NCBI GenBank assembly: GCA_030549815.1
Contig: JAUQQQ010000006.1
Location: forward strand, 66,050-130,049
Source of the DNA: a bacterium
GTDB taxonomy: Bacteria; DRYD01
Length of the DNA stretch: 64,000 bases
Direction of reading: 5' to 3'
A model generated the notes under the pieces. It had not been told where the DNA came from and searched no databases. It was given only the letters and a program-made list of their open reading frames with translations. Both the position numbers and the translations under genes were made by a program. This document shows positions 1-64,000 of the stretch, one piece after another (position 1 is the stretch's first letter; each line of letters opens with the position of its first letter).

Positions 1-1
1 A

Positions 2-895
2 ACTGCTGCTATGCCATCGGGAACAGGATTAGTAAATTTTTCTAAAATTTTCCCAGATAGATTTTTTGATGTTGGTATAGCTGAGGAACATGCTGTTATA
101 TTTGCTTGTGGATTAGCTTTACAAGGATTAAAACCTGTCGTTGCTATATATTCAACTTTCTTACAAAGGGCTTTTGATATGTTAATTCATGATGTCGCTT
201 TGCAAAAAATCCCAATTCTTTTTGTTTTAGATAGGGCGGGAATTGTTGGTGAGGACGGACCTACTCATCATGGAGTTTTTGACATATCTTACTTAAGGAT
301 GATCCCAAATGTTCAAATTTTTGCTCCATCTAATGAAGTTGAATTAAGAAACATTTTATATACAGCACTCAATAAACTTGAAAAACCAACTTTCATAAGA
401 TATCCACGGGATTTTGTCGAAGGATTAGAAATCCAAGATTTTCAAAAAATCGATTTATACAAGTGGCAAAAAATTTATGAAACACAGGAAAATAAGTCTT
501 ACTCTAAAAAAGTAATGATTTTATCAACGGGAAGAATGAGGAGATTTATTAATTCTATTTCCAAAATTTTAGAAGAAAATGATGTGAATTTGAAAGTTTT
601 CAATTGTATTTCAATTAAACCATTGGATGAAAATGTTTTAATGGATGCTAAGGATTTTGATTTAATCGTTAGTTTAGAAGACAATATATTAGCTGGGGGA
701 TTTGGAAGTTATATTTTGGAATTCTTAAACGATAACGGAATATTTAAGAAAGTTTTGAGATTTGGATGGAATGATGAATTTATTGAACACGGTGCAATGA
801 ATGTTTTATTTAATCATTATGGGTTAGAACCTGTAAAAATATCGGAGAAAATATTGGCTGAATTTAATCAGGCTGTTATTATAAAAAGTGGATAA
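2..895 (+). CDS. dxs: 1-deoxy-D-xylulose-5-phosphate synthase, C-terminal half (5' end outside window)
   Basis: Dxs condenses pyruvate and glyceraldehyde 3-phosphate with thiamine diphosphate, the first step of the MEP isoprenoid pathway in the cytoplasm. The reading frame is open to the window edge: three codons (Thr-Ala-Ala) precede the first ATG and complete the family motif TAAMPSGTGL, so the ATG at 11 is internal. GIAEEHA carries the glutamate that activates the cofactor, GEDGPTHHG is the pyrimidine-domain signature, and the last 110 or so residues form the transketolase C-terminal domain. Roughly 300 of the usual 620 residues are present. The next gene begins about 100 nt downstream, so dxs probably ends its transcription unit. 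Confidence 0.95.
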   Translation, partial: TAAMPSGTGLVNFSKIFPDRFFDVGIAEEHAVIFACGLALQGLKPVVAIYSTFLQRAFDMLIHDVALQKIPILFVLDRAGIVGEDGPTHHGVFDISYLRMIPNVQIFAPSNEVELRNILYTALNKLEKPTFIRYPRDFVEGLEIQDFQKIDLYKWQKIYETQENKSYSKKVMILSTGRMRRFINSISKILEENDVNLKVFNCISIKPLDENVLMDAKDFDLIVSLEDNILAGGFGSYILEFLNDNGIFKKVLRFGWNDEFIEHGAMNVLFNHYGLEPVKISEKILAEFNQAVIIKSG

Positions 896-999
896 AAAAT
901 ATAAAAAACCTGATAATCTTTTGTTTTGTAGATTAATCTTTATCTTTAATTAGTAAGGGTTTTTTGTGCATTTTGTTTAAAGAATAAATAGGGGTATTG

Positions 1000-1446
1000 A
1001 TGATTTTTGATAACTTTTTTTCTAAAATAGTTTTATCTGCTATATTTTTTATCATTTTGTTAGGTATATTTTGGGTTTATTCACCTTATTCAAGTGATAG
1101 AATTTACATGGATTTTCTTAGCCAAATCAAGTTTATCAAAGAAATTGTTATTAATGGTCATTTAGATAACGGAATAATAAAGGATATTTCTAATGTTTTT
1201 AATGTTACCTATTGGGATAAGGATAAAATCATTTTGCTTTCTTCCTATAAGACTGATATAACTCTATATTTAGGAAAGAATATCTATGCTGAGATTAAGA
1301 CTGTTAGTAACGATGGTGTTGTACCTGTTAAAAGTATAGTTGATGTTGATAGTTTTTTAGATGATGGATTACCAAATAGTGGTATTATAAAATCTTTAAG
1401 TTCCAATTATTATTCTGGATGTGTTATTGTCGTGTCATTAAAATAG
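1000..1446 (+). CDS. Hypothetical single-pass membrane protein
   Basis: I do not recognise this 148-residue protein. It has one hydrophobic segment at about residues 10-27, followed by a polar domain that would lie outside the membrane. It has a single Cys, near the C-terminus. ATG at 1000 is preferred over the TTG three bases upstream because AGGGG at 990-994 is then at normal spacing. It lies between dxs and rpsK on the same strand, with over 100 nt on each side, so it may be monocistronic. A TTTTGTAGATTAAT stretch at 924-937 resembles the promoter-like motif seen elsewhere in the window. Confidence 0.65.
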   Translation: MIFDNFFSKIVLSAIFFIILLGIFWVYSPYSSDRIYMDFLSQIKFIKEIVINGHLDNGIIKDISNVFNVTYWDKDKIILLSSYKTDITLYLGKNIYAEIKTVSNDGVVPVKSIVDVDSFLDDGLPNSGIIKSLSSNYYSGCVIVVSLK

Positions 1447-1480
1447 TAATTTAGGTTTTTGAAAAACAGGGTAGTTTTGT

Positions 1481-1493
1481 TTTTTTGTAGAAT
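1481..1493 (+). promoter_or_regulatory. Putative promoter (T-tract plus GTAGAAT) upstream of rpsK
   Basis: TTTTTTGTAGAAT lies about 60 nt before the rpsK start. It matches a T-run plus GTATAAT motif repeated before the kinase gene (12258), rel (21450) and dnaK (40702). A -10 role is inferred from its likeness to TATAAT. No clear -35 is visible. Confidence 0.35.
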
Positions 1494-1551
1494 ATTTTAT
1501 ATTGTAGAGTGTAATGAAAGTAATTTTAAAAGCAATAATGGAGGTTAGTTT

Positions 1552-1932
1552 ATGGCTGTAAAGAGGAAAAAGAAGTTAAAAAAAGTTGGTAGCACGGGAG
1601 TAGCTCATATTCATTCAACGTTTAATAATACGATTATTACTATAACGGATGAGCATGGTAATACGGTAAGTTGGGCAAGTGGTGGAACTGTTGGATATAA
1701 AGGGACGAAAAAAAGCACACCTTTTGCAGCGCAATTGGCTGCAAGGCAGGCTGCTGAAAAGGCAATTCAACAAGGTTTGAAAGAGGTTAAAGTAATTGTC
1801 AAAGGTCCTGGAGTGGGAAGAGAATCTGCGATAAGAGCTCTTAGAGCTGCTGGTTTAGAAATAAGTGATATAAAGGATGCTACTCCGATACCACACAATG
1901 GTTGCAGACCACCTTCAAGAAGAAGAGTGTAA
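1552..1932 (+). CDS. rpsK: 30S ribosomal protein S11
   Basis: S11 is a small-subunit platform protein. The 126 residues show a basic N-terminus, the S11 core ([36 protein letters not shown]) and the conserved end [20 protein letters not shown] at 1541-1545 with ATG at 1552 fixes the start. It is followed by rpsD and rpoA, but rpsM, normally just upstream, is absent; a hypothetical membrane protein and dxs lie there instead. A probable promoter precedes it, so this appears to be the first gene of a shortened alpha operon. Confidence 0.97.
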
Positions 1933-1936
1933 TATC

Positions 1937-1991
1937 ACCGCTTGCTGGATAGAAGCGGTATATAAATTATCCAGCCCTTGTGAAAACAAGG
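1937..1991 (+). promoter_or_regulatory. Structured rpsD leader: interlocking hairpins, candidate S4 autoregulatory element
   Basis: Three perfect stems lie between rpsK and rpsD. Stem A pairs ACCGCTT (1937-1943) with AAGCGGT (1953-1959). Stem B pairs GCTGGATA (1944-1951), which fills the loop of A, with TATCCAGC (1968-1975), giving a pseudoknot or two alternative folds. Stem C is CCTTGT-GAAA-ACAAGG (1976-1991), with a GNRA tetraloop. AGGA at 1997-2000 and the rpsD ATG at 2005 follow directly. S4 is known to repress its own mRNA through structured leaders in several phyla, including a pseudoknot in Escherichia coli. The role here is inferred from position and fold. Confidence 0.6.
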
Positions 1992-2004
1992 AATATAGGA
2001 AAAA

Positions 2005-2643
2005 ATGGGTAGATACATAGGTGCTAAATGTAAGCTGTGCAGAAGAGAAGGAATAAAGTTGTATTTGAAAGGGGAAAAATGTTTTACCGATAAATGCCCT
2101 CTGGAAAAAAGAAACTATCCACCTGGGCAACATGGATTTGTTAAAAGAAGACCCAAATTAACTACTTTTGGTGTCAGATTAAGAGAAAAACAAAAAGTTA
2201 GAAGAATATATGGTGTTAGTGAAAAAATGTTTAGAAAATATTTTGATGAATCAAAGAGATTAGCAAGGTTGGGTAAGGGATTTACAGGACAAAACTTATT
2301 AAAAATATTGGAAAGAAGGTTGGATAATGTTTTATATAGAGCAGGAATAGCAGTATCAAGAGCGCAAGCAAGACAAATTATTTCTCACGGATTTGTTTTA
2401 GTTAATGATAAAAATGTTGATATACCATCTTACTTGATTAAAATGGGTGATGTAATAAAATTTAGACCAAAAGTTTTGAATATTATTAAGGATCATTTAG
2501 ATAGTGCTAAAAATTCATTTATCCCTTCTTGGTTAAATGTAGATTTTAATAATCTAACAGTTAAAGTCCTTAGAGAACCGGAAAGAAACGATGTTGAATA
2601 TCCAATAGAAGACAACTTGATCGTCGAATTCTACTCAAGGTAG
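2005..2643 (+). CDS. rpsD: 30S ribosomal protein S4, zinc-binding form
   Basis: S4 is a primary 16S rRNA binder that nucleates the 30S body. The 212 residues contain the N-terminal domain with a four-cysteine zinc site (CKLC near residue 9, then Cys near 26 and 31), the YPPGQHG motif, and the S4 RNA-binding domain (about residues 98-160: RLDNVLYRAGIAVSRAQARQ). This is the C+ form; many bacteria also or only have a zinc-free form. AGGA precedes the ATG by four bases. It ends with TAG, showing that TAG is a normal stop here. rpoA follows after 16 nt. Confidence 0.97.
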   Translation: MGRYIGAKCKLCRREGIKLYLKGEKCFTDKCPLEKRNYPPGQHGFVKRRPKLTTFGVRLREKQKVRRIYGVSEKMFRKYFDESKRLARLGKGFTGQNLLKILERRLDNVLYRAGIAVSRAQARQIISHGFVLVNDKNVDIPSYLIKMGDVIKFRPKVLNIIKDHLDSAKNSFIPSWLNVDFNNLTVKVLREPERNDVEYPIEDNLIVEFYSR

Positions 2644-2659
2644 AGGAGGTTAATTAAGT

Positions 2660-3598
2660 ATGCTTACTGTTAATCAAATTAGCACTGGGATATTAGCTAT
2701 AGAGCCTAATTATGGAAGGTTTTTTATAGATAACTTACCTTATGGTATGGGTATTACTATTGGAAATTCCTTGAGAAGGATACTTCTTTCCTATATACCT
2801 GGAGCGGCAATATTTTATGTTAAGATAAATAATGTTTTACATGAATACGAAAGTATAGATGGAGTAAAAGAAGATGTCATTGATATAATTATTAATTTAA
2901 AAAAAGTGAGGTTTAAATATAGGTCAAGCAACAATAGTGAAAAAGTTTTTCTTAATGTTACAGGGCCTGCTGAAGTTAAAGCAAAGGATATAAAATGTCC
3001 TGCTTTGGTTGAAGTGGTTAATCCTGATCAACATATAGCTACTATAACTACAAGTACTGCTTTGACTATTGAAGCTGGTGTAAAGTTAGGGTTTGGATAC
3101 GTCTCTACTGAAGATCAAGTATTGGATGAAGAAGCTAAAGCTATTGGATATATAAAAGTTGATAGCATATTTTCTCCTATAGAAAAGGTCAACTATTACG
3201 TAGAGAATGAGAGGAATGAAAACAATGAACTAATGGATAAATTATATGTTGAAATATGGACGGATGGAAGTGTTTCTCCAAAAGATGCGCTTATAAAAGC
3301 ACTTGGACTCCTTAAAAATTTTGTTGAAAATATAATTAATGGGTACGGTAAGGAGAAAGATCTCATCGAAGAAAGCCATATTTTATCAAGCAGTGGTGAT
3401 ATATTAAGTAAAAATATTAAAGAGTTGAATCTTTCTTCGAGAACTCTGAATTCACTAAAGAGAATAGGTATTAATACTGTGGGTGATTTACTAAAATACA
3501 GTGAAGATGATTTAATTACTATAAGAAATTTAGGTGGAAAATCAATACAAGAAATTAAGCAAAAATTAGAGGAATTAGGGTTAAGCTTAAAAGAATAA
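2660..3598 (+). CDS. rpoA: DNA-directed RNA polymerase subunit alpha
   Basis: Alpha dimerises to nucleate assembly of RNA polymerase and contacts upstream promoter DNA. The 312 residues have the usual order: the N-terminal dimerisation and insert domains (GITIGNSLRRILLSYIPGAA motif), a linker at about residues 230-245, and the helix-hairpin-helix C-terminal domain (LNSLKRIGINTVGDLLKYSE, IRNLGGKS). Its start is preceded by AGAGGAGGT. rplQ, the near-universal next gene, is missing; a tyrosine recombinase starts 9 nt after the stop. Confidence 0.97.
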   Translation: MLTVNQISTGILAIEPNYGRFFIDNLPYGMGITIGNSLRRILLSYIPGAAIFYVKINNVLHEYESIDGVKEDVIDIIINLKKVRFKYRSSNNSEKVFLNVTGPAEVKAKDIKCPALVEVVNPDQHIATITTSTALTIEAGVKLGFGYVSTEDQVLDEEAKAIGYIKVDSIFSPIEKVNYYVENERNENNELMDKLYVEIWTDGSVSPKDALIKALGLLKNFVENIINGYGKEKDLIEESHILSSSGDILSKNIKELNLSSRTLNSLKRIGINTVGDLLKYSEDDLITIRNLGGKSIQEIKQKLEELGLSLKE

Positions 3599-3607
3599 AA
3601 AATAAAA

Positions 3608-4525
3608 TTGCGAAAAGAAGTTTTTAACATTATAGAAGATTTTAAGTATTATCTTATTAGTTTAGGGCTTTCCAATAGAACAGTAAGGGAATATATACTC
3701 GATGTAAAAAGATTTTTTGATTATGCAGGTATCAAAACTATAGATGAGAATAATGTTGAAAAAATTATTGCGGCAATCAAGAAATATGTAGTATTTTTGA
3801 AAACAGAAAAAAATTGTTCGAGTAGGGGAATAAATAGGAAAATATCGAGTTTAAGATCTTTTTTTAAATTCCTGTGGAAAGAAAAATTATTTGAAAATAA
3901 CTATTCTGACTTAATTGAGAGTATGAAGACCCCAAAAACTTTACCCAAGGCTATTTCTTTAGAGGATGTTAAAGAAATATTGTCAAGTATTAACTTAGTT
4001 TTTTCAAAAATTTCGCTTAAATATAGAGATTTTATACAAAGTAGAAATAGGTTAATATTTATATTTTTAGTTTTTACAGGTTTAAGGGTTTCTGAATTGG
4101 TAAATGTTAAATTATCTGATTTTGATTTTTCTAATAATACTCTTAAAGTTAAAGGTAAAGGTGATAAGGAAAGAATAGTAATTTTTAGTGATTATGTTAA
4201 AGAAAATCTAAATGATTACTTGAAGCTAAGGGAAAAATTTTGTAGTAGTGATTACATTTTTGTAAGTTTAAGAAAGAAAAAAATAAACGTTAGGACTGTG
4301 CAGTATATTTTTCAGAGGATTTCAAAAATAATTAGTTATAGGTTTAAATTAACACCGCATGTTATGAGGCATACTTTTGCTTCCTTAATGTTGGAAAATG
4401 GTGCTGACATAGTTGCTATTAAGGAATTGTTGGGACATTCTAATTTAAGTACTACACAGATATATACAAAAATTTCAGTTGAACATTTAAAAAAGAATTA
4501 CAAGATTGAAAAGATAAATATATGA
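3608..4525 (+). CDS. Tyrosine site-specific recombinase, XerC/XerD type
   Basis: Xer recombinases resolve chromosome dimers at dif sites. The 305 residues have the N-terminal SAM-like core-binding domain (about 1-100, with [14 protein letters not shown]) and the C-terminal catalytic domain. The catalytic set is visible: Arg in TGLRVSELV, Lys in KGKGDKER, His-x-x-Arg in HVMRHTFA, His in LLGHSNLS, and the nucleophile Tyr in QIYTKIS. The size and plain two-domain form fit a housekeeping Xer rather than a phage integrase, but XerC and XerD cannot be told apart here. The best start is TTG at 3608, 9 nt after rpoA, with no evident ribosome binding site. It overlaps dnaX by ATGA. Confidence 0.88.
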
Positions 4526-6063
4526 GCTATATAACTTTATACAGAAAATACAGGCCACAAAAATTTTCAGAAGTAATTGGACAGGATATTAGTGTAAAAA
4601 TAATAACAAATTCTATTTTGAAAGAAAATTTTTCCCATTCTTATTTGTTTACTGGGACAAGAGGAACTGGAAAAACAACGGTGGCAAGGATATTCGCAAA
4701 GGCTTTGAATTGTTTAAATAGGCAGGGTTTTGAACCTTGCAATGCTTGTCAAAATTGTATTTCCTTTAATAACGGGAGTTTCCCAGATTGTATAGAAATA
4801 GATGCTGCTTCTAATAGAGGTATAAATGAAATAAAACAAATAAGAGAAAATTTGAAATTGAACCCTATTAAAGACAAGTTCAAAATTTACATAATAGATG
4901 AAGTCCATATGCTTACTATAGAAGCTTTTAATGCTCTCCTTAAAAGTCTTGAAGAACCGCCTTCTTTCGTTGTATTTATCCTTGCTACTACCGATATTCA
5001 TAAAGTTCCGATAACTATACAATCAAGATGTCAAAAAATAGAATTCAAAAAAGTCCATCATAAGATAATATTTGAGCATTTAAAGAGTATTTGTGACAAA
5101 GAGAAAATTGTAATAGATGAAGATGCTTTAATGTTTTTAGCTAAAGCTGCTAATGGATCAGTTAGAGATTCACTTAGCTTATTGGAACAAGTAAGAAATA
5201 TATCTGATAATATTACTTTGAAAGATGTGTTACAAATGTTCTCTGTAGTTTCCTTAAAATGGGTATATGATTATATAAATTTTATCTTGAGGGGTGATGT
5301 AGTTTCTTTTATTGATTTGATCAATAAGGTAAAATTTTACTCTGTTAACCTTTATCAATTTTTGTATATGATTGTTAATGAATTGAAAAATTGTATATAT
5401 TACAAGTTTGTTGGCCCAATAGATGAATTTAGTTCTTTTCAAATAGAAAATTACAAAGGCATTAGTTCTTATGCTAAAATTGAAGATTTGAGAAAGATGA
5501 TGAATTCATTGAATATGATGCTTAATTTTTATAAATCGGAGAATGATTATATACTTTTTGAAATTTATTCTCTTAATTTGATTTTTGAAAGAGGTATACA
5601 GATTGACAAGAAGGAAGAGGAAAAAGTAGAGAAAGAAAAAAAGTTAGAAATTACTGAAACTAAGGAAAATATGGATGTAAAAATGAGAGATAGTAGAGAT
5701 GAAGAACATGATCATACTTTTGATAAAAATAATGAGGAAAATAGTGATTTTCATAAAGATATTAAATCTGTTAAGGAAAAAATATTAAAGATATTCGAGA
5801 ATGATAAATTATTATATAATGCGATTAGTAATGTTGAAGGTGTTCTTGTTGAGGAAGGAAAATTAGTTTTTATTTTTCAATCTAATAAGAAAGATGTTTA
5901 TGTTAAGATATTAAAAAATAAGTCGAGTACTATCGTTGATCGTCTTAAGGATTTGTTTGATATTAATAGCGTTGAAATTAGGGAATTAAAAGGTCAAAAG
6001 ATTACAAAATCTTCAAAAAATTCCCAATTTGAGAGGATTGTGGATTATACAAGGAGAATATGA
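4522..6063 (+). CDS. dnaX: DNA polymerase III subunits gamma and tau
   Basis: DnaX is the ATPase core of the clamp loader. The 513-residue tau-like product has the AAA+ motor with Walker [10 protein letters not shown] (about residue 43), a four-Cys zinc module ([16 protein letters not shown]), the DEVH Walker B and the SRC sensor motif (IQSRCQK). The lid and collar domains extend to about residue 355, followed by a charged Lys/Glu linker and a short C-terminal domain. The linker contains an A AAA AAG heptamer in frame (5637-5643). A -1 slip would end translation four codons later and give a gamma-like 378-residue product, as in Escherichia coli. The start overlaps the recombinase stop. Confidence 0.95.
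5637..5643 (+). other. Programmed -1 frameshift site candidate in dnaX (A AAA AAG)
   Basis: The zero frame reads GAA AAA AAG, so the heptamer has the phase used by Escherichia coli dnaX. After a -1 slip the codons are GTT AGA AAT TAC TGA, stopping at 5655-5657. AAGGA and GAGG at 5611-5620 lie 16 nt upstream and could act as a stimulatory Shine-Dalgarno-like element. I see no strong downstream hairpin. The run of seven A residues could also permit transcriptional slippage. Confidence 0.55.
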
Positions 6064-6079
6064 AAAATAGGAGGTAAGA

Positions 6080-8446
6080 GTGAGAATAGTAATATTTTTT
6101 ATATTGTTATTCATAACTATTTTTGCTTCATGGGCAATTAGTCCTCAGGATTTGGAAGGTAAAAGTGAAAACGAACTTTATAATATGGCAGTTGATTATT
6201 ACAATAAATTTGACGATAAATCTGCTTATATAGTTTGTGCTTACATAATTAAAAACGTTAATCCAAGAAATAGATATGCTTTTTATTTATTGTCTGAGAT
6301 ATTAATAAGGAATATTACTTCATCTTCTGATAAACAAAAAATTTATAATGAGATTTTAAAATACGCTGATTATGTTATAAATAATATTGATTACTATGAT
6401 GCAAGAGCTTATTATTACAAGGGTTGGGTTTATTTTAGTATGGGTGATTATGCTTCTTCTGAAGTAAATCTAAAAAAATCTCTTCAGAATGACCCTTATT
6501 TTTTACCATCTTTAAGGTTATTACTTGACTTGTATATTAATAAGAAAAATTTTGATGATGCTTTAGATGTTGCGAAAAAGATACTTGATAGAGGATATAT
6601 AAATAAGGATTTTGCTTATTTAATATTCAGACTTTATGTTGAATCTGATAAGCTTGACGAGGCCAAGAAATTTGCTGATAAATATCAATCTTTTCTTAAT
6701 GATGATAAATCATTTTACTTGCTTTCTTTATTAAACTATAATCTTGGTAATTATAATGTAGCCTTAGATTTTATTGAAAAAGCTTTGTCATCTTTTCCTG
6801 ATAACCTTGATTACTTGAAATTGAAAGTAAAAATACTGTATTCTCAGAAAAGGTATAAGGAAGCTTACGATATAATAAAGCAAAGATTTGCAGATACTAA
6901 AGATGATGAAATTTTGATAATAAAAAAAGAAATAGAAGCTTCTAATTTTAGGAATATTTTCTTTATTGTTTTAGGATTTGTTATTATAATGGTTATAGGA
7001 GTATTTATTTTGTTCTATATTAAAGAGAAGAAAATTAAGGAAGAGAAAATTAGCATACAAAATATTAAGAAGAAATACCAAGAGACAGTTTCTGTTAAAG
7101 CAGAAAACTTGGATATACTTGTTAGTTTAATACAGGAATTCTTTAATGAAAATATATTAAGTGAAGTTCGTAATTTTACTTCTTTTATGGCTATTTATGT
7201 TTCTGACCCACGAAAAGATAATGTGATGTATCTTTACGTTAGTAGCCGATTATTTGAAGTTCCAGATGTTTTATATATATACCCTAAATATTCGGCTTGG
7301 CTTTCTGAGTATGCTAATACCCCTGTTCATTTAATGGAACTACAAAATAATAATATCTTTTATGAATGGTTTGGGGGTAAGAATATAACAATGTTTAAAA
7401 AACAAAGGCTATTATTTTTAATTCCTTGTATGAGTAGAGGGTTGTTGCAATGTGTTATTTTTATTGGTGCTAAAAATGAGGAAGAAGAACAAAGTATAAT
7501 TCAAGTATTAAGAAAATATAAGGAAGTAATTGGTGAGGTTGCCGAAGAAATCGCTAATGATGTTATTTCTGTTAGGTTTAAGGAAGCTGCTATTTTAGAT
7601 GAATTGACAAGGCTTTATAACAGAAGATTTATGTACCAAAAAATGGAGGAGGAAATAGGAAAGGCTTCTAAAACTAATCAGAAAATTTCTTTTATTCTAT
7701 GTGATATTGATAATTTTAAAAAATTTAATGATACTTATGGACATCAGGTGGGGGATGAAGTTTTAAGAGCAGTTGCAAGAGTATTTAAGGGTGTTGCACG
7801 AGAATTCTTCGATTGGCCTTTTAGGTATGGTGGTGAGGAAATAGGGATAATTCTGCCAAATACCCCTACTGATAAGGCATTTGAGATAGCTGAAAGAGTT
7901 AGAACTGAGGTTTCTTCTCAAAGATTTGAAAATGTCCCTACTATCATTACTATATCCTTGGGTTTGGCTACTTATCCTGATCATGGTAAGAGTATTGATG
8001 AAATAATAAAAGCAGCGGATGAAGCACTCTATTATTCAAAAAGAACAGGAAAAAATAAAACTACTATTGCAGGAGTTAAAGTATTATCAGAAGCTAATGA
8101 AAATAAAAATGAAGTTGTTAAAGAAACATCAAAAAGTATAGATTTTAAAATACCTTCATTCGTATATAGTTTGGAGCAGTTTGAAGAGTATTATGCAAGT
8201 GTCAGAAGTAATTATAAACATAAAATATTAACAATTGAAACAACAGTTAATGAAAGTTTGGAAAAAATGGTAATGGAAATTTATCATGAGCTTATGCTAG
8301 TAGAATCCATGGGAATGAAAATGCAAGATAATAAGGTAATAATAAAGATTTTATTAATAGAAAGAAGCGAAGAAGATATACAGAAAATAGTAAATGATAT
8401 TTCTAGTAAATACAATGTTAAACCAAGTATTGAAACTAAAATATAA
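6080..8446 (+). CDS. Membrane TPR-GGDEF protein, probable diguanylate cyclase
   Basis: GGDEF enzymes make cyclic-di-GMP from two GTP. The 788 residues show a signal peptide (about 1-20), an extracytoplasmic TPR-rich region (about 25-285; for example DARAYYYKGWVYFSMGDYAS), one membrane segment (about 292-313), a cytoplasmic GAF-like region, and a GGDEF domain starting at DELTRLYNRRF. The signature is GGEEI (about residue 584) rather than GG(D/E)EF, so activity is likely but unproved. About 110 extra residues follow the GGDEF domain and match nothing I recognise. Start GTG has AGGAGGT upstream. The next two genes overlap it in series, suggesting co-transcription with PBP1A. Confidence 0.85.
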   Translation: MRIVIFFILLFITIFASWAISPQDLEGKSENELYNMAVDYYNKFDDKSAYIVCAYIIKNVNPRNRYAFYLLSEILIRNITSSSDKQKIYNEILKYADYVINNIDYYDARAYYYKGWVYFSMGDYASSEVNLKKSLQNDPYFLPSLRLLLDLYINKKNFDDALDVAKKILDRGYINKDFAYLIFRLYVESDKLDEAKKFADKYQSFLNDDKSFYLLSLLNYNLGNYNVALDFIEKALSSFPDNLDYLKLKVKILYSQKRYKEAYDIIKQRFADTKDDEILIIKKEIEASNFRNIFFIVLGFVIIMVIGVFILFYIKEKKIKEEKISIQNIKKKYQETVSVKAENLDILVSLIQEFFNENILSEVRNFTSFMAIYVSDPRKDNVMYLYVSSRLFEVPDVLYIYPKYSAWLSEYANTPVHLMELQNNNIFYEWFGGKNITMFKKQRLLFLIPCMSRGLLQCVIFIGAKNEEEEQSIIQVLRKYKEVIGEVAEEIANDVISVRFKEAAILDELTRLYNRRFMYQKMEEEIGKASKTNQKISFILCDIDNFKKFNDTYGHQVGDEVLRAVARVFKGVAREFFDWPFRYGGEEIGIILPNTPTDKAFEIAERVRTEVSSQRFENVPTIITISLGLATYPDHGKSIDEIIKAADEALYYSKRTGKNKTTIAGVKVLSEANENKNEVVKETSKSIDFKIPSFVYSLEQFEEYYASVRSNYKHKILTIETTVNESLEKMVMEIYHELMLVESMGMKMQDNKVIIKILLIERSEEDIQKIVNDISSKYNVKPSIETKI

Positions 8447-8807
8447 TTATTCGCAGAAATATCAGAGAGAATTAGCTTTGTCTATTGTATTTCAATACAT
8501 ATTTTTTAATAGGTTTTTCTTACCTTTTTTTCTTTCTCAATATTTTGTTGAAATTCTTAATGAAATTATATTGAATTATTATAGATATAATGAATTAGTA
8601 TGGGAAGCTTTGTATAGATCGAATTTTTTTGTAATGAATTACATGGAAAGAGCTCTACTTCTGTTATTATTTGCTGAAATAAAGAAAGGAGATATAGAAC
8701 CTAAATTGCTGGCATACATTTATATAAGGCTGGCAAAAAAATATTGTAGAAAAAATTTTTATAAGCTAATTCCTGTTTTTGTTTCCAATGTTGAAAAAAG
8801 TATATAG
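8415..8807 (+). CDS. Divergent NusB-like protein
   Basis: NusB is an all-helical RNA-binding antitermination factor that pairs with S10 (NusE) on boxA RNA. This roughly 130-residue protein follows the family pattern at both ends: QRELALSIVFQ matches the first helix, and MERALLLLLFAEI followed by LAKKY and FVSNVEKSI matches the last helices (family type: ERAILRLAxYE ... LAKKY ... FVNGVLDKI). The middle is unusually rich in Phe and Tyr. ATG at 8415 is chosen, but 8394 or TTG at 8430 are possible; none has a good ribosome site. It overlaps the genes on both sides, so it is translationally coupled. Identity is inferred from pattern only. Confidence 0.6.
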   Translation: MLNQVLKLKYNYSQKYQRELALSIVFQYIFFNRFFLPFFLSQYFVEILNEIILNYYRYNELVWEALYRSNFFVMNYMERALLLLLFAEIKKGDIEPKLLAYIYIRLAKKYCRKNFYKLIPVFVSNVEKSI

Positions 8808-10830
8808 TATCATCCTAACTTTCCTTAGCTTTTCTCTTAAGACTATTTTATTTATTTTATTATTAGCAATATTTTTTGGGGTCTACTTTATAGTTGGGAT
8901 TATAAATGAAGCAAAAAAAGAAATGATTGATGTAAGTAAAATTAGAAAAAAAATTCCTATTCAGTCTAGTGAATTTTTTTCAATTGACAATAAAAGAGTA
9001 GCGAAAGTATATGTAGAAAATAGGTATTGGATTCCAATAAATGAAATACCTAATTCTGTTAAGATTTGTCTAATTGCTTCTGAGGATGAAAGATTTTATG
9101 TTCATAAAGGTGTGGATTTTTTAGCGGTTTTAAGGGGAATTATTGATATTATTCAAAAGAAAGAGGTTACACAGGGAGCAAGCACTATCACTCAGCAGTT
9201 GGCCAGAATTTTATTTCTAACTCCCGAAGTTAGTATAAGAAGAAAAATAAAGGAAGCTTTAATTGCAGTAGAACTGGAAAAAAATTTCTCTAAGCAAGAA
9301 ATCATGGAAATGTATTTGAATTTAGTGTATTTTGGTGAAGGTGCTTATGGTATCGAAGCGGCTTCCAGAGTTTATTTTGGTAAAAGCGCTAAACAGCTCG
9401 ATATTCCAGAAGCTGCAATGCTAATCGGATTATTACCTGCTCCTTCTGTTTATTCTCCCTACGTCAATTACAACATGGCTAAACAAAGGCAACTTTATGT
9501 CCTTAGAAGATTGGTGGAACTCAAATATATAACACCTAATCAATATCAAATCTATAAAAATTACCCTATCAAGTTAAAAAGAGAAAAATTGGAAGAAAAT
9601 AATTTACTCTACCCTTATTATACATCTTTTGTTATTCAAAATTTTAAAAAAATCACAAACATTGATTATGAATCATTAAAAACATTGGGTTTAAAAGTTT
9701 ATTTAAACTTGGACACGAGAATACAGGATGATATTCAAAATATTGTTAAAAGTGAAATAGACAAAAATAGAAAAAGTTATAATGTCAATCAATGTGCGGT
9801 TATATTGATTGAAAACTATACGGGAAGAGTTTTAACCATGGTTGGAGGATATGAATATAAAATTTCTGATCAATTCAATAGGGCTTACCAAGCATATAGA
9901 CAACCAGGATCTGTTTTTAAAATAGTTGTCTATACTACTGCATTAAAATATGGATTTACTCCAAATACCATAGTTGAAGACAGGGTATATACTTATACAG
10001 GTGCTGATGGCAAACCGTATTCTCCCGTTAATTGGGATAAGAGATATTGGGGAAGGATGACTCTTGCTGACGCTTTTGCTTTCTCTCGAAATACTGTTGC
10101 TGTTTACTTAGCAAATAATGTAGGTATTGATAATGTCATTAAAACTGCTTATGATATGGGGGTTAAAACCCAATTGGAGCCATATCTTTCTACTGCTTTG
10201 GGATCATCTGTTTTAACTCCCTTAGAGGTAGCTACATTTACTTCAGTAATAGCAAATTATGGTTACCTTATAGATCCTCAATTTGTTAGTAAGGTTGAAG
10301 ATAGGTATGGTGGAGTTATTTTTTATTCACAAAACACTTATAAGCAGGTTATACCTTATGAAGTTGCATCTAATATGAGAGTTTTAATGAAAGCAGTTGT
10401 TGATAAGGGAACAGGATACTCTGCTAAAATACAAGGTATTGATTGTTATGGAAAAACTGGAACTACCAATGATCATAGGGATGCTTGGTTTGCAGGATTC
10501 ACCGATGATTTTACCTGTGTTGTATGGGTTGGTAATGATGATTATTCTCAACTATATAACGTTTACGGAGCAACTTTACCTGCTGAAATTTGGAAAAAAT
10601 CAATTCTTGCTGCATACAAATATTACACCAAAAAGAATGATCAGCGAAGAGAAATTTTACTTAAGAACGAACAAAGTAAAAATACTACAACATTTATTAA
10701 TGAAAATACACAAGATAAAAATAATGAAAATACTTTTACTCAAAACACTAAGACTAATAACCGACAAACTTCTTCAACAACAACAGTGGATTACAACACT
10801 TTTCCATGGGAAAATACTACTGAAGAATAA
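8788..10830 (+). CDS. Penicillin-binding protein 1A, bifunctional transglycosylase/transpeptidase
   Basis: Class A PBPs polymerise and cross-link peptidoglycan outside the cytoplasmic membrane. After an N-terminal membrane anchor (about 12-37) comes the GT51 domain with catalytic Glu in SEDERFYVHKGVD (about residue 99) and QGASTITQQLAR. The transpeptidase domain has the nucleophile in SVFK (about residue 374), SRN (about 432) and KTG (about 554). The last 45 residues are Asn/Thr-rich and probably disordered. ATG at 8788 overlaps the NusB-like gene by 20 nt; the TTG nine bases earlier is less likely. About 680 residues is normal for the class. Confidence 0.93.
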   Translation: MLKKVYSIILTFLSFSLKTILFILLLAIFFGVYFIVGIINEAKKEMIDVSKIRKKIPIQSSEFFSIDNKRVAKVYVENRYWIPINEIPNSVKICLIASEDERFYVHKGVDFLAVLRGIIDIIQKKEVTQGASTITQQLARILFLTPEVSIRRKIKEALIAVELEKNFSKQEIMEMYLNLVYFGEGAYGIEAASRVYFGKSAKQLDIPEAAMLIGLLPAPSVYSPYVNYNMAKQRQLYVLRRLVELKYITPNQYQIYKNYPIKLKREKLEENNLLYPYYTSFVIQNFKKITNIDYESLKTLGLKVYLNLDTRIQDDIQNIVKSEIDKNRKSYNVNQCAVILIENYTGRVLTMVGGYEYKISDQFNRAYQAYRQPGSVFKIVVYTTALKYGFTPNTIVEDRVYTYTGADGKPYSPVNWDKRYWGRMTLADAFAFSRNTVAVYLANNVGIDNVIKTAYDMGVKTQLEPYLSTALGSSVLTPLEVATFTSVIANYGYLIDPQFVSKVEDRYGGVIFYSQNTYKQVIPYEVASNMRVLMKAVVDKGTGYSAKIQGIDCYGKTGTTNDHRDAWFAGFTDDFTCVVWVGNDDYSQLYNVYGATLPAEIWKKSILAAYKYYTKKNDQRREILLKNEQSKNTTTFINENTQDKNNENTFTQNTKTNNRQTSSTTTVDYNTFPWENTTEE

Positions 10831-10862
10831 AAGGTAAAAAAATAAAAAAGGAGAATAGAGAA

Positions 10863-12197
10863 ATGAACATTTATGATATCCTGAGAAAAAAAAGAAAAGG
10901 CCAAAAGTTAAATGAGAAGGAAATAGATTTTATGGTAAAAAACTACTATAACTCTAACATACCTGATTACCAAATGGCTGCATTTTTAACAAGTGTAGTA
11001 ATTAATGGTATGGATGAAGAAGAAATTTTCTATTTTACTAAATCTATTGTTGAAACTGGAGTAATTATGAATTTTGATGATGTTGATGGAATAAAAATAG
11101 ATAAGCATTCAACAGGTGGTGTAGGTGATAGTGTAAGCTTAATAGTTATACCAATCCTTGCATGTTTGGGTTATAAGGTCCCTAAATTATCTGGTAGGGC
11201 TTTAGGACATACAGGTGGGACAATAGATAAGCTTGAATCAATACCTAATTTTAGGACAGATTTGCAAATTGATTTAATGAAGGAAGCTTTGAGAAGGGTA
11301 GGTGCTTTTATCTGTCAACCACTTAATCTGGCCCCGGCTGATAAGAAAATATACGCTTTAAGAGATGTTACAGCAAATGTAGATAGTATTCCACTTATAG
11401 CTTCCAGTATAATGAGCAAGAAAATAGCATCAAATGCTGATGTTATAATTCTTGATGTTAAAGTTGGAAATGGAGCTTTTATGAATGATTATAATGAAGC
11501 TGTAGAACTATCTAAAACAATGTTGAATATAGCCAAGAATTTTAATAAAATTGCGAGCACGATTATTACTGATATGAACGAACCACTTAATACTCATATC
11601 GGTAATTATCTTGAGGTTATAGCTGCTATTGATTTTTTAAAAGGAAATTATTCGAACTATCCAAAATTGAAGGAGGTTTGTTTTACAGTTATTAAAGCTG
11701 CAAAATATATTCTTGAAAATATTGATACTATAAAAGAGAAAGGGAGAATAGAAGAAATTAATTTGAATTTTAGTGATGAGAATATAAAAAAAATTATAGA
11801 TAGTGGGGAGGCTTTAGGAAAGTTTAAGCAAATAGTGGAATTCCAAAGGGGAGATACTTCTGTTATTGATGATCCTTATAAATATTTTAATCCTTCTGTT
11901 GAGTATTCTTTTTATTCAAAGGGGGAAGGTTTTATAAGTTTTGACACTTATCTTATTGGCTTGGCTTCAGGAGAGTTGGGATTAAGCAGAAAAACTTTGG
12001 AAGACAAAATTGATAACAACGCAGGGATAATAATGTATAAAAGGGCAGGGGATTATGTTAAAGAAGGAGAAATAATAATGAAATTGTTTGCAAAAGATAA
12101 TAGGTCTTTGGAAAATTCATTAAAAATACTTGAAAATGCTATTTCTTTTAAAAAAGAAAAATTTGAAACCAAAGCTATCTATTCTGTTTTTATATAA
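10863..12197 (+). CDS. Pyrimidine-nucleoside (thymidine) phosphorylase
   Basis: The enzyme cleaves thymidine, uridine or deoxyuridine with phosphate to give base and (deoxy)ribose 1-phosphate. The 444 residues have the family signature: KHSTGGVGDSVSL binds phosphate, and SGRALGHTGGTIDKLESIP follows. The C-terminal alpha/beta domain is complete. The start has AAGGAGAATAG nearby. It is likely part of a salvage set with the kinase at 12294, upp, apt and the transporter at 29692. Broad-specificity PyNP (pdp) and thymidine phosphorylase (deoA) cannot be separated by eye, so no symbol is given. Confidence 0.93.
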   Translation: MNIYDILRKKRKGQKLNEKEIDFMVKNYYNSNIPDYQMAAFLTSVVINGMDEEEIFYFTKSIVETGVIMNFDDVDGIKIDKHSTGGVGDSVSLIVIPILACLGYKVPKLSGRALGHTGGTIDKLESIPNFRTDLQIDLMKEALRRVGAFICQPLNLAPADKKIYALRDVTANVDSIPLIASSIMSKKIASNADVIILDVKVGNGAFMNDYNEAVELSKTMLNIAKNFNKIASTIITDMNEPLNTHIGNYLEVIAAIDFLKGNYSNYPKLKEVCFTVIKAAKYILENIDTIKEKGRIEEINLNFSDENIKKIIDSGEALGKFKQIVEFQRGDTSVIDDPYKYFNPSVEYSFYSKGEGFISFDTYLIGLASGELGLSRKTLEDKIDNNAGIIMYKRAGDYVKEGEIIMKLFAKDNRSLENSLKILENAISFKKEKFETKAIYSVFI

Positions 12198-12239
12198 GCG
12201 AATATTTTACAATTTTTTTCTGAAAATATCAATAAAAAT

Positions 12240-12269
12240 TTGATAGGTTTTTATTTGTTTTTGTATAAT
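12240..12269 (+). promoter_or_regulatory. Sigma-70-type promoter for the deoxynucleoside kinase
   Basis: TTGATA (12240-12245) and TATAAT (12264-12269) are separated by 18 nt, close to the vegetative consensus. A Shine-Dalgarno stretch and the ATG at 12294 follow. The TTG at 12240, which would extend the reading frame, is therefore better read as part of the -35 box. Confidence 0.6.
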
Positions 12270-12293
12270 TCTTATAAGAAGGAAGTGAGGAAT

Positions 12294-12965
12294 ATGGGGG
12301 GATGTAGAGTGTTTGCAGTAGTTGATGGAAATATAGGTGCTTACAAAAGTACTGTTCTTAACTTAATTTCAAAAGAACTAGGATTTTTACCAGTTGATGA
12401 ACCTTGGTATGAAAATAATTTCCTTGATTTATTTTATCAAGACAAGAAAAGATGGGCTTATTCTACCCAATGGGAGTTCTTTACTATAAGGGCTATCAGG
12501 CATATGGAAGCACAGAATAATACAAACGAAAACCTACTTCTTGAAAGATCTGTCTATTCTGACAGATATGTTTTTGCACGGTATTTGTATGAACATGGTT
12601 ATATGAACGATAGAGAATGGGCAAGTTATACCAAATGGTTTGAATTCCTTACTGAGAAATTGTTGAAAAAACCTACTTTTATTCTTTATCTTCGAGCACA
12701 ACCCGAAACACTATATAATAGAATTCTCCAACGGTCAAGGGAAATAGAACTACAAAAAGATGGCATAACAGTTGATTATATTAGAGGATTAAACAAATAC
12801 TATGATGAATTCCTATATAACAATATTTTCAATCTTGATATACCTGTTATTGTAGTAGAAACAGATGGGAAATTCTATCGGGATAATGAAAATGATAGAC
12901 AGGAATTAATAAATAAAATAAAAGATTTTTTGGATAATTTATCTCTTAGTAAAACTAACGTCTAA
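12294..12965 (+). CDS. Deoxynucleoside kinase family protein with altered P-loop
   Basis: This family phosphorylates deoxynucleosides to dNMPs with ATP. The 223 residues match dGK/dAK-type kinases. VVDGNIGAYKST is the P-loop, LPVDEPWYEN carries the catalytic Glu, and ERSVYSDRYVFA is the ERS motif. The lid is RILQRSREIE. The P-loop normally reads GxIGxGKS; here the last Gly is Tyr, a striking change that may lower or alter activity. ATG at 12294 is supported by AGGAAGTGAGG. It has its own promoter and follows the nucleoside phosphorylase, consistent with salvage. Confidence 0.85.
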   Translation: MGGCRVFAVVDGNIGAYKSTVLNLISKELGFLPVDEPWYENNFLDLFYQDKKRWAYSTQWEFFTIRAIRHMEAQNNTNENLLLERSVYSDRYVFARYLYEHGYMNDREWASYTKWFEFLTEKLLKKPTFILYLRAQPETLYNRILQRSREIELQKDGITVDYIRGLNKYYDEFLYNNIFNLDIPVIVVETDGKFYRDNENDRQELINKIKDFLDNLSLSKTNV

Positions 12966-12981
12966 AACTAATAACATATCA

Positions 12982-14361
12982 ATGAAGAGGTTTTTGAAAA
13001 GGGGTTCATTTTTCTTTTTACTTTTTATTATTTTAGGATTGGCAATGATTATAATTGGATTAATCTATATCCTTATATCATATTATGATAGGGTTAATTT
13101 TTACGGTAATTTTTTATCTGGCGGAACTGTAATTTACGATGTTTCTAAAAGGAAATCTGATGACGTAGGATGGTCAATAATTGTAGATAGGGATGGAAAA
13201 TCTTATTTGGCTGGATATAGTGGAAGTAGCGATAAGGATTATGATTCTTTCATAGTGAAACTTAATCAGGATGGAAAGATTGACGATACTTTTGGAAATA
13301 ATGGTAAAATTATTTTATCTAAAGTTTTAAATAGTAAGGGGAAAGATTACGCTGAATCAATGGCTTTAGATTCGGAACAAAAAATTCTTATCACTGGTTA
13401 TTTTTTCAACGGAAAAAATTTTGATTCTTATATATTAAAACTCGATACTAATGGTAAGATAGATAAAAGTTTTGGAAAACGAGGAAAATTAATTTTCAAT
13501 GGTATTGCAACTAATAATCCCAAAGCTAATCTTAGTGATATATCACGCTCGATTTTTGTTGATAAAAGTCAAAACATATATATTGCAGGATCAGCATGGA
13601 ATAGAAAAAACTACCAAGTATTCATAATTAAAATAAATCGCGATGGTAAAGTAGATAGTAGTTTTGGTAAAAATGGAATAGCACAGTTTGATGATATTGC
13701 AATTAAATATTCTGATGATCACATTAGTGCAGTTTATGAAAAAAATGGAAAGATCTATATTGCAGGTTGGAGTGTTAGTCGTAAAAATAAAAAAACCTTT
13801 GTGATTAGGATTGATCAAAATGGAAATTTGGACAATGATTTTGGAGAACAAGGAAAGGTAATCCTGGATGAGAATTCATACCCTAACTCTATGGTTGTAG
13901 ATGAAAACGAAAACATATTTGTTGTTGGAGATATTGAAAAGGGAAAATTGGATCTTGATGCTTATTTGATAAAACTAAATAAAGAAGGAAAATTTGATAA
14001 TAGTTTTGTAGATAATGGGAAAATTTTATTTGATAATATTGCAGGAGGTAGTAGAGAAGATTCTGCTACGTCACTATATGTTGATGAATCAGGGAAAATC
14101 TATATTACCGGAGTTAGTTGGAGTGGAAAAAATTATGTTGCTTATGTTATAAAATTAAATAGTGATGGTAATTTTGATAAAGACTTTGGGGACAATGGAA
14201 AATTACTTATTGATAGAGTTTTAAGTTTAGGTAATAATAGCATAGGAAATTCGATATTTGTTGATAAAATTGGTAGGATATATATAGTTGGAAGTGTTTG
14301 GAATGGGAAAGATTTGGATGCTTTTGTTGTAAGGTTACTTAATAATGGTAATCCTGGCTAA
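12982..14361 (+). CDS. Membrane-anchored delta-60 repeat beta-propeller protein
   Basis: One membrane segment (about residues 10-34) anchors an extracytoplasmic domain made of repeats of about 60 residues. Six units end in a motif like DDTFGNNGKI (also KSFGKRGKL, SSFGKNGIA, NDFGEQGKV, NSFVDNGKI, KDFGDNGKL) and a seventh unit is cut short at the C-terminus. Seven units suggest a seven-bladed propeller, an inference. Such delta-60 proteins are of unknown function, usually at the cell surface. It starts 16 nt after the kinase gene without a clear ribosome site. It faces upp tail to tail. Confidence 0.8.
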   Translation: MKRFLKRGSFFFLLFIILGLAMIIIGLIYILISYYDRVNFYGNFLSGGTVIYDVSKRKSDDVGWSIIVDRDGKSYLAGYSGSSDKDYDSFIVKLNQDGKIDDTFGNNGKIILSKVLNSKGKDYAESMALDSEQKILITGYFFNGKNFDSYILKLDTNGKIDKSFGKRGKLIFNGIATNNPKANLSDISRSIFVDKSQNIYIAGSAWNRKNYQVFIIKINRDGKVDSSFGKNGIAQFDDIAIKYSDDHISAVYEKNGKIYIAGWSVSRKNKKTFVIRIDQNGNLDNDFGEQGKVILDENSYPNSMVVDENENIFVVGDIEKGKLDLDAYLIKLNKEGKFDNSFVDNGKILFDNIAGGSREDSATSLYVDESGKIYITGVSWSGKNYVAYVIKLNSDGNFDKDFGDNGKLLIDRVLSLGNNSIGNSIFVDKIGRIYIVGSVWNGKDLDAFVVRLLNNGNPG

Positions 14362-14394
14362 CTACCTATTGGAAGATTTGAAATTTTTGTTTTA

Positions 14395-15033
14395 TTAGGG
14401 GTAGATATAGCTTTGCAGGGTTCCAAAAGTTCTATCGCCTGCATCTCCTAAACCGGGCACTATGAAACCTTTATTATTCAAGTTTTTATCTATCGAAAGC
14501 ACAAAAAATTCAATAAACGGGTACTTTTCGTTTAATTCTACTAATGACTTTTCATATGCTATTATTGAGCAGGCTTTGATTTTTGATATTTTTCTTTCTA
14601 ACAGGATTTCTATTGCTTTATTTATACTACCTCCTGTTGCGATCATAGGTTCTAGTATTATTCCTGTAAAATTAGTTAAATTTTCTGGTAGGTTTGTATA
14701 GTATTGTGTTGGGGTTAGGGTTTCTTCATTTCTTGTTAAGCCGATTATTCCAACAACGATGTCTGGTATTAATTTTGTAAATGCTGGTAATAATCCCAAG
14801 CCTGCTCTTAAGATAGGAATAACTATGTATTTATCTTTTAAACTGAAACCTGGTGCTTTGTCTAAGGGTGTTTGGACTTGGAATTCATTTAATTCTGATT
14901 TTTCGAAGCAGTAGAATACGAATAAGTAGGATAATTCTTCTAATGATTTCCTGAATTGATCTGGAGGTGTGTTTTGATCTCTGAGGATAGTTAATTTGAT
15001 TTTTGCTACGGGATGGTTTATAGGTATGATCAT
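14395..15033 (-). CDS. upp: Uracil phosphoribosyltransferase
   Basis: Upp makes UMP from uracil and PRPP. The 212 residues align from the first Met with the family (HPVAKIKLTILRDQNT), and keep the LGLLPAF region, the PRPP loop ILEPMIATGGS and the uracil-binding GFIVPGLGDAGDRTFGT. The PRPP loop begins EP where DP is usual, a conservative change. The start codon lies only 5 nt after the CCA end of the tRNA-CAT gene, with no Shine-Dalgarno, so it is probably expressed from the tRNA transcript. Confidence 0.95.
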   Translation of the reverse strand: MIIPINHPVAKIKLTILRDQNTPPDQFRKSLEELSYLFVFYCFEKSELNEFQVQTPLDKAPGFSLKDKYIVIPILRAGLGLLPAFTKLIPDIVVGIIGLTRNEETLTPTQYYTNLPENLTNFTGIILEPMIATGGSINKAIEILLERKISKIKACSIIAYEKSLVELNEKYPFIEFFVLSIDKNLNNKGFIVPGLGDAGDRTFGTLQSYIYP

Positions 15034-15038
15034 TTTGT

Positions 15039-15113
15039 TGGTGGGCCCCCCAGGATTCGAACCTAGAACCCTGCGGTTATGAGCCGCATGCTCTGCCGTT
15101 GAGCTAGGGGCCC
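15039..15113 (-). tRNA. tRNA with CAT anticodon (elongator Met or Ile2)
   Basis: On the minus strand a full cloverleaf is visible. The acceptor is GGGCCCC/GGGGCCC, the D stem is GCTC/GAGC, and the anticodon stem is TGCGG/CCGCA around loop CTCATAA. The T loop is TTCGAAT, and a CCA end is encoded. The paired G1:C72 and the absence of the three consecutive G:C pairs of initiators exclude tRNA-fMet. Whether it reads AUG or, after lysidine modification, AUA cannot be decided here. upp follows after 5 nt. Confidence 0.93.
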
Positions 15114-15265
15114 TTTCCTATTTATATTAATACTACATCCACAATTTTTTCCCTCTTTTTTTGAATTTTATATTTTTATTAATCAAAGAAGGATAGTTAA
15201 TAGAATGTTTAGAATAATTTATATGTGAAATTTTTGAAAGATTAATAAAGAAAAGGGGGATCTCT

Positions 15266-15793
15266 ATGATACAAACAATAGATTATGTAAAAAGTTTAAT
15301 AAGAGAAATTCCTGATTTTCCAAAACCAGGTGTTAATTTCAAAGACATTACTCCGCTTTTAAGAGATAAAAAGGCTTTTCAATTTGTTGTTGACAGCATT
15401 GCTAATTATTACGTTGATAAGAATATTGATATAGTTGTTCCTATAGAAGCAAGAGGATATATAATTGGTTCTGCAATTGCTTACAAGCTTTCTGCTGGTG
15501 TAGTTCCTGTTAGAAAACAAGGGAAATTACCATCTGAGAAGCTCTCTGCTGCTTATCAACTCGAATATGGTGAAGAAATTCTCGAAATACATACGGATTT
15601 GATTAAACCTGGTGAAAGAGTTTTAATCGTTGATGACCTTATTGCTACAGGTGGGACAGCAGAAGCTACAAAAAGATTAGTTGAAAACTTGCAGGGAGTA
15701 GTGGTTGGGTTTGCTTTTATCATAGAACTAACATTTTTAAACGGATATGAAAAAATAAAAGGGTACCCTTATTTTTCATTGATTAAGTACTAA
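15266..15793 (+). CDS. apt: Adenine phosphoribosyltransferase
   Basis: Apt converts adenine and PRPP to AMP. The 175 residues carry DFPKPGVNFKDITPLL, the flexible-loop region VRKQGKLP, and the PRPP-binding motif VLIVDDLIATGGTAEA. The length is typical. AAAAGGGGGA precedes the ATG by about six bases. It is divergent from the tRNA-upp unit with about 150 nt between, where both promoters must lie. The next gene starts 2 nt after its stop. Confidence 0.96.
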   Translation: MIQTIDYVKSLIREIPDFPKPGVNFKDITPLLRDKKAFQFVVDSIANYYVDKNIDIVVPIEARGYIIGSAIAYKLSAGVVPVRKQGKLPSEKLSAAYQLEYGEEILEIHTDLIKPGERVLIVDDLIATGGTAEATKRLVENLQGVVVGFAFIIELTFLNGYEKIKGYPYFSLIKY

Positions 15794-15795
15794 GA

Positions 15796-16932
15796 ATGAG
15801 ATTGGGAATAAAAACAAGGAAGTTTTTTCTTTTTTTATTCTCTTTCTTTTTTTTATTAATTTTACAAGCTAAATCTCAGCAATATTTATTATATATTTTT
15901 AACTTACCCATTGATTCAAATTATTATTTAATTGAAGGAGAAAACATATGGATAGATGAAAAAGTTATTCATTTGATTCAAAAAAAAGTGGAAATAAAAA
16001 ATTTAAAAAAATATTTTGATGTATCAAAAAGACTTTATTCCCTTAATTCACTTTGTCAAGATAATAAAGATAAATTAATTCTCATTAAGAATGATCAAAC
16101 AAAGATAATTGACGTTAATACTCTAAGATATCAACAGCAGGATTTACAAAATGTAACTAATAATTACAATAATATAAAAGTAGAAGGTTACAGGACTTTG
16201 GAAACAAAATATTTTAAATTATTTTATACTAACTACCAACTTGGATTGATTTTGTCTAATCTTTTGGATACCTACTATGAAAACATAGTTGGTTTTTTTG
16301 ATTTTAGGTATTCTGATTTGTATAGATTAAACTATAAAGTTCCGATATATTTGGCTCCTACTGATGAAGTTTATAAAAAATTCAATTTGGTACCGGATTG
16401 GTCCACTGGTGCATTCGTTTTTGATTTTTTCTCACCAACACCTAATTTTGTTATCTATGCTCATGAAAGGGATTCTTTTCTTGTTCAAAGAGTATTACCC
16501 CATGAAATAACACACCTTATTTTAGCTCTTCACTGGAAGGAAAATGTTATGGACTTTAGGACAAAGTTTATACAGGAAGGGGTAGCACAGTATATGGAAT
16601 ACCGATTACTTACAGGTCTGGAGGAAATTACTATACATCCTTCTAATAAGTTAAAATTCCAAGATATGCTATATCCTGTTTTTAACTCTAAAGATGACGT
16701 TAGAAATTTTTATGAAAGTGCTCTTTCTTTTACATCTTTTCTAATAGTTCAATATGGAAAGTATAAGTACATACAGTTTATAAGAAAATGCAGGTATAGT
16801 ATGGATGTTATTAAAAATCTCAATGATGTTTATCAATTTACTTTGTTTTATGATGAAAAAAAGGTTATAGATCAAATAGAAAATAGATGGGAGCATTTCA
16901 TAAAAAATAGTTCTCCTACACCCCTTAAATGA
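15796..16932 (+). CDS. Secreted zinc metallopeptidase-like protein (HExxH)
   Basis: A signal peptide (about residues 1-30, strongly hydrophobic, ending AKSQ) leads a 378-residue protein. The motif LPHEITHLILALHWKE has two zinc-binding His and the catalytic Glu, and 30 residues later QEGVAQYMEYR supplies the third ligand Glu, as in gluzincin (MA clan) peptidases of the peptidase_MA_2 type. Such proteins are exported proteases of unknown substrate. It starts 2 nt after apt and overlaps the glycosyltransferase gene by ATGA, so the three are likely one operon. Confidence 0.75.
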   Translation: MRLGIKTRKFFLFLFSFFFLLILQAKSQQYLLYIFNLPIDSNYYLIEGENIWIDEKVIHLIQKKVEIKNLKKYFDVSKRLYSLNSLCQDNKDKLILIKNDQTKIIDVNTLRYQQQDLQNVTNNYNNIKVEGYRTLETKYFKLFYTNYQLGLILSNLLDTYYENIVGFFDFRYSDLYRLNYKVPIYLAPTDEVYKKFNLVPDWSTGAFVFDFFSPTPNFVIYAHERDSFLVQRVLPHEITHLILALHWKENVMDFRTKFIQEGVAQYMEYRLLTGLEEITIHPSNKLKFQDMLYPVFNSKDDVRNFYESALSFTSFLIVQYGKYKYIQFIRKCRYSMDVIKNLNDVYQFTLFYDEKKVIDQIENRWEHFIKNSSPTPLK

Positions 16933-17840
16933 ATCTCAGTATTATTATACCAACTTTAGGAATTAATGAGGTTTTAATAAAAACTCTTTATTTACTCAAT
17001 TTTCAAGAAAATAAAGATTTTGATGTTTTTGTTGTTGATACATCTTTAAATTCTGATTTTTGTTTACCTTTCGAAACTGAATATAAACTTAACTATGTTA
17101 ATTGTAACAATTATTTTAAAGGTTTGGGAAAAGATGAAATAAGAACGAAGGCTTTTGCAAGGAATTTAGGTATTCATTTATCTAAATCAAAATATATACT
17201 TTTTATTGATTCTGATATGATTCCGCACCCCGATTTAGTAAATGAACATTTGAAATTACTTAAGTTTGATGTTGCTGTTGTAGGTTTAGAATTGCGAACT
17301 ATTTTGCTAATCGAATACCAAAAAATAAAGGCATATTTGGATGGAGTTAAAACCAAAACAGACTTAGAAAAAATTTTTGTTTATAGTTTTTCTAATAGAA
17401 GCAGGAAGGTTTTAAAAAGAAGAAAATTAGAATGGTATAAATTTCTTACAGGTAATCTTTCAGCTAAAAGAGAATTTTTTATAAAAACGGGAATGTTTGA
17501 TACAAGCTTTGTATTCTATGGCTTTGAGGACTTGGAGTTAGGATATAGATTTGATAAGCTCGGGATAGATATAATTTTTAATCCTAATGCTTTAACTATT
17601 CACATGCACCCTTTACCGATTGAAAAAAGGATAGAAAACAAAATTGAGTCAGTTAAAAATTTAAGAAGATTTTATAAAAAATATGAGAATAAAAAGATAC
17701 TGGAGAAATTAGGGATAAATTTCTATAGTAAGTTAATATATGGTTATTTACCTGAGTTTTTAAGAAAAAATCTTTGTAGATTAAATAAAGATTACTTAAC
17801 TAACTACAATTTTTGGAAAGCATGGAATACAAAAAATTAA
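16929..17840 (+). CDS. Family 2 glycosyltransferase
   Basis: The 303 residues have the GT-A fold hallmarks: the N-terminal LSIIIPTLGINEVLIKTL strand-loop, the nucleotide-metal motif ILFIDSDMIPHPD, and YGFEDLELGYRFDKLG, which holds the catalytic acidic residues. There are no membrane segments, so it is probably a cytoplasmic, non-processive enzyme. Acceptor and sugar are unknown. Position between a secreted protease and a PTS permease gives little help; murF nearby suggests envelope work. Confidence 0.85.
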   Translation: MNLSIIIPTLGINEVLIKTLYLLNFQENKDFDVFVVDTSLNSDFCLPFETEYKLNYVNCNNYFKGLGKDEIRTKAFARNLGIHLSKSKYILFIDSDMIPHPDLVNEHLKLLKFDVAVVGLELRTILLIEYQKIKAYLDGVKTKTDLEKIFVYSFSNRSRKVLKRRKLEWYKFLTGNLSAKREFFIKTGMFDTSFVFYGFEDLELGYRFDKLGIDIIFNPNALTIHMHPLPIEKRIENKIESVKNLRRFYKKYENKKILEKLGINFYSKLIYGYLPEFLRKNLCRLNKDYLTNYNFWKAWNTKN

Positions 17841-19045
17841 CTACATTTTTATCAAATATAGAGAAGATTACAAATTATCCTTTTATCATTATTTTGAGAA
17901 ACTCAATGATAAACGTTGTTCCGATTATAATTGTTGGTAGTTTTTTTCTTCTTATTTTGGTATTTTTTAGACAATTTGGATTTTTTCAGGAATATACAGA
18001 ATTTATCAAGAAATTATACTTACTTACTATGGGATTGGTTTCTTTGTATCTTTCTGCTGCTATTGGATACAATTACGGACAGTATTACAAAAAAGAGAGC
18101 AGTATTTTTGTTTTAGTTAGCCTATCTTCATTTGTTGTTTCTGCATTGATTTATCAAGATTGGACAATAAATGCCAAAGAATTTTTATCTTTCCTCGGAG
18201 TTAAAAATATGTTTTCTTGTGTTATTATTTCACTCGTTTCATGTTATCTTTTTACCAAGCTTGAAATAAATATTTTTAAAGATAAATCTATACCTTCGTA
18301 TGTTTTGATAAGTTTAAATTCAATAATACCATTTTTTTTAGTGGTCTTTTTTGTAGCTGTTTTATCTCATTTTTTTTATTTTAATGAGTTTATTCTTATT
18401 TTACTAAAGCCGTTTGAAAATTATGGAGATAACATTGTTGTTGTTTGGATTACAAATTTGTTTTTACACTTAACAAATTTTTTAGGTATTCACGGGATTT
18501 CTTTGATTAATAGTGTATTTTTATCTTTGTGGCAAAAGTATTTAGCTGTTAACGCTGATTTGGTTATTAATCATAAAGATCCTATTTATATAACTGCTTA
18601 TCCTTTTTTTCAGTGGTTTGTTTGGATAGGTGGTGCAGGAGCAACTCTGGGGCTAAACATTGCCCTTTTATTCTCTAAATCTTCCCATTTAAGAAACATT
18701 GGGAAATCTTCGATTATCTTTTCTTTTTTCAATATCAATGAACCGTTGCTTTTTGGTTTACCTATTGTTTTAAATCCCTATTTTTTGGCTCCCTTTATTA
18801 TTACTCCATTGATTTTAGGAACTGTTAGTTTTCTGTTTTTTCTATTAGGTTTTGTAAATAAACCTTATATTGAGGCGCCATGGATGTTTCCTTCACCTAT
18901 CGGTGCTTTCTTATCAACTACCGACATAAGGGCAATTCTGCTCAATTTACTTAATATCTTTTTATCAGTTATTATCTACTTACCTTTTCTTAAAATCTAT
19001 GAAAAGAAGTTAATTGCTGAAGAAGGAAAGCAAGATAAGGAGTGA
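17822..19045 (+). CDS. PTS EIIC-like sugar permease, lactose/cellobiose family
   Basis: EIIC proteins carry sugars through the membrane while EIIB phosphorylates them. About 10 membrane segments and the motifs GGAGATLGL and FFNINEPLLFGLPIVLNP identify the CelB/ChbC family; the length (407) is slightly short of the usual 430. No EIIA, EIIB, HPr or EI gene is in the window, so it may be an orphan. The conserved NEP motif is kept. ATG at 17822, with GGAAAG upstream, overlaps the GT gene by 19 nt; the TTG at 17813 is a weaker alternative. The stop is 4 nt before murF. Confidence 0.82.
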   Translation: MEYKKLTTFLSNIEKITNYPFIIILRNSMINVVPIIIVGSFFLLILVFFRQFGFFQEYTEFIKKLYLLTMGLVSLYLSAAIGYNYGQYYKKESSIFVLVSLSSFVVSALIYQDWTINAKEFLSFLGVKNMFSCVIISLVSCYLFTKLEINIFKDKSIPSYVLISLNSIIPFFLVVFFVAVLSHFFYFNEFILILLKPFENYGDNIVVVWITNLFLHLTNFLGIHGISLINSVFLSLWQKYLAVNADLVINHKDPIYITAYPFFQWFVWIGGAGATLGLNIALLFSKSSHLRNIGKSSIIFSFFNINEPLLFGLPIVLNPYFLAPFIITPLILGTVSFLFFLLGFVNKPYIEAPWMFPSPIGAFLSTTDIRAILLNLLNIFLSVIIYLPFLKIYEKKLIAEEGKQDKE

Positions 19046-19049
19046 TAAA

Positions 19050-20537
19050 ATGATAAAATTGAGCCTTGGACAAATTATCGATTATGTTAAACCTTTGAAG
19101 ATCATTGATTTTAAAAAAAATGAAGATGATTTTAAAAAATCGGAGGAATGGTATAATTTTTATATTGATAATATTTTTACCGATAGTAGAAAGATAGAGG
19201 AAGGAGAAAGTGGGATCTTTGTTTGTATTAGAGGGGAAAATTTTGATGGACATGATTTTATTAAAGAAGTAATTGATAAAAGAGTAAAGGTGATAGTTAT
19301 CGATAATGAAAGTAAAGTACTTTCTGTTAAAAATGATCCTTTTCTAAAGAACGTTGTTTTTATAGTTGTAGAGAATAGTATAAGTTTTTTGGGTAATGTT
19401 TCGAGATTGATAATAGAATCTTTAAAGAAAAAAAATAAGGATTTTAAAGTTGTGGGGATTGCTGGTGCTGCTGGGAAAACTACTACCAAAAACCTACTTA
19501 GGAATATTCTTGACTTTTTGAAGTTTAAAGTGGTAGCATCTGAGAAGAGTTTTAATAATGAAATTGGTGTTCCTTTAACCGTATTTAAAGTTAACGAGGA
19601 TATTGAATGGTTGGTTTTAGAGATGGGAATGAGAGGTTTTAAACAAGTTGATTACCTATGTTCAATTTCCGACCCTGATTATGGAATTATTACCGCGATA
19701 GGACCTGAACATCTTGAATTTGTGGGTAATGTAAAGGGAGTTATAAAAGCAGAAACAGAACTGACTAATTATTTAATAAAAAAACAAGGATTTTTTCTTG
19801 TACCTTCATCTATTAAAAAAATTTTCAAAGATTATCACTATTTTGATTATTATCCTTCTAAAAAATGTTTAATTAAGGAATTTAGGATTGAACTTGTGGA
19901 AAATGATTTTTTTAGGACTTTTACAAAGATAAAAATAAATAATAGGTATTTCGATTTGTTTTTTGATACTATTCTATCCAAGGCAATTATCGATAATTTC
20001 CTTATGTGTATGCTTTTTTTGCAAAGAGTTCTGAAAAATGAGGAAAAAATAATTGATAGGGTAATTGAAAATGCTGACAAAATAATTTTAAAGTCAATAG
20101 AAAATGATAGATTTTATTTCCAAAAAATCTATGATAATATTTTTGTTATAAATGATTTTTACAATAGCAATTATCTTTCGTTAAAATCGAATCTAGAAAC
20201 AGTTGAAAAAATGTTTAACTATTTTGAAGAGATATTTTTATTTATTGGTGATATGTTAGAATTGGGTAAGTATTCTAATTTTTACCATCGAAGAATAATA
20301 AATAGAGTTTTGGGTTATCCAAATAAAGTAAAGATTTTTTTTATTGGTCAGTGTTTTTATAGTAATAGGATTGTCAAGAAAAATGTAAGGTATTTTGTTG
20401 ATTTTAATAATTTGCCTGAAAATATGTTTAGGGAAATTTTCAGTAATAAGAAGAAATTAATTTTCATAAAGGGTTCAAGAAGATTGAGGTTGGAGAGAAT
20501 ATTGGATAGGATTTGTTCAAAAGTATCATCTTTGTAA
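19050..20537 (+). CDS. murF: UDP-MurNAc-tripeptide--D-Ala-D-Ala ligase
   Basis: MurF adds D-Ala-D-Ala to UDP-MurNAc-tripeptide in the cytoplasm, completing the peptidoglycan precursor. The 495 residues show the N-terminal substrate domain (DSRKIEEGESGIFVCIRGENFDGHDFI, split here for clarity around residues 40-75), the ATP loop GIAGAAGKTTTKNLL (about residue 139), SFNNEIGVPLT and EMGMRGFKQVDYL, and the C-terminal domain with NDFYNSNYLS. AAGGAG with seven-base spacing supports ATG at 19050. A good Shine-Dalgarno just after its stop has no gene behind it. Confidence 0.92.
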   Translation: MIKLSLGQIIDYVKPLKIIDFKKNEDDFKKSEEWYNFYIDNIFTDSRKIEEGESGIFVCIRGENFDGHDFIKEVIDKRVKVIVIDNESKVLSVKNDPFLKNVVFIVVENSISFLGNVSRLIIESLKKKNKDFKVVGIAGAAGKTTTKNLLRNILDFLKFKVVASEKSFNNEIGVPLTVFKVNEDIEWLVLEMGMRGFKQVDYLCSISDPDYGIITAIGPEHLEFVGNVKGVIKAETELTNYLIKKQGFFLVPSSIKKIFKDYHYFDYYPSKKCLIKEFRIELVENDFFRTFTKIKINNRYFDLFFDTILSKAIIDNFLMCMLFLQRVLKNEEKIIDRVIENADKIILKSIENDRFYFQKIYDNIFVINDFYNSNYLSLKSNLETVEKMFNYFEEIFLFIGDMLELGKYSNFYHRRIINRVLGYPNKVKIFFIGQCFYSNRIVKKNVRYFVDFNNLPENMFREIFSNKKKLIFIKGSRRLRLERILDRICSKVSSL

Positions 20538-20595
20538 AAAGGAGGTAGGATTTAATTTTTATAGAATAATATTATTGTTAAGGAAAAAAGGAAGG

Positions 20596-20667
20596 GGGCC
20601 GCTAGCTCAGTGGAAGAGCACTTGCCTTTTAAGCAAGGGGTCCTAGGTTCGATTCCTTGGCGGCCCA
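20596..20667 (+). tRNA. tRNA-Lys (anticodon TTT)
   Basis: The acceptor GGGCCGC/GCGGCCC, D stem GCTC/GAGC, anticodon stem CTTGC/GCAAG around loop CTTTTAA, and T arm with TTCGATT form a complete cloverleaf. The discriminator A is followed by CTG, so CCA is not encoded. It sits between murF and a truncated transporter gene. Confidence 0.95.
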
Positions 20668-20809
20668 CTGATCCTGTATTTTTAGTAGTTACCAAAGAAT
20701 TATAGCCTCCGCTTCCCTCCTCTTCATCTCTCTTCTTTTCCTTCACCCCCTCTTTTTTGTTTTTTTCCTCTCCCTTAAAAATAACTTCTTTAATAACTAT
20801 TATATAGTA

Positions 20810-21424
20810 TTGACAAATTACAATTTCATTGTTTACATTTTTAACAGTTTGTTTGTTTCTTTAATTGGGTCTTTTATTTCCGTTTTAGTTTGTTTTTTAG
20901 CAGCGTATTATTTTTATAAATCAAGATCTGTTTTTTCTAAAATCTTGCTTACTTTAATAATAGTATCTTTTTTATTTCCTCAGGAAGCAAAAGTTATTTT
21001 TAATTTCATCATTATAAAACAATTAAAATTATTGGATAATTTGGTTGCTTTATTTTTACCATTTATTTCTGTTCTTTTTAATTTATTGTTATTTATACAG
21101 GCATTAAGATTTTATTCTTCTGATATAGACGATCAAACAGAATTAGAGGGATTTAATGTGCTCCAAAAAATATTCCTTATTCAAATACCTGTTTTAAAAA
21201 GTTATTTTATAACTGCTTTTATTACAAACTTTCTCAATTTGTGGAATGATTTTTTATGGCCGTTAATAGTTATTCAAAGTGATAAAAAATATACTGTTCA
21301 GGTTGGGATAAACTATATTTCAAAATCACTAATATTCGAACCTTCCTATTTTTCTGCTGCTATTACCATTTCTATTGTTATTCCTATTCTACTCTTTGTT
21401 CTATTTCAAAAATACTTTAAGTAA
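20810..21424 (+). CDS. ABC sugar-transport permease, N-terminally truncated (possible pseudogene)
   Basis: The 204 residues match the MalG/UgpE family from its second membrane helix onward: FNSLFVSLIGSFISVLVCFL at the start and the EAA-loop pattern TELEGFNVLQKIFLIQIPVL followed by FLNLWNDFLWPLIV. Family members are about 270-290 residues, so the first helix and periplasmic loop are missing. The only start is TTG at 20810 with no ribosome site. No ATPase, binding protein or partner permease is near. It is either a relic or a truncated gene. The stretch from tRNA-Lys to this gene is pyrimidine-rich and holds no other gene. Confidence 0.65.
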   Translation: MTNYNFIVYIFNSLFVSLIGSFISVLVCFLAAYYFYKSRSVFSKILLTLIIVSFLFPQEAKVIFNFIIIKQLKLLDNLVALFLPFISVLFNLLLFIQALRFYSSDIDDQTELEGFNVLQKIFLIQIPVLKSYFITAFITNFLNLWNDFLWPLIVIQSDKKYTVQVGINYISKSLIFEPSYFSAAITISIVIPILLFVLFQKYFK

Positions 21425-21449
21425 AACTAAAAAGAGGATATTTTATTTA

Positions 21450-21461
21450 TTTTTGTATAAT
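21450..21461 (+). promoter_or_regulatory. Putative promoter (TTTTTGTATAAT) upstream of rel
   Basis: The 12-mer is identical to that before the kinase gene (12258-12269). It ends 11 nt before the rel ATG, so a transcript started there would have almost no leader. A matching -35 is not evident. Confidence 0.4.
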
Positions 21462-21472
21462 AGAATAGTAGG

Positions 21473-23602
21473 ATGGATAAAGTACAAGAATTATATAACA
21501 GTTTAATAAATAAATTAAAAACTTATAAAGATGATTTATCCTTAGTTAGGAAAGCGTTTGAATTTGCTTCGCTTAGTCACGAAGGACAAAGGAGGATTTC
21601 AGGAGAACCATATATAATTCATCCACTTGAAGTTGCTATAATCCTTACTGATTTTTACATGGATGATGTTACGATTGCTGCTGCTTTGTTGCATGATGTT
21701 GTTGAAGATACTTCTGTTAGTATTAATGATATATACAATAATTTTGGTAAAGAGGTAGGATTTATCGTCGAGAGTTTAACAAAGCTACAGAAAATAACTC
21801 CTTTTATTGATAAAAGTTTAGATAGTAGTAAAAACAAGGAAATTACTCTTGTTAATTTAAAAAGATTATTTATAAGTACTTCTCAAGATATAAGAGTTAT
21901 AATAATAAAACTTGCTGATAGATTGCATAATTTAAGAACTATAAATTATCTTTCTCCTGATAAACAGAGGAGAATAGCTTTGGAAACCTTGGAATTTTAT
22001 GTGCCAATAGCGCAAAAATTGGGGATTTGGAAAATAAAATCCGAGATGGAAGATATAGCCTTTTCTATTTACGACCCTCAAATGTATAATAAAATCTTGC
22101 AATACATAAACCATATTAAAGAAAAGATAGAACAAAATTATCATGAAGTAATAGATATTTTGAGAAGAAAGTTGGATGAAGAAAAAGTGGAAGCTACTAT
22201 TCAAAGTAGAATAAAAACGGTTTATAGTGTTTATAATAAAATGGTTAAAAGAGGTGTGCCTATCGATGAAATAATGGATATCGGTGCTGTGAGAGTAATC
22301 GTAAATCATGTTAATGAATGCTACCTTGTTTTGGGAATCATACATAATTTGTGGATACCTATTCAAGATAGAATAAAAGATTATATTGCTAAACCAAAAC
22401 CAAATGGTTATCAATCTTTACACACTGTTATATATAATGGTTATCCTGTTGAGTTTCAAATAAGAACATGGAATATGCACTATGCTGCAGAATATGGTGT
22501 AGCTTCACATTGGAAATACAAGGGTGTAAGTCCGTGGGGCGATATAGAAAAAGTAATAACAAACTGGAAAAAGGAATTAGAAAAAATAGAAAATATAAAT
22601 ATTGAAAATTTGCCAGAAGAAATTTTTTCTGAAAATATTTTTGTTTTTACTCCTAAAGGTGATTGCATAGATTTACCAGCAGGTTCTACTCCCATTGATT
22701 TTGCTTATAGAATACATACTGAAGTTGGAAATAGATGTGCTGGGTGCAAAATTAACGGAAAAATGGTCTCTTTGGATTATAAATTAAATAACGGTGATAT
22801 TGTTGAAATTATTACTTCTAAAACGGCTTCTCCAACTTTTGAGTGGTTAAAAATCGTTAAAACTAATTATGCAAGAACAAGAATAAAGCAATTTCTAAAG
22901 AATAAAAATAAAAAGGAATATATACAAAAAGCAAATGAATTAATTAACAATATTTTCAAAAATATAACAGAAAGGAATAAAGGAGGAAGAGAAGAAATAA
23001 CCATTGATAATATTCTAAACGAAATATTTGATAAATATTACAAAAATGCCTACAAAGAAATGGAAGATTTTATCTTAGCTGTTGGAGTTGGTGATGTAAA
23101 AATTGAATCAATCGAAGCAAAAATTAAACAAATACTAATTGATAGACAGGAGCAGAAAGTCGATAAAAAATTTCAAGAAAAGAGTAGTGATATTATATTA
23201 GGAGGAGGAGTTCTTTACAGGTTTGCAAAATGTTGTAATCCCTCATTTCCTCAGCCAATTGTGGGGTATGTAACAAGGGGTAATGGAATATCAATACATT
23301 TGCACAATTGTAGGAATATAAAAAATCTTAACGGACAGATTATAAATTTAAAGTGGGAGGAAATCAGGGAAAAGAAAAATCTTAGTTTAAAAATTTTTGC
23401 TTCTGATAAAAAAGGTTTATTACAAGATATACTTACTATTGTATCATCAAAAGCGTTGAATGTTTTAAGTGTTGATGCTAAAACATCGGATGGTTTAGCT
23501 CAGATAAATGTTTTGTTAGAAGTTACCCGAAATATTGATGCAGAAAAATTAAAACTAATGTTATTAAAAAAAGTACCAAATATAATAGATATTAGAACTT
23601 AG
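21473..23602 (+). CDS. Bifunctional (p)ppGpp synthetase/hydrolase, RelA/SpoT family
   Basis: Rel enzymes make and degrade the stringent-response alarmone. The 709 residues show the hydrolase HD domain (HPLEVAIIL, ALLHDVVEDT, KLADRLHNLRT), the synthetase domain (DIGAVRVIV, YIAKPKPNGYQSLHT), a TGS domain (VFTPKGDCIDLPAGSTPIDFA, about residue 395), a conserved Cys-rich segment (FAKCCNPSFPQPIVGYV) and a C-terminal ACT domain. Intact HD residues argue for a bifunctional enzyme. It is the only such gene in the window. AGGAGG overlaps its stop, but the next start is about 35 nt away. Confidence 0.94.
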   Translation: MDKVQELYNSLINKLKTYKDDLSLVRKAFEFASLSHEGQRRISGEPYIIHPLEVAIILTDFYMDDVTIAAALLHDVVEDTSVSINDIYNNFGKEVGFIVESLTKLQKITPFIDKSLDSSKNKEITLVNLKRLFISTSQDIRVIIIKLADRLHNLRTINYLSPDKQRRIALETLEFYVPIAQKLGIWKIKSEMEDIAFSIYDPQMYNKILQYINHIKEKIEQNYHEVIDILRRKLDEEKVEATIQSRIKTVYSVYNKMVKRGVPIDEIMDIGAVRVIVNHVNECYLVLGIIHNLWIPIQDRIKDYIAKPKPNGYQSLHTVIYNGYPVEFQIRTWNMHYAAEYGVASHWKYKGVSPWGDIEKVITNWKKELEKIENINIENLPEEIFSENIFVFTPKGDCIDLPAGSTPIDFAYRIHTEVGNRCAGCKINGKMVSLDYKLNNGDIVEIITSKTASPTFEWLKIVKTNYARTRIKQFLKNKNKKEYIQKANELINNIFKNITERNKGGREEITIDNILNEIFDKYYKNAYKEMEDFILAVGVGDVKIESIEAKIKQILIDRQEQKVDKKFQEKSSDIILGGGVLYRFAKCCNPSFPQPIVGYVTRGNGISIHLHNCRNIKNLNGQIINLKWEEIREKKNLSLKIFASDKKGLLQDILTIVSSKALNVLSVDAKTSDGLAQINVLLEVTRNIDAEKLKLMLLKKVPNIIDIRT

Positions 23603-23639
23603 GAGGAAAGATTTTTTTTTTGTAAGATTATATAATTAT

Positions 23640-24881
23640 ATGGTAGAGGATAAGAAGAAAACGAAAGTTTATAATTATATAGCTTTTGATGAAGCGGGCT
23701 TAAAATATGCAGGACTAATTGAGGCTTATTCTGAAAAAGAAGCAGAAAGAATACTTGCAGGTGGTGGATATAGAAACATTAAACTAAAGGAGTTAACTCC
23801 ATTCCAGCATTACATAGTTGCTAATTTTATTAAGATAAGTAGGCAAGAGGTTATGTTGTTTACTCGTCAAGTAGCAGAAATGTTGAAGGCAGGTTTTCCT
23901 GTAGCTCGTTTATTTGATGTTATTGCTTTATCTACATACAACAGGAAATTGGCATTGATATGTTTGGTAATAAAAGAGAATTTAAAATCAGGTAATGCAA
24001 TAAGTACGGCATTGCAAAGATACACGGATATCTTTTCTCCTGTTTATATTGCTCTTATAAGAGTAGGTGAAAAAACGGGGCAACTTTTTGATGTTATGGA
24101 AGAATTAGCGAAGTATTCCGAAGAAGAACATAAGATAAGAAGCAAGCTTATATCTTCTCTTATTTATCCAATTTTTGTTTTATTAATTACATTTTTAATA
24201 GTCTGGGGATTAATTGTTTTTATATTTCCTAAATTATTTGAAATAATGCAAGGTTTTGACGCTCCTATTCCTCTTTTAACACAAATTTTATTAAAGCTTT
24301 CACAAATTCTTTCTAATCCTTTGGTTTTAGGTATGGGATTTACTTTTATTTTTATTTCATCTTTACTTTTTAGGTTTTTTACAGAGCTTTCTCCTAAGAC
24401 AAAAATTTTAATAGAGAAAATAATCTTTGCTATTCCTTATATTGGTAATATTATGTATAAAATATATGAATTAAGGTTTGCAAGGGCTTTGTTGTTGGTT
24501 TTAAGAAGTGGGATGTCTTTTTTGGAAGGATTGAGAAACTTAGAACAATCTTTTGATAGTGGTATTATGAAAGAGGTTTCAATAAGATTACAACGGTATT
24601 TAAAAGAAGGAGAATATTTAACTACTGCTCTTTATAAAGTTAAATTCTTTTCTCCTTTTTTTATTGATATGGTAAAGACTGGGGAGGAGACAGGAGAATT
24701 AGAAGTTATGCTTGAAAAGATATGCCAGAATTTAGAGTTTGAAATAAGAAATAAGATAGATGCTTTATTATCACTTTTTGAACCTGCTTTGGTTGTTTTT
24801 TTAGGTATAGTTGTAGGGTTAATCCTATTTGCAGTTTTCTTGCCTATAGCAAGTATAGTTGGAACAGTAACAAAGTATTAA
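23640..24881 (+). CDS. pilC: Type IV pilus / type II secretion inner-membrane platform protein
   Basis: This GspF/PilC family protein is the membrane platform on which the pilus motors act. Two T2SSF domains are visible (FTRQVAEMLKAGFPVARLFD and RFARALLLVLRSGMSFLEGL), with three membrane segments (about 175-195, 225-245, 380-405) and the GEETGELEVMLEK motif. PilT is encoded at 48558, so a pilus role is favoured. The first ATG lies about 30 nt after AGGAGG, with a run of ten T residues and TATAAT between, and lacks its own ribosome site. Confidence 0.88.
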   Translation: MVEDKKKTKVYNYIAFDEAGLKYAGLIEAYSEKEAERILAGGGYRNIKLKELTPFQHYIVANFIKISRQEVMLFTRQVAEMLKAGFPVARLFDVIALSTYNRKLALICLVIKENLKSGNAISTALQRYTDIFSPVYIALIRVGEKTGQLFDVMEELAKYSEEEHKIRSKLISSLIYPIFVLLITFLIVWGLIVFIFPKLFEIMQGFDAPIPLLTQILLKLSQILSNPLVLGMGFTFIFISSLLFRFFTELSPKTKILIEKIIFAIPYIGNIMYKIYELRFARALLLVLRSGMSFLEGLRNLEQSFDSGIMKEVSIRLQRYLKEGEYLTTALYKVKFFSPFFIDMVKTGEETGELEVMLEKICQNLEFEIRNKIDALLSLFEPALVVFLGIVVGLILFAVFLPIASIVGTVTKY

Positions 24882-24924
24882 ATGAAAAGGGAAATATAAA
24901 GGATAGTTGAATAAGATAATGGGG

Positions 24925-24996
24925 GGCGACGTAGCCAAGCGGCAAGGCAGGGGCCTGCAAAGCCTCGATTCCCGGGTTCGAATCCCGGCGTCGCCT
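24925..24996 (+). tRNA. tRNA-Cys (anticodon GCA)
   Basis: The acceptor is GGCGACG/CGTCGCC. The anticodon stem GGGGC/GCCTC encloses loop CTGCAAA, and the T arm CCGGG/CCCGG encloses TTCGAAT. About two-thirds of its bases are G or C in a very AT-rich region. The discriminator T is followed by CAA, so CCA is not encoded. The htrA start codon is 11 nt downstream. Confidence 0.95.
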
Positions 24997-25007
24997 CAAT
25001 AAATAAC

Positions 25008-26021
25008 ATGCGAAACAAACTTATTATCTCCTTACTCCTTATTATTATCATCTTTCAACAATATATCATATCAACTAATTCTCAGAAAGCTTACTCTGAA
25101 CACGAGGAAAAAGTTATAAGTGCCATAGAGAGGATAAAAAAATCTGTTGTTAGAATTGATGCCTGGTCAAGCGAGGGAAAGCCGAGAGAGTTGGGATCAG
25201 GTGTAGTATTTACTAACCAGGGGCACATTATAACAAATGCTCATGTTATTAAAGATGCTGATAATATAAACGTTACATTTTTTGATGGTAAAAAAAAAGT
25301 AGGAGTTCTGGTAGATTATTCAGACCAGTATGATATTGCTGTTTTAAAAGTTGATCCAGCAGGTTTAAACTTAGTTCCTGCAAAATTCGCTGATGCTGAT
25401 AAACTGAAGCTGGGTCAAACTGTTATAGCAGTGGGTAATCCTTTGAATTTTGGTTGGACGTGCACTGTGGGTATAGTAAGTGGCCTTGATAGAAACATAA
25501 AAGTTGATAACAGAATATATGAAAACCTTATTCAAACTGATGCTGCTATAAACAAAGGTAACTCAGGGGGGGCACTTGTCAATTTAGCAGGGCAAGTCGT
25601 GGGAATAAATACCCTGGTTTATAGAGGTAAAAGTGGAGCAGAAGGAGTTGGTTTTGCTATTACTTCGAATAAAGCAAGATATGTTGCTAATGACATACTT
25701 AAGGGAAGAGTTCTTGTTCCCCAAAGAGCATGGTTGGGTATAGAACCAATAGAAATAACTCCTCAATTGGCAGAAAGATATTCTTTACCTGTAAATTATG
25801 GAATATACGTTAAATCCGTTATACCTGATGGACCTGCTGATAAATATGGAATAATGCCAGGAGATATAATAATTAAATTAGATGATAAAATTGTTGATAG
25901 TATAGCAAAGTTTAATACATTGATAGAATCGAAGAAACCAGGTGATTTTATAAAGGTTACCGTTTATAGTAATAACATAATGAAAGTTATTAATGTGAAG
26001 CTTGATGTAAGAAGTAGGTAA
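25008..26021 (+). CDS. HtrA/DegP-family serine protease
   Basis: HtrA proteases degrade or refold damaged envelope proteins. An N-terminal hydrophobic segment (about 4-20) acts as signal or anchor. The trypsin-like domain has the catalytic His in TNAHVIKDADN (about 77), Asp in DQYDIAVLK (about 109) and Ser in NKGNSGGALV (about 186). One PDZ domain follows (about 240-330). The 337 residues fit the single-PDZ DegS-like form. The ATG lacks a Shine-Dalgarno and lies just behind tRNA-Cys, so it is probably expressed from the tRNA transcript. nuoA starts 13 nt after the stop. Confidence 0.93.
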   Translation: MRNKLIISLLLIIIIFQQYIISTNSQKAYSEHEEKVISAIERIKKSVVRIDAWSSEGKPRELGSGVVFTNQGHIITNAHVIKDADNINVTFFDGKKKVGVLVDYSDQYDIAVLKVDPAGLNLVPAKFADADKLKLGQTVIAVGNPLNFGWTCTVGIVSGLDRNIKVDNRIYENLIQTDAAINKGNSGGALVNLAGQVVGINTLVYRGKSGAEGVGFAITSNKARYVANDILKGRVLVPQRAWLGIEPIEITPQLAERYSLPVNYGIYVKSVIPDGPADKYGIMPGDIIIKLDDKIVDSIAKFNTLIESKKPGDFIKVTVYSNNIMKVINVKLDVRSR

Positions 26022-26034
26022 GGAGGTTGAAAAA

Positions 26035-26433
26035 ATGTTAATTCAAATGAATTTGGGATATTTTTTTATATTCTTTGCTACATTTGTTGCTCTTGTTTTC
26101 GCTGTATTCAATCTTATTATTCCTCTTATTATTGCTCCAAAGGATTGGGAGGAAAAGGATGAAAAATTAAAGATTTTCAAAAAATGGAGAACTGTTCCTT
26201 ATGAATCTGGTGAAATAAATCCTATACCCGCAAGATTTCAATATAATATACACTACTATATGTATGCTCTTCTTTTTGTTATATTTGATATTGAGGTTTT
26301 GTTTTTTATTCCATGGATTATAACTTTGCAACAAATTGGATGGATAACTTTAATTGAAATGCTTATCTTTGTTGCTATTCTGTTGGTTGGGCTTTATTAT
26401 GCTGTTGTAAAAGATGCTTTAAGATGGAGGTGA
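26035..26433 (+). CDS. nuoA: NADH-quinone oxidoreductase subunit A
   Basis: NuoA is a small membrane subunit of respiratory complex I near the quinone site. Three membrane segments and the conserved loop (VPYESGEINP, then ARFQYNIHYYMYALLFVIFD) identify it; the acidic residues in FVIFDIEVLFF are kept. The loop motif is usually YECG, so the conserved Cys is Ser here. AAGGAGG precedes the start. nuoB is coupled directly after it. Confidence 0.93.
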   Translation: MLIQMNLGYFFIFFATFVALVFAVFNLIIPLIIAPKDWEEKDEKLKIFKKWRTVPYESGEINPIPARFQYNIHYYMYALLFVIFDIEVLFFIPWIITLQQIGWITLIEMLIFVAILLVGLYYAVVKDALRWR

Positions 26434-26439
26434 TTAGTT

Positions 26440-27036
26440 TTGAATTTTGAAATAAAAAGTAGGTCGGATTTGCCTATACCTTCAAGTAGGATGGAGGTAG
26501 TTCCTAAGCTTAGAAGATTACCTGCTTTAAAGGAATTTTCGATTAGGGACAAAATTCCTGTATATTTAGAATCGTTACCCGGTGGTCAGTTAATAATGAC
26601 CAAAGTGGATGATGTTTTAAAATGGTCAAGGGCGGGATCTTTGTGGTATCTTTTATTTGGTTTAGCCTGTTGTGCTATTGAAATGATGGCTACTGGAGCT
26701 TCAAGGTTTGATTTTGAAAGATTAGGTATGCCTTTTAGGGCTTCTCCAAGGCAAGCTGATTTAATGATATTGGCAGGGACGATTACCTGGAAAATGGCAC
26801 CCAGGGTCAGAGTATTGTATGAGCAAATGCCGCATCCTAAGTATGTTATAGCAATGGGTACTTGCACAATAAGGGGAGGACCGTATGTTTATCAGTGTTA
26901 TTCTGTGCTGCCAGGAGCGGATGTGATAGTTCCTGTTGATGTTTATGTTCCTGGTTGTCCACCAAGACCAGAAGCTTTGCTTCATGGCTGTATGGTCTTA
27001 CAAGAGAAGATAAGAGCAGGAAATTCACCTAAATAA
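26440..27036 (+). CDS. nuoB: NADH-quinone oxidoreductase subunit B
   Basis: NuoB holds the terminal 4Fe-4S cluster N2 that passes electrons to quinone. The cluster ligands are present: the adjacent pair in [11 protein letters not shown], Cys in [12 protein letters not shown] and Cys in [12 protein letters not shown]. An N-terminal extension of about 60 residues precedes the core. The start is TTG at 26440, fixed by GGAGGTGATT overlapping the nuoA stop. The other nuo genes do not follow; the next gene is on the opposite strand. Confidence 0.95.
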
Positions 27037-27041
27037 AAATT

Positions 27042-27263
27042 TCATTCTTTCATTATTTCTATTATCTTTTTTCGAGAATTTGCTCCTGCTATTATCTTTA
27101 TGTTTTTTTTTGGGATTTTAAAGTAATCTGATAAAATTTCTATCAATTCTTTATTTGCTTGGTTGTCAATTGGTTGAGATTTTAGTTCGATAATAAAATT
27201 ATTGCCATCCCTTTTTATGCTTTGTTTTTTTCTGTTAGGTTTTACTATTATTGTGATTTTCAT
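27042..27263 (-). CDS. DUF167 (YggU/UPF0235) family protein
   Basis: This 73-residue protein matches the small conserved DUF167 family: KPNRKKQSI near the start, the central ELKSQPIDNQANKELIEIL, and IIAGANSRKKIIEI at the end. The function is unknown across bacteria, archaea and eukaryotes. It overlaps the end of the upstream membrane-protein gene by 29 nt, so translation is probably coupled. It converges with nuoB, with only a few bases between the two stops. Confidence 0.85.
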   Translation of the reverse strand: MKITIIVKPNRKKQSIKRDGNNFIIELKSQPIDNQANKELIEILSDYFKIPKKNIKIIAGANSRKKIIEIMKE

Positions 27264-29643
27264 TTGTTTTTATTCCAACTCTATTAAATAGGTATGCAAC
27301 TAAAAGAAGAGACAATCCCATTATAAAACTAAGAATTGCTTTGAAAATGGATGGTATATCATAGAAAATCACAGTAAATGCATTAATTATAGCAAGTAAA
27401 GATATAGCAAAACCTGCTTGTCTCCATATTTTTGAATTAACTTTTATTCCAATGTATATAGCAAAAAATGAATAGATGATCCATATTGTTGATATCACGA
27501 GAGTGTAATATATTTTCCAGTTTGGTAAATTAGAATTATAGAATATGTGTAAAATTTCTTGGCTGAAGCCTATTAAAACAAATAGATTAATAAAAATAAT
27601 CATTGTATCTCCCAATATTTTGTAATCTATTGCCATCTCTTCACTTTTACTTAACATTGTGTTTGATCGATGATATAAAAATAAAGACGCGGCTATAAGA
27701 AAGATAAAACTAATAAACCTTATATTAAAAAATGGATACCATTCTTTTGTGTATTTTAGGTAAAATTCTTCATTAATAGTTGGTATAATTTGTACAATAA
27801 GAAGACTAATAACTATAAATAACAGGCTGATAAAAAACGAAATTCCTGCAGACCTTATAAATATGTCATCTATTTGTTTGTTGTATTTTAAGTAATCGTA
27901 TAATAAAATTGACGCAACCCCAAGTATAGCAAATATTATTGAAATCGAATGTAATATTGCAAACCATGTTTGTTGATCATGTGGAATCTGAAAGATATTT
28001 AGAATAAATGAATAGATGACGGATATAATCAAACCAATTAACCATATTCTAAGATCTCCAATTTTTGTCGATGCAAATATCCTTTTGAATAAAATAATAC
28101 CGTTGATAAAAATTAATAATAGAAAAATTAATAATGAAAAGCTTTTTCCCATAATGTCACTTAATAAAACTATAGAAGTTAAGATTGAAGGGAAAAACCA
28201 TAAAGAAAAAGAGTAAAATAGATATTCCTGCTCCTTTATAATTTTACTTGTAACTAAAAATGTTAAAATAAATGGAAGTGAAAAAATAATAGGTAATACA
28301 ATAAAATAAATACATGAAAGGATGATAATGAAAGTAATATCAGAAAGGAGGTAATCTATTTTTTCAATTGCTTCGAACAATTTTTTTATAAAAGGTATAT
28401 ATTTAGCCCAAATTGTCAATAAACTTCCTACAAAAAATTCCACAAGAAAAAATGACTTACTAAGCTCAACATAATCTATGCTTTTAACTCTTTCATAATT
28501 AAAAGTAATTAAGCAAAAAACTGCAAGAATGATAAAAAATGAGAGTAAAATATTTCCGAAATTCAAACTGCCTATGTTAAAAATGAAATAAAATATAAAC
28601 ACAAAAAATGAAATAATTATGTGAGAAAGTGAGTAATAAAAGAAGTTACCTTTTTTATCTTTTATCAATGAAAATATTATTGCAGTAATTAAAAAATATA
28701 GAATCCACAAGTAATCAAAGTTTGAAATTAATAAGAAAGATAAACCTGTTAAAAAGCCAGTATTTAAACTTAATACTGTCGCTAAATTTTCCAAATTCTC
28801 CCCAATGCTTCTCGATAAAAAATAAATACCAATGTTAGTAAAAAAGAAAAACATAGTATATAATCCTGAATATAAAAATGCGAAATTTTCAACATAATTG
28901 TTAATAATTAGTTGTCCGATTATGTAGAAAATAAAATTGATAATAAAAAGATAATCTTGATCTAAACGAATTATATCTTGTTTTTTTATTATCGAATAAA
29001 TTAATATACTTGCTGAAAAAATGACATAGTTTATTAAGGTATAGGTAAGTAATATTGGTAAAGAGATTTGGTCTTGAAGAAAATTATTAAAAATCTTGTA
29101 AAAAGTAAAGGAAAATGAGATGATGAAAACAAAAAAATTGATGTACCCAATCGTTGAAAATCTCTTGTATGTTGATGTAAAAACTACACTTAAGTTTAGC
29201 AAAGTTATGTATAGAAGTGAAAAATTCGGATTAACTCCAAAAAAGAATATGGGAAAATATCCACCTAAGATTGTAATGAAAGACAAAAATACAGAACTGA
29301 ACTTTATAGTAAAAATAATTAAAGCAAATAAAATTATTGCCTGAAAAACAAAAGCCAATGATAAGTCGATAGTTTTGAAAAATACTGCAACAAAATTGGT
29401 TGTAAGTAGTATAGAAAAACCAATTGAAGTTACTGCTTCGTAGAATATTTTTTGGGTTTTTGATTTGATTAGTCCTCCTGTTGTAATAAATCCTATTCCT
29501 ATTATTGCACTAAGCAGAAATCTTAAGGGTAGTGATATAGCATTCCATATTTCTTTCAAAAAATAACCTGCAGATAGAATAACAAAGAAAACTGCAAGAA
29601 TTAAAAATAGCCTTCCCCCTACTATTTCCTCCCAATTTTTCAC
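27235..29643 (-). CDS. DUF2339-like polytopic membrane protein
   Basis: This 802-residue protein is hydrophobic almost throughout, with more than 20 predicted membrane segments. Its N-terminus WEEIVGGRLFLILAVFFVIL and the following helix-loop pattern resemble DUF2339 proteins (WERLIGGRW type), whose function is unknown. No catalytic motif stands out. The start is GTG behind AGAGGGGGTGG. It lies downstream of the nucleoside transporter on the same strand, separated by 48 nt that contain two copies of TTAAAAATTTAAAAA. Confidence 0.75.
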   Translation of the reverse strand: MKNWEEIVGGRLFLILAVFFVILSAGYFLKEIWNAISLPLRFLLSAIIGIGFITTGGLIKSKTQKIFYEAVTSIGFSILLTTNFVAVFFKTIDLSLAFVFQAIILFALIIFTIKFSSVFLSFITILGGYFPIFFFGVNPNFSLLYITLLNLSVVFTSTYKRFSTIGYINFFVFIISFSFTFYKIFNNFLQDQISLPILLTYTLINYVIFSASILIYSIIKKQDIIRLDQDYLFIINFIFYIIGQLIINNYVENFAFLYSGLYTMFFFFTNIGIYFLSRSIGENLENLATVLSLNTGFLTGLSFLLISNFDYLWILYFLITAIIFSLIKDKKGNFFYYSLSHIIISFFVFIFYFIFNIGSLNFGNILLSFFIILAVFCLITFNYERVKSIDYVELSKSFFLVEFFVGSLLTIWAKYIPFIKKLFEAIEKIDYLLSDITFIIILSCIYFIVLPIIFSLPFILTFLVTSKIIKEQEYLFYSFSLWFFPSILTSIVLLSDIMGKSFSLLIFLLLIFINGIILFKRIFASTKIGDLRIWLIGLIISVIYSFILNIFQIPHDQQTWFAILHSISIIFAILGVASILLYDYLKYNKQIDDIFIRSAGISFFISLLFIVISLLIVQIIPTINEEFYLKYTKEWYPFFNIRFISFIFLIAASLFLYHRSNTMLSKSEEMAIDYKILGDTMIIFINLFVLIGFSQEILHIFYNSNLPNWKIYYTLVISTIWIIYSFFAIYIGIKVNSKIWRQAGFAISLLAIINAFTVIFYDIPSIFKAILSFIMGLSLLLVAYLFNRVGIKTNENHNNSKT

Positions 29644-29691
29644 TTTTCCACCCCCTCTTATTTAAAAATTTAAAAAATTTAGATTAAAAAT

Positions 29692-31149
29692 TTAAAAATT
29701 AGTGTGTGACATTATGGTTCCTGCGATTACAGCAGATGAAAAATTGGCCAAGTTTCCAATTATCAGTGCTCTAAGTCCAAGCTGTGCTATCGTTGGCCTT
29801 ATTTTTGGTTCTAAAGCCCCGATCCCACCTATCTGTATTCCTATGGAGCTAAAATTTGCAAACCCCGCTAAAGCATAGCTTAAGATTATTTTAGATTGCA
29901 TTGATAATACATCTGGATTTTCTGCTATCGTTTTAGCAAAATTACTATAAGCAACAAACTCATTTATTACTATTTTCTGGCTTATAAAGTTTGCTGCTAA
30001 AAAAGCTTCGTGCTTAGGAATACCTAATAGATAAGCTATAGGGTAAGTTATAAACGAAAGTATATCTTGAAAGGTAAATGGCTTAAGAATAAAACTAAAG
30101 GAAAGTAGGTTAATAGATTTAATTGGTGAAATAGTAAACAACCAACTTGTTATATTGAATACTAAATCATTTAGGAGTGCGATTAAACTAATGAAAGCTA
30201 ATAACATTGCGCCTACGTTGAATGCTAAAAACATCCCATCTCTTGCTCCTAAGGTTATGGCTTCAAATAGGTTTGTTCCTGGTTTTTCTAATTTTATTTT
30301 TATATCTCCTCTTGTTACAGGGTCTCCTGTTTCTGGTATCAGGGTTTTAGACATATAAACGGATGCTGTAACTGAAAGGATTATAGCTGTTAGTAAGTGT
30401 CCTGCTATTGTGGGTATGTAGGGACTAATCATAGCAACATAGGCTGCCATGACTCCTCCAGCCATAGTTGCCATTCCTGCTGACATAACTGTGAAAATCT
30501 CGGATCGAGTAAGCAATGCAAGAAATGGTTTTATTATCAATGGTGCTTCAGTTTGACCAACGAATAACTTTGCTGATGCAACGACGGATTCTGCCCCGGA
30601 TGTCCCTAAAACTCTCATCATTATCCAAGCATATGCTTTTATTATTAACTCCATTAAACCAATGTAATAAAAGAAATAAATTAAAGCACCAAAGAATACT
30701 ATCGTAGGTAGAATGATGAATGTAAAATTAATTAGTGGATTTTCTAAATTTCCTGTAACGAAACTTGCAAACAGGAAATTAATTCCTTTTTTAGCATATT
30801 CCATAAGTGCTAAAAATACATCATTTGCTGCTTTAAAAATTCCTACAAAATCTTGAGTTAATAACAATAGCAAAGCAAGGATTAGTTGGAATAAGAAACC
30901 AACGATTAATGTTTTATAATTTATTGCTTTTACATTTTCACTAAGGAAAAATAATGTTGTAAAAATAAAGGTTAACCCGATTATTCCTCTGATGATTTTG
31001 TTTGTTTCAAATATATTTGCTAAAAGAAACAGGATTGATAAGATAGCAAAATATGATAATATTTTTATCCCCATTTGTACAATTTTGTTTTGTAAGAATG
31101 AATTTCCAGTTTCTAATTTTTTTTCTTGTTCTTTATCATTTTCATTCAT
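29692..31149 (-). CDS. Concentrative nucleoside transporter, NupC/CNT family
   Basis: CNT proteins import nucleosides with Na+ or H+. The 485 residues have a cytoplasmic tail, about 10 membrane segments, and the substrate-site signatures VGQTEAPLIIKPFL, SAGMATMAGGVMAAYV and ALAGFANFSSIGIQIGG. It is longer than bacterial NupC (about 400) because of a charged N-terminus and extra leading helices. AAGGGG before the ATG supports the start. It would feed the nucleoside phosphorylase and kinase encoded at 10.9-13 kb. Confidence 0.9.
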   Translation of the reverse strand: MNENDKEQEKKLETGNSFLQNKIVQMGIKILSYFAILSILFLLANIFETNKIIRGIIGLTFIFTTLFFLSENVKAINYKTLIVGFLFQLILALLLLLTQDFVGIFKAANDVFLALMEYAKKGINFLFASFVTGNLENPLINFTFIILPTIVFFGALIYFFYYIGLMELIIKAYAWIMMRVLGTSGAESVVASAKLFVGQTEAPLIIKPFLALLTRSEIFTVMSAGMATMAGGVMAAYVAMISPYIPTIAGHLLTAIILSVTASVYMSKTLIPETGDPVTRGDIKIKLEKPGTNLFEAITLGARDGMFLAFNVGAMLLAFISLIALLNDLVFNITSWLFTISPIKSINLLSFSFILKPFTFQDILSFITYPIAYLLGIPKHEAFLAANFISQKIVINEFVAYSNFAKTIAENPDVLSMQSKIILSYALAGFANFSSIGIQIGGIGALEPKIRPTIAQLGLRALIIGNLANFSSAVIAGTIMSHTNF

Positions 31150-31222
31150 ATTGTTTTTCCCCTTTGAAGTAGTATATGAAATATTTCTTTGATAATTTTT
31201 CTTTTCCCTTCTTAAAAAATTT

Positions 31223-31248
31223 AATTTTTTATTTTAAAATAAAAAATT
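31223..31248. promoter_or_regulatory. 26-bp perfect AT palindrome between divergent genes
   Basis: AATTTTTTATTTT is followed directly by its exact reverse complement, with no spacer. It sits between the divergent nupC-type gene and the epimerase gene, where an operator or promoter would be expected. It contains only A and T, so chance in this AT-rich spacer is not excluded. Confidence 0.3.
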
Positions 31249-31385
31249 TATTTTTTATTTTTACAATTTTTTTACATTTGTGGTGTGTTTTTATTTTGAA
31301 AAATTTTAATAAATAGAATGTTAGTACCAAAAGAAATTGTTGAAAGTAGTAGCAAGAAATATTGTTTATCAGGTAGAGGAAGTAA

Positions 31386-32393
31386 ATGAAAAAGAATGTA
31401 TTGATAACTGGTTCTTGTGGGTTTATCGGGTATTTTGTTTGTTTAGAATTTCTTAAGAATAATTACAGAGTTTTTGGAGTTGATAATCTTAATGATTATT
31501 ATTCCAAATTAATGAAAAACCATAGATTAACATTATTATCTCAAAATAAAGGTTATACTCACCTGTATTTTGATTTATCAGTAAAAAAAGATGTCAAATT
31601 TCTTTTTGATAGATTAAAAAATGAGGAAATAGAATATGTTGTTCATTTGGCTGCCTATCCCGGTGTTCAGTATAGTTTAAAAAATCCTCAGAAATATATT
31701 AAAAACAATATAGTAGCAACTCAAAATCTGTTTGATTTTATTAATAAACACCCTTATTTTAAAAAAAATATTATTTTAGCTTCTACTTCTTCGGTTTATA
31801 CAGGTAATCCTTTACCTTTTAATGAAGATCTTTGTATAAAAGAATTTAGATCACCTTATGCTTATACCAAATTTGCATCTGAAAATATTGCAAGATTTTT
31901 CTACTCAGTTTATGATTTTAATGTTGTTGTATTAAGATACTTTACTGTTTATGGACCTCTTAATCGCCCTGATATGGCAGTTTATAAGTTTTTTGAATCA
32001 ATTTTGAAAGGTAAAACTATTTATGTAAGAGGGAAGGATATTGAAAGAGATTTTACATATGTTGAAGATGCTGCAAAAGCTACTTTCCAAGCAACAAAAT
32101 TGTTTACATTAAATCAAAAGGTTTTTGAGATTATAAATATTGGTAGTGACAACCCTATAAAAGTTCTGGATTTGATTAAGGTTATGTTTGAGGTTGCGAA
32201 GAAGGAAACTAAGGTTGTGGTAGGGGAGTATGCAAGTTTTGAACCCGTCTCTACTTGGGCAAATATTGAAAAGGCAAGAAAGTTACTTAACTTCTCTCCT
32301 TCGATTGATCTGTATCAAAATTTACTAAAAACTTTTCGATCCCTTGAACATTATTGGAATGAAATTGAAGGAAGTTTATTGAGAATACATTAA
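31386..32393 (+). CDS. NAD-dependent nucleotide-sugar epimerase (UDP-glucuronate 4-epimerase-like)
   Basis: Extended SDR enzymes of this class interconvert UDP-sugars for surface polysaccharides. The 335 residues have the NAD loop ITGSCGFIGYF, the DNLNDYYS segment after strand 2 (as in GalE/UGE proteins), the catalytic triad residues in ASTSSVY and SPYAYTKFASEN (YxxxK), and VLRYFTVYGP. GAGGAAGT precedes the ATG. Substrate is inferred from resemblance to UDP-glucuronate epimerases. It may supply the exopolysaccharide locus that begins at 34861. Confidence 0.85.
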   Translation: MKKNVLITGSCGFIGYFVCLEFLKNNYRVFGVDNLNDYYSKLMKNHRLTLLSQNKGYTHLYFDLSVKKDVKFLFDRLKNEEIEYVVHLAAYPGVQYSLKNPQKYIKNNIVATQNLFDFINKHPYFKKNIILASTSSVYTGNPLPFNEDLCIKEFRSPYAYTKFASENIARFFYSVYDFNVVVLRYFTVYGPLNRPDMAVYKFFESILKGKTIYVRGKDIERDFTYVEDAAKATFQATKLFTLNQKVFEIINIGSDNPIKVLDLIKVMFEVAKKETKVVVGEYASFEPVSTWANIEKARKLLNFSPSIDLYQNLLKTFRSLEHYWNEIEGSLLRIH

Positions 32394-32404
32394 TAAATCA
32401 TTAA

Positions 32405-32656
32405 TTTTTATTTGTAAATCTTGGATTTTTATTCTGTTTATTACTTTTTTCTATTGCTAATACAACAGAGCCTTTAATTAGTATTCCAGAAAAATATGAG
32501 GATAATTTCGATGCTTATAAAGATTATAATACTTTGTTTTTTTAGGATTGCAATGAAAATGTGGTTTAGATATACTATGATGCTTTATCGGGGAGGATTG
32601 TTAATTTATTAAGTAAATAGTATGAACAGGTTAGTGGTTTTGCTTTAAAAACATAG
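32405..32656 (+). pseudogene. Decayed gene for a small secreted protein (three internal TAG stops)
   Basis: One frame reads like a signal peptide (LGFLFCLLLFSIAN) followed by TTEPLISIPEKYEDNFDAYK. It is broken by TAG at 32543, 32567 and 32618, and ends with TAG at 32654. The stretches between the stops still look like protein. No start codon precedes it. I do not recognise the family. TAG recoding is unlikely because rpsD and other genes end in TAG. Confidence 0.5.
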
Positions 32657-32808
32657 ATGGAGCTGCCTATAGAGCTATCCAATTAATCACAAATAAAGAA
32701 ATGAGAGAAAGAATGGGAGATTTGGTAAGAGAATACGTCAAAAATAGATTCCTCATAACAAGACACCTAAAAGATTATCTCGTGCTTCTTAATAGATTTT
32801 ATGATTAA
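32635..32808 (+). pseudogene. C-terminal remnant of a GT4 glycosyltransferase (trehalose-synthase-like)
   Basis: This frame encodes a tail of about 57 residues: DGAAYRAIQLITNKEMRERM, then GDLVREYVKNRFLITRHLKD and YLVLL. It matches the last helices of GT-B enzymes of the trehalose glycosyltransferring synthase (TreT) type. The catalytic body is absent, and an in-frame stop precedes the fragment at 32632. It overlaps the other decayed reading frame, so at least one deletion joined the two. Confidence 0.6.
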
Positions 32809-32839
32809 AACAAAAGATAAAAAAAGGATAATTATCTTT

Positions 32840-33115
32840 CTATACAAGTTTATCATAAATCTTCCTTAATATTTTACTTGTTATTCCTTTTTTATCTATC
32901 CATCCTATTGAAGGGTATATTACGAAAGAAAAGATTCTAACTAGGAGTTTAAGGTGTTTTTCCTTGCCCTTTTCTGTACTGCTTTTTACCTTTATCACCT
33001 CTTCCAAGTTTTTATCATTTATTTTTTCTATACCTTCTTCTTTGAGTTTTTTTATAAGCATCTGTTTTTTTTCTTCTGTATTTACGTTTATTTGTAAAAG
33101 ATATTTTAGTGGCAC
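32840..33115 (-). CDS. Hypothetical small basic protein
   Basis: I do not recognise this 91-residue protein. It is Lys- and Glu-rich with a predicted helix at residues 12-50 and a hydrophobic patch near residue 65 (RIFSFVIYPSIGW). The start is GTG at 33115 without a clear ribosome site. It is the last of three minus-strand genes, 42 nt after the one upstream, so it is probably co-transcribed. Confidence 0.45.
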   Translation of the reverse strand: MPLKYLLQINVNTEEKKQMLIKKLKEEGIEKINDKNLEEVIKVKSSTEKGKEKHLKLLVRIFSFVIYPSIGWIDKKGITSKILRKIYDKLV

Positions 33116-33157
33116 AAAGTGAGGGATAAGAACTTCTCCTATGAATAATTCATTTAA

Positions 33158-33997
33158 TTATTCGGGTTTTAGGCGGATATTATTATTAGTGGTGTCTCCC
33201 CAAGCATCTACTTGGTGTATAATACTATTTGGTATTTCTATAGGTTCAATACTAAAAACAAGATCTCCTATGTCTTTTTCGTTGGATAGCCTGAAGAATA
33301 CATAGTTACTTCCTCCACCGTATTCATCAAATGATCCTATTCCATTACTATTTATTCCTGTTTCTTTTCGTAGTTCTTTTGATATTAATCCTCCAGATTT
33401 GATAATATTTTTGATTATTTCTATTTTTTCAAAAGTATTCTTATTTCCTAATAAGAAATGGTTTAGAAATAATTTTGTTTTATTTTCTTCAATATATTTG
33501 TTTTTATTTTTATCCAATGGTAATAGTTTTATATTGTATTTTAGCAATGTGCTTTGTAGAGTTTGAAAATTTTTTTGGGAATCTCCGATTATTTCAATAA
33601 TTCCCTGTTGAGGTAAGGGTTTTGGATTTTGTTCGAAATACTTTGTTTCTATTTTTTTCATCTTTTCTCCTATAAATTCTTGTATAGATTGTTTTAGTTT
33701 TTCATTTATTGGTAGAACAAGTAGGGTACCTCTTACTGTTTTCCAGAATACGACATGAACCTTTGGGGGTGTGTATTTGTATCCTTCTATAAATGGAGTA
33801 AAATGTAATTCTGTTTTGTTAAAAAGTTCAAGCAGAATATTTTTTATTTTTTCCGTTTCCTTTAGATAATCCTTATTTATTCTAATTATTATTTTATCGT
33901 TAGTTGAATTAATATCGTCAATAATTTTAATATCTTTGAATATATTACTATCTGTCGTATAAATGTTTATTTTTTGATTATTGATTTTTATTTCCAT
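33158..33997 (-). CDS. Hypothetical protein with conserved-looking C-terminal domain
   Basis: This 279-residue protein has no signal peptide and no family that I can name. The N-terminal 120 residues are charged; the C-terminal part (about 195-279) contains the pattern SGGLISKELRKETGI, EYGGGSNYVFFRLS and IHQVDAWGDTT. That arrangement (GG-S-E ... GG-YVF-R) vaguely recalls ADP-ribosyltransferase-like folds, but I cannot support it. It overlaps the secreted-protein gene upstream by 20 nt, so the two are translationally coupled. Confidence 0.65.
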   Translation of the reverse strand: MEIKINNQKINIYTTDSNIFKDIKIIDDINSTNDKIIIRINKDYLKETEKIKNILLELFNKTELHFTPFIEGYKYTPPKVHVVFWKTVRGTLLVLPINEKLKQSIQEFIGEKMKKIETKYFEQNPKPLPQQGIIEIIGDSQKNFQTLQSTLLKYNIKLLPLDKNKNKYIEENKTKLFLNHFLLGNKNTFEKIEIIKNIIKSGGLISKELRKETGINSNGIGSFDEYGGGSNYVFFRLSNEKDIGDLVFSIEPIEIPNSIIHQVDAWGDTTNNNIRLKPE

Positions 33998-34721
33998 TTT
34001 GTTTTATTTCCTTATAATCATTGGGAATAGAAAAGAAATCTTCTGGTTCTTCAATTATTTTTATTGTTTCTAATTTTTGTTTATATTTTCCATATTCTGA
34101 AGATATTTCTATTATTATATATCCCTCTTGTATTTTTTGATTGATTTCTTGTAAGAAAGGCACTTTTTGAAATAAATCGAAAATTTTATAGGAATTGGAA
34201 TTGGTTATAGTATTATAACTTTTTAAATCTTCTTCGCTAAATATTTGGTTTTTGTGTGCTATTGTTATATCCATAAAGTTGGTTTGTTGGAATGAAATTT
34301 TGTAATGTGTCGCATTAATATTTTTTTGATTTACTTGGGTTTGAGTTGATGTTTTACTTATTTGTAGATTTTTTAATACTTCAGATATTGTTGGATCTGA
34401 TAGAATTTGATTTGTGTTATTTATCAGGTCATTTATATCTTGTTCTTTTTTTGTGTAGGATTTATTTTTGTGGTCGATTAAAATTGTTAGGATTTTGGGG
34501 TAGTTATTGAAAAACATCAGGTTTGTGTATGTAATTTGGTTTTTATCTAAAACATCTATTCGGGTGGAATTTATGGATGAGTAGAGGTTATAGGATTTTT
34601 CATCAGTTTGATTTCCGTATACCTCTTCCGAAATTTTGATATTTTGGTAAAGAATCTTTTGAGCAAAGATTGTATATAGAATAAAGTATATTACTAACGT
34701 TAAGGCTATTATTTTTTTCAT
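33978..34721 (-). CDS. Secreted protein, DUF4412-like
   Basis: A signal peptide (about 1-20, ending in IFAQ) leads a 247-residue protein. The middle reads as a beta-rich fold with ILIDHKNKSYTKKEQDI and a closing FFSIPNDYKEIKQ, which resembles DUF4412 proteins (LolA/LppX-like half-barrels that may bind lipid). There are no cysteines after the signal. It heads a three-gene minus operon and is divergent from the YaiO-like gene, with AAAGGAGG before the ATG. Confidence 0.65.
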   Translation of the reverse strand: MKKIIALTLVIYFILYTIFAQKILYQNIKISEEVYGNQTDEKSYNLYSSINSTRIDVLDKNQITYTNLMFFNNYPKILTILIDHKNKSYTKKEQDINDLINNTNQILSDPTISEVLKNLQISKTSTQTQVNQKNINATHYKISFQQTNFMDITIAHKNQIFSEEDLKSYNTITNSNSYKIFDLFQKVPFLQEINQKIQEGYIIIEISSEYGKYKQKLETIKIIEEPEDFFSIPNDYKEIKQNGNKNQ

Positions 34722-34860
34722 TTTTTCCTCCTTTACAATTTTTATTCCTTTATATTATATTTAATCATTTTTTTTATTTTCATTCTTTAGAAAGAAAATT
34801 TTAACATTTTTTTTACAAATTCAAAAGAATTTATTGAGAAATAAAAAAAATTATTAATAA

Positions 34861-35640
34861 ATGAAAGGTTTTGTATTTGCTAATTTTATTTTTATTTTAC
34901 TTTTATTTTCATTTGTTTTTGCTGATAAAAGATTGGAATATATTTTTTATTATGATTACTTTAAACCAAAGGAAAGCTATGGAAATTATAAAACATATGC
35001 AATTAGATATTTTGACAGAATAAGTAAAAAGCAAACTAATTTCTTTGAATTATATTTTCATAATCCTCCTAATAATAAAGAAGGTAATGTTTTTGTTACA
35101 GGAGTGTATAAAGATTGGAGTGAAAGGTTGTTTTCGTATTCATCTATTTCATTTGGAACTAAGGCAGATTATCTACCAAAATTTAGAATAGACCATGAAT
35201 TTTTCTATAAAACAGGGAAAAGTAAAGAATTATTGCTTAGTATTGGAGCGTATTATATTCGATATTATAATAAATACCAAGACTTTACATTTTCATATGG
35301 GATTGTTTATTATTCTAATGGCTGGAATTTTACTTATAAAAAATTAGAAAGTAATATAAATCCAGGCTCAACCAGATCATACACGGATATATATAGTTTG
35401 GGATTGGGGTTTGAAAAAAAATACTGGCTCTACTTAACTTATAATTATGGTAATCAATCTTATATAAGTAATTTTTATTCAATCCCTTTTAGGTTTGATT
35501 CTAAATTTAGCTTCTACCAACTAAATTACAGAACATGGATTAAGGATAACAAAGGAATTATTATAGAATACAATAAATTAAATTTAAAAAATAGTTACTA
35601 TAAGAATGGATTTATGGTAGGAGTATTTTATGAATTTTGA
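34861..35640 (+). CDS. YaiO-like outer-membrane beta-barrel protein
   Basis: After a signal peptide (about 1-21) the 259 residues alternate aromatic and polar residues in short strands and end in GVFYEF, with a terminal Phe as in outer-membrane barrels. The strand pattern (SSISFGTKADYLPKFRIDHEF) is like YaiO proteins, found beside family 2 glycosyltransferases in enteric bacteria. It would export or anchor polysaccharide at the outer membrane, an inference. It opens a five-gene plus-strand locus and overlaps the next gene by 11 nt. No clear ribosome site was seen before the ATG. Confidence 0.65.
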   Translation: MKGFVFANFIFILLLFSFVFADKRLEYIFYYDYFKPKESYGNYKTYAIRYFDRISKKQTNFFELYFHNPPNNKEGNVFVTGVYKDWSERLFSYSSISFGTKADYLPKFRIDHEFFYKTGKSKELLLSIGAYYIRYYNKYQDFTFSYGIVYYSNGWNFTYKKLESNINPGSTRSYTDIYSLGLGFEKKYWLYLTYNYGNQSYISNFYSIPFRFDSKFSFYQLNYRTWIKDNKGIIIEYNKLNLKNSYYKNGFMVGVFYEF

Positions 35641-36442
35641 AAAAGAATTTGAATTAATGAAAAAAAATTTAATGAAATATATTTATTATCATCGCTTTGG
35701 TAGGAGACTCCACATTAATTTATTTTTTTCAATTTTAAATTTTTTTATTATTTTAATTCTTGCTTTTTTCCTTGCCTTTTATAAATATGATGAAATCAAT
35801 CATTTTTTTATTAGTTTTTTATCTAAATATTTTGATGAATATGTTATTGAAAATTTATTCATAAATTTTGGATTTTATACTATAAATTTGCATTATTTGA
35901 TAATACTTGGTAGATTTCCAAATAATTTCGAAATTTTAGTTTCACTTCTTTTTATTAGTATTTTGGGATTGCTATTATTTATTTATAGGAGAAAGATATT
36001 AGCATTTTTTATGTGGTATGTTTTCTTTTCTATTCCGTTTATCGTTTCTGTTTTTTATTTTACTTTTTTTAAAAATTATTTTCCTTATACTGTTAGGGAA
36101 TTTTCAATTCTTTATACTTTATTGCAATATGGTATAACTGTCTTTTTTGTATTTATCATTGCTGTTTCCATATCAGTTATAAGCTTTAGTTTTTGGACTA
36201 CATTTACTAACATTATTTTTACATTTTTGCTAATTTTTTATATCTTCTTATTTGGATATTTAAGGTATTTTGTTTTTTTGCTTGTATTAAATAAGATGTC
36301 ATATTTGTATATGGCTAACTTATTTTTTACATTTGGGCCATCACTTGATTTTTTATATTTTACTTCCTTTTATACTTTGTATATTTCTTTACTAATGAAA
36401 AATATTATGAGAAATTCGATGTTATGGAAATTTGTTAGTTAA
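35630..36442 (+). CDS. Polytopic membrane protein of exopolysaccharide locus
   Basis: I do not recognise this 270-residue protein. It has about seven membrane segments, is rich in Phe, Ile and Tyr, and starts with a cytoplasmic stretch of about 30 residues (MNFEKEFELMKKN). It overlaps the YaiO-like gene and stops 3 nt before the glycosyltransferase gene, so it is probably part of the same synthesis or export machine. Confidence 0.75.
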   Translation: MNFEKEFELMKKNLMKYIYYHRFGRRLHINLFFSILNFFIILILAFFLAFYKYDEINHFFISFLSKYFDEYVIENLFINFGFYTINLHYLIILGRFPNNFEILVSLLFISILGLLLFIYRRKILAFFMWYVFFSIPFIVSVFYFTFFKNYFPYTVREFSILYTLLQYGITVFFVFIIAVSISVISFSFWTTFTNIIFTFLLIFYIFLFGYLRYFVFLLVLNKMSYLYMANLFFTFGPSLDFLYFTSFYTLYISLLMKNIMRNSMLWKFVS

Positions 36443-36445
36443 AAA

Positions 36446-37735
36446 ATGACAGAAATATTAAAATTATTTTTAAAAATATATTTGCTTATTTTAATGATTA
36501 TTCTTACACTATATGCAATAAGGCATTATGTATTTAGTTTTAACAGGTTATTCGGTAAGCAAAGAATGTATTATCAAGACATTATTGATTCAGATTTGCC
36601 CTTTATAAGTGTTTTAATACCAATGCATAACGAGGAAAAAGTTCTTCATACTATTCTTAATTCTCTTATAAATACTGATTACCCTAAAGATAAATTAGAA
36701 ATAATCCCTGTTAATGATCATTCAACGGATAAGACTAAAGAAATATTGGATAATTATGCTTCCAAATACAGTTTTATAAAGCCATTTCATAGATATAGTG
36801 GTGATAGAGGAAAACAGAATGCATTGAATGATGCTGTTGAAGTAGCAAAGGGAGAAATAATAGTAGTTTATGACGCTGACTATATTGTTCCAAAAGGACA
36901 ATTGAAAGATATGATAAAATTTTTTATAGATCCTGAGGTTGCTGCCGTTATGGGTAGGGTAGTGCCTGTTAATTTTGAATCTAATTTTTTGACGATGATG
37001 CTTGACTTAGAAAGATCTGCTGGATATCAGGTTGATCAACAAGCGAGATACAAGCTTGATCTTATTCCTCAGTATGGTGGAACTGTTGGAGCTTTTAGAA
37101 AAGACGTATTTATAAATTTAGGAAAATTTGACCCCAAAGTATTGGCAGAAGACACAGAACTTACTTTTAAGATATTCCTTAATGGATACAAAGTTGCTTA
37201 TGCAAACAGATTAGAATGTTATGAAGAAGCACCAGAGGATTGGTACATAAGAGCAAAACAAGTAAGAAGATGGTCAAGAGGACATAATCAGGTTTTATTC
37301 AAATACTTTATTCCTTTAATTCTTTCTGACAAATTGAGATTAATCCAAAAAATAGACGGTCTGTTTTTACTTTTTGTTTATGCTGTTCCTTTTTTTACTC
37401 TTTTAGGTTTTTTTGCATCTTTGATTTTGTTTTTTCTTGGTGATATGACGATTTCTTCTTATTACTTGTTTTTATTAGCGGTTTTTGCTTATAATTCATA
37501 TGGTAATTTTGCTCCGTTTTTCCAAATTGTTACTGCTGCAATTTTAGATGGAAGAGTATACTCAGTTAGAATTATACCTTTATTTTTCTTTTCTTTTGTT
37601 TTTAATTTGTTTTATACTTCTTTGGGATTTGTTGATGCTGTTATTGATATCATTTTAAAAAGAAAACCAGTTTGGCATAAAACATTAAGGTTTAGGAAAG
37701 ATAAGGATGTAAAAGCAGATGATAATAACAAATAA
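36446..37735 (+). CDS. Processive family 2 glycosyltransferase (polysaccharide synthase)
   Basis: The protein resembles PgaC, cellulose and hyaluronan synthases. The 429 residues have an N-terminal membrane helix (about 7-27), then the catalytic GT-A domain with VLIPMHNEEK, PVNDHSTDKT, VYDADYIVP (nucleotide-metal DxD), LAEDTELTFK (catalytic base) and the processivity motif QVRRWSRGHNQ. Several C-terminal membrane helices form the secretion channel. The polymer is unknown; the neighbouring deacetylase hints at an N-acetylated amino sugar. Confidence 0.9.
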   Translation: MTEILKLFLKIYLLILMIILTLYAIRHYVFSFNRLFGKQRMYYQDIIDSDLPFISVLIPMHNEEKVLHTILNSLINTDYPKDKLEIIPVNDHSTDKTKEILDNYASKYSFIKPFHRYSGDRGKQNALNDAVEVAKGEIIVVYDADYIVPKGQLKDMIKFFIDPEVAAVMGRVVPVNFESNFLTMMLDLERSAGYQVDQQARYKLDLIPQYGGTVGAFRKDVFINLGKFDPKVLAEDTELTFKIFLNGYKVAYANRLECYEEAPEDWYIRAKQVRRWSRGHNQVLFKYFIPLILSDKLRLIQKIDGLFLLFVYAVPFFTLLGFFASLILFFLGDMTISSYYLFLLAVFAYNSYGNFAPFFQIVTAAILDGRVYSVRIIPLFFFSFVFNLFYTSLGFVDAVIDIILKRKPVWHKTLRFRKDKDVKADDNNK

Positions 37736-38756
37736 TCCATTTTTGTTTATTTTTCAATATATTTTTGATAATTTGCATCTTGCTTTGTGGCAGATTGTTT
37801 TAATTTTTGCTATTATTTTTGCTATTCCATTAATTTTTCCTCTTTATGAATTATGGAGAAAAAAAGAAGGAAAACTTAATGTAGATCTATTATATTCACG
37901 GTCTCCTGATTATTGGGGAAAATCTTATCTCAATCTTTTGCTATGTACCCTTTCTAATAATTTAAATAATATAAAATCTTTTGATGACATAAAAAATATC
38001 GAAGCTGATGTCTTATTGGAATTAAATTTTTGTTTTGACAAAGGTAAAGATAAATTTTTTATCACTAAAGATTTTGTAAAAAACATAGAAAAAATAACCA
38101 ATGCCAAGAAAATAAATTTTATTGTCTTAAATACTAACAACTCGGTATTGGATAAATCTTTTGTTTTTGATAAAGAAGTAATTATATTCGGTGATTTGAT
38201 CTTAAATTCTGAGTGTATTTTCAATAGCTTAATAGTTTTGGGAGACCTTTATATCAATTCGAAAACAAGGGTTTTAAAATTTTTACATGTTGAGGGTAAA
38301 GTATTTATTAATAATGAAATTAATATAGGAAATATTTTCTATGCTTCGGATTCAATTAGTGTTCTTGCTCCTGTTGCCTACAAGAGAATTTTCTCTCCAA
38401 GAATTATATCAAAAGAAGATATAGATGAGCATAAATATTTAAATGTGGAAGAAAACAAAAGAATAGAAATATCAGGTAATATGAAAGTTGAAGGTAAATT
38501 AAATATAGAATCAAAAGAGAAATATGTTATAATTGATGGTAATTTGATTTGTAATAGTGATCTTAAATTAGCAGGCAATGTTTGGGCTAAGAATAATGTT
38601 TTTTCTCAAGAAAATATATTTTTGTCAGATGGTGTAATTGTTGGGGTGTCTAATAAAATAAAATCAGTGGTTGCAAGAAAAAAAGTTGTAATTAACGGAA
38701 AAGTTAAAATATATGGTTATGTCCATTCTGAACAAGAATCAATTATCAATCCTTAA
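37719..38756 (+). CDS. Membrane-anchored beta-helix protein, bactofilin-like
   Basis: A membrane segment (about residues 22-42) is followed by a 300-residue domain with many short repeated strands such as GDLILNS, LGDLYIN, VEGKVFINN, GNMKVEGKLNIES and DGNLICNSDLKLAGNVWAKN. This spacing is typical of right-handed beta-helix, polymer-forming proteins (bactofilins). It may form a scaffold for the synthase complex. It overlaps both neighbouring genes, by 17 and about 44 nt, so the locus is tightly coupled. Confidence 0.7.
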   Translation: MIITNNPFLFIFQYIFDNLHLALWQIVLIFAIIFAIPLIFPLYELWRKKEGKLNVDLLYSRSPDYWGKSYLNLLLCTLSNNLNNIKSFDDIKNIEADVLLELNFCFDKGKDKFFITKDFVKNIEKITNAKKINFIVLNTNNSVLDKSFVFDKEVIIFGDLILNSECIFNSLIVLGDLYINSKTRVLKFLHVEGKVFINNEINIGNIFYASDSISVLAPVAYKRIFSPRIISKEDIDEHKYLNVEENKRIEISGNMKVEGKLNIESKEKYVIIDGNLICNSDLKLAGNVWAKNNVFSQENIFLSDGVIVGVSNKIKSVVARKKVVINGKVKIYGYVHSEQESIINP

Positions 38757-40626
38757 TTTGTCTGTAAATAGCAATATTATTAAAATTATTAAATACTCTG
38801 TATTTTTTGTTTTTTTTGCTGTTTTAACTTTATTTCTTTTTTTGATCAATAAAAATAGTAATTACTATTTGGAAAAGCAATACTATCCAATTATAATTAT
38901 ATACAATCCAGATTTTTATGAGCTTTACAAGCATAATTTACTTGCTTTTCAATATTCGTTAAAAGAAGAAGGAGTTAACTTTAAGACAGTAGATTCTTAT
39001 TCTTTCTTGTCTAATTACAAACTATACCTGGATGATCCTTATATAAAAGGTCTCATTTTCCCTGATAAAATAAATCAGTTTTTACCATACGATTATTATT
39101 TTATTGTAAAGAGATTTTTGGAATCTGGTGTAAATGTATTTCTTAGTTATGATGTTGGAGTTAAAGATAGATATGATAACTACCTAAAAGAATGTATATT
39201 TTCAGATTTTTTAGGTTTAAATTACATAACATATGAAAAAGAGAAAGAGAATAGTTATTTGGTTGATCAGGTTAAAGTTTTGGATTCAAAATTTTTAGGA
39301 TTTCCTACTTTTAGGCTTGATAATGATTTAATTGTTGGTTATAAGTATCCTAAAAAATTATATTATGTTGCTAATGTGGAAAAATTGGATGAAAAAGGAT
39401 TGGTGGTATTGGCTAAAACTGAAAACTATAATTTACCTTTCATAGCATATAAAAAATATAGTAATGGGATTTTATACTATGTTAATACTCCTGTAGGTTA
39501 TCTAAAAGCTAATTCTGATGATTTAATTTTAAGAGTTAATTTAAGAACTTTTCTTTATAGGATTTGCAAGGTTAGTTCTGTATTAAATATTACCAATTGT
39601 AAACCTTGTATTATAATAAACTATCATTTGGATTCAAGTATTGATTGGAAATCTATTGAATTTTTGTATAGTAATGGGTATTTTACTAAAAATGTAAAAA
39701 ATTCGTTTCATGTAACTGCTGGAGACTTTAGGGATAGGGAGGGGGATGGATTAGGATTTGATGCTTGTGGGAAAGGGAAAAAATATGTTGAGATTATTAA
39801 AAATTATGGAGAAATAGGCTCTCATGGAGGATGGGCTCATAACTACTTTTCTTATACTATCCTTTATGATTCAGAAAAAGTTGATTTGCACAATTTTATA
39901 AAGAATTACATTAAAAAAAATAACGAATGTTTGGAAAGTATAGTTAAATATAAAATAAAAGAATATTCAGCTCCTAATGGTGTTTATCCTCAACCTATTA
40001 GTACTAAAATTTTGGAAGAATTGGAAATGAATTCATATTATTATGTTGGTGATTTAGGTAGCCAGCCTAATCTAACTTTCTATAACAATCAAGTAGTTTC
40101 TAATAAAGTTTTGGCTTTTCCTGTTATTCCTTATAAAACTATTGTCTCATTGGGGGAAATGAAAAAAAGAAATATTCCAGAGGAAGAAGTAGAAAGTTTT
40201 TTAAAATCAATTATTGATTATGTTATAAAAAATGAAACTATTCGTTTGTATTATACTCATCCTTATGATGTTCTGGAATATCCCAATGCCTATAAAGAGT
40301 TCTTAAATTATTTAGAATTAGAGATAAAGCAGGGAAAGATTCAAACACTAACAATGGATGAGTACGCAAAATTTTTCTTTAGATTTTTAAAAACTGAATT
40401 TGATATAAAACAACAACAAAATTCTATTTTTGTTTCATTGTACAATAATGATAGTTTGGAAGGAATAAGTTTTAGAATTAGTAAAGAGGAATTTGGAAGG
40501 CTAAAGATAAACCAAAGATATCTTGAGTCCAAAGGAGTATTTTTTGTAAAAGAAAACGATGATTATTACTATTTTATGATAAATTCAAAGAGGAATTTTG
40601 TTTTAATTATATTACCAAAGATTTAA
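38713..40626 (+). CDS. Membrane-anchored NodB-like polysaccharide deacetylase
   Basis: A membrane anchor (about 24-45) leads a 637-residue extracytoplasmic protein. The first half (about 50-290) resembles glutamine-amidotransferase-like sensor folds. The second half has polysaccharide deacetylase motifs: the metal Asp in IIINYHLDSS, the His pair in GSHGGWAHN, the Pro in YSAPNGVYPQP and a late His in YYTHPYD. The arrangement recalls DUF2194 and Agd3-type exopolysaccharide deacetylases. It would trim acetyl groups from the polymer made by the GT2. ATG at 38719 is an alternative start. Confidence 0.75.
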   Translation: MVMSILNKNQLSILNLSVNSNIIKIIKYSVFFVFFAVLTLFLFLINKNSNYYLEKQYYPIIIIYNPDFYELYKHNLLAFQYSLKEEGVNFKTVDSYSFLSNYKLYLDDPYIKGLIFPDKINQFLPYDYYFIVKRFLESGVNVFLSYDVGVKDRYDNYLKECIFSDFLGLNYITYEKEKENSYLVDQVKVLDSKFLGFPTFRLDNDLIVGYKYPKKLYYVANVEKLDEKGLVVLAKTENYNLPFIAYKKYSNGILYYVNTPVGYLKANSDDLILRVNLRTFLYRICKVSSVLNITNCKPCIIINYHLDSSIDWKSIEFLYSNGYFTKNVKNSFHVTAGDFRDREGDGLGFDACGKGKKYVEIIKNYGEIGSHGGWAHNYFSYTILYDSEKVDLHNFIKNYIKKNNECLESIVKYKIKEYSAPNGVYPQPISTKILEELEMNSYYYVGDLGSQPNLTFYNNQVVSNKVLAFPVIPYKTIVSLGEMKKRNIPEEEVESFLKSIIDYVIKNETIRLYYTHPYDVLEYPNAYKEFLNYLELEIKQGKIQTLTMDEYAKFFFRFLKTEFDIKQQQNSIFVSLYNNDSLEGISFRISKEEFGRLKINQRYLESKGVFFVKENDDYYYFMINSKRNFVLIILPKI

Positions 40627-40701
40627 GAAATCAAATATTTAACAAAAATATCTTATTATATTAAAATGTTTTAGATTTGTTTTTGTTAGGGAGTAATAGA
40701 A

Positions 40702-40712
40702 TTTTTGTATAA
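40702..40712 (+). promoter_or_regulatory. Putative promoter (TTTTTGTATAA) in the dnaK upstream region
   Basis: This repeats the T-run plus GTATAA motif found before the kinase and rel genes. It lies about 215 nt before the dnaK ATG. No -35 is clear. Confidence 0.35.
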
Positions 40713-40780
40713 AATAAGAACTTTCTTTTATGTAGCTTTGTTGTGAAAAAGTATAAAAAAGATAAAGATTTTATTTAATA

Positions 40781-40809
40781 TTAGAGCAAATATTAAAAAA
40801 ATGTTCTAA
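40781..40809 (+). promoter_or_regulatory. Inverted repeat upstream of dnaK, candidate heat-shock operator
   Basis: TTAGAGCA (40781-40788) and TGTTCTAA (40802-40809) are complementary except for one pair, with 13 nt between. The ends TTAG...CTAA and overall size resemble the CIRCE element bound by HrcA (TTAGCACTC-N9-GAGTGCTAA), but the core does not match. The rest of the 302-nt spacer is AT-rich, with several TTATAAAA copies from 40818 to 40875 and no gene. Confidence 0.4.
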
Positions 40810-40928
40810 ATAAAATTTATAAAATATTTTTAAAAAACTTTATAAAAATATTTATAAAAAAAATTTTATAAAAAGAAGGAAGGAATTTTTGATAAAAATG
40901 TATAAATATAAAATAGGAGGTGATAAAA

Positions 40929-42746
40929 ATGCCAAAAGCAGTAGGAATAGATTTGGGAACCACTAACTCAGTTATAGCTTATAAAGATGCTTCTGGAAAT
41001 GTTGTTGTTATACCCAATGCCGAAGGATCAAGGTTAACACCATCAGTCGTTTCCTTCAAAGATAATGAAATAATCGTTGGAGAGCATGCAAAAAGAAGAG
41101 CAATCCTAAATCCTGAAAACACTGTAATATCAATTAAAAGAAAAATGGGGTCTGATTATAAGGTAAGAATTGAAGGAAAAGAGTATACACCCGAACAAAT
41201 ATCTGCTTTTATTCTACAAAAACTAAAAAGAGACGCAGAAGCATATTTAGGAGAACCAATCCAAGACGCTGTTATTACCGTACCTGCATATTTTAATAAC
41301 CCCCAAAGAGAAGCAACAAAAAACGCAGGAATTATAGCAGGATTTAATGTTTTAAGAATAATTAACGAACCTACAGCAGCAGCACTGGCTTATGGGTTAG
41401 ATAAACAAGATCAAGTACTAACAGTTTTAGTGTTTGACTTAGGAGGAGGAACATTTGACGTATCAGTCTTAGAAATAGGACAAGGAGTTTTCCAAGTTAA
41501 AGCAACTGCAGGAGACAACCACTTGGGTGGAGATGACTGGGACCAAAAAATTATTGACTGGATACTTGAAGAATTCCAAAAAGAACACGGAATAAATTTG
41601 AGAAATGAAAAAGCTTCAATGCAAAGAATTAGAGAAGCAGCAGAAAATGCTAAAAAAGAACTATCTATTAAATTAGAAACTGAAATAAACTTACCATACA
41701 TATATGCCGATGAAAAAGGTCCAAAACATATTCAACTTAAATTAACAAGAGCAAGATTTGAAGAAATGTCTAAGGATCTTATGAAAAGGTTAGAAGAACC
41801 ATGCAGAAGAGTCTTGGATGACCTTAAAATAACTCCAGACAAAATAGATAGAGTTTTACTTGTTGGTGGATCTACTAGAATGCCCATGGTTCAAGATTTT
41901 GTCAGAAAATTCTTTGGAAAAGAGCCTGCAAAAGATATAAATCCTGATGAAGCTGTCGCTATTGGTGCAGCAATCCAAGCATCAATCATTAAAGGAGAAA
42001 CCAAAGATATCGTCTTAGTTGATATTACTCCTCTTTCCTTAGGTGTTGAAGTTATGGGTGGAATGACTCACGTATTGATACCAAGAAATACACCAATACC
42101 AACACAAAAATCTGAAATATTCACAACTGCAGCAGATTTCCAAACTAATGTTGAAGTACACGTCGTGCAAGGTGAAAGAGCAATGGCTAAAGATAATATA
42201 TCATTAGGTAGATTTATACTTTCTGATATACCTCCTGCACCAAGGGGAATACCACAAATTGAAGTAACCTTCGAAATAGATGCAAATGGAATATTAAACG
42301 TAACTGCTAAAGATAAATCCACTGGTAAATCACAAAAGATAACAATAACCGGAGCTACAAAACTATCAAAAGAAGATATAGACAGAATGATCAAAGATGC
42401 ACAGCAGTATGCGGAACAAGATAGAAAATATAGAGAATTAGTTGAAGCAAGAAATAGATTGGATCATATCATTTACTTGTCAGAAAAAGCTCTAAAAGAA
42501 TATCAGAATGCGGATCCAAATTTAAAATCAGAACTAGAAAAAGAAATACAAGAAGCCAAAAACATAATGAATTCTGAAGATATAAGTTTAATAAATAGAC
42601 AAGTTGATAGGTTACAAATGGCATTGTCTAAATTCTCTTCGAGTGCTTACGCTGCTACTGGTGCAGCAGCCGGTGCAACAGCAAGCTCAACTGAAGGACA
42701 ATCTACATCTGAAAATACTCAACAAAACTATAAAATAGAAGATTAA
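40929..42746 (+). CDS. dnaK: Chaperone DnaK (Hsp70)
   Basis: DnaK folds proteins with ATP-driven substrate cycling. The 605 residues include the ATPase motifs [24 protein letters not shown] and [13 protein letters not shown], the linker [14 protein letters not shown], the beta-sandwich substrate domain and a helical lid. The tail is Ala/Ser/Thr-rich and ends KIED rather than EEVD; it is about 30 residues shorter than usual. AGGAGG at 40915-40920 fixes ATG at 40929, not the GTG at 40920. grpE and dnaJ are not adjacent. Confidence 0.97.
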
Positions 42747-42753
42747 TGAAAAT

Positions 42754-42780
42754 AGAAGGGGGGCTTTTAGCCCCCCTTCT
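42754..42780. terminator. Strong hairpin between convergent dnaK and glutamate dehydrogenase genes
   Basis: AGAAGGGGGGC pairs perfectly with GCCCCCCTTCT (11 bp) around TTTTA. It lies between two convergent stops, so it can serve both strands. The T-runs on either side are short (TGTAAAAATTT after it on plus, ATTTTC after it on minus). Confidence 0.8.
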
Positions 42781-42811
42781 TGTAAAAATTTCCCAAAAAC
42801 CTAATTTTTTT

Positions 42812-44197
42812 CTATGGGAAAATACCCAACTGACTGTATGAAACACTTATTTTTTCTAAAGCTAAAACAAATGCCGCAGTTTTCAAATCTATGTTTTTCT
42901 CTTCAGCTTTCTGAATTATGTTATTAAAACCACTAACCATACTTTCATAAAGCCCTGATCTCACTATATCTTCTTCTGAAAAACCGTTTAGGATATTTTT
43001 GTATTCAATTTTTTTGCCTGTTATTTTCTCGATTTCTTTTATAAGGTTAATATTATTTTGTTCTCTTAATCTCTTTTCTAATCTCCCAAATCTAACATGA
43101 GAGAGATTTTTTAAGTATTCAAAATAGGATACTGTTACTCCTCCTGAGTTAAAGAGAATATCTGGTATTATAAGTTTTTCATTTACTAATTTGTAGTGTG
43201 CTTTAAATGTAGTAGGACCATTTGCCGCTTCTGCTATTATCTTTGCTTTGATTTTTTCTATATTGTCCTCATTTATAACATTTTCTAAAGCGGCAGGTAT
43301 TAGTACATCGACTTCTAAAAACAATGAATCATTGGGATTAGGAGAAGAATTCTTTGTAAATCCCAAAACTCCACCTTTTTCCTTGCTGTACTCATACAGT
43401 TTATCTACATCTATTCCATTTTCATCGAATACTGTTCCTGTTATATCTGATATAGCTACTATTTTTATTTTTTTATCAAATAAAAATTTAGCTAAGTAGT
43501 ATCCTACATTACCAAATCCTTGGATTGATACGGTAATATCCTCTATATCTTTTTCTACGTTGAATTTCTTGAGAATATCTTTTCTTTCATTAAAAAGATA
43601 TTCTATTACGTAGAACGCACCTAATCCTGTGGCGTATTTTCTTCCTCTAATTCCTCCTTGTTCTATTGGTTTTCCTGTTACGCATGCTAAGTAATCTACT
43701 TCTCTGTTAGATAAAGTAGCGTAGGTATCAAGTATCCAAGCCATTTCTCTTTCTCCGGACCCCATATCTGGTCCTGGTACGTCTATAGCTGGACCTATAA
43801 AATTTTTCCTATACAATTCAAAAGTATATCTTCTTATTATTTTTTCAAGTTCGTTTAATGAATATTTCTTGGGGTTTATTTTTATCCCACCCTTTGCTCC
43901 TCCAAATGGTATATCCATTATTGCACATTTATAACTCATCAAAGCGGATAGTGCCATCACTTCATCTAAATTAACATCTTCACTTATTCTAATTCCGCCT
44001 TTTGTGGGTAATTTATGAAAGCTATGTTGTGCTCTCCATCCATATATTGTTTCTATTTCCCCATTATCTCTTTTTATAGGAAAGGTTATACTTAAAACAG
44101 ATTTGTACTGTTTTATTAAATCAAGTAATTTTTTGTCAGTTTTTACATAATTTGTTGCATAATCTATGAATGAATTAACTTCCTTAAAGAAGCTCAC
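42812..44197 (-). CDS. gdhA: Glutamate dehydrogenase
   Basis: The enzyme interconverts glutamate with 2-oxoglutarate and ammonia. The 461 residues have the catalytic Lys motif PFGGAKGGIKINP, DVPGPDMGSGEREMAW, the NAD(P) loop SIQGFGNVGYYLAKF and the C-terminal AAEANGPTT-like segment (IAEAANGPTTFKAHY). It is somewhat longer than the usual 420 because of a C-terminal extension. The start is GTG behind AAAGGAG. Cofactor preference cannot be read with confidence. Confidence 0.93.
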   Translation of the reverse strand: MSFFKEVNSFIDYATNYVKTDKKLLDLIKQYKSVLSITFPIKRDNGEIETIYGWRAQHSFHKLPTKGGIRISEDVNLDEVMALSALMSYKCAIMDIPFGGAKGGIKINPKKYSLNELEKIIRRYTFELYRKNFIGPAIDVPGPDMGSGEREMAWILDTYATLSNREVDYLACVTGKPIEQGGIRGRKYATGLGAFYVIEYLFNERKDILKKFNVEKDIEDITVSIQGFGNVGYYLAKFLFDKKIKIVAISDITGTVFDENGIDVDKLYEYSKEKGGVLGFTKNSSPNPNDSLFLEVDVLIPAALENVINEDNIEKIKAKIIAEAANGPTTFKAHYKLVNEKLIIPDILFNSGGVTVSYFEYLKNLSHVRFGRLEKRLREQNNINLIKEIEKITGKKIEYKNILNGFSEEDIVRSGLYESMVSGFNNIIQKAEEKNIDLKTAAFVLALEKISVSYSQLGIFP

Positions 44198-44236
44198 GGT
44201 TTTTCTCCTTTCCTTTTTGTTTCTATTTATTTTTAA

Positions 44237-45052
44237 TTACGTTAAAAATTCTCCGCCGTCTACGAAAATAGTATTTCCGGTTATCCAATAAGAAGCAGGG
44301 TGAGAGAGTAACATTATAGCATTTGCTACATCTATTGGTGTTGTCAATCTTTTATGTGGATTATATTTTTTTGCTTTTTCTATCATATCTTCATGCCCTG
44401 GTATTTTCAGGATTGCTGGGGTTTCGGTAACGCCTGCACAAATTGCATTAGCTGTGATTTTATATGGAGCTAATTCTAAAGCCAATTGTCTTATATGTGC
44501 TTCCAATACTGCTTTAGCTGCGGATACTGGACCATAATTTTTCCAATTCCTACTTGAACCTATACTCGTCATTGCAAATATTCTTGCGTTTTCACAAAAC
44601 ATGTCATTATCAAATAATTTTTGAACCCAATAAACTAAGCTATTAGCCATTACATCGAGTGTCATTTCCAACTGTTCTTTATTAACCTTATCTTTCCCGA
44701 TGTATGGTTTTAAAGATCCGAAAGCAAGGGAATGTAGAAGAACACGAACAGATTTGACTCCTATTTTTGATTTTAACTCACCAATAATTTCATCCATCTT
44801 TTGTAAATCCGCTGCATTTGTATTGTAAAAGATTGCTTCTTTTTTCATCTCAATAATTTTATTTTTTATATCCATTGCGTTTTGTAGAGTTGATTTTCTA
44901 TCTAAATGTATTCCGACGATATTCATTCCTGCTTTTGCTAAAGCCAAAGCGGTTGCAGCACCAAATCCTGAAGATGCCCCTAATATTATGGCCCAACCAT
45001 CCAGTTTTATTGGCTCAACCAATTCCATCAATTCATTTTTCTGGTTTAACAT
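44237..45052 (-). CDS. Enoyl-ACP reductase, FabI-type SDR
   Basis: The protein has the NAD(P) loop ILGASSGFGAATALALAKAG, the HSLAFGSLKPY segment matching the HSIAFA region of FabI, and the Y-x6-K active site in NYGPVSAAKAV. The C-terminus has ETPAILKIPG and DGGEFLT. FabI reduces the enoyl-ACP double bond, the last step in fatty-acid elongation. The family variant is not the Escherichia coli type, so the exact substrate is inferred. ATG at 45052 suits GAGAGGTGG; TTG at 45058 would be too close to it. Confidence 0.8.
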   Translation of the reverse strand: MLNQKNELMELVEPIKLDGWAIILGASSGFGAATALALAKAGMNIVGIHLDRKSTLQNAMDIKNKIIEMKKEAIFYNTNAADLQKMDEIIGELKSKIGVKSVRVLLHSLAFGSLKPYIGKDKVNKEQLEMTLDVMANSLVYWVQKLFDNDMFCENARIFAMTSIGSSRNWKNYGPVSAAKAVLEAHIRQLALELAPYKITANAICAGVTETPAILKIPGHEDMIEKAKKYNPHKRLTTPIDVANAIMLLSHPASYWITGNTIFVDGGEFLT

Positions 45053-45065
45053 AAACAACCACCTC

Positions 45066-46778
45066 TCATTCTAAATATTCTTGGATATCTTTTTCTATTC
45101 TATTAAAAGCCTCTTGCCAGAATTCTTTTGTCCTTATGTCTAAACCTATACTTTTTAATATTCTTTCTGGCTTATCCTTTGCAGTGTTTTTTAGTATATC
45201 TCTGTAATCATTTGCAGTTATTTTTTTGTTTTCAAAGAGATTATACAATGATAGTCCTATTAACAGTCCACAAAGATAAGGATAGTTGTAGTAGTTGGAG
45301 GAATAGTAATGTGGCTTGTTTGCCCACATATATGGATGGTATGAGTTTATGCTATCAACATAAACTTCATATTGTGAATCAAGCATGATACTACATAGTT
45401 CAGAAGGACTTAATGTTCTTTCTTTCCTTATGTTTATTACTTTATCCTCAAATATAAAGCGTGACATTATATCGACTACTACTATGCTAACTGTATATAG
45501 GTATCCATCCAAAATTTGTGCTTTTGTATATTGATTTTTTGCTAATTTAATTGCGTTTTTTCTTGTTATAGTTTCTGCAAGTATGCTTGCTGTTTCTGCT
45601 AATATTAAGGGTGAATGTCGAAATAGGGGAGTATTTTCTGACATTACCCAATTGTGATAGGCATGTCCTAACTCATGAGCCAACGTTAAAACAGATTTAA
45701 TGGAATTATCAAAATTTACTAATATCCTGGATTGTTTATCAAAAACATATATACAGAAGCCCCCATCTGCTTTTCCAATCCTTGGCTCTGCATCTATCCA
45801 TCCATTTTCAAAAGCTTCTTTAGCCATCAAATACATATCGTCTGAAAATTCTGCAAAACTTTCTAAAATGAATTTCTGAGCTTTTTCAAAATCAAAGATT
45901 TCTGTTTCTTTTTCAAAGATTGGTGCAGATAAATCGAACCAATCTAATTTTTCTAATCCCAAAAACTTGGCTTTCTTGTGAAAATATTTTCTCACAATAC
46001 TTAAATTCTCAAAAGTAGTGTTTATAACAACATCCAATATTTCCTTGTCTATTTGATTATAAAAAAGTGATTGTTCTAAAACACTGCTAAAATTTCTTTT
46101 CTTACTAATTACTATTGAATCCCATTTTACACTGTTCAAAATTCTTGAAAAAATGTATTCGTATTCTTTGAATATCTCTATTTCCTTTTTATATGCTTTT
46201 TCCCTTATTTCTCTATCTGAGTGGTTATAGTAGTTTCTTAGCTGACTTATTGAAATAATTTGGTTTTCAAAATCGACTTTAATGTTTGATATTAACTCGT
46301 TATAAAGTGATTTCCATTCTGAGTTTGATGATACTGAAAGTAAGCTATATAGCTCCTCTTCTTCATCTTTCATTCTATGTTTATTGTTTTCAATGGATAA
46401 TTCGATAAAATATTTGTATTCAGGTATGTTGATGTTAGTTTGTGAGATTATTTTTTCTAACTTTAAATCGAGTAATTTTAGAGAAGATGATAAATTGTAG
46501 AGATATCCTTTTATTTTTTGTGCTTCTTCATTTTTACTTTCAACTGATAAAACGCAAATTATGAACGTCTGGATTTTTCTATTTTTCTCGATTATTTTTT
46601 CATATTCTTTAATCAAATCAACTATTTCTTCGTCCTTAATTTTATCGATTGTTAATGTATTTAATTTATTATGAAAACTTTCTATTGAATTTTTAAGAAT
46701 CTCTATATCTTTTGACAATTCTGTTGAGTTTAGTGAGGGATAAATAGAATTGAGATTCCATCTTGTTTTGGTTTGCAT
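45066..46778 (-). CDS. Oligoendopeptidase F, M3 family
   Basis: M3 peptidases cleave short peptides in the cytoplasm. The 570 residues are the normal PepF length. LAHELGHAYHNW holds the zinc-binding HExxH, and ETASILAETI about 25 residues later supplies the third ligand. The helical N-terminal half with RWNLNSIYPSL is typical. AGGAGG precedes the ATG. It starts 5 nt after the cytochrome b gene, and the FabI-type gene follows 13 nt on, so these three are probably one operon. Confidence 0.93.
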   Translation of the reverse strand: MQTKTRWNLNSIYPSLNSTELSKDIEILKNSIESFHNKLNTLTIDKIKDEEIVDLIKEYEKIIEKNRKIQTFIICVLSVESKNEEAQKIKGYLYNLSSSLKLLDLKLEKIISQTNINIPEYKYFIELSIENNKHRMKDEEEELYSLLSVSSNSEWKSLYNELISNIKVDFENQIISISQLRNYYNHSDREIREKAYKKEIEIFKEYEYIFSRILNSVKWDSIVISKKRNFSSVLEQSLFYNQIDKEILDVVINTTFENLSIVRKYFHKKAKFLGLEKLDWFDLSAPIFEKETEIFDFEKAQKFILESFAEFSDDMYLMAKEAFENGWIDAEPRIGKADGGFCIYVFDKQSRILVNFDNSIKSVLTLAHELGHAYHNWVMSENTPLFRHSPLILAETASILAETITRKNAIKLAKNQYTKAQILDGYLYTVSIVVVDIMSRFIFEDKVINIRKERTLSPSELCSIMLDSQYEVYVDSINSYHPYMWANKPHYYSSNYYNYPYLCGLLIGLSLYNLFENKKITANDYRDILKNTAKDKPERILKSIGLDIRTKEFWQEAFNRIEKDIQEYLE

Positions 46779-46783
46779 TTATG

Positions 46784-47635
46784 TTAATCCTCCTCTTCCC
46801 TTTCTTTGTATTCTTTAGTGTACAAACTTATGATTTTTTCTCCCCATAAGACGAGAGCAGCAAATATCCAATTCGATAATCTTCTTAATTTTACTTGTTT
46901 TTCATATGTTTTTGCTAAGCCCCATGTTATTGCAGATGTCCATAATCCATTGGATAAGTGATATGATATAGATATTATGAAAAATCTGTATGTTATGTGC
47001 CCTATTATCGATAAGGGAGGTCTAAACCAAACATTTACTTTTTGAAAAGTCAAATCTCTTTTGGAAGGAATGTTTAATGGTTTTCTTATAAAATCAGGTA
47101 TATATTCATTGAACCTAATAGTTACTAAGTGGAATATTAGAGTTTTTAGTATTATGTAAGCTGATAATCTTTGCATGATGTATCTATAATTTGTTTCACT
47201 TTTTATTCTTGTGTCAATCTTTCCTTTTCTTAGCAGAATTAATCCTATTATGATGTGTGTAGTTAATGGTATGTAGATGCCAACGATTTCTATTAGTGGA
47301 AAGAGTGGGTTTTTATGAATAGATTTTGATAGTTTATTTAATTTTTTTGGGTTGTATGCGAGTGTATTATTAATGAAGTGTGCTATTACGAATCCTCCTA
47401 TGAAAATTGTTCCTGTTATTGAATGTATTCTTTTAAATACCACGTAGGGAATATCGTCTATTGTTTTTGTTAGTTTTGATAAATAAATTATTGTAGAATT
47501 TTTAAAATCATTAATTGCTTGTTTTATGCTTACTATTGCTTTTGTTGATATTTCTTTATCTTTCTTTTCTTTTGTTATTAATTTTTTGGAAGCAAATAAA
47601 CCTACGATTAATCCTGCTCCAATGATTAAAAGCAT
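46784..47635 (-). CDS. Succinate dehydrogenase/fumarate reductase cytochrome b subunit
   Basis: The 283 residues have a short N-terminal helix then five membrane segments. Conserved features of the b558 family are present: RIHSITGTIFIGGFVIAHF and YHLSNGLWTSAITWG contribute heme-ligand His residues. The flavoprotein and iron-sulfur genes (sdhA, sdhB) are not in the window. AAGGGG precedes the start. Its gene is followed by pepF after 5 nt. It would anchor an SdhAB-type enzyme and exchange electrons with quinone. Confidence 0.75.
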   Translation of the reverse strand: MLLIIGAGLIVGLFASKKLITKEKKDKEISTKAIVSIKQAINDFKNSTIIYLSKLTKTIDDIPYVVFKRIHSITGTIFIGGFVIAHFINNTLAYNPKKLNKLSKSIHKNPLFPLIEIVGIYIPLTTHIIIGLILLRKGKIDTRIKSETNYRYIMQRLSAYIILKTLIFHLVTIRFNEYIPDFIRKPLNIPSKRDLTFQKVNVWFRPPLSIIGHITYRFFIISISYHLSNGLWTSAITWGLAKTYEKQVKLRRLSNWIFAALVLWGEKIISLYTKEYKEREEED

Positions 47636-47748
47636 TTTTATCCCCTTCTTTCTTGTTTTTTATTTCTGTTATTATATTTTTATAAAATCTTTATAAAAAC
47701 CCTTCTAAAAAAAGTTGAATGGAGATACGTTATAGAGGATTAATTTTA

Positions 47749-48557
47749 TTAAGCAGGTATTGGTAGAGGGGGATTATATCCTGTTACTGTATAATACATT
47801 TTATCCCAATGTGTTGATGTTGTAAAATCTGTTTTTGCGTATTCGTATGGTCTTGGGTTAAGTGGCATTTCCATAGATACTCCATGTGCATGAGGATATT
47901 CTTGATTATGATAATTCTGTATTACATATTCTTTTAATTTTTCCATTGTTTTGGAGGCTTTTTCTTTTATTTCTTGATTTACATTGGATTTTTGCAATGA
48001 TTCTAAGAAGTGTCCTAAATCTCTGTATCCCATATAAAATTTTTGTGTGTTTATAAAGATTTGCCTTATTGTTGGGAAATATTCAGAGTATTTAAGTATG
48101 GTTAATGATAGTTCATCTATGCTTTTGGCTAATTCTTCTGATTTTGATAGATTGACAGCTAATAATGTTCTTATCGAAGGAAAATCTATAGATGATTTGA
48201 CAATTTTTTTAGCTGGAGTTTCTGGTATATTTTCATCCTCGTAATTAACGTAGTTTTTTAGCTAATATCCAACCTCAAACATTCCTATTAAGTATGAGTC
48301 CCATCCTAAGATATCTATTTTTTTTGCCTTCTATTTCAGTTAATTTTTTTAAGCTTCTTTAATTTGTTTGAGTTTCATGTTTCTAATATAGGTATTATGT
48401 CGTCTATTGCACTTTGTCATCCTGTGTCATGATCTGATATTATTACCATAACATTTTTAGAGAGAATTTATTTATTATTTCTCCTATTTTTTAATCATAA
48501 AATCGAGGTCTGCCATATTTACATTTCCCAATTGGATATGTAAAATTTTTGTGAAAA
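47749..48557 (-). pseudogene. Inactivated clostripain-like (peptidase C11) gene
   Basis: An open tail of 94 codons from ATG at 48033 continues upstream in frame through SIDFPSIRTLLAVNLSKSEE to a TAG. Beyond it, separate frames still read GNVNMADLDFMIKK, VMVIISDHDTG and KIDILGWDSYLIGMFEVGY. These match the C11 sequence GEINMGDP, the DHG region with the catalytic His, and DACLMGMVEVAY. The catalytic Cys position is Tyr. The frames are broken by TAG and TGA stops and frameshifts, and the N-terminus is missing beside pilT. The C-terminus PHAHGVSMEMPLN is still open. Confidence 0.7.
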
Positions 48558-49643
48558 TTACCAAAGAAAACCGGAATCTTTATTTTCCTGTGCATGCATT
48601 AATTCTTCAGGATGTTCAGTTAATGTTATCGCCATATTTCTCGTTATATGGCCTTCTTCTACTAATTTTTTCAAACTCTTACCAAAGGTTATCATTCCAT
48701 CATATTCTCCGTTTAGTATGTATTCGTATATTTTAGGTAGATCGTTATCTCTTATTAGTCCTCTAATTGTTGGTGTGGATACCATTATTTCCACTACTGG
48801 CATTAGGTTACCTGTTTTTATGCTTGTTATTAACTTTTGGCATATTATAGCTGTCATTGAATTCATTAAAGCTTCTCTAACTATATCTCTTTGTTCTTCT
48901 TTAAACATATCCATTATTCTATAGATAGTTTTTGTAGTAGTATCGGAGTGTATAGTAGTGATGACCATATGTCCAGTTTCTGCTGCGTTTATTGCTATCC
49001 ATGCACTTTGAGAATCTCTTAGCTCACCTAAAAATATTATATCTGGGTCTTGCCTTAAAGCATCTCTCAAACCTCTTTCAAAAGAAGGTGTATCTATACC
49101 AACTTCCCTTTGGGTTATAAAGGATTTATTGTCTGTGAAAACATATTCTATAGGATCTTCAATTGTTACTATCCTTTTAGCTAAATTTTGGTTTATGTAT
49201 TCTATGATTGCGGCTGCGGTGGTTGTTTTTCCACTACCAGCAACACCTGATATTATTATTAAACCTTTTTGTTTCTGAATTATTTTTTCAATTAATTCGG
49301 ATGGTAAATTAAGCGAATCGAAATTTGATGGGGGTTCCAGAATTTTTCTCGCAGATATACCAATAGCTCCTTGGGTTTTAAAAACGTTTAATCTAAATCT
49401 TATGTTTCCTACACTTATTCCATAATCGAAAGACCCGTTTAATTCTAACTCTTTCAAATATTTAGGGTCAAAGTTTTCTTTTAAAATTTGAATCATATTT
49501 TCCATTGTTAATACTTCTTTACCAAAAAAAACAAGTTGTTTATTTATTCTATATGCTGGACGTAATCCAACTTTTAAGTGTAGATCTGTAGCATTAACAT
49601 CTTTGTCATTCATTAATTCAAGTAATTTAATAAAATTATACAT
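48558..49643 (-). CDS. pilT: Type IV pilus retraction ATPase
   Basis: PilT is the hexameric motor that retracts pili for twitching and DNA uptake. The 361 residues have the N-terminal PAS-like domain, Walker A ISGVAGSGKTTTAAA, the Asp box (TIEDPIEYVF), Walker B region LRQDPDIIFLGELRD and His box TGHMVITTIHSD. The length is typical. GGAGGAG precedes the ATG. It lies 13 nt after the HD-GYP gene, which suggests pilus control by cyclic-di-GMP. Confidence 0.95.
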   Translation of the reverse strand: MYNFIKLLELMNDKDVNATDLHLKVGLRPAYRINKQLVFFGKEVLTMENMIQILKENFDPKYLKELELNGSFDYGISVGNIRFRLNVFKTQGAIGISARKILEPPSNFDSLNLPSELIEKIIQKQKGLIIISGVAGSGKTTTAAAIIEYINQNLAKRIVTIEDPIEYVFTDNKSFITQREVGIDTPSFERGLRDALRQDPDIIFLGELRDSQSAWIAINAAETGHMVITTIHSDTTTKTIYRIMDMFKEEQRDIVREALMNSMTAIICQKLITSIKTGNLMPVVEIMVSTPTIRGLIRDNDLPKIYEYILNGEYDGMITFGKSLKKLVEEGHITRNMAITLTEHPEELMHAQENKDSGFLW

Positions 49644-49656
49644 ATTTAAACTCCTC

Positions 49657-51093
49657 CTATATAATTTCGTCGATGAAATCTGTAAGGCTACTTATCATAT
49701 TATTTATTATTTTTCCTTGGTATATTTTTAACATTGTTTTAACTCTCTTAACACTTTCCATAATTTCGGTTTGTGGAATGATTTTAATAAATGTATCGAC
49801 AAGAAATGGATCGAGTTTATTTTTTTCAGCGTCTTCCTTAAGTATATGTATTGCTTTGCTAAAGGAGAATCCTGGTCTATATGGTCTGTCTATTATAAGG
49901 GCGTCAAAAGTATCTGCTACTGCCAATATTCTGCTTTCTAAAGGTATGTCCTTTGCAGTATATCCATAGGGATATCCTTGACCGTTTAATCTTTCATGAT
50001 GTAGTTCAGCAACATCAACAATTTCTTTTATAAATTCATAAACATCACTTAAAATATTTTTCAGTTCTTTAACATGTAATTTAATTTTTTCGAATTCATC
50101 TTGAGTTAATTTTCCCTTTTTTTGTAGAATTTCATCGGGTACTATTATTTTTCCTACATCATGAATCATTGCAGCTTTGTATATTCTGTCAACGTCTTTT
50201 AATCCTAAATTAAGTTGTTTAGCTATATTGTAGCTTATGAGTGCAACTCTTGATGAATGATCAAATGTATATCGATCTTTTTTTTCTAATAAATCGACGA
50301 TTAGTGTTATAAAAGTCAAAACTTGCCCCGAAATGTGACTGTTGTCTTTTAATGATATAAGAAAGATAAAAAAAACAAGTAATAAGTAAATTTGGGAATC
50401 AATAAAAGTGTAAAAGAGGCAAATGAAAAAAATAAAATGTAAAATTAGTTCTAATATTATTGATAAATTGCTATTGTATAAATTTCTTTTTTTTGTTAAT
50501 AAATTTCTTATATAGGGGTTTAAAGTTTCAAAATGAAGATTATTAATAAAATTTTGAAAAATCTTTTCTAATACTACCCAAAGAATAAAAAAAGCAATCG
50601 TAAAAATGAATATACCATTATTCTTAAGCAAAGGTAATTGTGCAAAAAGTAAGAATGTAGTAAAGAATGATAAAAAGAAAATAATGTATTCAGTAAAATA
50701 TTTTTCTTGCTGCTGTTTTATTAATTCTTTCTGAATTGTGTGAATTTGCGGGAATTTATCTTTTATATCAAACATTTGTTTTTCCTCAATAGTTAAAATC
50801 TTAATGATAAAAACTATTATTATGCTTATGCTGGAGATTATTATAGTATATGCAATGCCATTTAGTAAAGTGTAGAACAATACCAGAAGTCTAAAAAAAT
50901 CTATTTTGTAAGTTATGTTACGGTGAAAGTATAGATCTTTTCTCATTAAAAGTGCGATAACCAGAATTGCCGTATCAAAAAAATAGTTGATTGTAAAAGT
51001 ATTGAGGCTAAGTAAAATCACGATATTAGCAAATAGAAAGAATAAAGCTGTTTGTATTTCACTGTTTAGTATGAGTTTTCTTATTTCACTCAT
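49657..51093 (-). CDS. Membrane HD-GYP cyclic-di-GMP phosphodiesterase
   Basis: HD-GYP enzymes hydrolyse cyclic-di-GMP. The N-terminal half (to about residue 260) has around seven membrane segments in two groups; the C-terminal half is the catalytic domain with FDHSSRVALISYNIA, MIHDVGKIIVPD (HD), ELHHERLNGQGYPYG (HHE and GYP) and ADTFDALIIDRPY. All metal ligands look intact. Its start overlaps coaE by ATGA. It lies directly before pilT in the operon. Confidence 0.9.
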   Translation of the reverse strand: MSEIRKLILNSEIQTALFFLFANIVILLSLNTFTINYFFDTAILVIALLMRKDLYFHRNITYKIDFFRLLVLFYTLLNGIAYTIIISSISIIIVFIIKILTIEEKQMFDIKDKFPQIHTIQKELIKQQQEKYFTEYIIFFLSFFTTFLLFAQLPLLKNNGIFIFTIAFFILWVVLEKIFQNFINNLHFETLNPYIRNLLTKKRNLYNSNLSIILELILHFIFFICLFYTFIDSQIYLLLVFFIFLISLKDNSHISGQVLTFITLIVDLLEKKDRYTFDHSSRVALISYNIAKQLNLGLKDVDRIYKAAMIHDVGKIIVPDEILQKKGKLTQDEFEKIKLHVKELKNILSDVYEFIKEIVDVAELHHERLNGQGYPYGYTAKDIPLESRILAVADTFDALIIDRPYRPGFSFSKAIHILKEDAEKNKLDPFLVDTFIKIIPQTEIMESVKRVKTMLKIYQGKIINNMISSLTDFIDEII

Positions 51094-51689
51094 GGAACTA
51101 ATTTGTCAAGCTGATTGTATAATGATTCGATATCTTTATCATTAATAATAACTTTGTCTGCTTTTTTAACTTTTTCTAAAGGGTTTATTTGGTTTTCCAT
51201 TATTTTTTTTACCAAATCCTCATTTATTTTGTCTCTTTTAATTATTCTTTTTATGCAAATATTTGTAGGTGCGAAAATCATCCAAACTTCATCGAACAAA
51301 TATTCTAACTTTTTTTCATACAGTAAAGGGACAACAAAAAAAGCAAAGCTTTTATTGTATTTAGGATTCTGTTTAATTTTTTTTTGTGTTTTTATAATTT
51401 CATCAATAACTATTGGGTGAATAATAGACTCCAACTGTTCTTTTTTTTCTTTATTATTAAATATAATGTTTTTGATACACTTTTTTATTAATCTACCTTT
51501 TTTTACACATTCAGGTAATATTTGCTTTATTTTTTCTTTTGTTTTTTGGTATTTTGATGAATCATATATTTTAGACACTATTTCATCCGCGTCTAAAACG
51601 AAATACGATTTACTTTTCAGGTAGTTAGCTACTACACTTTTTCCACTTCCTATGTTTCCTGTTATCCCTATTAATTTGGTGTTATTCAT
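51090..51689 (-). CDS. coaE: Dephospho-CoA kinase
   Basis: CoaE phosphorylates dephospho-CoA in the last step of coenzyme A synthesis. The 199 residues have the P-loop GITGNIGSGKSVVA, the conserved LDADEIV, IIHPIV and the lid ICIKRIIKRDKI. It overlaps the Trm112 gene upstream and the HD-GYP gene downstream by ATGA each, so the operon is tightly coupled. Confidence 0.94.
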   Translation of the reverse strand: MNNTKLIGITGNIGSGKSVVANYLKSKSYFVLDADEIVSKIYDSSKYQKTKEKIKQILPECVKKGRLIKKCIKNIIFNNKEKKEQLESIIHPIVIDEIIKTQKKIKQNPKYNKSFAFFVVPLLYEKKLEYLFDEVWMIFAPTNICIKRIIKRDKINEDLVKKIMENQINPLEKVKKADKVIINDKDIESLYNQLDKLVP

Positions 51690-51919
51690 TGATTTAATCT
51701 TATAACTTTATCTTCCAAGAATACTGGTATTTCTTCTATTATAGGGAAAAGTAAGTTACATTTGCTACATTTGTATCCACTTATTTCTTGACCTTTGATT
51801 TTTTTTAGTAATTCGTCTTCTGTTTCTTGGTTGAAAAGGTATTTTTCAATAAATTCAAGGTCTGATTTACAAAATGGGCAACACAAAATTTCAAGCAATT
51901 CTACATACTTTTTACTCAT
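51686..51919 (-). CDS. Trm112-family zinc-binding protein
   Basis: The 77 residues have the Trm112 pattern: LLEILCCPFCKSDLEF near the start (CxxC) and GYKCSKCNLLFPIIEEIPVFL near the end (CxxC). Eukaryotic and archaeal Trm112 activates methyltransferases; bacterial roles are unclear. ATG at 51919 has GGAGGGAGGAG upstream; an earlier ATG five codons before is less likely. It is the first gene of the coaE operon. Confidence 0.88.
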   Translation of the reverse strand: MSKKYVELLEILCCPFCKSDLEFIEKYLFNQETEDELLKKIKGQEISGYKCSKCNLLFPIIEEIPVFLEDKVIRLNQ

Positions 51920-52043
51920 TTCTCCTCCCTCCATTTTATTCTACTTAATAAAAATTTCTACACATTTTTATAAATTCCCTACATAATGAAGGTATTTTTT
52001 GTTGTTTATAGAAAAATAAAAAAACAGAAAGGGGAAAAAGAGT

Positions 52044-52700
52044 ATGGATGTAATTGTTGCAGGGTCAATAATAGGAGGTAATTTGTTAAATATCGAAGAA
52101 GTTATAAAAGTATCAGAAGAAAATGGAGTGGATTGGATACACTTAGACATTATGGATGGTAATTTTGTACCTAACATAACTTTTGGTTTGCAAATTGTTG
52201 AAAGTATTAGAAAAAAAACTTCATTACCTATTGATATACACTTAATGGTATTAAATCCTGAAAAATATAAGGAGTTTGCTAAATTTTGCGAGATGATTAC
52301 TTTTCATATAGAGGTTACTCATTTTCCAATTAGAATTATAGAATTAATGAAATCTGTTAATAGTAAAGTAAAGGTTGGTATAGCTGTAAATCCTGCCACT
52401 AATATTGATTTTTTGGAAAATTTAGAAGGGTACATAGATAATGTTCTTGTTATGACAGTTGAGCCTGGTTTTGCAGGACAAAAATTTATCCCTAATACAC
52501 TTAACAAAATAGAAAAAGTAAAAAAAATGACAGATTTATGGAAAAATAAAATTTTCATATCTGTTGATGGAGGAATTAATGAAGAAAATTATAAATTAGT
52601 TTTAGGAAGGGGGGCAAACTATATAGTATGTGCTTCATATTTATATAATGACTACTCCAAAATTAAAGAAAAAATCCAAAAAATCAAAAACAAAAATTAA
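52044..52700 (+). CDS. rpe: Ribulose-phosphate 3-epimerase
   Basis: Rpe interconverts ribulose 5-phosphate and xylulose 5-phosphate in the pentose phosphate pathway. The 218-residue TIM barrel has the metal and catalytic residues in DWIHLDIMDGNFVPN, IDIHLMV, VMTVEPGFAGQ and ISVDGGINE. The first strand reads VAGSIIGGN where APSILSAD is usual, an odd change near the phosphate site; other active residues remain. AGAAAGGGGA precedes the ATG. Confidence 0.92.
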   Translation: MDVIVAGSIIGGNLLNIEEVIKVSEENGVDWIHLDIMDGNFVPNITFGLQIVESIRKKTSLPIDIHLMVLNPEKYKEFAKFCEMITFHIEVTHFPIRIIELMKSVNSKVKVGIAVNPATNIDFLENLEGYIDNVLVMTVEPGFAGQKFIPNTLNKIEKVKKMTDLWKNKIFISVDGGINEENYKLVLGRGANYIVCASYLYNDYSKIKEKIQKIKNKN

Positions 52701-52729
52701 ATTTTTTCAAAAAGCGAAGGGGGATATTT

Positions 52730-53167
52730 ATGCCAAGAAAAAAACAAAATGAAAACAAACCGGAAGAAAAAAGTAAATCTGAAACTAAGAAAACTAAGAA
52801 AAATACTGATAAGGAAAACCAAAAAACAAAAACTAATGGAAAACAAGATGAATACGAAATAGATGAAAGCTTGGAAAATGAAGAACAAAATATAGAATTA
52901 GAAGAAGAAGAGTTGAACATTGATAGTTTAACTGATCTTGAAGATTTAGAGGATTTAGAAGATGAATACAGTGAAATGGAAGATACTGATTTCTTTATTT
53001 CTGAGGATGACCTAATTATATGCCCGAGTTGTGGAGAAGTTATCGAAGTTGAAAGATTGAGGTTACTCGAGGAATGCCCAAGCTGCGGCCTGAGTATAAC
53101 TGAATTTGAAGACTTCGAAAAATACCAATCTTTGTATCAAGAGAAAGAAGAAGATGAAGAATGGTGA
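52730..53167 (+). CDS. Highly charged protein with C-terminal zinc ribbon
   Basis: The 145 residues begin with a Lys-rich tail (about 1-45), pass through a very acidic Glu/Asp region (about 45-90), and end with a zinc ribbon (IICPSCGEVIEVERLRL and EECPSCGLS), closing with more acid. The charge layout suggests a nucleic-acid or ribosome-associated protein. CD1247-like and RNA polymerase delta-like proteins have acidic tails too, but I cannot name a match. GAAGGGGGATA precedes the ATG. Confidence 0.7.
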   Translation: MPRKKQNENKPEEKSKSETKKTKKNTDKENQKTKTNGKQDEYEIDESLENEEQNIELEEEELNIDSLTDLEDLEDLEDEYSEMEDTDFFISEDDLIICPSCGEVIEVERLRLLEECPSCGLSITEFEDFEKYQSLYQEKEEDEEW

Positions 53168-53206
53168 ATAGTATAAACATAAATACCTATGAAGGAGGTG
53201 ACTAAA

Positions 53207-54574
53207 ATGAAAAAAATACTCTTAACATCATTTATCCTTACAGTAATGCTAATTTTACTATTAAGTTGTTTTAAAGGAGGAGGAATTAACTTTAATTCAT
53301 TTGTTAGTAATTCTGGGGGAAATGGTGGAGGAAGTGGAGGAAGCGGTAATCTACTCCAATCCTTCCCAAAAGTTTTTTATACAACTAATAATCAAAGTGA
53401 ATACTTTAATTCTGTTTTCCCTACTTCTGACGGAGGAATATTACTAAGTGGTGCTTATTATGCAAGTAATGATGCTTTGTTTGTTAAAATATCTTCGACA
53501 GGACAAACTTTATGGAAAAAATTGGGAAGTATTGGTTACCAAGCATATTCTTTCATCCAAATGGATGATGGATACTATTATGGTTCTGGAGCTGCAATCG
53601 TTAATGGGAATCCAAAAAGTTTTATTTCAAAACTTGATCAAAATGGAAATACTGTAAATATTTTGTATTTTGAACCAGCAGGTAGTGTAACAATCCTTCC
53701 TCTTGATAGCGGGAAGATAATAATGAGTGTTAATAATACATTAGTTAAAGTATCATTAACTACTAATCTTGATTCTTCTAATTCTATAAAGTGGGATTAT
53801 CAATTTAACGTAAACAATGGTTTCTTCCAATTTGCCAGTAATGTTTTACCTTTCAAAGATAATAATATAAATTATGTTTTTATTGCTTATTTTGCAGGTA
53901 GCACTATAGGTAGGGTTGATGCAACAAGTGATACCCCAGATACTGGCACATTTGCTATTTTTAAAGATATATACAATTTACCTTCTTTTTCTTATGATTT
54001 TGAATGTCTTTCTCCTGCAGTTTCTAATGATAGTGCGGATATATTAGGAGTTTTACAAAATTACAATGATAAAACAATTGCAATTATTAAGATGGATAAA
54101 AATTTAACAACTGTTGGTGGTAAATTATTCTCTTCAAACAGTTTATTTGATATTAAATTAATACCAACTCCGGATGGTAAATATTTACTTACCTTGAGTA
54201 GTGGTCACAATTCTTTGGTTGTTTTGCTTGATAGTAATTTAACGATTATCAGTAAGAAAATAATAAAGATGGAGGTTAGATCGGTAATTCCTGTATCTGG
54301 AGGATTTATTTTTGCTGGGTTCCTTGGTGGTTATCCTTATGATGCTGTTGTAATGTCATTAGATAGTTTATTAAATCCACCTACATGCCCTACAATAGTA
54401 GATACCAATGATATTTATAATTTTCACTTTTCACAAGATTTAAATAATCTGAGTTTTAGTAGTAATTTAAATTATACAGTCTATTCTAATATTATTACAA
54501 ATCTACAAAATGCTAATACTTCTACTACTGATGCAAATTTAGTAGAGGACACAACATGTAGAACAAGCTGGTAA
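53207..54574 (+). CDS. Lipoprotein with beta-propeller-like domain
   Basis: A lipoprotein signal (ILLTSFILTVMLILLLSC) places the protein on a membrane surface. A Gly/Ser linker (GGNGGGSGGSG) follows, then a domain of about 400 residues with repeats like SVFPTSDGGILLSGAYY, which resemble quinoprotein or kelch-type beta-propellers. ATG at 53207 has AAGGAGGTGACTAAA directly before it, so the earlier ATG at 53189 is rejected. The function is unknown. A weak hairpin (CGAAG/CTTCG, 54583-54597) follows the stop. Confidence 0.75.
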   Translation: MKKILLTSFILTVMLILLLSCFKGGGINFNSFVSNSGGNGGGSGGSGNLLQSFPKVFYTTNNQSEYFNSVFPTSDGGILLSGAYYASNDALFVKISSTGQTLWKKLGSIGYQAYSFIQMDDGYYYGSGAAIVNGNPKSFISKLDQNGNTVNILYFEPAGSVTILPLDSGKIIMSVNNTLVKVSLTTNLDSSNSIKWDYQFNVNNGFFQFASNVLPFKDNNINYVFIAYFAGSTIGRVDATSDTPDTGTFAIFKDIYNLPSFSYDFECLSPAVSNDSADILGVLQNYNDKTIAIIKMDKNLTTVGGKLFSSNSLFDIKLIPTPDGKYLLTLSSGHNSLVVLLDSNLTIISKKIIKMEVRSVIPVSGGFIFAGFLGGYPYDAVVMSLDSLLNPPTCPTIVDTNDIYNFHFSQDLNNLSFSSNLNYTVYSNIITNLQNANTSTTDANLVEDTTCRTSW

Positions 54575-54675
54575 TACCTACCCGAAGGGAGGCTTCGCCG
54601 AATTTAATTTGGTAAAAAATTAATTGGTAAAAAGAAGGATATTAGTTTTAAATGCAGAATTTATGATTATAGACG

Positions 54676-55071
54676 ATGAATGAAGCATTGGTAATATCGG
54701 TATCAATCATTATAGGTTTTATAATAGTGGGCTTTTTGATATTTTTTGTATTAAATGGTTTTTTGAATTCATTAAACAGTAAGATAGATAGGTTGTTAAA
54801 TACTACAGATGAATTAAATCAGACATTGAGGAAAATGCAGGAGGTTATGGAAACAGCAAAACCTATCCTTTATAATCTACAGGAAGTTAGCGGGAATGTT
54901 AAAAAGATAACCAATAATGTTTCTGAAATTACCGGAGATGTTAGTTTTATCGTTAAAAAAGGAAGGATATCGGTTGAGGTTATTGAAAAAACTGCTAATA
55001 TGGGAATTTCTAAATTTAATGAAATGATTAAAAGTATGCTAAAAAGTAAATTAAAAGAGGAAAGCAAGTAG
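54676..55071 (+). CDS. DUF948-like membrane coiled-coil protein
   Basis: One membrane helix (about 6-28) is followed by a heptad-rich domain (LNSKIDRLLNTTDELNQTL, then repeated Asn-Val/Ile segments). This is the YtxG/DUF948 layout, often next to YtxH genes, as here. Its role is unknown, perhaps in envelope stress. Gap to the next gene is 23 nt. Confidence 0.7.
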   Translation: MNEALVISVSIIIGFIIVGFLIFFVLNGFLNSLNSKIDRLLNTTDELNQTLRKMQEVMETAKPILYNLQEVSGNVKKITNNVSEITGDVSFIVKKGRISVEVIEKTANMGISKFNEMIKSMLKSKLKEESK

Positions 55072-55094
55072 TATGAAAAAGGAGGTAAGATAGT

Positions 55095-55367
55095 ATGAAA
55101 AATACAGGTGATATAATCGGAGCATTCTTAATTGGTGTTGCTGTCGGAACTATAATAGGAATATTATATGCACCACAAAGCGGAGAAGAAACAAGAAAAT
55201 TAATATCTGAAAAAAGCCAAAAAGCAAAAGAAGAAATTAGCGAACAAGTGGAAAAATTAAAAGAAGAATTTGATAAACTAAAAAAACAAGTATCAAAGGT
55301 TACAAGCGAAATTACTGAAAAGATAAGTCAACAGTTTGAGAAAAAAGTAGAAGCAAAAAATGAATAA
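55095..55367 (+). CDS. YtxH-family membrane protein
   Basis: This 90-residue protein has a Gly-rich membrane helix (IIGAFLIGVAVGTIIGILYAP, quoted here as pattern GAFLIGVAVGTIIG) with the family tail APQSGEETRK, then a long amphipathic helix rich in Lys and Glu. YtxH proteins are small stress-linked envelope proteins of unknown mechanism. AAAGGAGGTAAGATAGT precedes the ATG. Confidence 0.85.
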   Translation: MKNTGDIIGAFLIGVAVGTIIGILYAPQSGEETRKLISEKSQKAKEEISEQVEKLKEEFDKLKKQVSKVTSEITEKISQQFEKKVEAKNE

Positions 55368-55404
55368 CTCCTTTAAAGGGTTGGATGCTCAGGAGGATTT
55401 AATT

Positions 55405-55752
55405 ATGAATATAAGCGTTAAAACCGAAAAAATTGACGATATAACATTAATTGAAATAGATGGAGAAGTAGATACATATACTTCTTCTAAGATAAAACAG
55501 GATATATTACAAGTTGTTGAGCAAACACCTAAGATAATAATATCGATGGAAAAAGTTAAATTTATAGATAGTACGGGCTTAGGTATTTTAATTGGAGTTC
55601 TTAAAAAAGTTAAAGAAAAAGAAGGAGAAATGATTATCGTCTCTCCAAATTCCTACATAAACCAGATATTCGAAATCACTGGTCTTTTTAAGGTATTTAA
55701 AATAGTTGAAAATACACAACAAGCAATCGACTATTTAAGAAAATCGGAGTAA
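55405..55752 (+). CDS. STAS-domain anti-sigma factor antagonist
   Basis: The 115-residue protein is a single STAS domain like SpoIIAA/RsbV, which frees a sigma factor or output protein when its Ser is dephosphorylated. EIDGEVDTYTSSKIKQ and VKFIDSTGLGILIGVLKK include the phosphorylatable Ser. No partner kinase or phosphatase is in the window. CAGGAGGATTTAATT fixes ATG at 55405; the upstream ATG at 55360 overlaps the YtxH gene and lacks such a site. fabG begins 3 nt later. Confidence 0.88.
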   Translation: MNISVKTEKIDDITLIEIDGEVDTYTSSKIKQDILQVVEQTPKIIISMEKVKFIDSTGLGILIGVLKKVKEKEGEMIIVSPNSYINQIFEITGLFKVFKIVENTQQAIDYLRKSE

Positions 55753-55755
55753 TCG

Positions 55756-56511
55756 ATGATGGTTATAAATCTTGAAGGAAAAAACGCTTTAATAACAGGT
55801 GCTTCAAGAGGAATAGGAAGAGCAATAGCAATAAAATTAGCAGAAGCAAAAGCCAACGTAATTATAAATTACAGATCAAGTAAAGAAGAAGCCGAAAATT
55901 TAGCAAATTATATTTCCAAAGAATTTAGCGTTAAAGCTATTCCTATTCAAGCAGATGTCGGAGATTTCGAGCAGGTTAAAAAGATGAAAGAAATAATATC
56001 AAAAGAATTGGGACCTATACAAATACTTGTCAATAACGCAGGTATTACTAATGATAAGCTACTTAGAAATATGACCTATGATGTTTGGGATAGCGTAATA
56101 AAATCTAATCTTTATTCTGTATACAATACATGCTTTGTATTTTTAGAAGATATGTTAAGCAGTAGATGGGGAAGAATAATTAACATTTCTTCCATAGTTG
56201 GTTTGATGGGGTCAGCAGGGCAAGCTAATTACGCCGCTGCCAAAGCAGGTATTATCGGATTTACAAAATCAATAGCAAAAGAATACGCAAAGAGAAATAT
56301 AACATCTAACGTTGTTTGTCCAGGATACATAGAAACTGATATGACGTCAAAATTAGCTACAAAGATAAAAGAAACTATAATAGGTAATATACCTGTTGGA
56401 AAACCTGGGTTGCCTGAAGATGTCGCAAATTTAGTTGTATTCCTTGCTTCAGATTTGGCATCTTACATAACAGGTGAAGTTATAAACATTAGTGGTGGGC
56501 TCTATATGTAA
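55756..56511 (+). CDS. fabG: 3-oxoacyl-ACP reductase
   Basis: FabG reduces 3-ketoacyl-ACP with NADPH in fatty-acid synthesis. The 251 residues show the cofactor loop ALITGASRGIGRAIAIKLAE, NNAGITNDKLLRNM, the active site SSIVGLMGSAGQANYAAAKAG (Ser, Tyr, Lys; key residues only) and GEVINISGGLYM. It is FabG-like in every motif, but FabG and acetoacetyl-CoA reductases cannot be separated with certainty. It stands between a STAS gene and a SEDS gene, with no spacer. Confidence 0.88.
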   Translation: MMVINLEGKNALITGASRGIGRAIAIKLAEAKANVIINYRSSKEEAENLANYISKEFSVKAIPIQADVGDFEQVKKMKEIISKELGPIQILVNNAGITNDKLLRNMTYDVWDSVIKSNLYSVYNTCFVFLEDMLSSRWGRIINISSIVGLMGSAGQANYAAAKAGIIGFTKSIAKEYAKRNITSNVVCPGYIETDMTSKLATKIKETIIGNIPVGKPGLPEDVANLVVFLASDLASYITGEVINISGGLYM

Positions 56512-57582
56512 GTGGTTAATCTAGTTATTTTTAACCTTTCAATATTTTTGCTTCTTTTAGTTAGTGTCATATTTGTAGGGGTTGCAAATAATTTTGACCA
56601 AAAATTTATTAAACATATTTTTTCTATTTTAGTAGGTTTAGTATTTTTTATATTAGCTTCTATTGGAATTGTTAAGATAGATAAGGTAAAAAATTACGCT
56701 TTATTTTTATGGATTTTTTCTATATTCATTCTTGTATTGAACTTATTTGTTGGGACTACCGTTAACGGATCGAGAAGTTGGATATATATCGGTAATTTTT
56801 CATTTCAACCCGCAGAGTTAACCAAATTATCTCTTGTATTTCTTTTTGTCTTTTTATATAATTTAGTAAAAGAAAAAAATGTTTTCTTTTTTGTTTCTTT
56901 GTTTGTTGTATCCATAACTATTTTACCGATATTTATACAACCGGATTTAGGATTTTCTGTTCTTTTATTTTTATCAAATTTAATTATGAATTATGGTATA
57001 GGTGTTAACGGTTTTTTAGTTTTGTTTGTTTTGTCTGGTGCAGTTTTTGCAGGTAGTTTAGTAATGAAACCCTATCAAGTTGAAAGATTAACAACTTTTC
57101 TTGATCCGTATAAAGATCCATTAGGGAATGGATGGCAAACTATTCAAAGTGTTAATTGTATAATAAATGGGGGGATTTGGGGGCAGGGGATTGGAAAAGG
57201 AATGATATCTAAACTTGGCTTTCTTCCTGAAAAAGATACCGATTTCATTTTTTCCTTAATTACAGAAGAGGTAGGACTAATTGGCGCTTTATTTATTATT
57301 TTACTTTTTATTACACTTATTATTTGTATTCTTTTGGTTTTCAAAAATACTGATAAACAAGAGTATAAGATAATTAGTTTGTTTGTAGCTGCTGTTGTAT
57401 TTATACAATCTTTTATTAACGTAGCAATGAATACTATGTCAGGGCCGATTACTGGACTTCCTCTACCATTGATAAGTTATGGTGGAACAAACATGGTTAT
57501 AACTTTATTTTTACTTGGTTTAATCAATCAAATAAATTTGGATATAATAAAAAGCAATAATCTTAAGAAATGGATTGAATAA
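56512..57582 (+). CDS. SEDS-family peptidoglycan glycosyltransferase, RodA/FtsW-like
   Basis: SEDS proteins polymerise lipid II with a partner class B PBP. The 356 residues have about ten membrane segments and the motifs GSRSWIYIGNFSFQPAEL, FIQPDLGFSVLLF and LPLISYGGTNMV. The short size and lack of cytoplasmic extensions favour RodA over FtsW, but this is not decisive. The start is GTG at 56512, directly behind the fabG stop. It overlaps the next gene by one base (TAATG). Confidence 0.9.
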   Translation: MVNLVIFNLSIFLLLLVSVIFVGVANNFDQKFIKHIFSILVGLVFFILASIGIVKIDKVKNYALFLWIFSIFILVLNLFVGTTVNGSRSWIYIGNFSFQPAELTKLSLVFLFVFLYNLVKEKNVFFFVSLFVVSITILPIFIQPDLGFSVLLFLSNLIMNYGIGVNGFLVLFVLSGAVFAGSLVMKPYQVERLTTFLDPYKDPLGNGWQTIQSVNCIINGGIWGQGIGKGMISKLGFLPEKDTDFIFSLITEEVGLIGALFIILLFITLIICILLVFKNTDKQEYKIISLFVAAVVFIQSFINVAMNTMSGPITGLPLPLISYGGTNMVITLFLLGLINQINLDIIKSNNLKKWIE

Positions 57583-58448
57583 TGGGTGCTCTTTTTGTTA
57601 TTTTAGCAATTTTTTTGGCTTCAATAGAACCAATTATCGTTAAATATGGTTATAATCATTCAAATATTAATCCCATTACTATCATTTTTTTTAAAAATTT
57701 AGTAGGAGGAATTTTAATAATACCATTGACAACCCTAATAGGTAATAAATTTAAATTGTTGGAATTGAAAGATATAATTAATATTTCAAGAGTTTCTTTA
57801 TTACTTCTTTTTACGACTTCAATGATGATTATTTCATTAAAATTTATTCCTGCTGTTATAATGCTAACCATATTTACTTCTACCCCTGCTTTTGTAAGTA
57901 TAATAAATTCCATAAAGGGAAAGGAAAAAACTGATACTGTTTTTTGGTTGGGATTCTTACTTGCTTTCTTTGGAATTACTTTATTACTTGATATTTATAG
58001 TAATAGTTTTGCTGTTAATATTAAATTTTTGGTAGGTTGTCTTTTAGCTTTTTTAGGTGTTTTATCCTCATCGCTCTATAGAACAACACTTGACGAATTA
58101 ACAAATAAATACACTCCCATAGTAGTATCTACCTATATATTTTTAATTAATTCATTTTTGGTATTAACCATTTTTAGTATTTTCAATAAATTTTTTATTT
58201 TCACAAAAGAGGGATTTGTAGTAGGTTTGTACGGGGGTATTGCAGGTACCTTAGCAAACATATCTTTTTTATATGCTCTTAATATTTTGGGTTCTACAAA
58301 AGTTTCTTTACTAAACATGTTTCAGCAACCAACCATAATATTGCTCTCTTCTATAATTCTTAAAGAGTTTCTCAAAATAAACCAAATAATTGGGATAATA
58401 CTTGTTATAATTGGTGTTAATTTGGCAATAAAGAGAATAAAGTTTTAA
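57582..58448 (+). CDS. EamA-family (DMT) transporter
   Basis: The 288 residues form about ten membrane segments as two EamA repeats; the second ends with PTIILLSSIILKEFLKINQ and IGIILVIIGVNLA, the typical closing pattern. Such proteins export amino acids or other metabolites. The substrate is unknown. It is the last gene of the fabG-SEDS run. Confidence 0.85.
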   Translation: MGALFVILAIFLASIEPIIVKYGYNHSNINPITIIFFKNLVGGILIIPLTTLIGNKFKLLELKDIINISRVSLLLLFTTSMMIISLKFIPAVIMLTIFTSTPAFVSIINSIKGKEKTDTVFWLGFLLAFFGITLLLDIYSNSFAVNIKFLVGCLLAFLGVLSSSLYRTTLDELTNKYTPIVVSTYIFLINSFLVLTIFSIFNKFFIFTKEGFVVGLYGGIAGTLANISFLYALNILGSTKVSLLNMFQQPTIILLSSIILKEFLKINQIIGIILVIIGVNLAIKRIKF

Positions 58449-58735
58449 GAAATTTTAGGATTGAAGTCTCTACTTTTCGAAGTAGAAATTGAAAGCAACA
58501 ATAAACTTGACATCTGAAGAAAAAGCATTACTATAGACAAAGCAAAATGAGAATCAAAAGACAAACTAACTACTCATACAAATTCAGATTATATCTACAA
58601 AGAGAAAAAAGGTAGTTTTTAAAGAGGAATAGTTGGAACATGTGCTATAGAAAGTTGAAGTAATTTCTTCACAAAAGATGAAAATAGAAAAAGCCCTTAA
58701 TAGCAAAAAGATTGAAGTTTATTGCATATTTTTTT
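58449..58735. other. 287-nt spacer between convergent genes, no gene seen
   Basis: A 7-bp hairpin, TCTACTT-TTCG-AAGTAGA (58469-58486), lies about 20 nt after the EamA stop and may be a weak plus-strand terminator, though no T-run follows. The rest is purine-rich on the plus strand, has stops in all frames and shows no recognisable remnant. Confidence 0.4.
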
Positions 58736-59680
58736 TTAAATTTGTGCAAAGATTTTAGAAATGTTTATTATTTTGTTATCCATTATCTCTCGTGGTAGTA
58801 ATTCAGCATAGAAATCATCTGTTATGTAAAGAGTATTTTTGTATTTTGTCTTAATGTAATCAATGAACTGTTGTATTTTTGTTGTATCTTCTAACCGTGT
58901 GGTATTTGTATTTATAATTCCTGCAAACAAATATTTGAAGGAATTTAACCTTTCTATTTGGAAATTTTGATCTGACTCTATTTTCTTTATTGGATTAGTG
59001 TAGAAATTAATTGAGATTCCGTCAAAACTCAATTTTTCTATGTCTTTGAAATTCTTTATTTTGTTTTTGAAAAACAGAAATAGTTGTGTATTTTTATTAT
59101 CTACTGATATATTTTTAATTTTTTGTGAAAAAGTGATAAGTTTATCTAAATTTTCAATTTCGGTGTATTCTATGAATGCGAAAGCCATAACATTATTAGA
59201 ATTCCATTTATCGGTGATTCTTATGAATATTTCTGTTAGTAATTCTGTGGAGTTTTCTATGTTAAGATTTGAATATTTGCTAAGGGTAAGAGGGGAGGGC
59301 AGTGAAATTAAGTAATTGTAGTTTTTCATTCTATCTAACTTTAAATATTCTGCAAGGTATTTATCAAAATTTTGGTCATCTATTTCTATTTTACTTACTT
59401 CTAATTTTCTCCAAAACACGTTTGTTTCTTCAAATCTAAGTAGAGTGTTAGCTATTGAATTTTTAATGAAAATTGAAAATGGTCTAATTAAGTCTTGGTA
59501 GTTAAATAGTCCTGTCGAAATAAAAGGAAAGTTTAATTTTTCTTGTATTTTAAGAAAATCAAAAAAATCTTTTTCATATGCTTGTTCTAATTTATATTGA
59601 TCTATTCTATTTCTATCGAAATCTCGTGTTGCTTGAATTAATTCTTCTGATCTTGGATAATTACCTGCTATTGTTATCAT
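58736..59680 (-). CDS. MetE/UROD-superfamily-like protein lacking zinc ligands
   Basis: The N-terminus reads ITIAGNYPRSEELIQATRDF, then LEQAYEKDFFDFLKIQEKL, which matches cobalamin-independent methionine synthases and core-MetE proteins (GSYPRPEEL ... ALEEAY ... IREQEEAG). The 314 residues fit the core-MetE length. However, the sequence has no Cys and no His at all, so the His/Cys zinc site needed for homocysteine is gone. It may be a non-catalytic partner or bind something else. AAGGAGGATAAAA precedes the ATG, which lies inside the end of rsmI. Confidence 0.6.
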   Translation of the reverse strand: MITIAGNYPRSEELIQATRDFDRNRIDQYKLEQAYEKDFFDFLKIQEKLNFPFISTGLFNYQDLIRPFSIFIKNSIANTLLRFEETNVFWRKLEVSKIEIDDQNFDKYLAEYLKLDRMKNYNYLISLPSPLTLSKYSNLNIENSTELLTEIFIRITDKWNSNNVMAFAFIEYTEIENLDKLITFSQKIKNISVDNKNTQLFLFFKNKIKNFKDIEKLSFDGISINFYTNPIKKIESDQNFQIERLNSFKYLFAGIINTNTTRLEDTTKIQQFIDYIKTKYKNTLYITDDFYAELLPREIMDNKIINISKIFAQI

Positions 59681-60356
59681 TTTTATCCTCCTTATTGTAT
59701 AGTATTAATGTGTATTCTCCTTTTTCGATTAAGCTATTTTCGTCTAAATTTTTTAATTTGGTAAAAATTATTTTTTGGTTTATTTTTGTCATTTCATGTA
59801 GAATTAGGATAAATTTTTCGGGAAAATTGTTTTTTAGGTTGTTAATGGTTTTTCTTATTCTATGACAAGATTCAAAGAAAACGATACTTTTTACTAAATT
59901 AAGTGAATTTTCGATTGTCTTTAGGTATTTATTTTTTTTATCGAGGAAACCAAGGAATAGGAAGGGGGTATGTTGTAGTGGACTTAGCATTAAAGCAGAG
60001 CATAGAGCACTTGCTCCTGGCACTATTTCTATTTCTATGTTGTTTTCTATTGCATATTTAATAAGGTTAATCGATGGATCTTCTATGTTTGGTGCTCCTG
60101 CTGAACTAATAAAACCTACTTTATCATTGTTTTCTATTATGTTTATCATTCTTTGATTTTTCACCTCTGATTCGTGATATTTTATCATCTTTTTTTTTAT
60201 ATTTAAATGATTTAGTAGTTTTATAGTTTGGTTTGGATTTTCAGCAAAAATTATATCTACTTCCTTTATCTTTTCGATAAAATTAATCGTTAAATCTTTT
60301 AGATTTCCTATTGGACTACTAAAAAGGATTAGTTTTTTCAGCTGTACCACCACCAA
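59661..60356 (-). CDS. rsmI: 16S rRNA (cytidine-1402-2'-O)-methyltransferase
   Basis: RsmI methylates C1402 in the ribosomal P site with S-adenosylmethionine. The 231 residues have FSSPIGNLKDLTINFI, ISSAGAPNIEDPS, IEIVPGASALCSALMLS and FFESCHRIRKTI, the family's cofactor and active-site motifs. The start is TTG at 60356, overlapping the small gene upstream by 19 nt. RsmI is a little shorter than usual (about 280), ending soon after the methyltransferase core. Confidence 0.88.
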   Translation of the reverse strand: MVVVQLKKLILFSSPIGNLKDLTINFIEKIKEVDIIFAENPNQTIKLLNHLNIKKKMIKYHESEVKNQRMINIIENNDKVGFISSAGAPNIEDPSINLIKYAIENNIEIEIVPGASALCSALMLSPLQHTPFLFLGFLDKKNKYLKTIENSLNLVKSIVFFESCHRIRKTINNLKNNFPEKFILILHEMTKINQKIIFTKLKNLDENSLIEKGEYTLILYNKEDKNDNNSR

Positions 60357-60661
60357 TGATCTTGGGGATATTTATTCTTGTAATGATTTATATTTATTAA
60401 TCTTTTTATTTCGGGCATTATATCAACAAGTTTTTGATCAAATTCTCCAATATGTTCGATTAATTTTTGAAAATCTTGGTACAAACTAAAAGGAACATTT
60501 TCTTGGTTGTTGTAAAAGAAATCTATTATATCCTGAATATCGCTTCTGTATTGTAGTATTAAAGGTGCATTGAATTTATTTAGTTGTTGATTTTCCAACA
60601 ATTTTTTGTATTCCTCTATATACTCTTCAAGTAGCTCTATTGCTTCTATATAGTTTTGCAT
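60338..60661 (-). CDS. Hypothetical small helical protein
   Basis: I do not recognise this 107-residue protein. It is predicted to be almost all helix (AIELLEEYIEEYKKLLENQQ), acidic, and ends in HWWWYS. No ribosome site precedes its ATG, which lies 12 nt after the terminator hairpin of the flotillin operon. It overlaps rsmI by 19 nt. Confidence 0.6.
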   Translation of the reverse strand: MQNYIEAIELLEEYIEEYKKLLENQQLNKFNAPLILQYRSDIQDIIDFFYNNQENVPFSLYQDFQKLIEHIGEFDQKLVDIMPEIKRLININHYKNKYPQDHWWWYS

Positions 60662-60673
60662 ATTAAAAACAAA

Positions 60674-60692
60674 AGGGGGCTGAAAGCCCCCT
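60674..60692 (-). terminator. Rho-independent terminator of the flotillin operon
   Basis: AGGGGGCT pairs with AGCCCCCT (8 bp) around a three-base loop. Read on the minus strand it is followed by TTTTGTTTTTAATA, a T-rich release tract. It lies 24 nt after the stop of the longer flotillin gene. Confidence 0.8.
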
Positions 60693-60715
60693 CCTTTTAC
60701 TTGTCTATTTCTTGA

Positions 60716-62611
60716 TTACTTTATTTGTGGTGGTTTTATGGTACCTTGAGAAAGTTGCTGTGATGTTGTTTGGGTTTGTTGGGTACTTTGAGGAGTTTGT
60801 TGCGATAGGTTTTTAAGTATTTCGATTAGATCCAATCCTGTTAAATTTTTAAGGACTTCTGGAACTGTTGCAACTGTTCCTGCTATATCCTTGGTTAAAT
60901 TAGAGAAACCTGCACCATTACCTCCACCGATCATTATAACTCTTTCAATTTTATTCAATGGGTTGGCTACTTTTTCTGCGATTTCTGGTAGTTTTTCAAT
61001 TACTATTTCTGCTATAGCGGCGTTGTTGTACATTCTCCAAGCTTCTGCTTTTTTCATCATTGCTTTTGCTATAGCAACACCCTGTGCTTCTGTTATTTCT
61101 GCTTCAGCTAAACCTTTAGCTTTTATTGCTTCAGCTTCTGCTTGCCCGCTTAATTTAATTTTTTCTGCTTCTGCTTGTGCCAATGCTATTTGTCTAATTC
61201 TTTCAGCTTCTGCTAACTGCTCAATTTTGAACCTTTCTGCTTCTGCTGGTTTTTTAACAGTTGCTTCTAATTCTTTTTCTTTTCTCATTGCTTCCAAGTT
61301 TTGTAATTCTATTTGTTTTTCCTTTTCTGTTAAGTAGTATGCCATATCTGCTTCTGCTTTTTTGGCTTCTGCGGTTTTTCTTTCTTCAGATACTCTGATA
61401 TCTGCTTCGATTTGTGCAACTCTTTTTCTTTGATCAGCTTCAGCTTCTTTTTCGGCAGCTTGTGCATCTGCCTCTGCTGCTGCTTTTCTTGCTGCTGCTA
61501 ATTGTTCTGCTTCTCTAGCTCTTGCTTCTGCATCTTGTTGAGCTGTGTAAATCCTCTTTTCCTTTTCAGTTTCTGCTTGTCTCTTTGCTATTTCTAATGC
61601 CTGTTCTAATTCGTAATTTTTAGCTACTTTTTCTAATTCTGCCTGTTTCATTCTTGCTTGTGTTTCTTGTTCTTTTATTTGTGGAGCGACTCTGAATTCT
61701 ATTGCTTTTTCTGGATCGCCTATATCTTTAATTGCAAACGTATCTAAAATTAATCCCATTTTTGCAAAGTCATCTTTTATAGCTTCCTCAACTTTTTTAA
61801 CAATTTCTTCTCTTTTATGTAGCAGTTCTTCCAAATTAACGGCAGCAATAACCTCTCTTGTTTTTCCTTCTAATATTTCTCTAATACTTGCTATAACTTG
61901 ATCTGATTTTTGGTTTAAAAACCTCTCTCCAGCTTTTTCTAAATCGCTTAGATTGAACTTTACTGCTGCAGTTGCACTGACACTAACAGGAATTTTATCT
62001 GCCGTTAAAATTTTAGCTGTTGTAACATCAATAATTAAGCTTGTTAAAGCCAATTTGATAGAACCTATAGGGTCAAGAATATCCTTAATAGTAAAAGCAT
62101 CAATTTTTAATCCTAATGTTCCCAAATCTTTAGCCGCTGATTTATTGACTTCTTGAATAAATGTATCTCTATCATGCAGTAATTGTTGTAATCTTGTTCT
62201 TGCAATAACTTCCCTTGTATGACCTTCTAATATTTCTTTAATATTTTTGTCAATTTCTTGATCACTTTTTCCTAAGAATCTTTCTGCTGCACTTAATATA
62301 TTAGCATTATTTGATGAATCTATTTTAACTGTAGCAACTGCTTCTACTGATAGAGGAACTTTGTCAAGGGTTAATATTTGAGGACTTTTTATATCGATAA
62401 TTCTCGCTTCTAATGACAATTCTTGTGCACTTTGTACCAATGGTAATACAGTGGTACCACCTCCAACGACAACTCTTTTTCCACCCCATCCCGTTACTAT
62501 CAACGCTTTATTGGGAGGCACCCTTCTATATAAGGTAACAGCAAAATAAAAAATAATACCAAATACGAAGAACGCAACTCCTAAAGCCACTACTAAAATT
62601 GGTAATTCCAT
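60716..62611 (-). CDS. Flotillin-like protein with two tandem SPFH units
   Basis: Flotillins organise ordered membrane domains. The 631 residues have a membrane segment (about 5-28) and the family start YRRVPPNKALIVTGWGGKRV. Two homologous SPFH units follow. The first is at about 70-185, with IIDIKSPQILTLDKVPLSVE and LGLKIDAFTIKDILDP. The second is at about 188-305, with IIDVTTAKILTADKIPVSVS and MGLILDTFAIKDIGDP. Then comes the long Ala/Glu coiled coil (ending near 540) and a Gln/Thr-rich tail. Usual flotillins have one unit and about 500 residues. It follows its shorter paralogue. Confidence 0.88.
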   Translation of the reverse strand: MELPILVVALGVAFFVFGIIFYFAVTLYRRVPPNKALIVTGWGGKRVVVGGGTTVLPLVQSAQELSLEARIIDIKSPQILTLDKVPLSVEAVATVKIDSSNNANILSAAERFLGKSDQEIDKNIKEILEGHTREVIARTRLQQLLHDRDTFIQEVNKSAAKDLGTLGLKIDAFTIKDILDPIGSIKLALTSLIIDVTTAKILTADKIPVSVSATAAVKFNLSDLEKAGERFLNQKSDQVIASIREILEGKTREVIAAVNLEELLHKREEIVKKVEEAIKDDFAKMGLILDTFAIKDIGDPEKAIEFRVAPQIKEQETQARMKQAELEKVAKNYELEQALEIAKRQAETEKEKRIYTAQQDAEARAREAEQLAAARKAAAEADAQAAEKEAEADQRKRVAQIEADIRVSEERKTAEAKKAEADMAYYLTEKEKQIELQNLEAMRKEKELEATVKKPAEAERFKIEQLAEAERIRQIALAQAEAEKIKLSGQAEAEAIKAKGLAEAEITEAQGVAIAKAMMKKAEAWRMYNNAAIAEIVIEKLPEIAEKVANPLNKIERVIMIGGGNGAGFSNLTKDIAGTVATVPEVLKNLTGLDLIEILKNLSQQTPQSTQQTQTTSQQLSQGTIKPPQIK

Positions 62612-62629
62612 AATTTTTTCATCTCCTTG

Positions 62630-63529
62630 TTAAATTTTTTGTATTTCTTTTATATTGAAAGAATCGATTATTAAGCTGTATTCTTTTACATCATTTTTTA
62701 ACAATTCCTCTATTCTTTGAGATAATAATTCTTCGTTTGATATTTCTTCTGATTTAATTGTTGATATATATTTCCTCATTTTATTTTCTAATAATTCTTT
62801 TATTACTTGCAATGCTTCTTCTTTTGTTAAGTTAAGAAAATTTTCACCTGCTTTTTCTAATTCTTGCAAATTAAATTTAATTGTACACACCGCTCTAATT
62901 TTAAATTTATCCTGATTTTGAGTAATTACCTTTAGATTATCAATTTCTATAACTGAACTTGATAATGCTAATGACATAGAACCTTTAACATCAAAAATAT
63001 CTTTAATTGTAACTGCATCAATTTTTAATCCAATATTTTTTAGATCAGCCTCAGCAGATTTACTTACTTCTTCTAAAAATGTTTCTCTATTGTTTAATAA
63101 CTCCATAAATTTTGTTTCTGATATTATTTTTATTAAATGTTCTCTAAGTACTTCTTGTATGCTTTCTTTTAATTCTTTATCAGTTTTGCTTAAAAATCTT
63201 TCTGCTGCTTTAATAATGTTTTCTGATGATGATGAATCAACTTTAACCGTTGAAACAATTTCTATCCCTATTGGTATTTTATCAGAAGTAAGTACTTGTG
63301 GAACGATAACATTTATAACGAGTGCTTCTAATGATAATTTTTGTACTTTCTGGGGAAAAAGTGAAAAGATAGTACCACTACCTCCAACAACTCTTTTTCT
63401 ACCTTTTCCCGTTACTATCAAAGCCTTATCTGGAGGTACCCTCTTTTGTAAAGTAACGACGAAATATAAAATAATACCAATTACGAAGAATAATATACCT
63501 AAAAATATCACTACAATTGGAAATTCCAT
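62630..63529 (-). CDS. Short flotillin paralogue, two SPFH units and no coiled coil
   Basis: The 299 residues align with the first half of the neighbouring flotillin: membrane segment (about 5-28), KRVPPDKALIVTGKGRKRV, then unit one (VINVIVPQVLTSDKIPIGIE ... LKIDAVTIKDIFD) and unit two (VIEIDNLKVITQNQDKFKIR ... LIIDSFNIKEI). It stops where the coiled coil would begin. It is therefore a paralogue without the oligomerisation tail. It starts 25 nt after the peroxiredoxin stop without a clear ribosome site. Confidence 0.85.
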   Translation of the reverse strand: MEFPIVVIFLGILFFVIGIILYFVVTLQKRVPPDKALIVTGKGRKRVVGGSGTIFSLFPQKVQKLSLEALVINVIVPQVLTSDKIPIGIEIVSTVKVDSSSSENIIKAAERFLSKTDKELKESIQEVLREHLIKIISETKFMELLNNRETFLEEVSKSAEADLKNIGLKIDAVTIKDIFDVKGSMSLALSSSVIEIDNLKVITQNQDKFKIRAVCTIKFNLQELEKAGENFLNLTKEEALQVIKELLENKMRKYISTIKSEEISNEELLSQRIEELLKNDVKEYSLIIDSFNIKEIQKI

Positions 63530-63554
63530 AGGATTTTTTATTATATTTGTTTAT

Positions 63555-64000
63555 TTATTTGCTAACTAATTCTTCTTCCCAGTTAGGTGGGCATACTTTA
63601 CCAGGGTTATCATAAACATATTTGCAAGCTTTTAAGGTTCTTAGAATTTCTTTTGTGTTTCTTCCAACAAAGAAGTCATTTACACATATGTGCATTACTA
63701 CGCCATCTGGATTTACGATAACTGTTCCTCTTCTTGTTAATCCTACTGATTCTTCATATGTACCAAATAAGCAAGTGATGTTGTGAGTTGAATCTGAGAG
63801 CATTGGGAATTGGATATTCTTCATTGATTCTGTTGATTCTTTCCAAGCTTTTAATGTGTAAGGACTGTCTGTGCTTATGGACATTACTTCTGCTCCTAAT
63901 TTTTGGAATTCGTTGTATATTTTTGATAGTTCTACTAATTCGTCTTGGCAAACAGATGTGAAAGCAGCTGGATGGGATACTAAGACTAACCATTTACCTT
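63555..64000 (-). CDS. 2-Cys peroxiredoxin, AhpC/TSA family (5' end outside window)
   Basis: Peroxiredoxins reduce peroxides through a peroxidatic Cys. The minus strand is open to the window edge and reads HPAAFTSVCQDELVELSK, with the peroxidatic Cys (codon at 63948-63950) in the TxxC setting. The resolving Cys is in the tail GKVCPPNWEEE. The first residues are missing; ATG at 63884 is internal. It appears to be upstream of the two flotillin genes in one unit. Confidence 0.93.
   Translation of the reverse strand, partial: GKWLVLVSHPAAFTSVCQDELVELSKIYNEFQKLGAEVMSISTDSPYTLKAWKESTESMKNIQFPMLSDSTHNITCLFGTYEESVGLTRRGTVIVNPDGVVMHICVNDFFVGRNTKEILRTLKACKYVYDNPGKVCPPNWEEELVSK

Follow-up and report, generated by a model that had tools for sequence, protein, structure and literature searches.

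A pseudoknotted leader RNA upstream of rpsD belongs to a multi-copy family of putative cis-regulatory elements

A conserved, real pseudoknotted leader stands directly 5' of rpsD in the window (the whole stretch of 64,000 nucleotides that was analysed), and further copies of it are found 5' of dozens of other genes in this genome and its relatives. These RNAs probably constitute a new multi-copy family of cis-regulatory leaders, putatively ligand-responsive and acting at translation initiation, a reading that we hold with moderate confidence. Leader RNAs are usually tied to a single gene or pathway. In the present case a single compact knot, its core constant and its second stem free to vary, precedes about 25 different operons per genome, and is also found in distant phyla. 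If the copies sense one signal, they would make up a genome-wide post-transcriptional regulon built on a cis RNA, and the nature of the ligand would become a direct experimental question.

A pseudoknot in the rpsK-rpsD spacer

All features described here are on the forward (+) strand of the window. Between rpsK (S11, 1552-1932) and rpsD (S4, NCBIfam NF003717, 2005-2643), the spacer is filled by three stems, A, B and C. The rpsK stop codon is 1 nt 5' of a conserved A at 1934, which lies 4 nt 5' of CCGC and is an A in 133/142 copies of the family. Stem A (S1) pairs ACCGCUU (1937-1943) with AAGCGGU (1953-1959), the family core being CCGC 1938-1941 plus Y 1942 in the 5' arm, and R 1954 plus GCGG 1955-1958 in the 3' arm. 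Stem B (S2) pairs GCUGGAUA (1944-1951), which is free in sequence and paired in nearly all copies, with UAUCCAGC (1968-1975). Loop L3 (1959-1967) has the conserved form WAUAnAARW, here UAUAUAAAU; the string GCGGWATANAAA has its single match in the window at this loop, and the window as a whole carries one copy of the motif, at rpsD. Stem C (1976-1991), with arms CCUUGU (1976-1981) and ACAAGG (1986-1991), adjoins stem B and is this copy's version of an optional hairpin that adjoins S2 in the family. A linker of 13 nt (1992-2004; family median 15-16 nt) containing AGGA at 1997-2000 leads to the rpsD start codon.

The earlier note on this DNA, made from the letters of the sequence, had described three perfect stems here, with the left arm of stem B inside the loop of stem A, no spacer between A and B on one side, and a GAAA loop in stem C. 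The stems are present as described, the 5' arm of A runs directly into that of B, the GAAA loop is at 1982-1985, and a pseudoknot with a score this high was found in 0/1000 dinucleotide shuffles of the spacer. Together, stems A and B form an interlocked H-type pseudoknot. The nested-only minimum free energy (MFE) of the spacer reaches only z = -1.97 because a nested fold cannot keep A and B together, and the nested MFE and centroid structures pick different stems.

This disagreement between nested folds, and the direct contact of A and B with zero spacer in the window copy, would also suit a two-state switch, in which hairpins A and B are mutually exclusive and no pseudoknot forms. However, S1 and S2 can both form across copies, with an L1 of mostly 1-3 nt and an L3 of mostly 8-11 nt that suit an H-type knot, and a conserved A-rich L3 is typical of knots with a loop docked in the S1 groove (PMC11625349), making such a switch quite unlikely. 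The L1 of 0 nt results from counting stem A as 7 bp. In the family consensus, S1 is CCGC/GCGG plus one Y-R pair, followed by an L1 of about 1-2 nt (UU in the window copy), and thus stem A can do without its inner U-A pairs; the note had already allowed that a few pairs might open between A and B. It had left the choice between a pseudoknot and exclusive folds undecided: the pseudoknot is borne out by its conservation and compensatory changes, while exclusivity is not required, as the two folds need not exclude each other.

The ribosome site was predicted to follow stem C. AGGA (1997-2000) does so, but the longest anti-Shine-Dalgarno (anti-SD) match in the last 26 nt before rpsD, AAGGA at 1988-1992, is partly within stem C. 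In the window's genus, all four genomes have AAGG as their longest anti-SD match 5' of rpsD; it is located within or next to the 3' arm of stem C (window 1986-2004), and its aligned spacing of 9-10 is at the long end of the range among other window genes. With AAGG in its 3' arm, stem C possibly sequesters the SD in the rpsD leaders of this genus. As a general SD-sequestering hairpin it was rejected, since the hairpin is optional in the family, and about 15 nt of linker stay free in most copies. No transcription terminator was seen in the rpsD spacer.

The surroundings of the two genes are as follows. Window positions 1-1550 hold no rpsM before rpsK, the upstream sequence consisting of an ORF resembling the end of dxs and a 149-aa ORF that has a similar neighbour in G002. 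Further along the window, a xerC-like gene and dnaX come next after rpoA, in whose neighbourhood rplQ is absent.

Seven genomes represent the phylum in our genome set, six of them with rpsD, and the knot is directly 5' of rpsD in 6/6 (the window and all five relatives with rpsD), lying in the rpsK-rpsD spacer in G000-G003 and 5' of rpsD in G004 and G005. Stem A is nearly unchanged among them. Stem B is GCUGG/CCAGC in the window's genus and GCAAGAG/CUCUUGC in the sister genus; as it differs on both arms, it was rewritten with compensating changes. Stem C is variable within the window's genus (CCUUGU, CCCUU or CCC), and weak at best in the sister genus. The comparison of relatives proposed in the note has thus found compensatory changes in S2, with the knot kept throughout. 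No comparable knot was found before rpsD in other phyla (150 nt 5' of rpsD, about 85 loci).

Copy number, position and orientation

A covariance model built from the six rpsD leaders, with only stem A paired (R1), matched many further sites far from rpsD in the same genomes, where the same architecture precedes many genes. A second model that included the S2 pairs (R2) found 27, 26, 23, 11, 16 and 27 copies in the six genomes at E<=0.05, the E-values being rough (about 27 in the window's genome), and none in the sole genome of the neighbouring (sister) family. Most copies considered here come from six genomes of one family. No match to the GCTGG subtype was found in viral contigs.

The copies are strictly placed and oriented. 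With start codons set by rule, 137/139 parsed copies from the six genomes have a sense-strand ORF start within 60 nt, and this start is ATG in 136/137 cases; antisense ORFs of at least 100 aa starting within 60 nt number 0/134. Between the last structure and the start codon there is a median of 15 nt in copies with the hairpin and of 16 nt in those lacking it. An upstream ORF on the same strand ends at most 40 nt away in 74/136 copies, often at 0-10 nt in G000. A promoter or transcription start at fixed distance was considered and rejected, as there is only a weak, scattered excess of TATAAT-like sequences near the motif and no -35 element, and many copies are intercistronic.

In SD strength, the controlled genes are indistinguishable from background (p = 0.07 in six genomes; p = 0.90 in G000), so that the idea of the knot standing in for missing SD sites in these genes is not supported. 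SD strength being ordinary, a sequestration logic is not visible in most copies.

Conserved structure of the family

The near-constant letters of the family are the A at -4, CCGCY/RGCGG in S1 and W-A-U-A-N-A-A-R-W in L3. S2 has 63 different sequences among the 81 copies first fetched. Swapping 3' halves among 80 copies (a set unfiltered for S2 length or pairing) never restored the native pairing (0/10,000 permutations), and a pairing score of at least 14 was reached by 96% of native copies versus 20% of chimeras. Pairing was a selection criterion for some of the alignments; in one of these, with 23 copies, 97.6% of the S1 and S2 cells are paired, there are both-side changes in all six S2 pairs, and 0/500 shuffles reach the covariation score; when this alignment is slid by one column, the paired share falls to 40-45%. 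The outcome is unchanged for a set of 24 copies that also draws on other lineages, in which 99.6% of cells are paired. Covariation extends to the fifth pair of S1 as well (C-G, U-A).

Two further helices are optional. The hairpin adjoining S2 is found in 37/137 copies from the six genomes. A 5' helix, P0, is formed by pairing of L2 with the 5' flank, often in copies with a long L2 (at least 8 nt), where 0/10,000 partner permutations equal its pairing. There is no signal for P0 in copies with short L2, and it is absent from the window's copy and from the rpsD copies. P0 crosses both S1 and S2, giving the order A-B-C-A'-B'-C'. As is looked for in riboswitch candidates, the family has core nucleotides that are conserved and helices that covary, and it is located in 5' leaders.

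Genes downstream of the element

The motif is carried by 68 gene clusters, 66 of them in this phylum. Genes of translation include those for S4 (rpsD), S2, S15 (rpsO), L5, L7/L12 (rplL), L17, L31 (rpmE) and L32, as well as frr and asnS. Others are tig, rpoZ, ssb, recA, acpP, fabD, mdh, gapA, sufC, ispH, cutA and jag, and the genes for pyruvate phosphate dikinase, acetate-CoA ligase (acs), PRPP synthase and Csm2 (csm2). The motif precedes the same genes across species and genera, with seven clusters common to the two genera, and rpsD alone among the clusters carries it in every one of the six genomes. The presence of the same RNA before so many unrelated housekeeping genes resembles a general control element rather than a switch private to S4.

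The note had proposed an S4 switch. Autoregulation of S4 only was dropped after R1 had found tens of copies away from rpsD; the RNA also precedes dozens of genes that S4 does not target in any known system, and it has no Rfam match. A broader alternative is that the RNA is an S4-binding operator, through which rpsD is autoregulated and S4 acts as common repressor of the other copies. The presence of the motif at rpsD in 6/6 genomes, as expected of a regulator's own gene, points that way, as do the enrichment of ribosomal protein genes (8/66 clusters, P ~0.001, with gene totals assumed), the likeness of GCGGWAUAn to the 16S 530 loop, and the E. coli precedent, where S4 is an autoregulator binding a pseudoknot (PMC10931766). 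However, metabolic genes are the majority, seven clusters persist in both genera and thus rpsD is not unique in this, the Rfam S4 leaders give no match, and in three other phyla argG, glyQ, acsB, pdhA and paaK are downstream, never rpsD. We therefore consider an S4 regulon unlikely; for a ligand shared by every copy, S4 is one possible candidate.

The 530-loop sequence in question is GCGGUAAUAC (L112, G000), which resembles the invariant GCGGWAUAn, and GGCUAAC, held by some L2 inserts, also occurs in the 16S 530-loop region. Mimicry of the 530 loop is at most speculative, the likeness being a short one.

Several carriers are of interest individually. rplQ (L17), which is missing near rpoA in the window, has a knot leader of its own in the sister genus (L213 and L281; G004, G005). 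The CRISPR type III-A gene csm2 has the same leader (L171 and L269; G002, G003), which places a defence gene under the element. Makers or users of AMP or pyrophosphate among the carriers are argG, paaK, acs, glyQ and asnS, and further pyruvate phosphate dikinase, a membrane pyrophosphatase and PRPP synthase. This link may be a hint to the ligand, or may be due to chance.

G004 carries about 14 near-identical copies before unrelated genes (L182, L204, L205, L207-L212, L282, L283, L287, L295), with S2 GCAGACC/GGTCTGC and mostly with the hairpin CAAAAGTGTATA...CACTTTTG. Their similarity spans about P0 to the hairpin and the flanks are unrelated, so that it is limited roughly to the element, suggesting recent spread as a unit. 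Copies of this kind could also be produced by a dispersed DNA repeat (MITE- or REP-like), inserted between genes and having no role in the next gene. Such an origin is very improbable for the family, given the strict sense orientation (137/139, with antisense ORFs at 0/134), the fixed distance to the start codon, the retention of the motif by the same genes between species and genera, and the 63 covarying S2 sequences among 81 copies. Insertion without regard to the direction of the genes is not apparent, and no copies in both orientations away from start codons were seen.

Copies in other phyla

Among a few hundred genomes of other phyla the motif is rare, with single copies in three other phyla. 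It precedes argG in G147, pdhA in G409, acsB in G395 and glyQ in G404 and G406 (all one phylum), it is carried by the paaK leader in 4/4 genomes of the phylum of G118, and there is a weak match before a transporter-like gene in G187. Eight genomes matched at a threshold where about one chance match is expected. The copies have P0, S1 and S2, with an abutting hairpin in most, and rpsD is never downstream. L3 and A(-4) are kept letter by letter. When P0, the hairpin and the gene position are added to the match itself, most of these copies are convincing, that of G187 least. The simplest history would have a rare full form as the older state and a later expansion in the window's genus, during which P0 was lost.

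The letter-by-letter conservation bears on whether a ligand is needed at all. A constitutive element, i.e. a rigid knot that shields the mRNA from nucleases or positions the 30S subunit at internal operon starts, would be in keeping with the housekeeping gene set, the constant distance to the start codon and the close upstream ORF ends (at most 40 nt away on the same strand in 74/136 copies, often 0-10 nt in G000), and pseudoknots with a role in standby translation are known (PMC7708055). However, conservation of L3 and A(-4) in distant phyla exceeds what stability by itself would need, and SD strength is not below background. We regard a ligand-free role as possible but doubtful.

Proposed mechanism

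We thus favor a ligand-responsive leader. What the element does, namely act at translation, bind a ligand and change expression in one direction or the other, we infer from sequence comparison. The A-rich L3 probably lies against the nearly invariant S1 in the H-type pseudoknot, and the knot may be extended by P0, crossing both stems at the 5' side, and by the hairpin, stacked beside S2. The copies sit immediately 5' of the ribosome-binding region at about 25 genes in each genome, and this constant location, bordering on the initiation region from outside, speaks for an effect on translation initiation. The constant surface of A(-4), S1 and L3 argues for a common ligand, which could be a metabolite or an RNA-binding protein reading that surface. 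Folded or stabilised at the 5' border of the site where the 30S subunit lands, the knot would then change initiation at the next start codon. The downstream genes have no pathway in common, whereas those of a metabolite riboswitch usually do.

A bolder version can be advanced tentatively. The family may be a new riboswitch class, consisting of a three-helix pseudotrefoil (P0, S1 and S2 crossing) with a side hairpin, that occurs as single copies in several phyla and has expanded in one little-known lineage to a genome-wide control layer, through which a single signal would govern central metabolism, DNA maintenance and ribosomal proteins.

Comparison with known systems

Searches with Rfam 15, including the known S4 leader models as the note had proposed, gave nothing for the window spacer even at E=10, only chance matches up to E=5 for 20 other loci, and no match for eight loci of other phyla. 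No earlier description of the RNA was found in the open-access literature, and a prior description is possible.

S4 leaders, such as the E. coli alpha-operon pseudoknot and the Bacillus rpsD leader, are likewise structured RNAs directly 5' of an S4 operon gene, and that of E. coli is a pseudoknot overlapping translation initiation. The present RNA shares their position in the leader of the S4 operon, but it fits no Rfam model, and with 68 clusters it is not specific to S4 operon genes. The note had seen a distinct arrangement in a leader at this location. However, S4 leader candidates have been published for Bacteroidia, Flavobacteria, Clostridia and Fusobacteriales, those of Bacteroidia and Flavobacteria being listed for rpsD-rpoA-rplQ (PMC7247131), and thus a location directly 5' of rpsD is not new.

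The preQ1 class I riboswitch, like similar H-type riboswitches, is also a small H-type pseudoknot just 5' of the start codon with an A-rich L3, and docking of such a loop in the groove of the first helix is typical of knots of this type (PMC11625349). The present RNA differs in its conserved letters, its longer S2, its optional P0 and hairpin, its tens of copies per genome and its lack of a common metabolic pathway. Identity with preQ1-I was rejected, there being no Rfam model match and no queuosine genes downstream.

The c-di-GMP (GEMM) riboswitches are a class with many copies per genome before functionally diverse genes. They are alike in these two respects, although their fold is unrelated to that of the present RNA.

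Finally, the ABCABC topology is that of the pseudotrefoil, with 51 tabulated sequences against 1688 simple H-type knots (PMC3390330). P0 is optional in this family and missing in the rpsD copies, but where it forms, the P0-S1-S2 arrangement matches this topology, and the crossing helix provides natural examples of a rarely recorded knot.
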